A stretch of 22,824 nt of DNA from a virus. The notes beneath the pieces are model-generated. The model made no database searches. It saw only the letters and a program-made list of their open reading frames with translations, and was not told the DNA's origin. The stretch spans positions 1 to 22,824 of IMG/VR virus record IMGVR_UViG_3300043449_001016; one strand, written 5' to 3'. A program made the position numbers and the translations under genes. This document shows positions 1 through 22,824 of the stretch, piece after piece. Numbering within the stretch: the first letter of the stretch is position 1; each line of letters opens with the position of its first letter.

Positions 1-2
1 CG

Positions 3-437
3 GGTCGTTCGTCTAAGTTCCCTATTATCGTAGGGTGTGCGGGTTCGGCTAGGCTCGATAACCTGATAGTGTCAAGTGCTAAAAATTTCGAGGCGGCTGA
101 GACACCTTTTGAGGTTGCTGATTTGATTAAGAAGGCTATTGCGTTAGACGGATGGAAAGAGGAAAAGGATGATGGAGGCGAACCGCCTTCTTATTCGGTT
201 GATGTCTTGATTATCTTTGAAAAGAATCTTTATCGTATTGGTTCTGATTTGTCCGTAACAGAGATACAAGACTTTCAGTTTGTAGCCGTAGGCAGTGGCG
301 AACCTTATTGTCTAGGGGCGGCTTACGGATGTAAAAACAAGAAACCTAAAGAAATGATTAGAACGGCTTTATCCGCAGCAATTAAGTTTGACCCCAGTTG
401 TGGGGGCAAGATGTTTATAGGGGCTATTGAACGATGA
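3..437 (+). CDS. HslV/proteasome-like Ntn-hydrolase peptidase, 5' end missing
   Basis: The reading frame is open to the left edge, so the N-terminus, including any catalytic Thr, lies outside the window. The GTG at 69 is unlikely to be the start, because the in-frame codons before it encode the family-like stretch IIVGCAGSAR. About 144 residues are visible. Next come a strand-rich part (VDVLIIFEKNLYRIGSD) and the hallmark end FVAVGSGEPYCLGAAYG, then a helix ending KFDPSCGGKMFIG. This layout matches phage proteins annotated as HslV-like peptidase subunits. In bacteria HslV works with the HslU unfoldase; no such partner is visible here. It overlaps the next gene by ATGA. A role in head maturation or host protein turnover is only inference. 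Confidence 0.75.
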   Translation, partial: GRSSKFPIIVGCAGSARLDNLIVSSAKNFEAAETPFEVADLIKKAIALDGWKEEKDDGGEPPSYSVDVLIIFEKNLYRIGSDLSVTEIQDFQFVAVGSGEPYCLGAAYGCKNKKPKEMIRTALSAAIKFDPSCGGKMFIGAIER

Positions 438-670
438 AATATAAAGAAAAGAAAGACAATTATGAGGGATTCATCCCACCCACAATGCCCTGCAAAAATT
501 GCGGCAAAGAAATGCAAATCAACGACCTGTCTCAAATGTTTTTAAAAGAAAGAGGGCCGTATAAAACAACCTATATGTACCGATGTGATTGCTGCGCTTG
601 GGAAACCCAAATGCTTCCATTGAGTCAGTATCCGCAAATTGGCGATCCATTAAAAGGAGTAAAAAAATAA
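434..670 (+). CDS. small zinc-ribbon-like protein
   Basis: This 78-residue protein starts in an ATGA overlap with the peptidase gene, which suggests coupled translation. It has one cysteine pair at residues 20 and 23 (CKNC) and a cluster at 51, 53 and 54 (CDCC), about 30 residues apart. That is the spacing of a small treble-clef or zinc-ribbon fold binding one zinc ion. The rest is polar, with no membrane segment or signal peptide. Small zinc ribbons in phages often touch nucleic acid or act as adaptors, but nothing here shows a specific role. The coding assignment is supported by tight packing at both ends; the function is unknown. Confidence 0.65.
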   Translation: MKYKEKKDNYEGFIPPTMPCKNCGKEMQINDLSQMFLKERGPYKTTYMYRCDCCAWETQMLPLSQYPQIGDPLKGVKK

Positions 671-1224
671 TGTCACAATTGCCTGTTCCAAAACTTACAT
701 ATAAACACACTATTAAAGATGATAAACATTTAATCGTTGTCTACGATTCAAGGGGTTCTGTGTTGGTTTCTTACGCAGACAACACTCTACAGCAGGCCTA
801 CGAAGGTGCGTCCCAGTATGTCAAACTGAAAATAGAAGACCTATTAAGCGAAGTAACTCCACCGTTTATGAGGTATTTGCTTAAACCCTGCGAGAAGAAG
901 GGTGACGGAAGGTTACCCATACTGCAGGAACAGTGGAAAGCGATGACCTTGTCCGACTGGGTGAACGGGTATATGGGCGTTATTACACAGGCTGAACTAG
1001 CAAGAATTAAAGGCGTTTCAAGGCAAGCCGTTCACCAATCAACTCAAAGAGGGGATACGGAAATCTTTGTTTGGAAAGACGAAAAGTACGTTCCCTTTGA
1101 TACCGTTTTTGTAAATCCGCAATCTGTAGATTTTTATGGGCAGCCAATGGTTCTTTATTACGCAACTCAAATAGACAAAAAGAAACCGAGAAGGAGAAAT
1201 AATGTCAAAAGAAAAGATGCTTAA
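670..1224 (+). CDS. helix-turn-helix DNA-binding protein, possible regulator
   Basis: The frame is open further upstream to an ATG at 589, but I place the start at the ATG at 670. It sits in a TAATG overlap with the preceding stop and has AGGAG at 655-659 about 10 bases before it. The 184-residue protein has an N-terminal beta-rich part (about 10-60) and a clear helix-turn-helix at about 106-125 (ITQAELARIKGVSRQAVHQS), followed by a short wing-like stretch (EIFVWKDEKYVPFDTV). This resembles excisionase/MerR-type small HTH domains. The tail is strongly basic (KKKPRRRNNVKRK, 170-182) and may add DNA contacts. It could be a phage transcription regulator; its targets are unknown. Its 3' end overlaps the next gene by 23 bases. 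Confidence 0.65.
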   Translation: MSQLPVPKLTYKHTIKDDKHLIVVYDSRGSVLVSYADNTLQQAYEGASQYVKLKIEDLLSEVTPPFMRYLLKPCEKKGDGRLPILQEQWKAMTLSDWVNGYMGVITQAELARIKGVSRQAVHQSTQRGDTEIFVWKDEKYVPFDTVFVNPQSVDFYGQPMVLYYATQIDKKKPRRRNNVKRKDA

Positions 1225-1468
1225 CCACTTGGCAACTATTGCAGCCAATATGGATGAGTACGATGGTGTTTTTGTTTTGACATTTAAAAGAAGTAAAGAT
1301 GATGATGATGATTCTATTTCCTTTATGGCCAATGGAGAGGGTGTTTCATACATAGAGTCAGTCGGACTTGGCAAACTATTTTCTACTTTTCTGGAACTCG
1401 ATATGGTTTCTAGGCAAATTGATGAACACAACGAGGAAGATGATGGGGAAGACGAAGATGATGATTAA
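1202..1468 (+). CDS. small highly acidic protein, unknown function
   Basis: This 88-residue protein starts at an ATG preceded by AAGGAG at about 1191-1196, inside the end of the previous gene. By my count 25 residues are Asp or Glu against 7 Lys or Arg. The acid is concentrated in DDDDD (33-37) and in the tail from residue 74 (DEHNEEDDGEDEDDD). The middle (FMANGEGVSYIESVGLGKLF) looks folded. The family is not recognised. Strong acidity is seen in phage DNA mimics such as Ocr, but also in many unrelated proteins, so that idea is speculation. The run of five GAT codons at 1298-1312 could be prone to slippage. The purine-rich 3' end doubles as the ribosome site of the next gene. Confidence 0.6.
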   Translation: MSKEKMLNHLATIAANMDEYDGVFVLTFKRSKDDDDDSISFMANGEGVSYIESVGLGKLFSTFLELDMVSRQIDEHNEEDDGEDEDDD

Positions 1469-1715
1469 TCCCGATAATAACAAACTTGATAGGGATCAAT
1501 TTGATGCCATTATTGAATATCTCGATCACGCTATAAATATATATCCGAATATCGAAAACCAATTAGACAACGACGAAATAAAAGAACTTCTAATTGTTCA
1601 AGCACATTTGTTTGTAGTCATAAAAATGTTGCTTATGCATTCTGATATAAAATATAGAAATAGGATCAAAACAGAACTAAGTTTTGAAAAGAATTTATTT
1701 AAGGAGAAACAATGA
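1443..1715 (+). CDS. small helical protein, unknown function
   Basis: The frame is open from 1368, but the early part is a shadow of the acidic gene. Start candidates are 1443 (GAGG at 1433-1436, six bases away, giving 90 residues), 1458 and 1461 (weaker GGGGA at 1445-1449). I chose 1443 on its ribosome site. The protein is polar and looks mostly helical: DRDQFDAIIEYLDHAINI, then ELLIVQAHLFVVIKMLLM, a short hydrophobic helix within a soluble-looking protein. It has a basic C-terminal part. No family is recognised. It ends in an ATGA overlap with the next gene, so it belongs to the same coupled cluster leading to the small terminase. Confidence 0.55.
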   Translation: MGKTKMMINPDNNKLDRDQFDAIIEYLDHAINIYPNIENQLDNDEIKELLIVQAHLFVVIKMLLMHSDIKYRNRIKTELSFEKNLFKEKQ

Positions 1716-2158
1716 GCCAACCTCAATCGACAGAAGTATGGGACACCCATAAACCCAAAGGTGGTTTTGGAGTCGAAATGACTCCAGAACAGTTTGAAGT
1801 TTTGTCTTCTAAGATGAATTTCGTTACAGAAGAAACGGCCCGCAGAGAAATCGCTGTATCCGAATCCCTACAAGAACTCAAGCAAATAGAAGCAGTGAGG
1901 TCGTATGCTTCTTTTGTTAAAGATATTACGACCAGCATTCAAACATTAAGCACGTTACCTAACACGGAGATAGCCATAGGCGAACTCTTGCAATCCCTGC
2001 ACAAGGTTACGGAAACATTTAATCCCAGCGGAGAATTAAACTTTGAGAGCAAAACCTTATCGCTTCAAACTGACAAAAAAACAATTGCTACGCATAAGAC
2101 AATTAGTTTACAAGATGAATACTACTCCGCACAATTCATCGAGGAAGAAAATGGCTGA
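1712..2158 (+). CDS. hypothetical protein upstream of terS
   Basis: This 148-residue protein starts in an ATGA overlap, with AAGGAG at 1701-1706. The N-terminal part has PKGGFGVEMTPEQFEVL (15-31). The middle (about 40-105) is predicted by eye to be helical, with possible coiled-coil character (ESLQELKQIEAVRSYASFV). The C-terminal third is polar and ends in EEENG. No enzyme motif, cysteine pair, membrane segment or HTH is visible. Its last codons contain the GAGGAAG that serves as ribosome site for the small terminase gene, which it overlaps by 8 bases. The position suggests expression with the packaging genes, but the function is unknown. Confidence 0.6.
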   Translation: MSQPQSTEVWDTHKPKGGFGVEMTPEQFEVLSSKMNFVTEETARREIAVSESLQELKQIEAVRSYASFVKDITTSIQTLSTLPNTEIAIGELLQSLHKVTETFNPSGELNFESKTLSLQTDKKTIATHKTISLQDEYYSAQFIEEENG

Positions 2159-2759
2159 AACAAGCGTAAACGCTTATAAGGCTCAGTTAGACAAAATGCG
2201 TAGAGATGCCAACGCAGAGGAATGGAATATCAACGGTTCTGTTCTAAGTCGTTCTGATGTAATGTTTAAGGTCTGCGATTGGGTTGCGAGTGGAAATCAA
2301 CTTAAACTATTTTGCGATCAGGCGGGCGCACCAAGTGTTGGCACTATTTATAAATGGTTTAAGAACTACTTAGAGTTTGAAAAAGATTTTCGTTCAGCCG
2401 AAGAGGCATCGGGTCATATCCTTGCCGAAACTGCTTTAGCCGAAGTCATTCACCTAGAAGATTCTGAAAACGTTTCTGTAGTAAAACTTCGTTATGATGC
2501 CCTTACGAGGCGTGCAGCGCAAATGAATCAAAGGTTTCAAGACAAGCAGGTATATAAACAAGAACAAGATATTGTGTCCGTATCTGATGATGAATTAAGG
2601 CGCAGGAGAGACGAATTATTCATCAGGGTTAAAGAAGAATTACGTAGCGAAGGCTGGATTCCTCCTGCTAACGAAATAGATATAAGTGTTGAAAACAGTG
2701 AAGTTACAGAAGAAACCGAATCCGATGAAATAGATAAACCTAATGATAACAGCACTTAA
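2151..2759 (+). CDS. terS: terminase small subunit (Sf6/P22-style)
   Basis: The start is the ATG at 2151 with GAGGAAG at 2141-2147. The frame is open further upstream, but that part overlaps the previous gene. The 202-residue protein has an N-terminal helix-turn-helix at about 49-75 (LKLFCDQAGAPSVGTIYKWF), followed by EFEKDFRSAEEASGHILAET. This is the typical pattern of Sf6-type small terminases: an HTH, then a helix with acidic and Arg residues that takes part in ring assembly. A long charged helix follows (DDELRRRRDELFIRVKEEL, 146-164), then an acidic tail. It would recognise phage DNA and load it on the large subunit. It lies next to terL, but a minus-strand gene separates the two, which is unusual. 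Confidence 0.82.
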   Translation: MAETSVNAYKAQLDKMRRDANAEEWNINGSVLSRSDVMFKVCDWVASGNQLKLFCDQAGAPSVGTIYKWFKNYLEFEKDFRSAEEASGHILAETALAEVIHLEDSENVSVVKLRYDALTRRAAQMNQRFQDKQVYKQEQDIVSVSDDELRRRRDELFIRVKEELRSEGWIPPANEIDISVENSEVTEETESDEIDKPNDNST

Positions 2760-2761
2760 AC

Positions 2762-2789
2762 AAAAAAGGAGTCCGAAGACTCCCTTTTC
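2762..2789. terminator. bidirectional rho-independent terminator
   Basis: Stem GGAGTC (2768-2773), loop CGAA, stem GACTCC (2778-2783). It is flanked by A6 on the left and CTTTTC on the right. Read on the minus strand it is GGAGTC-TTCG-GACTCC followed by six T, with a C(UUCG)G-type loop, which is a textbook terminator for the minus-strand gene. On the plus strand it is followed only by CTTTTC, so it may end terS transcription less efficiently. Confidence 0.8.
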
Positions 2790-2796
2790 GTTACAT

Positions 2797-2817
2797 CAAA
2801 AAGGCTTATTCGGCCTT
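2797..2817 (-). terminator. secondary hairpin overlapping the minus-strand stop codon
   Basis: AAGGC (2801-2805) and GCCTT (2813-2817) can pair around a seven-base loop that contains the stop codon of the minus-strand gene. On the minus strand the hairpin runs into five T. It is a weaker five-pair stem and would form a tandem with the stronger terminator about ten bases further on. Confidence 0.4.
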
Positions 2818-3036
2818 AGCGGTGTAGCCATTGGTTTTATAAGCAGAACCCGTAGCGGATTTGCCCATATCAACTTCGGCTTTAAAAGAAGCGAACTCGG
2901 GTCGAGCCGATTGGCCGCCACCTTCACCGTCAGAAGTTTCCTTCATCAAGGCTTCAGGGCTTGCACCTTCAACTACTTTGATGGTGTTTTTGCCAAACTC
3001 AACGGGGAGTCCTGCCATTTTTTTCTCAAGAGACAT
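2806..3036 (-). CDS. small minus-strand protein between terS and terL, moron-like
   Basis: This 76-residue gene runs against all its neighbours. Its ATG (complement of 3034-3036) has GAGG (complement of 3043-3046) six bases upstream, a strong promoter further up and tandem terminators right after the stop. The protein starts MSLEKKMAGLPVEFGKN, has a short beta-like part (TIKVV), then a Gly/Ser/Ala/Lys-rich, probably disordered stretch (SDGEGGGQSARPEF, about 35-48) ending SAYKTNGYTAKAE. There is no membrane segment, cysteine or HTH. A hand count gives about 49% GC for 2821-3040, against 33-47% in sampled lines of the flanking genes, which is suggestive but not decisive. The family is not recognised. 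The unit has the layout of a moron; overlapping plus-strand frames lack such signals. Confidence 0.72.
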   Translation of the reverse strand: MSLEKKMAGLPVEFGKNTIKVVEGASPEALMKETSDGEGGGQSARPEFASFKAEVDMGKSATGSAYKTNGYTAKAE

Positions 3037-3082
3037 TTCGTACCTCGTATTTGGTTAAGAGTGCCACTCCATACCCAAGTAA

Positions 3083-3110
3083 ATCATAACATAGGAGTTA
3101 TATGAGTCAA
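3083..3110 (-). promoter_or_regulatory. sigma70-type promoter of the minus-strand gene
   Basis: Read on the minus strand: TTGACT (complement of 3105-3110), 16 bases, then TATGAT (complement of 3083-3088). The spacer ends in TGT, which gives an extended -10 (TGn). Ten of twelve hexamer bases match consensus. The start of transcription would be near 3076, leaving a leader of about 40 bases before the ATG. The -35 lies in the second and third codons of terL and the spacer covers the terL ribosome site. Confidence 0.7.
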
Positions 3111-4484
3111 TGGTCGGAATTGGAAAAGATTGAAATGGAACTTTCTCGCAGAGAACGGGAAAGCAAACTAAAGAACTTTAAACCCTATCCTAAGCAACTA
3201 GAGTTTATGAACGACAAACACAAAGTTGTGGCTCTCTTTGGGGGTAATCAGTCAGGTAAAACTACGGTTGGTTCTGCCTTTTGTGCCTATCATTTGACGG
3301 GAGAATACCCCTCTTGGTACAAAGGTATCAAATTTGACAAGCCCGTAACGGTTTGGGTTGCAGGAGAGTCCTCTACCCGTGTCCGAGATACCCTTCAAGA
3401 AAAACTATTTGGCCCATTAGGCGAGTGGGGAACGGGTTTAATACCCAAACAAGCCATTGTTGGCGAACCAATACGCAAAGGTGGCATCCCACACGCCATA
3501 GATATAGCAAGAGTTAGGCACAAAACAGGTGGAACAAGTATAATTCAGTTCTTTTCTTACGACCAAGGGCGAGAAAAGTTTCAAGGGAGTACGGTAGACC
3601 TTGTTTGGTGTGATGAAGAACCCCCTGAAGACATCTATAAAGAGGCCAAAATGCGTACTATAGCCGTTTCAGGGTATGTTTTCCTAACATTCACCCCTTT
3701 AAGGGGTATAACGCCCCTATGCGATGAAATGATAGGTAATAAAGACGATCTTTATGGAGTACATTACCTAACTTGGGATGATGTCACCCACTTATCTGAA
3801 GTAGACAAGCAAATGCAGGTTGCGGGGCTGGGCCCCCACGAAATAGAAAGCCGTAAATACGGAAAACCGAGTATTGGTTCGGGTAAAATTTATCAATTCG
3901 ATGAATCCGAATATACGGTAAGCGATTTTACGATTCATCCTAAGTGGAGAACCGTTGCGGGTCTTGATGTGGGTATATCGCATCCAACTTGTGCGGTTAA
4001 ATTGTCTATTGATGACGAATCGGGTGTTGGATATATCCACCAAGAGTATAAAATGTCAGGTGAAACTTCTGTTTATCACGCTTATAAACTAAAAGATTGG
4101 CCCTGTAGGTTTTCTATTGACCCAAATTCTCGTCAGCGTTCTATTGCAAGTGGCGACTCTCCCTACAAAATGTTTCAAGACATTATGGGAGATGATCGGT
4201 TGATGGCTGCAGACAATAGGGTAAACTATGGTATATCACTAATTAGAGCAAAAATCGCTACCGAGCAACTCTACATTTTCGAGTCTTGCGTAGAAACCTT
4301 AAAGGAAATGCGTTTGTATCGCTTCAAAGAAAACGGAGACATACACAAAGTTGATGACGATTTGATGGATGCGTTGAGGTATTGTGTTACGGCTTGGGAC
4401 AAAGCGGTATCACCCCCTGAATTAAATCGAAGATATGAGTTAAACTATGAATGGAAGCCAACTAATAAAAGAATCGGTTACTAG
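3102..4484 (+). CDS. terL: terminase large subunit (packaging ATPase and nuclease)
   Basis: This 460-residue motor protein pumps DNA into the procapsid and cuts it. ATPase domain: Walker A GGNQSGKT at 47-54 and Walker B VDLVWCDEEP at 165-174 with the D-E-E cluster, then the coupling motif TFTPL at 196-200. RNase H-like nuclease domain: GLDVG at 287-291 (Asp289), SIDPN at 338-342 (Asp340) and VDDDLMDALRY at 417-427 supply the expected acidic residues. The N-terminal PKQLEFMNDKHKVVALFGG is also typical. The length is normal. The start is set by AGGAG at 3093-3097. The product works with the small subunit and the portal. Its ribosome site coincides with the minus-strand promoter, and no plus-strand promoter was found just upstream. 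Confidence 0.93.
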   Translation: MSQWSELEKIEMELSRRERESKLKNFKPYPKQLEFMNDKHKVVALFGGNQSGKTTVGSAFCAYHLTGEYPSWYKGIKFDKPVTVWVAGESSTRVRDTLQEKLFGPLGEWGTGLIPKQAIVGEPIRKGGIPHAIDIARVRHKTGGTSIIQFFSYDQGREKFQGSTVDLVWCDEEPPEDIYKEAKMRTIAVSGYVFLTFTPLRGITPLCDEMIGNKDDLYGVHYLTWDDVTHLSEVDKQMQVAGLGPHEIESRKYGKPSIGSGKIYQFDESEYTVSDFTIHPKWRTVAGLDVGISHPTCAVKLSIDDESGVGYIHQEYKMSGETSVYHAYKLKDWPCRFSIDPNSRQRSIASGDSPYKMFQDIMGDDRLMAADNRVNYGISLIRAKIATEQLYIFESCVETLKEMRLYRFKENGDIHKVDDDLMDALRYCVTAWDKAVSPPELNRRYELNYEWKPTNKRIGY

Positions 4485-4492
4485 GAGATATA

Positions 4493-6748
4493 ATGGGTCA
4501 AGAATTTGGAACTATTGAAGCGGGTAAACCATCCAGTATCACTACAGGTTTATCTAAATTAGTTCAAGATAAGTTTACTTGGTGCAGGAACTTACGCTTT
4601 TTACAGCAAGAGAAATGGCTATCTGCAAAGATGGCTTTTGACGGAATTGATTACTACGGTGCAGATGAAGAAGCCAATCAATCTGGCATTTATTTAAACT
4701 TTACCCAGATGAAAACGATGGCTGCTTATTCTCAAATTATGTCTACAATGACTGGCCCGCAGGGTTACCCTTGGTATGTTAAACCAACGCCTGATCCAGA
4801 ATTGGTTAGGTTAGGGTTTACCAATACGCAAGAAGCCGAAAAAAATCCATTACTGCCTCCAAATTTAAAAGAAAATATCTTAAAAGCCAATATTGCTTGT
4901 GATGGTATGCGAGTAAAGATTGCAGACAACCTAGAAGAAACACACTGGGAAGAGAAGTTTGCAAGAGGTGTTTTGGATATGGTTATCCTTGGTACTATGG
5001 TTGTCAAAGGGCCTTTCTCTGCACCGCCAGACCCAAAGAAATGGATGCTTGTAGACGAAGAAGAAGAAGGTGGCGTTATAAACAAGATTAAAGATGCTAT
5101 TGGCATAATAAAGCCTAAAAAGCAAACCTATAAACTTGTATCCTCAGATGAAGACCCACGACCTGACTTTGAAATTGTTTCTCCATTTGAGTTTTATCCA
5201 GACCCGTCTGCTTTTTGCATTGAAGATTGTATGTGGGTGGTTCATCGTAGGGTATTGAACAAATCACAACTTGTTGATTTGGCAAAAGTAGATGGCTTTA
5301 GACCTGAAGAAATCGAAAAATGTTTAGATGCTTACCCCAAGGGAAACTGGACGGCAGAGACTTGGGAATCCCGTGTCTACGCCCTCAACCAAAGGCAAAC
5401 TCCTTTATCAAGGGGTGATCGTTTCGTAGCCCTCGAATATTGGGGTTATGTTTCGGGTAGAGAGTTGGAACTTGCAGGCGTAGATATGCCCAATGGTTAC
5501 GACAAACACAAGCAATATATGGCTTGTATTTGGTCGATTGGTTCTTACTGTATTAAAATTGCTATAAGTCAACTTGAGAAACCTTACATTCCATTTTTGG
5601 TTTGCCCTTACGAAAAAGTTTTGTACAACGTATGGGGTCGTGGTATTCCAGAAAAGATGCGTGACCCACAGGACATCGTTAATGCGGCTGCAAGAGCAAT
5701 GGTCGATAATATGGGTATTGCCGCAGGGCCTCAAGTCATTTACGATACAAGCCGAATGATTAATGGATTTAAGTTTGAAGGTATTAAGCCTTGGGGTGTT
5801 TGGCCGCTTAAGACCCTTGAGGGTATTACGACTCCTCCCGTTACATTTGTTCCAGTTCCAAGTATCCTGAATGAACTAAAACTTCTTCAAGATAACTTTA
5901 AGGTATTTATTCAAGAAGTAACCTCAATGCCCGATATGACTTCTGGTTTTTCTAACTCAGCATCTGGACAGCACAACCGTACCGCTTCGGGTATGAGTAT
6001 GCTATTTAATGCTGCAACAACTTACACGAAGGGTGTTGTATTTAACATTGATAACAATATTACTAAACCTATGATTAGGCGCATATACGATTGGAATATG
6101 CAGTATTCCAACGATATGATGATTAAGGGCGACTTTAGCATAAGTGCTGGCGGTGTTACACGACTTATGCAAAACGAAAGCAAAGAAGGTTCTATGCAGC
6201 AACTTGTTCAGTTGGTGCAAGACCCAGACTTTAAACCGTATATTAATAAGATTGCTATCCTTAAGGAATGGGTTAGAATACACGGATTTGACGATACGGA
6301 TATGGTTAACTCCGATGAACAAGCCGATCAAATCAAACAGAATATGATGCAACAAGAAGCGCAAATGGAACACCTAAAGAACGTTCCAAGACTTCGTGCT
6401 GAAATGCCCAGACCTGATGCATTACTTGAAATGCTTCAAAACACAGAGCCTTCAAGCCCTGCGTATCCTGCCATTTACGAACAAGTTGCTTTGTCTCAAG
6501 ATGCGATGACTCCATCTATGAAATTAGCCTTAGATATTATTAAGGCACAGACACTTGCCGCATCTCAACAGCAACTGCAATTGCCACAGGAACTTTCAAC
6601 ACAAGGACAACCGCTTCCTACGGATTTCCAACGAGCAGGTGGTTTCCCAGAAACTGTTCCAGAACAAGTTCCAAATGCGCCTCAACAAGGTATGCCTATG
6701 CCACCGCAAGGTATGCCTATGCCACCTCAACAAGGTATGCCACAATAG
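4493..6748 (+). CDS. portal protein (P22-like)
   Basis: This 751-residue protein starts eight bases after terL with AGGAG at 4483-4487. It forms the dodecameric ring at one vertex, through which terminase packs DNA and to which the tail attaches. Family-like parts are GRGIPEKMRDPQDIVNAAAR (382-401), NMGIAAGPQVIYD (406-418) and SGQHNRTASGMSML (491-504), the last just before the long helices of the stem and crown. The length suits P22-type portals of about 720-760 residues. The last 27 or so residues are a Gln/Gly/Met/Pro repeat encoded by a 21-base tandem repeat, a low-complexity tail beyond the barrel region. A stem-loop surrounds the stop codon. Confidence 0.9.
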   Translation: MGQEFGTIEAGKPSSITTGLSKLVQDKFTWCRNLRFLQQEKWLSAKMAFDGIDYYGADEEANQSGIYLNFTQMKTMAAYSQIMSTMTGPQGYPWYVKPTPDPELVRLGFTNTQEAEKNPLLPPNLKENILKANIACDGMRVKIADNLEETHWEEKFARGVLDMVILGTMVVKGPFSAPPDPKKWMLVDEEEEGGVINKIKDAIGIIKPKKQTYKLVSSDEDPRPDFEIVSPFEFYPDPSAFCIEDCMWVVHRRVLNKSQLVDLAKVDGFRPEEIEKCLDAYPKGNWTAETWESRVYALNQRQTPLSRGDRFVALEYWGYVSGRELELAGVDMPNGYDKHKQYMACIWSIGSYCIKIAISQLEKPYIPFLVCPYEKVLYNVWGRGIPEKMRDPQDIVNAAARAMVDNMGIAAGPQVIYDTSRMINGFKFEGIKPWGVWPLKTLEGITTPPVTFVPVPSILNELKLLQDNFKVFIQEVTSMPDMTSGFSNSASGQHNRTASGMSMLFNAATTYTKGVVFNIDNNITKPMIRRIYDWNMQYSNDMMIKGDFSISAGGVTRLMQNESKEGSMQQLVQLVQDPDFKPYINKIAILKEWVRIHGFDDTDMVNSDEQADQIKQNMMQQEAQMEHLKNVPRLRAEMPRPDALLEMLQNTEPSSPAYPAIYEQVALSQDAMTPSMKLALDIIKAQTLAASQQQLQLPQELSTQGQPLPTDFQRAGGFPETVPEQVPNAPQQGMPMPPQGMPMPPQQGMPQ
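6686..6745 (+). repeat. 21-base tandem repeat coding the portal C-terminal tail
   Basis: Unit 1 is 6686-6706 and unit 2 is 6707-6727, identical except for the last base. After one extra CAA codon, a shortened third copy lies at 6731-6745. The repeat encodes QGMPMPP-type units. Such in-frame repeats change copy number by slippage, so length may vary between related phages. Confidence 0.85.
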
Positions 6749-6758
6749 TTGTGGTATA
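6736..6758 (+). other. stem-loop around the portal stop codon
   Basis: TATGCCACAA (6736-6745) pairs with TTGTGGTATA (6749-6758) in a ten-pair stem with one G-U pair. The three-base loop is the TAG stop codon itself. No T run follows, so a terminator is unlikely. It may affect mRNA stability or the start of the next gene, which has a weak TTG start. Confidence 0.5.
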
Positions 6759-6783
6759 GTATTAAGTATTGGGAACACACAAC

Positions 6784-7071
6784 TTGAACAATAAAGTTAA
6801 GTTACTAGAAGAAATTAAACCAATTGTAAATAGCCCCTATTGGGCTAAGTTACAAATTTTAATTGCTGATATGATTGCTGATAAGCGAGATTCCCTAGAG
6901 AGAGTCTCTACCTTTGAAGAAGTGCTGAAGGCTCGTGGAAGTATTGAAGCCCTACGAGAGATAAGCGAACTAGATAAAGCCATCAATTTTATTGATGAGG
7001 CCACTAAGCCACAATTCCGTGACCGTGAGCCCAAATTATATGACCAAGCCACTAGGCCGTCAGGGAGTTAG
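6784..7071 (+). CDS. small helical protein between portal and scaffold
   Basis: No ATG is available near the start of this frame. TTG at 6784 has GGGA at 6771-6774 nine bases before it and gives 95 residues. A TTG at 6769 (100 residues) has no ribosome site. The protein is charged and mainly helical: KVKLLEEIKPIVNSPYWAKL, then KRDSLERVSTFEEVLKARG and SIEALREISELDKAINFID. It ends in a polar tail. No domain is recognised. Small ORFs between portal and scaffold are common in such phages; it could be an assembly or packaging accessory, but this is position only. The gene ends two bases before the scaffold start codon. Confidence 0.6.
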   Translation: MNNKVKLLEEIKPIVNSPYWAKLQILIADMIADKRDSLERVSTFEEVLKARGSIEALREISELDKAINFIDEATKPQFRDREPKLYDQATRPSGS

Positions 7072-7073
7072 AT

Positions 7074-8126
7074 ATGCCAAGTAAACGTGACGAAATCCGT
7101 GAAAACGCTAAAAGAGCCGATACTCTTGCACAGCAGTTAGCGGCAGAAGGCGGTTTGTTTCCATCTGAAGGTGCAAAATCTAAGATGTTTACAAATCAAG
7201 TGCCAGACTTTTCTGCCCCGACCACTGAATCTGTAGCCGAAGTTACATCGGAAACACAAGTAGAACCTCAAACAACACAAGCAGCAACAAGTCCGAGTGC
7301 CAACGAAACCCAATCTGCTGAAACCATTGAGGATGTTCTTGTATCTGAAAAGCAATACAAGGCTGCTGTTAAGGCAATGAATGATGCACAGCGTAAGGCT
7401 GCTGATGCTGAAAAATTGTTGAACCAACAGAATGTAGAACACGAAAGATTTAAAGCCGAGTTACAGGCTATCAAACAACAAATGAACCAACCCACACAGG
7501 TAAATAATACTTCTCTTGTAAGCCAAGCATTAGAAAGATGGAAAGAAGAATATCCCGATACGGTTAATATTAATCTTGAAACTGCAAATGCCGTTAAACA
7601 AGAAGTCCAACAAATGATTGATTCAAGACTTTACAGCGTAGAATCGCAACTTAAAACATCCCGTGAAGAGCAAGAACACTTTAAAATTCTTGAGCAAGTA
7701 CGGTTACGAGATGAAAAGATTAAGCAACATCATAATGACTATGATGACGTTCGATTATCTGACGACTTTAAAACTTGGGTTTATGGCGAAGCACCATCTA
7801 TTTACCAAGGCGTGTACGAAGGAACCATCCCCTTTAACGACAGGGATGCTGTAAAAATTATGGATGATTTTAAAACTTACAAAGGTTCAGTTGGTTCAAA
7901 TAAGCCTGTCGTTTCACGGCCCAAACCAAGCGCAGCCGAAGTTTCTCCAAAGATTAACTCTGCTGTTAGTTCGGATATGGGTCAAACTATTGAAACTGAA
8001 TTTACTGCCGAAGACTTACAACGACTTCCCTATATGATTAACAGAATGAAAAACCCTGCTGAACGCAAGGCGTTAATGGATAGGGCTGATAAGTTTATGT
8101 CTAGGCAATTGTCAAAAACCAAATAA
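7074..8126 (+). CDS. scaffold-like head assembly protein
   Basis: This 350-residue protein sits between the portal and the coat gene with GGGAG at about 7063-7067. It is highly charged and Gln/Ala/Glu-rich. There is a flexible acidic part at about 45-90, a coiled-coil stretch at about 92-138 (YKAAVKAMNDAQRKAADAEK), another helical stretch at about 170-220 and a motif DDFKTWVYGEAPSIY at 230-244. A basic C-terminal helix (DKFMSRQLSKTK) resembles the coat-binding ends of scaffolds. No cysteine or catalytic motif is visible and no protease is fused. Known scaffolds guide coat assembly and leave the shell before or during packaging. The call rests on position and composition. Confidence 0.75.
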   Translation: MPSKRDEIRENAKRADTLAQQLAAEGGLFPSEGAKSKMFTNQVPDFSAPTTESVAEVTSETQVEPQTTQAATSPSANETQSAETIEDVLVSEKQYKAAVKAMNDAQRKAADAEKLLNQQNVEHERFKAELQAIKQQMNQPTQVNNTSLVSQALERWKEEYPDTVNINLETANAVKQEVQQMIDSRLYSVESQLKTSREEQEHFKILEQVRLRDEKIKQHHNDYDDVRLSDDFKTWVYGEAPSIYQGVYEGTIPFNDRDAVKIMDDFKTYKGSVGSNKPVVSRPKPSAAEVSPKINSAVSSDMGQTIETEFTAEDLQRLPYMINRMKNPAERKALMDRADKFMSRQLSKTK

Positions 8127-8141
8127 CTTAAGGAAACTTAA

Positions 8142-8582
8142 ATGGCAACTTATAATTTAACCACAGGCATTGATGGTTTATATCAAAAAGGAAGTACAGA
8201 ACTTACTACCTTTGCGAAAGAAATCGACTTTGCCAACTTTTCGGGCACGGGTAGTGCAGGGGCACAAAATGCTACTGCTGCTATCATCACGATTCCCGCA
8301 GGTTTTTACATCGTTGGTTTAACCACGGTTGTATTAACAGCAGGAACTGCCGCAAAAACAATCACTGTTGAACTCTCAACAGGAACCGATCTTCAAGCCG
8401 CAACCGCTATTGATGCTGCTGCTGGAACGGGCGTATCCACTGCGTTAAATACTTATTTAACAGCAGGTGATACCATCCAAGTCAAACTTTTGGATGCTTC
8501 TACTGTTGCAGGAAAAATGGGTATTACGGTTGTTGGATTTCAAACTCCTCTAACCTACACCAATTCAACTTACGCTTTTTAA
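8142..8582 (+). CDS. probable capsid decoration or accessory head protein
   Basis: This 146-residue protein starts after AAGGA at 8130-8134 and lies directly before the coat gene. It is rich in Thr, Ala and Gly and reads as a beta-sandwich: alternating strands such as AAIITIPAGFYIVGLTTVVL (about 46-65), KTITVELSTGTDL and DTIQVKLLDAS, with a hydrophobic C-terminal strand KMGITVVGF. It lacks charge-rich helices, cysteines and a signal peptide. Proteins of this size and fold type beside coat genes are often head decoration or stabilising proteins. I do not recognise a named family, so the role is inferred from position and predicted fold. Confidence 0.6.
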   Translation: MATYNLTTGIDGLYQKGSTELTTFAKEIDFANFSGTGSAGAQNATAAIITIPAGFYIVGLTTVVLTAGTAAKTITVELSTGTDLQAATAIDAAAGTGVSTALNTYLTAGDTIQVKLLDASTVAGKMGITVVGFQTPLTYTNSTYAF

Positions 8583-8610
8583 TCAATAACTAATTTAAAG
8601 GAATTTTAAA

Positions 8611-9492
8611 ATGGGTTTACAAGTTACACGAAGTGGTGCGAACCTTTCGGCTGGTGTATTTGTTCCGCAGATTTACTCCGCTAAACTGCAAGACAAATTC
8701 TACGCTGCCTCTGTCGTTCCCGCCATTGCAAATCACAATTGGGAAGGCGAAATTATGGCCTTTGGCGATACCGTCAATATCCGTAAAGTCCCTACCATTT
8801 CTATTCAAAACTATTCGGTGAATAGTGCTATCAATTATCAAGATGTGTCTGATGAACAGATTCAATTGCTCATCAACCAAGCGAAGTATTATGCTTTCAA
8901 GGTTGATTACATTGATGACTACCAGTCAGATATTGCTTTGATTGATACCATCACTCAAGATGCTGCTATGCAAATGGCAGTCACCGTTGATAAGTCCGTG
9001 CTTCAATCAGTTTATGCTGATGCGGGTACGACTCTTACGACTGTTAATCTTGGTTCTTTATCTACCGACACTTACATCCGACCTCTCCTCGAAGCGGGAC
9101 AGGCTCTTGATGAAAAGAATGTTCCTCGTGACGGTAAACGATGGGCTGTTATTAACCCAGAGTATGCTCGTTACCTGAAACTGTCTGACTTAAAACAAGT
9201 CCTTATTACTGGCGATGATGAATCTCCTCTCCGTAACGGGTTTGTGGGTCAGATTGACGGGATGAACGTTTATGTTTCCAACAACGTACTCGATGCTGTC
9301 GGTTCTACCTCTGGTTCACCTAGCCAATTGCTAGTGGGCCACGAGTCAGCACTGACTTTTGCAAGTCAGTTTGTGAAACACGAAATGTTGCCCCTGCAGA
9401 ACACCTTCGGATACGGAATTAAAGGTCTACAAGTCTACGGATTTAAGACCGTTAAAGCCGATTCGTTGGTTTGTATCCCTGTCTATGTTTAA
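8611..9492 (+). CDS. major capsid protein (HK97 fold)
   Basis: This 293-residue protein starts after AAAGGA. The N-terminal region shows the pattern common in environmental phage coat proteins: FVPQIYSAKLQDKFY (17-31), VVPAIANHNWEGEIMAFGDT (35-54), VNIRKVPTISIQNY (55-68), then KYYAFKVDYIDDYQSD (92-107), and a long helix (ITQDAAMQMAVTVDKSVL). The later part (DGKRWAVINPEYARYL, GFVGQIDGMNVYVSNNV) fits the P and A domains of the HK97 fold. There is no long N-terminal delta domain, which fits a separate scaffold. It forms the icosahedral shell. Two stem-loops follow the stop codon. Confidence 0.88.
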   Translation: MGLQVTRSGANLSAGVFVPQIYSAKLQDKFYAASVVPAIANHNWEGEIMAFGDTVNIRKVPTISIQNYSVNSAINYQDVSDEQIQLLINQAKYYAFKVDYIDDYQSDIALIDTITQDAAMQMAVTVDKSVLQSVYADAGTTLTTVNLGSLSTDTYIRPLLEAGQALDEKNVPRDGKRWAVINPEYARYLKLSDLKQVLITGDDESPLRNGFVGQIDGMNVYVSNNVLDAVGSTSGSPSQLLVGHESALTFASQFVKHEMLPLQNTFGYGIKGLQVYGFKTVKADSLVCIPVYV

Positions 9493-9511
9493 TATTTTTT
9501 AATATTCATAG
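9483..9511 (+). other. AT-rich stem-loop overlapping the coat stop codon
   Basis: CTATG (9483-9487) pairs with CATAG (9507-9511), and AATATT (9491-9496) with AATATT (9501-9506) around a TTTT loop, leaving a three-base bulge. The coat stop codon (9490-9492) lies inside. It may help protect the coat message; it is not a terminator by itself. Confidence 0.4.
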
Positions 9512-9528
9512 CAGTCTCAAACGCAACA

Positions 9529-9566
9529 GGAGTTAATGGGGGGTTTCGGCCCCCCATCTCTCCTTT
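9529..9566 (+). terminator. probable rho-independent terminator after the coat gene
   Basis: ATGGGGGG (9536-9543) pairs with CCCCCCAT (9550-9557) around TTTCGG, and GGAG (9529-9532) can pair with CTCC (9560-9563) after a small internal loop. Only three T follow, so termination is probably partial. Such a partial stop after the coat gene would raise coat message over the tail genes. Confidence 0.65.
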
Positions 9567-9583
9567 ACCTAATGGAGATATAA

Positions 9584-9892
9584 ATGGCCAAACAACTCGT
9601 AAAGATCATCAATACAGAAACAGGAAAGGTTTTTGAGGGTTCTCACCTTCAAAACGCAAATCTCATAGCCCACGCTGAAAACAATAAAGAGACCTTCGAC
9701 TTGGTGTATATGGACATTAAAGAAGAAGATTCAGGTTCCACCTACACTGTTGCCAAACTTATGGGCAAGAGTGTCAAGGAACTACAAAAGTTAGCCACCG
9801 AAAAGAACATCACCTTTGGTGTTCCATTCACACATATGACTAAAGCAGAAATTGCTAATGTTATTATAGAAAGTACGAAGGGTATTCTATAA
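9584..9892 (+). CDS. small protein with HeH/SAP-like C-terminal motif
   Basis: This 102-residue protein starts after GGAGA, just beyond the coat terminator. The N-terminal half has short strands (QLVKIINTETGKVFEGS, then a part ending FDLVYMDIKEED). The C-terminal part at about 59-96 (KSVKELQKLATEKNITFGVP, then MTKAEIANVII) matches the helix-extended loop-helix pattern of SAP, HeH or Rho-N domains, which often bind nucleic acid. Small proteins with such a motif are seen after coat genes in tailed phages, where they may join the head-completion set. Binding to packaged DNA or to the connector is only inference. It ends ten bases before the next gene. Confidence 0.6.
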   Translation: MAKQLVKIINTETGKVFEGSHLQNANLIAHAENNKETFDLVYMDIKEEDSGSTYTVAKLMGKSVKELQKLATEKNITFGVPFTHMTKAEIANVIIESTKGIL

Positions 9893-9901
9893 GGGGATTG
9901 G

Positions 9902-11251
9902 ATGGCATATACCGTAAGGTCTATACTTGGAAAAACTAGGCTACACAGACCAGACTTACGGGAAGCCGAAGTTGACTATCTTACACAAGAAATTGTGCGT
10001 AGAATCTGCCGTCTTACAATGCTATCTCAAACAGAAATTAATTACACAACTGATGGGCCTGTTACCCAAATTCCTATCGTAGACCCTGATGGAAACGATA
10101 TTAACCGAATCCACTTAGTTCGCTATCAGGATTCTGTTATTCCGACTCCAACTGTTCCAACCGTTGCACTTAACACGGGTGATGGTTATGCTCAAGACAA
10201 GTTGATTTTTTATACAGTTGTAGCCGTAGGGGGACAAGGTTGGGTATCTGATTACTCTCCTGTTGCCTTCACGCAGACCACATCGAGTCAAAAACAAACT
10301 ATTGTTACAATGCCGCCTATCCCTAATGCACCACAGGGGTTTGACCATTTTGATTTGTATAAGTATGTTTTGCCGATTGCATCTAAAAAAACAATTACAG
10401 GCATAAGCATCGCTACTCAAGCCGTTATTACATCGGCTGCTCACGGACTTGTTGCAGGTGACTTTATTTGCGTTCAATCCGTTGCGGGTATGACTCAGAT
10501 AAATGGAAAAATCCTAGAAATATTAAGCGTTACCACTAATACTATTACCGTTGATTTAGATACGACAAACGCTTCAAACTATTCTGTTTATACATCAAGT
10601 GGATTTTTAGCATCCGTAGGTGACTTGACAACTTGGTATAAAGCCAACACCAAATTTACTAATTCTTTAACCGCAGGTGTTGATACCAATAATACCTTTG
10701 CAGGAACCGTAGCAATTGGAAATATCACTTACAACTATGTAAACTTTCAGACGGATACCGCAAGTCTTCCCTTAGAGCCCACGGGAGATTACCGAACGCT
10801 AGGCGAAGGCAATCTGGTTGAAGTTAATAATGCACTAGCCAAACCTGATGCTGTTTTTGGCACACCTAATCTTTGGGCTTATGATGCCGAAACAGGCTAT
10901 ATCAAACTATACCCACCGCCTTCTCAAGACCTTCATCAAGCAAGGTTTAAAATTGTTTATTCTTTCATTCCAGTGGGTGAAATTGATGAGATACCGTTAC
11001 TTCCAGAATCGGAAGAGGCAGTTTATTACGGGACTCTTGCAGAGGCTTATATGCTTGGCGGCCCCGCAAATAACCCTCAATTAGCAAAAGATTATGAAAT
11101 TAAATTTAACTATGAAATGTCTAATCTAAAAGCCATCGCCATTCAGGGTCAAAGCGGAAGACTTAAAGTAATAAGCCGACCCCTTGGTGGCCGTAGGCGT
11201 ACAGCGTACGGGGCTTTTGGAAGTTCGTGGTCTTCAGGTTGGGGTTGGTAA
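9902..11251 (+). CDS. head-tail connector-like protein with inserted FCCH-like domain
   Basis: This 449-residue protein starts after AAGGGG at 9891-9896. Its N-terminal part (RLHRPDLREAEVDYLTQEIV, 13-32) and the C-terminal helical part around 368-410 (LPESEEAVYYGTLAEAY) resemble phage adaptor proteins that dock under the portal. Between them lie beta-rich insertions. The clearest is at about 164-237 (AVITSAAHGLVAGDF, then AGMTQINGKILEI and NTITVD), which fits the FCCH-type beta domain first defined in ubiquitin E1 enzymes and common in phage structural proteins. The end is SSWSSGWGW, a Trp/Gly tail shared in style with a small protein at 17182-17466. It overlaps the next gene by TAATG. Confidence 0.7.
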   Translation: MAYTVRSILGKTRLHRPDLREAEVDYLTQEIVRRICRLTMLSQTEINYTTDGPVTQIPIVDPDGNDINRIHLVRYQDSVIPTPTVPTVALNTGDGYAQDKLIFYTVVAVGGQGWVSDYSPVAFTQTTSSQKQTIVTMPPIPNAPQGFDHFDLYKYVLPIASKKTITGISIATQAVITSAAHGLVAGDFICVQSVAGMTQINGKILEILSVTTNTITVDLDTTNASNYSVYTSSGFLASVGDLTTWYKANTKFTNSLTAGVDTNNTFAGTVAIGNITYNYVNFQTDTASLPLEPTGDYRTLGEGNLVEVNNALAKPDAVFGTPNLWAYDAETGYIKLYPPPSQDLHQARFKIVYSFIPVGEIDEIPLLPESEEAVYYGTLAEAYMLGGPANNPQLAKDYEIKFNYEMSNLKAIAIQGQSGRLKVISRPLGGRRRTAYGAFGSSWSSGWGW

Positions 11252-12069
11252 TGACAACTATTGTTTCTGCTCTTACCCCACAAACCCTAGAGTCTTTACG
11301 AACGGACTTGCGATTAATCGTTGGAGACAGCGAATCGCTATCAACTTCATATTCTGATTCCACAATGAACCAAGCATTGAACTTTTCTGTACAACATTAT
11401 TTGCGTGTAACGGGAAAATCTTATGTTCAAAATACCGTTACACTTACGAGTGGGGAAGCAACCCTGCCTAGTGCTTACATACAAGTAGGTCGTGTAGGTC
11501 ACGGCAGTCCTAATAGTTGGTTGTTGCAAAGTTCGGTTACCGAAGAAACCAACAAAAATCCGTTATGGGAGAGTTCTGTTGGAACTCCTAAGCGATGGGT
11601 TATGTTTGATGGTCAAACTGTTCGTGTAACCCCTATTCCCAGCAATGGAACGCTTGTCTTGGGTTATGTTGAAGAACCTACGGCAATGGCCGATAAACGC
11701 ACCATAACGGCTATTACACAGGCTTTAAGTGGTGTAGTGACTTCGGCTAATCATAATTTCTCCGTAGGCCGTAAAGTCCAATTTGGTGGCATTACCACGA
11801 TGACTCAATTAAACAATCAGATTGGTACGATTACGGCAACCACGACTGATACCTTTACGGTGAATATTACTACGACTAGTTATACGGCTTTTGGAAGTGG
11901 AACAGGGTATGCCTACGATATGGTAGACCCAAGAGTCCCTATCACTCATCAAAGATTTTTAAAGTATGCTGCGGCTTATTGGTTATTGCTCATTGACGGA
12001 GATACGCAGAGTTTTCAAGGGGCAACTGCTTTTATGCAACAATTTATGGAATTGATTAAGGAGTCGTAA
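11251..12069 (+). CDS. second head-tail connector-like protein with FCCH-like domain
   Basis: I place the start at the ATG at 11251, which overlaps the previous stop as TAATG; an upstream ATG at 11227 is in frame but would overlap more. The 272-residue protein begins with helices typical of phage adaptor or stopper proteins (ESLRTDLRLIVGD, DSTMNQALNFSVQHYL). A beta part follows, then an FCCH-like domain at about 151-219 (VVTSANHNFSVGRKV, then TTMTQLNNQIGTI and DTFTVN), and it ends in a helical part (HQRFLKYAAAYWLLLIDGD). The FCCH-like domain aligns by eye with that of the preceding gene, including TSA-H, MTQ-N and a T-TV strand. It probably completes the neck. The ribosome site is weak, which fits coupling. 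Confidence 0.7.
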   Translation: MTTIVSALTPQTLESLRTDLRLIVGDSESLSTSYSDSTMNQALNFSVQHYLRVTGKSYVQNTVTLTSGEATLPSAYIQVGRVGHGSPNSWLLQSSVTEETNKNPLWESSVGTPKRWVMFDGQTVRVTPIPSNGTLVLGYVEEPTAMADKRTITAITQALSGVVTSANHNFSVGRKVQFGGITTMTQLNNQIGTITATTTDTFTVNITTTSYTAFGSGTGYAYDMVDPRVPITHQRFLKYAAAYWLLLIDGDTQSFQGATAFMQQFMELIKES

Positions 12070-12857
12070 TGTCATTAGTCGGAAACAGATATATTCAAGC
12101 CAACTCACCTGCTACGCCACCAAGTACGGGTTACCAGTGGCTCGATACGGATACCTCTATCCTGTACGAAAGGAATGGTGCTAATACGGCTTGGGTTCAA
12201 GTCTACAATACCAATCAAACGAATGGTGGTCTACTGCCACAAACGGGTGGTTCGGTCACGGGTGCTATTACGGGAACAACAGGATGGGCCCCATCTGACA
12301 ACGCTAATTTCGCTACGGCAGCCAAAATTGCAGGACAAAATATTGCTACGGTTAATTATGTGAATCAACAAGTGGCCTCTTTCAACGATGTTATTTCGGC
12401 TAAGATTTCACAAGTTGTTGCAACAACAACAAGTGCCAGCACGGCAAATAACAATATTGCTAAAAGCGGTATTGGTATAAAACTTAATGGCTATTTTTCT
12501 CCTGTAAGTGGCCCACAGGCAAGTCAGCCTGCAAATCCAAATGCTGCTGGTGTGATAGCAACCCTGATACCACTACCTATATATCCAAATGGCGGTGGCG
12601 AAGCCCAAGAATCTGATTGTGTATGGATGGCCGCTATGGCTCTTAGTTATACCGATGGCGTAAATCTTTCTGTTGGTGTTGTGGACAATACAAGCGCAAA
12701 TAGGTACCAATATCAGGTCTTTTCACAAACATCAGTTAACAGGCAATATCAATCTGTTAAATGGCAAGGTCAGGCATCAGACAGATCAAGTATGGCTTCT
12801 GGATTTACACCTATGGGTATGAATTGGATGATTCTTGCGGTGAATTCTGCACAATGA
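12069..12857 (+). CDS. virion protein with fibre-like N-terminal motifs
   Basis: This 262-residue protein starts in a TAATG overlap, with AAGGAG at 12058-12063. The N-terminal part (SPATPPSTGYQWLDTDTSIL, 13-32, and NTAWVQVYN) resembles segments repeated in phage tail and fibre proteins. Then GGSVTGAITGTTGW and ATVNYVNQQVASF (about 93-105) resemble the fibre linkers that in other genes here read KAYVDTVAQ and KLYVDNAV. The C-terminal half is beta-rich with Asn, Gly and Gln, without catalytic motifs. It lies between the connectors and the nozzle-like protein, so it may be a neck or short-fibre component. No family name can be given. It overlaps the next gene by ATGA. Confidence 0.6.
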   Translation: MSLVGNRYIQANSPATPPSTGYQWLDTDTSILYERNGANTAWVQVYNTNQTNGGLLPQTGGSVTGAITGTTGWAPSDNANFATAAKIAGQNIATVNYVNQQVASFNDVISAKISQVVATTTSASTANNNIAKSGIGIKLNGYFSPVSGPQASQPANPNAAGVIATLIPLPIYPNGGGEAQESDCVWMAAMALSYTDGVNLSVGVVDNTSANRYQYQVFSQTSVNRQYQSVKWQGQASDRSSMASGFTPMGMNWMILAVNSAQ

Positions 12858-15800
12858 CAAAACAAATCAGATTAGATTTCAGCGGTGGTGTTAATGTCAT
12901 AGCCGACAAGTCAGTTCTACCTGACAAGTTTGGTACGGTGATGGATAACGTTGATGTTCGTAGCGGGTTTCCCCGTTGCTTCAAAGAACCCATATTTAAT
13001 CAAATTGTTGCTAATACTGATACAACTAAGATATTTAACTTTCGTGGTCGTTGGATTTATTCGGAAAATTGGCGTGATTATGTAGCCGATTTTATTAATG
13101 GTATTGAACGCATCTATTGGACTGAAAGTATCAATAGTGTTGGATACGATGGTGATGGAGACTTAGCCCCACAAAAGATGATTGAAGGAACCGAGGTTCC
13201 ATTAGGAACCGCTAGACCAACAACACCTCCAATTATTTCATTAGGAAAAACAATTGTTCCAGTTCTTAATAAACCAGTTGTTTTACCAACTGGAGGTCTT
13301 TCCGAGGGCAGTTATTTCTATGCTGTGTCGGCAGTATTTGGAAAAGGCACTGGAACGCCTTCAAACATTGTTAATGTTACTATTGCCGCAAATCAAACTG
13401 GAAACATAAAAATATCTTGGAGTTCAGTACAGGATGCTGTTGGGTATATTATATGGGGTCGAGTTAATAGTTATACAGGAATGAAAAAAATAGAAAGTGT
13501 AACATCTGCAATTACTTCTTGGGTTGATAATGGTGCTATCACACCCAAGGGTGACAACCCTAATGATTATTTTGACAACTCCCCTGTTTCTTATGTGTAT
13601 ACCTATGAAAGAGATGTTAATAGTGTTACTAATGAATCTGGCTTAAGCGAAATATCCGATAGAACGACAACTAACATATCAAGAAACGTAACTAGAAACT
13701 TTTTAAATGATGGATATTTTTCACAACCTACGGCTGTTGATATAAGCACCGATGATGGTTATGCTTTCACGGTAGAGCCTAGACCCTCAACGGTAGATAC
13801 CCTTCCATATTATGTACCTATTGAGATTGTAGGAACAGAGTCTAATGCTGAATTAAATCAAGTTCTTTTTACAACATTAGGCCCACACAGATTGACTACG
13901 GATGATGAAATTATATTTACGGGTTCGGCTTGGCAAAGTCCCGCATATAACAATCAAAGATACAAGGTCATTGTTACTAGCACAACTCAATTTGCAATCT
14001 TAAACATACCAGAATTCACCGACCAAATGTCTGGAGGATTAATTACTGATGGTTATACCTTTGTTCCCGCTAGTGGTGGCATACAGGCAACGAATACATT
14101 TTCAGTTTTTACAGAGACTGGCGAAGGAACGGGTGCCGTATTTAATGTTACCTTTTATGAGCCTCCCGTTGGCCCAGTTGATTCTGTTGTAGATACAGTT
14201 ACGGTTACCACTGCTGGTGATGGATACAAGATAGGTGATGTTGTATACATTGAAATAGAACCAATACCCTATCAAGGGCAACCTGCACCAGAAAGTATTG
14301 AAGAAGGGGCATCTTCAACAGCGATCACCAATGTTGGTTCTGGCTATCCAAAACCTAATAGCATTAAAACACTATGGATACAAAACGGTGGATTAGGATA
14401 TACGGCTGGAACATACAATAGCGTGGCACTTACTAATGTGACAAGTTCTGGCTCTGGTGCAACAGTAAACTTAACCGTTGATGCCAGTGGAATTATCAGC
14501 AATGTGTCTTTGGTAAACCTAGGTTCAAATTATCTTGCTGGTGACGTCTTAACCGCAACGGTTACTGGTGGCTCTGGTATTCAATTTTATGTATTTGAAA
14601 CAAATAGCGGAATCTACAGCGATATTGCGATTACGGGTGGTTCTGGTGTTGGGGCAAAGGCAACCATAACGGTTAATTCTGCAGGTCAGATGGCTCAAGT
14701 TGAAGTTACCGATGGTGGAACTGGATATACCAATTCTGATACCAATTTAAGCGTGTCGGGTTTGACAACTGGTTCTGGTGCGTTACTTAATGTTCTTTCA
14801 ACCCAAACAGATTATGTAAGACAGTATTTTACTATTACCGAAGTTAATAGCAATAATGAAGTCAGCATTTGCCGATCACGCATTACTATTAGTCCTGTTC
14901 CAACCGAAGGAACTATTAATGATGGCGATGCAATGTATTTAAATATGTCGGATTCTGCTATTGGAAGAATTAATAGAATTACTTTTCTTGGCGGAAACGG
15001 GTATAAAGACGGTTTGTATTCAGACATTCCTTTAACTAGTTCTGCTACTGGATCAGGTGCTACGGCTAATATTACCGTTTCTGGTGGAGTAGTCACTGGC
15101 GTTGACATAGAAGATCAGGGATTAAATTTTGTTGTTGATGATGTTATTGCACCTACACCTCAATCTTTAAACAGTTTGTATAGCATCAAGACTAAAACTT
15201 TAACCGCTGGCGGAACTGGGTATGCTAATGGCGGAAGCCAAACTTTTTCGAATGTTCCTTTAACGGGTGGTTCTGGTACATTAGCAACGGCACAGATAGT
15301 CGTTTCTAGTGGGATTGTTACGGCAGTTACTATAACCAATGTTGGTCAAAATTATACCGTTGGAAATACACTTTCCGCTAACAACGCAAATCTTGGCGGT
15401 TCAGGTTCTGGCCTTGTTATTACCGTTAATTCTGTATATATTGGTTCGGGTGCATCAATAACGGTTACCACAATCGAAGACGCTGAAGTTCTTAATGATT
15501 TATACCGAGTCTATACAACCGATTTAGATGGTAATCCTATTCCCGAAGGTTCTTTTGATATTAATGAATATATTGGTGCTTGGGTAACTCCAACCGAATT
15601 AGGGGCTTCCGCAAAATGGGTTCCATTTAATGGATATTACCGATATTGGAATCTTTACCGAACAGGTGCAGCAGGTGCGTTTCAACTTGTTGACCAGATC
15701 GACATTTTCTCATCAAACTATACGGATACAATTAGCACGCAATATCTAGGTACCACACCCTCTTCTTACTACACGGAGACTGGAATATTTGGCCCTGTTC

Positions 15801-17182
15801 AAGTAGATTTTATGCCTCCTCCTTTGGGGCTGCAATCACTCACGAGCCACTATGGAATGTTATTTGGGGTCGATGGACAACGAGTGAAGTGGACACCTAT
15901 TGGACAACCTGACGCTTGGCCCGATGTTTTCTATTATGACTTTACCTATAGGCCCCTAGCCCTATCAAGTTTTGGTACGGGTATCATTGTTCTCTGCGAA
16001 GATGCCATTTACCGAATAGACGGTAACAGGCCATCTGAAATGTCGCTATCTAAAACTAATGCCAACGAAGGCTGCATTGCCCCCTACACCATTCAAAAGA
16101 CCAATAAGGGTCTAATCTACCTCAGCAAACGAGGGTTAATGATGTTTAATGGTATGGATGCTGAATGTATTACTGACAATAGGATTCCCAGTAATATGCT
16201 ACTTGGCCCAAGCAAACTTGAAAATCCTGTTGATTTCTGGTGGGTGCCAACTAAACTAGGATACTTCTATGGCAATTTCGCCTTCAATGACGGAGTTTAC
16301 TTTACCGATGAAAGTGCTAACCGATTTTACCAAACTAATCCTATTCCTTCCGCTATTTATGATATTAAATCTTTTTATCATAATGGTCGCTATTACCTTG
16401 TTTATACAACAAGCGATTTCTACTCTGCTCACACTACGCTTTGTGTTGATCTCCAAATTGAAGGCTTTCCTATCACGACCTTGGGCCTGAAACCTATTGA
16501 TGTCATTGTTAATGAATTAGATGATGCTTATGCTTTATTTGGCAATCAAGGTAATGGTGACTTAACTAACCTATCGACCTTTAAGGCTCAGAACTCCGAA
16601 GCCGAGCCCTTTGTAACCGAAGAAACCTATACCGTTCCCTCTAGCCCCTATGCGGTAACCGTCATCAATTCAGCCACTTATGTATCTAACCAAAGTGTTT
16701 ATAACTCTACCGATAGTGTTTTAATGACTGAAGTTGCAAGTAGCCCATCTACTAACGAATATACAGTCACGAATGGGGTTTATACCTTTGGTTCTGCCAA
16801 TCAGGGCAAACAAATTATTATTACCTATCAGTTTGCATTTGCTACAAATACTGGACTTAGTATATGGAAATTGTTTAATGGCAAAAGCAATATGCCTCTT
16901 GTTATTCGTTCGGGTCAAAAAGGTTTTGGTAATACCACCGAAAGAAGGAAGTATGAACATCTTGAGTTCTACGGTAACGGAACGCTTTATGCACGATGCT
17001 ATATTGATGCAAGCCGCATTGGTGATGACATTGTAACTCTTTCCGAGGTACCAACTAAGGCAAGGAAGTTTAATATACCCAAGGGGCAAAGAATAGGTTA
17101 CAACTTAGACTTTGAAGCCTACGGAGATACGGATAGGCTAGTTGTTGAGTATGGATATACAGATATGGAGAGTCCTTCGTAA
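12854..17182 (+). CDS. large tail nozzle-like protein with beta-repeat insertions
   Basis: The start is the ATG at 12854, in an ATGA overlap, giving 1442 residues; the frame extends upstream but shadows the previous gene. In order: an N-terminal part (RLDFSGGVNVIADKS, 6-20), a fibronectin III-like segment at about 125-225, a weak FCCH-like segment at about 325-397, and at least four Gly-rich beta repeats at about 505-571, 586-648, 708-767 and 780-858 (GYTAGTY, GSGAT, SNY-AGD). The part from about 985 to 1200 (PLGLQSLTSHYGMLFGVDGQ, WTPIGQPDAWP, YRIDGN) resembles the beta-propeller of P22 gp10 or T7 gp12 tail nozzles. Another beta insertion is at about 1256-1328. It should close the short tail. 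Confidence 0.78.
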   Translation: MTKQIRLDFSGGVNVIADKSVLPDKFGTVMDNVDVRSGFPRCFKEPIFNQIVANTDTTKIFNFRGRWIYSENWRDYVADFINGIERIYWTESINSVGYDGDGDLAPQKMIEGTEVPLGTARPTTPPIISLGKTIVPVLNKPVVLPTGGLSEGSYFYAVSAVFGKGTGTPSNIVNVTIAANQTGNIKISWSSVQDAVGYIIWGRVNSYTGMKKIESVTSAITSWVDNGAITPKGDNPNDYFDNSPVSYVYTYERDVNSVTNESGLSEISDRTTTNISRNVTRNFLNDGYFSQPTAVDISTDDGYAFTVEPRPSTVDTLPYYVPIEIVGTESNAELNQVLFTTLGPHRLTTDDEIIFTGSAWQSPAYNNQRYKVIVTSTTQFAILNIPEFTDQMSGGLITDGYTFVPASGGIQATNTFSVFTETGEGTGAVFNVTFYEPPVGPVDSVVDTVTVTTAGDGYKIGDVVYIEIEPIPYQGQPAPESIEEGASSTAITNVGSGYPKPNSIKTLWIQNGGLGYTAGTYNSVALTNVTSSGSGATVNLTVDASGIISNVSLVNLGSNYLAGDVLTATVTGGSGIQFYVFETNSGIYSDIAITGGSGVGAKATITVNSAGQMAQVEVTDGGTGYTNSDTNLSVSGLTTGSGALLNVLSTQTDYVRQYFTITEVNSNNEVSICRSRITISPVPTEGTINDGDAMYLNMSDSAIGRINRITFLGGNGYKDGLYSDIPLTSSATGSGATANITVSGGVVTGVDIEDQGLNFVVDDVIAPTPQSLNSLYSIKTKTLTAGGTGYANGGSQTFSNVPLTGGSGTLATAQIVVSSGIVTAVTITNVGQNYTVGNTLSANNANLGGSGSGLVITVNSVYIGSGASITVTTIEDAEVLNDLYRVYTTDLDGNPIPEGSFDINEYIGAWVTPTELGASAKWVPFNGYYRYWNLYRTGAAGAFQLVDQIDIFSSNYTDTISTQYLGTTPSSYYTETGIFGPVQVDFMPPPLGLQSLTSHYGMLFGVDGQRVKWTPIGQPDAWPDVFYYDFTYRPLALSSFGTGIIVLCEDAIYRIDGNRPSEMSLSKTNANEGCIAPYTIQKTNKGLIYLSKRGLMMFNGMDAECITDNRIPSNMLLGPSKLENPVDFWWVPTKLGYFYGNFAFNDGVYFTDESANRFYQTNPIPSAIYDIKSFYHNGRYYLVYTTSDFYSAHTTLCVDLQIEGFPITTLGLKPIDVIVNELDDAYALFGNQGNGDLTNLSTFKAQNSEAEPFVTEETYTVPSSPYAVTVINSATYVSNQSVYNSTDSVLMTEVASSPSTNEYTVTNGVYTFGSANQGKQIIITYQFAFATNTGLSIWKLFNGKSNMPLVIRSGQKGFGNTTERRKYEHLEFYGNGTLYARCYIDASRIGDDIVTLSEVPTKARKFNIPKGQRIGYNLDFEAYGDTDRLVVEYGYTDMESPS

Positions 17183-17466
17183 TGTATCATCGAATATCTC
17201 AAATTAATGTAGAAGAAGTCAACAGGGTCTTAAGGATTATTCAAGACCAAATGCCAAATATTCAAGATAATAACAAGGGAAGAACCGATACAATACCAAG
17301 TATAGGTGCAATAAATGAAACCAATGCAAGTGGTATATTTATAGTTACAGAGTCAACACCTATTGGCTTAACCAACATTACACCGATTAACTTATCTGTT
17401 TCAGTTAGCACTACCTACCCGACCTTTGGATGGGGTTCTAATTGGGGCAATAACTGGGGTCTATAA
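17182..17466 (+). CDS. small protein with Trp-Gly C-terminal tail
   Basis: This 94-residue protein starts in a TAATG overlap, with GGAGAG at 17168-17173. Residues 1-30 form a helix-like segment (QINVEEVNRVLRIIQDQMPN). The middle is polar, followed by a beta-like stretch (SGIFIVTESTPIGLTNI) and the end FGWGSNWGNNWGL. The Trp/Gly tail is similar to the end of the protein at 9902-11251, which points to a common docking role or a shared assembly partner. No family is recognised. It is followed by another TAATG overlap, so it is made together with the nozzle and fibre genes. Confidence 0.6.
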   Translation: MYHRISQINVEEVNRVLRIIQDQMPNIQDNNKGRTDTIPSIGAINETNASGIFIVTESTPIGLTNITPINLSVSVSTTYPTFGWGSNWGNNWGL

Positions 17467-18182
17467 TGAGTCAAATTACAGGGCCCGTATTTAGTATATT
17501 TGGGGGTCAGACCAACGACGGCGAGTCTCAGTGGAGACAGGCCACCAATCAAGCCCTATCTAAGATTGATGCGACCATATCCCTATCTGTTACCAATATG
17601 AATCAACTTGTAGTTCCTGAGAATCCCATATTGGGCGATAGGTATATGATCGGCTCAGGGGCTTCGGGGGTATTTGCGGGTAGAGCCAACCAACTAGCCG
17701 TTTATGGGTATTCAGCGAATGGAACACAACAGTGGAATTACTATGCCCCAATTAACGGTTTAGTGGCCTACGAAACATCTACTACTTATACTTGGGTTTA
17801 TCAAACATCAACGACTTCTTGGGTTCCTAAACCCGTTGTTTCGGCTGCCTTTATTATTCCCAATGTGGGTTGGGTATCTGGTTCATCTTATACAACAGCA
17901 AACAATTCACTTGTAACAGTTGACTCTATGAGCAATGGTACGTTTGCCTCAGTTAAATACACTATACAAATTAAATTTCAGACTCATTATCAGGTTTCCG
18001 AGTTGTTATTAACTTCGTCAAGCAATACAGCCTATATAACTGAGTATGCTAAAATTACTTCAGGAACAGACCTTGGTTCTTTTGATGCAAGAATAAACTC
18101 TGGCAACATTGAACTACGATTTCAACCTACTCAAAACTCCGCAATGACCTTGAGAATTATGAAAACCGAAATATTTATTTAA
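17466..18182 (+). CDS. fibre-associated protein with DUF2793-like region and shared C-terminal domain
   Basis: This 238-residue protein starts in a TAATG overlap. The part at about 45-112 (PENPILGDRYMIGSGASGVF, NQLAVYGYS, WNYYAPINGLVAYE) matches the DUF2793-like pattern found in tail and fibre proteins, with a Gly-Asp-Arg-Tyr turn and a Trp-x-x-x-x-Pro strand. The C-terminal part at about 148-234 is a beta domain (SVKYTIQIKF, AYITEYAKITSG, LGSFDARINSGNIELRF) that is clearly related to the end of the next gene and to a domain common at the ends of phage structural proteins. The N-terminus (QWRQATNQALSKIDATI) may form a trimer helix. A receptor-binding or fibre-connecting role is likely; the host target is unknown. 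Confidence 0.68.
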   Translation: MSQITGPVFSIFGGQTNDGESQWRQATNQALSKIDATISLSVTNMNQLVVPENPILGDRYMIGSGASGVFAGRANQLAVYGYSANGTQQWNYYAPINGLVAYETSTTYTWVYQTSTTSWVPKPVVSAAFIIPNVGWVSGSSYTTANNSLVTVDSMSNGTFASVKYTIQIKFQTHYQVSELLLTSSSNTAYITEYAKITSGTDLGSFDARINSGNIELRFQPTQNSAMTLRIMKTEIFI

Positions 18183-18191
18183 GGATATAAA

Positions 18192-19334
18192 ATGGCCACC
18201 GCAAAACAGTTTAAAGCACTATACGGAGTAGACCTTAATACTCAGACCATCACCAACGGAACTTGGACTGGAAACACTATTCCTGTTGCCTATGGTGGAA
18301 CGGGGACGGCTACAGGTTCTATTACAGGTACGGGTGCATTAACTTTTACATCAGGTGGTTCAAACACTAGCGTAAATTTAGTACCCCTTGGAACAGGTAC
18401 GGTTACGGTTCCTTCTGGTTACGAAGGTCGTGCTGGTTTTGGTAACACATCATTGGTAAATAAAGCCTATGTGGATACCGTTGCTCAAGGATTATCCGTT
18501 AAGGGTGAAGTAAGATTAGCCACCGCAACAGGTGGAAATATTAATTTAGGAACGGGAACTCTTCTTGTTATTGATGGAGTTCAAACGATTGCGGGCGATA
18601 GAATTCTAGTTAAAAATCAAACCAACACTTATGAAAATGGTATTTATGTTGCTGCTTCGGGTGCTTGGGCACGTTCTAGCGATGCCGATACGAAGGCTGA
18701 TTTATCTTCAGCGTTTGTGTTCGTTCAAGCAGGAAGTAGCAATGACAATACGGGTTGGGTATGTACGCTTAATGACACCGATGCGGGAACACTTTGGAAT
18801 CCTGGCGATACAGGTGGAACTTATGCGGCTATTGTTTGGCAACAGTTCTCAGGTGCTGGAACCTTTACGGCAGGTTATGGATTAACGCTTAGTGGTTCTG
18901 TTTTCACCATCAATTTGGCTCAAACGGCAGATTTAACCACCGCACAAACGCTTACCACTAAAACCCTAAGTGCCCCTACGGTTGATTCTCAATACACAGC
19001 CACTACCAACGGAAATACCGTATCGGTACAAAGCGTTATTCGACAAACCATTGCGGGTTCTACCACTGATACCCTAGATACAACGGATGCCAGTATCTAC
19101 AAAAGCATTGCTTATATTATTCAAACAACGGATGGCACAGACTACTGCCAAACTCAAATCAATGTGGCTTGGAAAGCGAGTACACAACCTGTTATAACGG
19201 AGTACGGTGGAATTGATACGGGAAGTGTACTTTCTTCCTTTGATGCCGACTTGACTTCTGGAAGTATTAGACTTAGAGTTACTCAATCGGGAACTCGTAC
19301 TTATAAGGTTATTAAATCAGCCTTCACCACTTAA
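18192..19334 (+). CDS. tail fibre protein
   Basis: This 380-residue protein starts after AAGGA, ten bases past the previous gene. The N-terminal part has the common fibre phrase NGTWTGNTIPVAYGGTG (22-38) and SLVNKAYVDTVAQGLSVKGE (87-106). Next comes a well-known fibre domain at about 100-200, with VIDGVQTIAGDRILVKNQ, ENGIYVAASGAWARSSDAD and FVFVQAGSSNDNTGW. From about 290 it has the C-terminal beta domain shared with the previous gene (PVITEYGGIDTG, LSSFDADLTSGSIRLRV). The protein is Thr/Gly-rich, without cleavage motifs. It is probably a trimeric fibre or fibre base. The host receptor cannot be read from the sequence. Confidence 0.78.
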   Translation: MATAKQFKALYGVDLNTQTITNGTWTGNTIPVAYGGTGTATGSITGTGALTFTSGGSNTSVNLVPLGTGTVTVPSGYEGRAGFGNTSLVNKAYVDTVAQGLSVKGEVRLATATGGNINLGTGTLLVIDGVQTIAGDRILVKNQTNTYENGIYVAASGAWARSSDADTKADLSSAFVFVQAGSSNDNTGWVCTLNDTDAGTLWNPGDTGGTYAAIVWQQFSGAGTFTAGYGLTLSGSVFTINLAQTADLTTAQTLTTKTLSAPTVDSQYTATTNGNTVSVQSVIRQTIAGSTTDTLDTTDASIYKSIAYIIQTTDGTDYCQTQINVAWKASTQPVITEYGGIDTGSVLSSFDADLTSGSIRLRVTQSGTRTYKVIKSAFTT

Positions 19335-19364
19335 AATTAATTTTTCATTAGGGATAGTGAACTA

Positions 19365-22295
19365 ATGGGCGTACCGTTTAAAGCAAAAAATGGCTTAGAT
19401 GCCAATAGTAATAAAATTGTTAATGTTGCTAATCCGACTACCTCACAAGATGCGGCAACTAAACTTTATGTAGATAATGCTGTAGGAACGGGTTTACCTT
19501 CTCAGACAGGCAATAGCGGAAAGTTTCTAACCACTGACGCAACAACGGCTTCTTGGAGTTTGGTTCCCGTTGCGGGCATTAGTGCTACGGGCACACCGAG
19601 TGCAACCACCTACCTTCGTGGTGATGGAACTTGGGCTACGGTAGCAGCAGGTGGCGTTACCTCAGTAACAGGCACTTCTCCAGTTGCTTCTAGTGGCGGC
19701 TCAACTCCAGCCATCAGCCTCATCTCAGGCTACGGTGACACACAAAATCCCTACGCCTCTAAGACGGCTAATTATGTTCTTGCAGCACCCAGCGGTAGTG
19801 CGGGTGTCCCAACGTTTAGAGCGATTGTGGCTGCGGATATTCCTACGCTTAATCAAAACACCACAGGTTCTGCAGGTTCAGCCCCTGCTTCGGGAATTAC
19901 AGGGTCAACCTTAGCAAGTGGAGTGACCGCTTCATCGCTAACGAGTGTGGGAACGCTAGGTTCTTTAACGGTTTCAGGTAACGCTACCTTTGATACCAAT
20001 ACGCTGTTTGTTGATGCAACAAACGATAGGGTGGGTGTAGGAACAACCAGTCCTTATAACGCTTTAGAAATATCGGGTTCATCTTCGAGGCTTGGGCTTA
20101 ACAACGGTGGCGGGGCTTCACGCAAGGCACTCCTAATTGAGCCTTTAGGTTATGGTGGAAATACTTACGCAAGATTAGAAAGTTACGATTACGGAACTTC
20201 GACAGGCGGGATTTTAGCCCTCAATGTTACGGGCGGTAATGTAGGTATAGGAACTGCCTCGCCTAGTGCGAAATTAGAATCCGTATCTACCACATCAGGT
20301 GCTGGTGGATGGTATATTGCTGCTCAATTATCAGCGGCAAATTATCCTGCATTAAGATTTGCAGCAACCACACCAAACAAATACTCAAGCATTGGAAATA
20401 ACGGTGATGGAAGCCTATACTTTATGGTTAATGGCACATCGAGTTCCATCGGGACAGAAGCAGCCGTCATAACTGCATCAGGTAATGTAGGTATAGGAAC
20501 AAGTAGTCCATATAATTTACTTGAAGCAACTAAATCAGGTGGTGCAACTATTTCCATTGCTAATTCCTCATCAGGTGCAGGAATTATGTATGGCAAATTA
20601 TCATTTTATTCTACTGCTGCGGCAGGTGCTTATTCAGAATATGGTGGTCAAATCCGTTCGTATTCAGGCATAGGAATTGACTATGGTGATTTACGCTTTT
20701 ATACAGGAAATGGTGCTACAACTGCTGAGCGAGTCCGTATAGACTCTAGCGGTAATGTCGGTATCGGGACTAGTAGTCCAGAAGCGAAACTTGATGTCTT
20801 TGGCAGTAGTTTTAATCTCAGGCCAACTAATACAAATTCCATAGGTCATTTTAATGTAACCAATGGCGTGGGTTCTCCTGTAAGTGTGAGACTTGCTTTT
20901 GGAACAGATAACACAGGTTGGCAGATGCGGTTTGCCAAGAATTATCAAGGAACTTATACGGATTATATGACCATTACGGACAATGGTAATGTCGGTATAG
21001 GAACTGCCTCGCCTAGCCAAAAATTGTCTGTTTCAAATAACATTATATTGGGAACAGCCGTTTCGGGTGCTGGAACTCCCGCCTACATTGATACAGGTAT
21101 TAATTATTCAAATGCAACGACTAGGGATAAGTGCAAGATTTATCTATACAACTCAGGAACAGAGCAATATGGATTCAGCGTAGGTTCTAGTGCGGATATC
21201 CAATATCATTCAAATGGTATTCACGATTTTTATATTGCTAACAGTTTGGCTTTAAGAATTAACTCTAGCGGTAATTTGGGAGTAGGAACTGCGACTCCAC
21301 AAGCAAAACTTTCTGTAACAGGAACAAGTGGTGCATTTAATGATATTGGCATATTTCAAGTAACTTCAGGAACAGGTGCTAGTGCAAATTGGAAACTAAC
21401 TTTTGGAGTAAATGACGCAGGTTACACTTGGATTCAGTCTGTGCTTCCTGCAACTGATCTTAAGCCCTTAGCAATAAATCCAAGTGGCGGAAATGTAAGT
21501 ATTAACACAACTACTTTTGGTTATGCTCTTAATGTTGGCGGAACAATCAACTCCACAGGTGCAATGTCACAAGCGGGTAACCAAGTCCTGCACGCTGGAA
21601 ATTACTCATCTTATGCAATCGCTAGGGGTGGCGATACAGTCGATGGAGTTATTCTTTTTAGAAGTAATAAGGGTAATGGTGTATACCTTTCTAATACCAG
21701 CAATATGCAACTGCAAGCCTATTCTAGTGACGGAGGAACAGCCGCAATGTCGTTCCATCGTGCAGGCCTATACGCTGTAAATATGGGACTAGACCCTGAT
21801 AATGTATTTAGAATCGGTGGTTGGTCTGCACCTGCAAATAGATTACAACTTGATATGTCTGGTAATTTAACAGTTGCGGGTTATGTTAGCGGAACAGAGA
21901 TTTATTCAGGTGGTTGGTTTAGAAACTATAATTCAGGCACAGGATTGTATAATGTTGCAACAGGAAATCATTTTTACTCAGATGGTCAGTATTGGAACGC
22001 TGCCTATAGCGGAACACAAGGAATTCGGTTTAGAAACGGACACGCTGGGGGGATTTTAGGTTACCTCTATGCTGAAACAAGTGGTTATTTTGGATTATTA
22101 ACCAACCAAGGTGCTTGGTCGCTAATGAGCAGGCCTAATGGCGCAGGAATCACTTTTTACGGAACTGAAATCGCTGTTGACCAAACTCTGTATGTTCACG
22201 AAGCAGCCAACAAAACACGAGTACCTAGAACCTTTGTTCAAACAACTGCCCCAAGCGGAACCTTGACAAATGGCGATATTTGGATACAATTCTAA
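19365..22295 (+). CDS. large tail fibre with GNVGIGT-type repeats
   Basis: This 976-residue protein starts after AGGGA at about 19350-19354. The N-terminus (FKAKNGLDANSNKIVNVANP, then AATKLYVDNAV) matches typical fibre attachment segments. The middle part holds at least seven units of the pattern G-N-V-G-I-G-T-x-S-P-x-x-K-L-x-V, beginning near residues 223, 291, 373, 463, 541, 636 and 709, separated by variable beta stretches. The end has HAGNYSSYAIARGGDTVDG (about 743-761) and TFVQTTAPSGTLTNGDIWIQ. Many fibres with these repeats end in a Peptidase_S74 chaperone; none is seen here. It is probably the main receptor-binding fibre. The repeats favour recombination. Confidence 0.82.
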   Translation: MGVPFKAKNGLDANSNKIVNVANPTTSQDAATKLYVDNAVGTGLPSQTGNSGKFLTTDATTASWSLVPVAGISATGTPSATTYLRGDGTWATVAAGGVTSVTGTSPVASSGGSTPAISLISGYGDTQNPYASKTANYVLAAPSGSAGVPTFRAIVAADIPTLNQNTTGSAGSAPASGITGSTLASGVTASSLTSVGTLGSLTVSGNATFDTNTLFVDATNDRVGVGTTSPYNALEISGSSSRLGLNNGGGASRKALLIEPLGYGGNTYARLESYDYGTSTGGILALNVTGGNVGIGTASPSAKLESVSTTSGAGGWYIAAQLSAANYPALRFAATTPNKYSSIGNNGDGSLYFMVNGTSSSIGTEAAVITASGNVGIGTSSPYNLLEATKSGGATISIANSSSGAGIMYGKLSFYSTAAAGAYSEYGGQIRSYSGIGIDYGDLRFYTGNGATTAERVRIDSSGNVGIGTSSPEAKLDVFGSSFNLRPTNTNSIGHFNVTNGVGSPVSVRLAFGTDNTGWQMRFAKNYQGTYTDYMTITDNGNVGIGTASPSQKLSVSNNIILGTAVSGAGTPAYIDTGINYSNATTRDKCKIYLYNSGTEQYGFSVGSSADIQYHSNGIHDFYIANSLALRINSSGNLGVGTATPQAKLSVTGTSGAFNDIGIFQVTSGTGASANWKLTFGVNDAGYTWIQSVLPATDLKPLAINPSGGNVSINTTTFGYALNVGGTINSTGAMSQAGNQVLHAGNYSSYAIARGGDTVDGVILFRSNKGNGVYLSNTSNMQLQAYSSDGGTAAMSFHRAGLYAVNMGLDPDNVFRIGGWSAPANRLQLDMSGNLTVAGYVSGTEIYSGGWFRNYNSGTGLYNVATGNHFYSDGQYWNAAYSGTQGIRFRNGHAGGILGYLYAETSGYFGLLTNQGAWSLMSRPNGAGITFYGTEIAVDQTLYVHEAANKTRVPRTFVQTTAPSGTLTNGDIWIQF
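20031..21536 (+). repeat. dispersed in-frame repeats of the large fibre gene
   Basis: Seven copies of a DNA unit related to GGTAATGTAGGTATAGGAAC begin near 20031, 20235, 20481, 20751, 20985, 21270 and 21489. The copies at 20235 and 20985 are nearly identical for about 35 bases, including the following GCCTCGCCTAG. The units encode GNVGIGT-like motifs at intervals of about 70-95 residues. Confidence 0.8.
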
Positions 22296-22316
22296 CTTAA
22301 CCTTACAGGAGTCTTT

Positions 22317-22475
22317 ATGACCTTCAAACTAGAATTTACCGAGGCAGAATTGAACATCGTGTTCAATGCCCTAACGCAACGCCCCTTCGCTGAAGTGGCT
22401 CAACTTGTTGGAAAACTTCAACAAGATATTCAAAAACAAGCACAAGAAACAAAAATGCCCAAGGAAGGTGAATAA
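22317..22475 (+). CDS. small conserved-type phage protein downstream of the fibre
   Basis: This 52-residue gene starts at an ATG with CAGGAG at 22306-22311. It begins MTFKLEFTEAELNIVFNALT, then RPFAEVAQLVGKLQQDIQKQ, and ends in a charged tail. It is likely all helical, with a Pro-Phe turn in the middle. Short proteins with this plan (MTFKL-FTEAE-N-I--AL---P---VA-LI-KIQ) are widespread in phage tail or fibre regions, but their role is not known to me. It overlaps the next gene by TAATG, which suggests that the two products are made together. Confidence 0.7.
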   Translation: MTFKLEFTEAELNIVFNALTQRPFAEVAQLVGKLQQDIQKQAQETKMPKEGE

Positions 22476-22824
22476 TGGCTCTCAATTATCAATGGTCAAT
22501 TACCGCAATGAGTTGTTACCCGCAGTATGAAGGCCAAACAGATGTGGTTATTTCTGCGACTTGGAATTGCTACGCAACCGAAGTGGTTGAAGGCAAAACA
22601 GTAAGTGGAAATCAAATAGGTGGTTGTATGTTCGTTGTGGATAGCCTCACGGACTTTACTCCGTATGAAGATTTAACCCAAGAACAAGTTCTTGGTTGGT
22701 GTTATGCGGCTAATCCCAGTATGAAGGAAACAGCCGAAACGAATATTCAAAACCAAATTAACGACCAAATCAACCCACCGATTGTTTATCCTCCTTTGCC
22801 TTGGGCACCTCCAGTGCCTCCAGC
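22475..22824 (+). CDS. phage protein with Pro-rich PW segment, 3' end missing
   Basis: The gene starts in a TAATG overlap with AAGGA about ten bases upstream, and the frame is still open at the right edge after 116 codons. The first part reads as beta strands (YQWSITAMSCYPQ, TDVVISATWNCYATEV). It continues with DFTPYEDLTQEQVLGWCYAA, a helix, then QINDQINPPIVYPPLPWAPP. The signature of a strand-rich start, a FT-YEDLT---V--W helix and a late PPLPW is shared by small phage proteins of unknown function, possibly the group listed as DUF7936; I cannot confirm that name. Four cysteines are visible. The role is unknown, possibly virion-linked because of its position after fibre genes. Confidence 0.65.
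   Translation, partial: MALNYQWSITAMSCYPQYEGQTDVVISATWNCYATEVVEGKTVSGNQIGGCMFVVDSLTDFTPYEDLTQEQVLGWCYAANPSMKETAETNIQNQINDQINPPIVYPPLPWAPPVPP

Follow-up and report, generated by a model that had tools for sequence, protein, structure and literature searches.

A small gene, m76, lies between the two terminase genes of an uncultured tailed phage and is read against them. Codon-level comparison with relatives leaves us nearly certain that it is a real protein-coding gene under purifying selection. We put at about even the chance that m76 forms a fixed, moron-like early cassette encoding a small host-directed or regulatory protein, although its function can be approached only by inference.

A minus-strand gene in the gap between terS and terL

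The window analyzed here, the whole stretch of 22,824 nucleotides from IMG/VR record IMGVR_UViG_3300043449_001016, is the left part of the phage's late region. Its other genes are all on the plus strand and encode an HslV-like protein, small genes, TerS, TerL, an SU10/P22-like portal, the major head protein, and tail genes. The HslV-type peptidase-like protein (positions 3-437, plus strand; PHROG 1040, E=6e-10) is encoded by the first late-operon gene in all relatives read, and a 976-aa tail-fiber-like gene contains at least five copies of the repeat GGTAATGT(A/C)GGTAT(A/C)GG(A/G)AC at 20000-21340 (plus strand). The gap that holds m76 extends from the terS stop at 2759 to the terL start at 3102.

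2151-2759, plus strand: terS, Sf6-type small terminase subunit (PF20901, 3e-14), convergent neighbor of m76
2806-3036, minus strand: m76, 76 codons (protein P0001), recognized from its ORF, homologs, and purifying selection
3102-4484, plus strand: terL, large terminase subunit (PF03237, 7e-21), divergent neighbor of m76

The initial annotation described m76 as opposed to every other gene, which is correct inside the window but not phage-wide, since early genes of relatives are also on the minus strand. In L130, the replication region (YqaJ/RecE-like exonuclease and RusA) occupies the minus strand, divergent from the late operon. The orientation of m76 therefore appears to be that of the early genes, as judged from relatives rather than from the window's own genome. 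A further observation concerns the relative L127, whose early region contains several adjacent paralogs beginning MKVSELI(K/E)xLS (5597-7010, plus strand). The same contig encodes a weakly amidoligase-like protein of 557 aa (7094-8764, plus strand; PHROG 7469, E=0.0012) and a class-II glutamine amidotransferase-like protein (8793-9803, plus strand; GATase_6, E=1.5e-6; PHROG 4736, 2.6e-23), both with similar counterparts in L129; these two neighbors are possibly an amide-bond modification pair.

Because ORF length is not distinctive in the window, where many spurious minus-strand ORFs of 70-130 aa make length alone weak evidence, the gene status of m76 rests on comparison. Between the window and L014, the m76 frame has 28.5 synonymous and 27.5 nonsynonymous changes (w=0.19), distributed over the three codon positions as 9/15/32 (32 of 56 at the third). 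Between L019 and L021, the corresponding values are 17 synonymous and 3 nonsynonymous changes (w=0.025) and 1/2/17 by position (17 of 20 at the third). Opposite the 76-aa form, the plus frame with low w contains 2-3 stops, while the stop-free plus frame has w>2. A chance reading frame, either within non-coding sequence or opposite a plus-strand gene, would be in keeping with the abundance of minus ORFs of such length and with a promoter that, taken alone, is at chance level. However, the minus frame shows third-position bias with w well below 1, the best-conserved plus frame is interrupted by stops in the long form, and a homologous ORF occupies the same site in all relatives. Because the codon-level evidence favors the minus frame, we regard this reading as refuted, with a negligible chance of being correct. 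The 76-codon ORF proposed from the window alone was thus borne out by codon-level selection in relatives: homologs exist, and no plus-strand frame is equally conserved.

The m76 protein is rich in small and charged residues. All relatives have the C-terminal motif GxAYxTxGYxAxxE, and the long and short forms of the protein have about 35 C-terminal residues in common (E-x5-A-x5-K-x3-G-x-A-x2-T-x-GY-x-A). Structure prediction with AlphaFold gave no confident fold for either form (pLDDT 55 and 58); the protein is short and probably disordered, with the reservation that these low pLDDT values came from shallow alignments.

m76 is present throughout a clade and absent outside it

A protein search with the m76 product found six near-identical loci, and a search with TerL reached a wider clade (TerL 77-99% identical), which is a small group of uncultured, probably short-tailed phages. 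All 15 IMG/VR clade contigs that contain the terS-terL junction carry an m76 homolog, always on the minus strand; seven have a 76-aa form and eight a 42-47-aa form. A profile search for m76 among 15,948 ORFs from the retrieved loci found homologs, all of them clade members (E<1e-20), and no other ORF scored below E=6.

No m76 homolog was found in IMG/VR relatives at 33-40% TerL identity. These outgroups mostly have an ORF ending a few bases from terL; in a minority, the gap measures 50-270 nt. In this respect, the expectation that related phages would lack the unit and have terS and terL adjacent was borne out for most distant relatives at this identity. Likewise, none of seven annotated phages (H1, H5, H6, H7, H8, H11, and H20) has a minus-strand gene directly upstream of terL. 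Because m76 is absent from all outgroups, the distribution suggests that it was gained in the ancestor of the clade rather than lost elsewhere.

Searches of Pfam, NCBIfam, PHROGs, PDB, INPHARED (tblastn), and GTDB contigs gave no firm match to m76. The initial reader had not recognized the protein, and by these databases it is indeed a new family. The short form of L042 matches PHROG 33963 (54 positions, unknown function) weakly over residues 1-38 (E=0.0074), the L020 protein scores E=0.12, and the window protein has no match; membership of the short form in this PHROG is a lead only, too weak to assign. In a literature search by title, we recognized no minus-strand gene between terS and terL.

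The gene has its own promoter, leader, and terminator

The following signals were assigned around m76.

3083-3110, minus strand: promoter, with -35-like TTGACT at 3110-3105 and extended -10 TGTTATGAT at 3091-3083
3037-3076, minus strand: leader of about 40 nt, its start site placed from the -10
3043-3046, minus strand: Shine-Dalgarno GAGG, 6 bases 5' of the ATG
2801-2817, minus strand: nearer hairpin, overlapping the m76 stop codon, in the closest relatives only
2762-2783, minus strand: distal intrinsic terminator, GGAGTC-TTCG-GACTCC then TTTTTT on the minus strand

The window promoter, TTGACT-16-TATGAT with TG before the -10, has 10 of 12 matches in a consensus scan, but such a scan of this single sequence found 2 sites versus 2.0 expected, which is chance level. 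The initial call of an extended -10 promoter was upheld by the TGnTAnnnT core, kept in 15/15 aligned rows. The -35 element matches well in the window (5/6) and in L009/L130 but poorly elsewhere and is not conserved, as expected for an extended -10 promoter. The leader and Shine-Dalgarno site that had been proposed also held up (GAGG or GGAG in relatives), and the leader contains a conserved (G)GCACTC at 3066-3059. Two further readings of the leader gained no support: a leader hairpin pairs in 90% of cells without compensatory change and is equaled by shuffles, and, against the motif as a repeated operator or phage-polymerase promoter, the full promoter-leader pattern has no second copy in the records of 13 relatives.

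Of the tandem terminators described initially, the distal one is conserved. All six pairs of its hairpin (2768-2783) are kept, with 60/60 cells pairing across 10 distinct sequences and compensatory changes at two pairs (G-C/A-U and U-A/C-G). The nearer hairpin is lost in L014 and beyond and is probably not a required terminator. A blastn comparison of the region with phages returned nothing but short terminator matches, which we take as chance similarity.

The distal hairpin folds at z=-3.8 on the minus strand and at z=-2.3 on the plus strand, where its tail, CTTTTCG, is weaker. A bidirectional hairpin, a transcript spanning the whole terS-terL gap, and the position of the terL start codon within the m76 promoter would all suit a unit that is mainly an antisense regulator, with a transcript of ~310 nt complementing terS-to-terL read-through and delaying terL until late. 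We consider this very unlikely. Selection acts on the amino acids (w 0.025-0.19), which argues against the earlier suggestion of antisense control of late genes as the main function; the dS of the short form is 1.08 in m76 versus 1.16 in terL (L019/L021), indicating no extra RNA-level constraint there; and the long and short forms differ in transcript length.

The m76 block was probably exchanged among close relatives

The GC content of m76 is 48.1%, against 41.5% for the window, and 3.6% of 231-nt windows are as high; the initial hand count was about 49%, at or above sampled flanking lines (33-47%). L014 gives similar values (48.5% versus 42.3%), while short-form relatives show no consistent excess (39.6-46.5% versus 39.6-43.8%). 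The gene falls within a block of high similarity whose flanks have diverged.

2739-3055, no strand assigned: near-identical block common to the window and L008, L009, L010, L011, and L026

Between the window and these five contigs, dS is 0.10-0.12 in m76 (0.10-0.15 over window-like pairs) versus 0.30-1.09 in terL and from 0.27 to saturation in terS. The dip recurs between L020 and L042 (0.24 versus 2.01), whereas the L019/L021 and window/L014 pairs show no comparable dip in m76. Because these two pairs lack the dip, exchange is a better account than general nucleotide constraint, and the data suggest that the m76 block was probably exchanged as a cassette by recombination among window-like members.

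The exchanged block also bears on whether the m76 protein is an accessory of packaging or head assembly, such as a modulator of TerS or TerL. Such a role would explain the fixed position at the terminase genes, which is invariant in 15/15 contigs, and both TerS and m76 vary within the clade. Against it, the block places the same m76 beside diverged TerS proteins (64-80% identical), so that m76 does not track TerS; the opposite strand and separate promoter imply that m76 would not be co-expressed with the terminase; and the outgroup terminases function without it. We regard a packaging role as possible but doubtful.

A structured RNA in relatives probably has the same type of promoter

Analysis of m76 led us to a conserved, structured phage RNA without an Rfam match. 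In relatives, outside the window, a conserved non-coding element of ~330 nt occupies the divergent region between the early genes and the HslV-like gene.

L130 10945-11291, L009 1162-1508, L008 1171-1523, L011 450-797, L014 2-343, minus strand: non-coding RNA
L019 1861-2187, L021 1835-2158, L017 285-612, L018 1151-1491, minus strand: non-coding RNA
L132 10668-10922, plus strand: non-coding RNA

Its consensus has 62 pairs in 10 helices, with 97.6% of cells pairing. Compensatory changes occur at 22 pairs, versus 9.2 ± 1.7 in shuffles (0/500 reach 22) and at most 4 in slid controls. No match was found in Rfam at E<=1 (L130, L131, and L132 run) or in INPHARED by blastn, and a conserved 18-mer of the element is, within IMG/VR, confined to the clade. 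The element is likely a new structured phage RNA, and it may be more novel than m76 itself.

The pattern TGnTAnnnT-N5-TGGG occurs in relatives mainly at two sites, before m76 and at the start of the RNA. A promoter type common to both is suggestive, given that the pattern was drawn up after both sites had been seen and that the relatives do not count as independent cases. We considered and rejected antisense pairing of the m76 leader (GGCACUCUU) with the RNA (AAGAGUGCC): the 9-nt match in window-like L009/L130 is broken by L008, and the changed leaders UUGCACUC and UGGUACUC have no matching change in the RNA. It is quite improbable, in our estimate, that m76 and the RNA form a two-transcript early regulon with one promoter type that jointly takes over or protects host machinery, for example, host RNA polymerase, RNA decay, or a defense system.

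Proposed role and comparison with known morons

Our preferred reading remains a moron-like cassette fixed in the clade. The sequences themselves show protein-level selection, a promoter core and a terminator that are both conserved, presence throughout the clade, absence from the outgroups, and, in window-like members, a dS that is low relative to the flanks. The cassette, one small gene served by a sigma70-type extended -10 promoter and a terminator of its own, would have been inserted between terS and terL in the clade ancestor and retained since. Because the non-coding RNA is preceded by the same promoter type, we propose that m76 is an early unit for the host polymerase: host RNA polymerase would read the extended -10 promoter early in infection, m76 would be transcribed early alongside the RNA, and the terminator would stop its mRNA before antisense entry into terS. 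Short, disordered early phage proteins often act through binding a host protein. The conserved C-terminal tail of the m76 protein may thus bind a host or phage partner and serve host takeover, anti-defense, or regulation; we found no functional homolog favoring host takeover above the other roles. Its constant presence, fixed position, and probable early expression make m76 a good candidate host-directed factor. The gene also adds a well-supported small-protein family to the short phage genes overlooked by annotation pipelines.

Morons are transcription units that work autonomously and have been inserted among core genes (PMC6316719, PMC2147016). Like them, the m76 unit is a single gene for a short unknown protein, with its own predicted promoter and terminator and signs of exchange, and it separates two genes that lie side by side in distant relatives. 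Unlike them, it does not come and go, and the conservation of its promoter core and the divergence into two length forms suggest that it has been in place for a long time. The anatomy of a self-contained minus-strand moron thus stands as first described, whereas the sense of the term as a recent, variable addition does not fit, with the unit in 15/15 contigs at TerL identity down to 79%. A sporadic moron, recent, variable among close relatives, and benefiting the lysogen, could likewise bring its own promoter and terminator, a GC content of 48% against 41.5%, probable cassette exchange among window-like members, and absence from outgroups. We nevertheless judge this reading unlikely: every clade contig with the junction has m76, the GC excess is missing in short-form relatives, we noticed neither an integrase nor a repressor in the window and in those early-region stretches that were read, and a TerL search of GTDB host contigs found no clade member and hence no prophage. 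We therefore favor a moron-like cassette that has become permanent in its lineage at a highly conserved junction. A parallel in layout is the oriR/genes 8-10 segment of SPP1, which is bracketed by transcription signals, interrupts the packaging/head array, and carries moron genes (PMC6316719). The m76 unit is similarly bracketed within its packaging/head array, but the SPP1 segment comprises three genes and an origin and the m76 unit one gene on the opposite strand.
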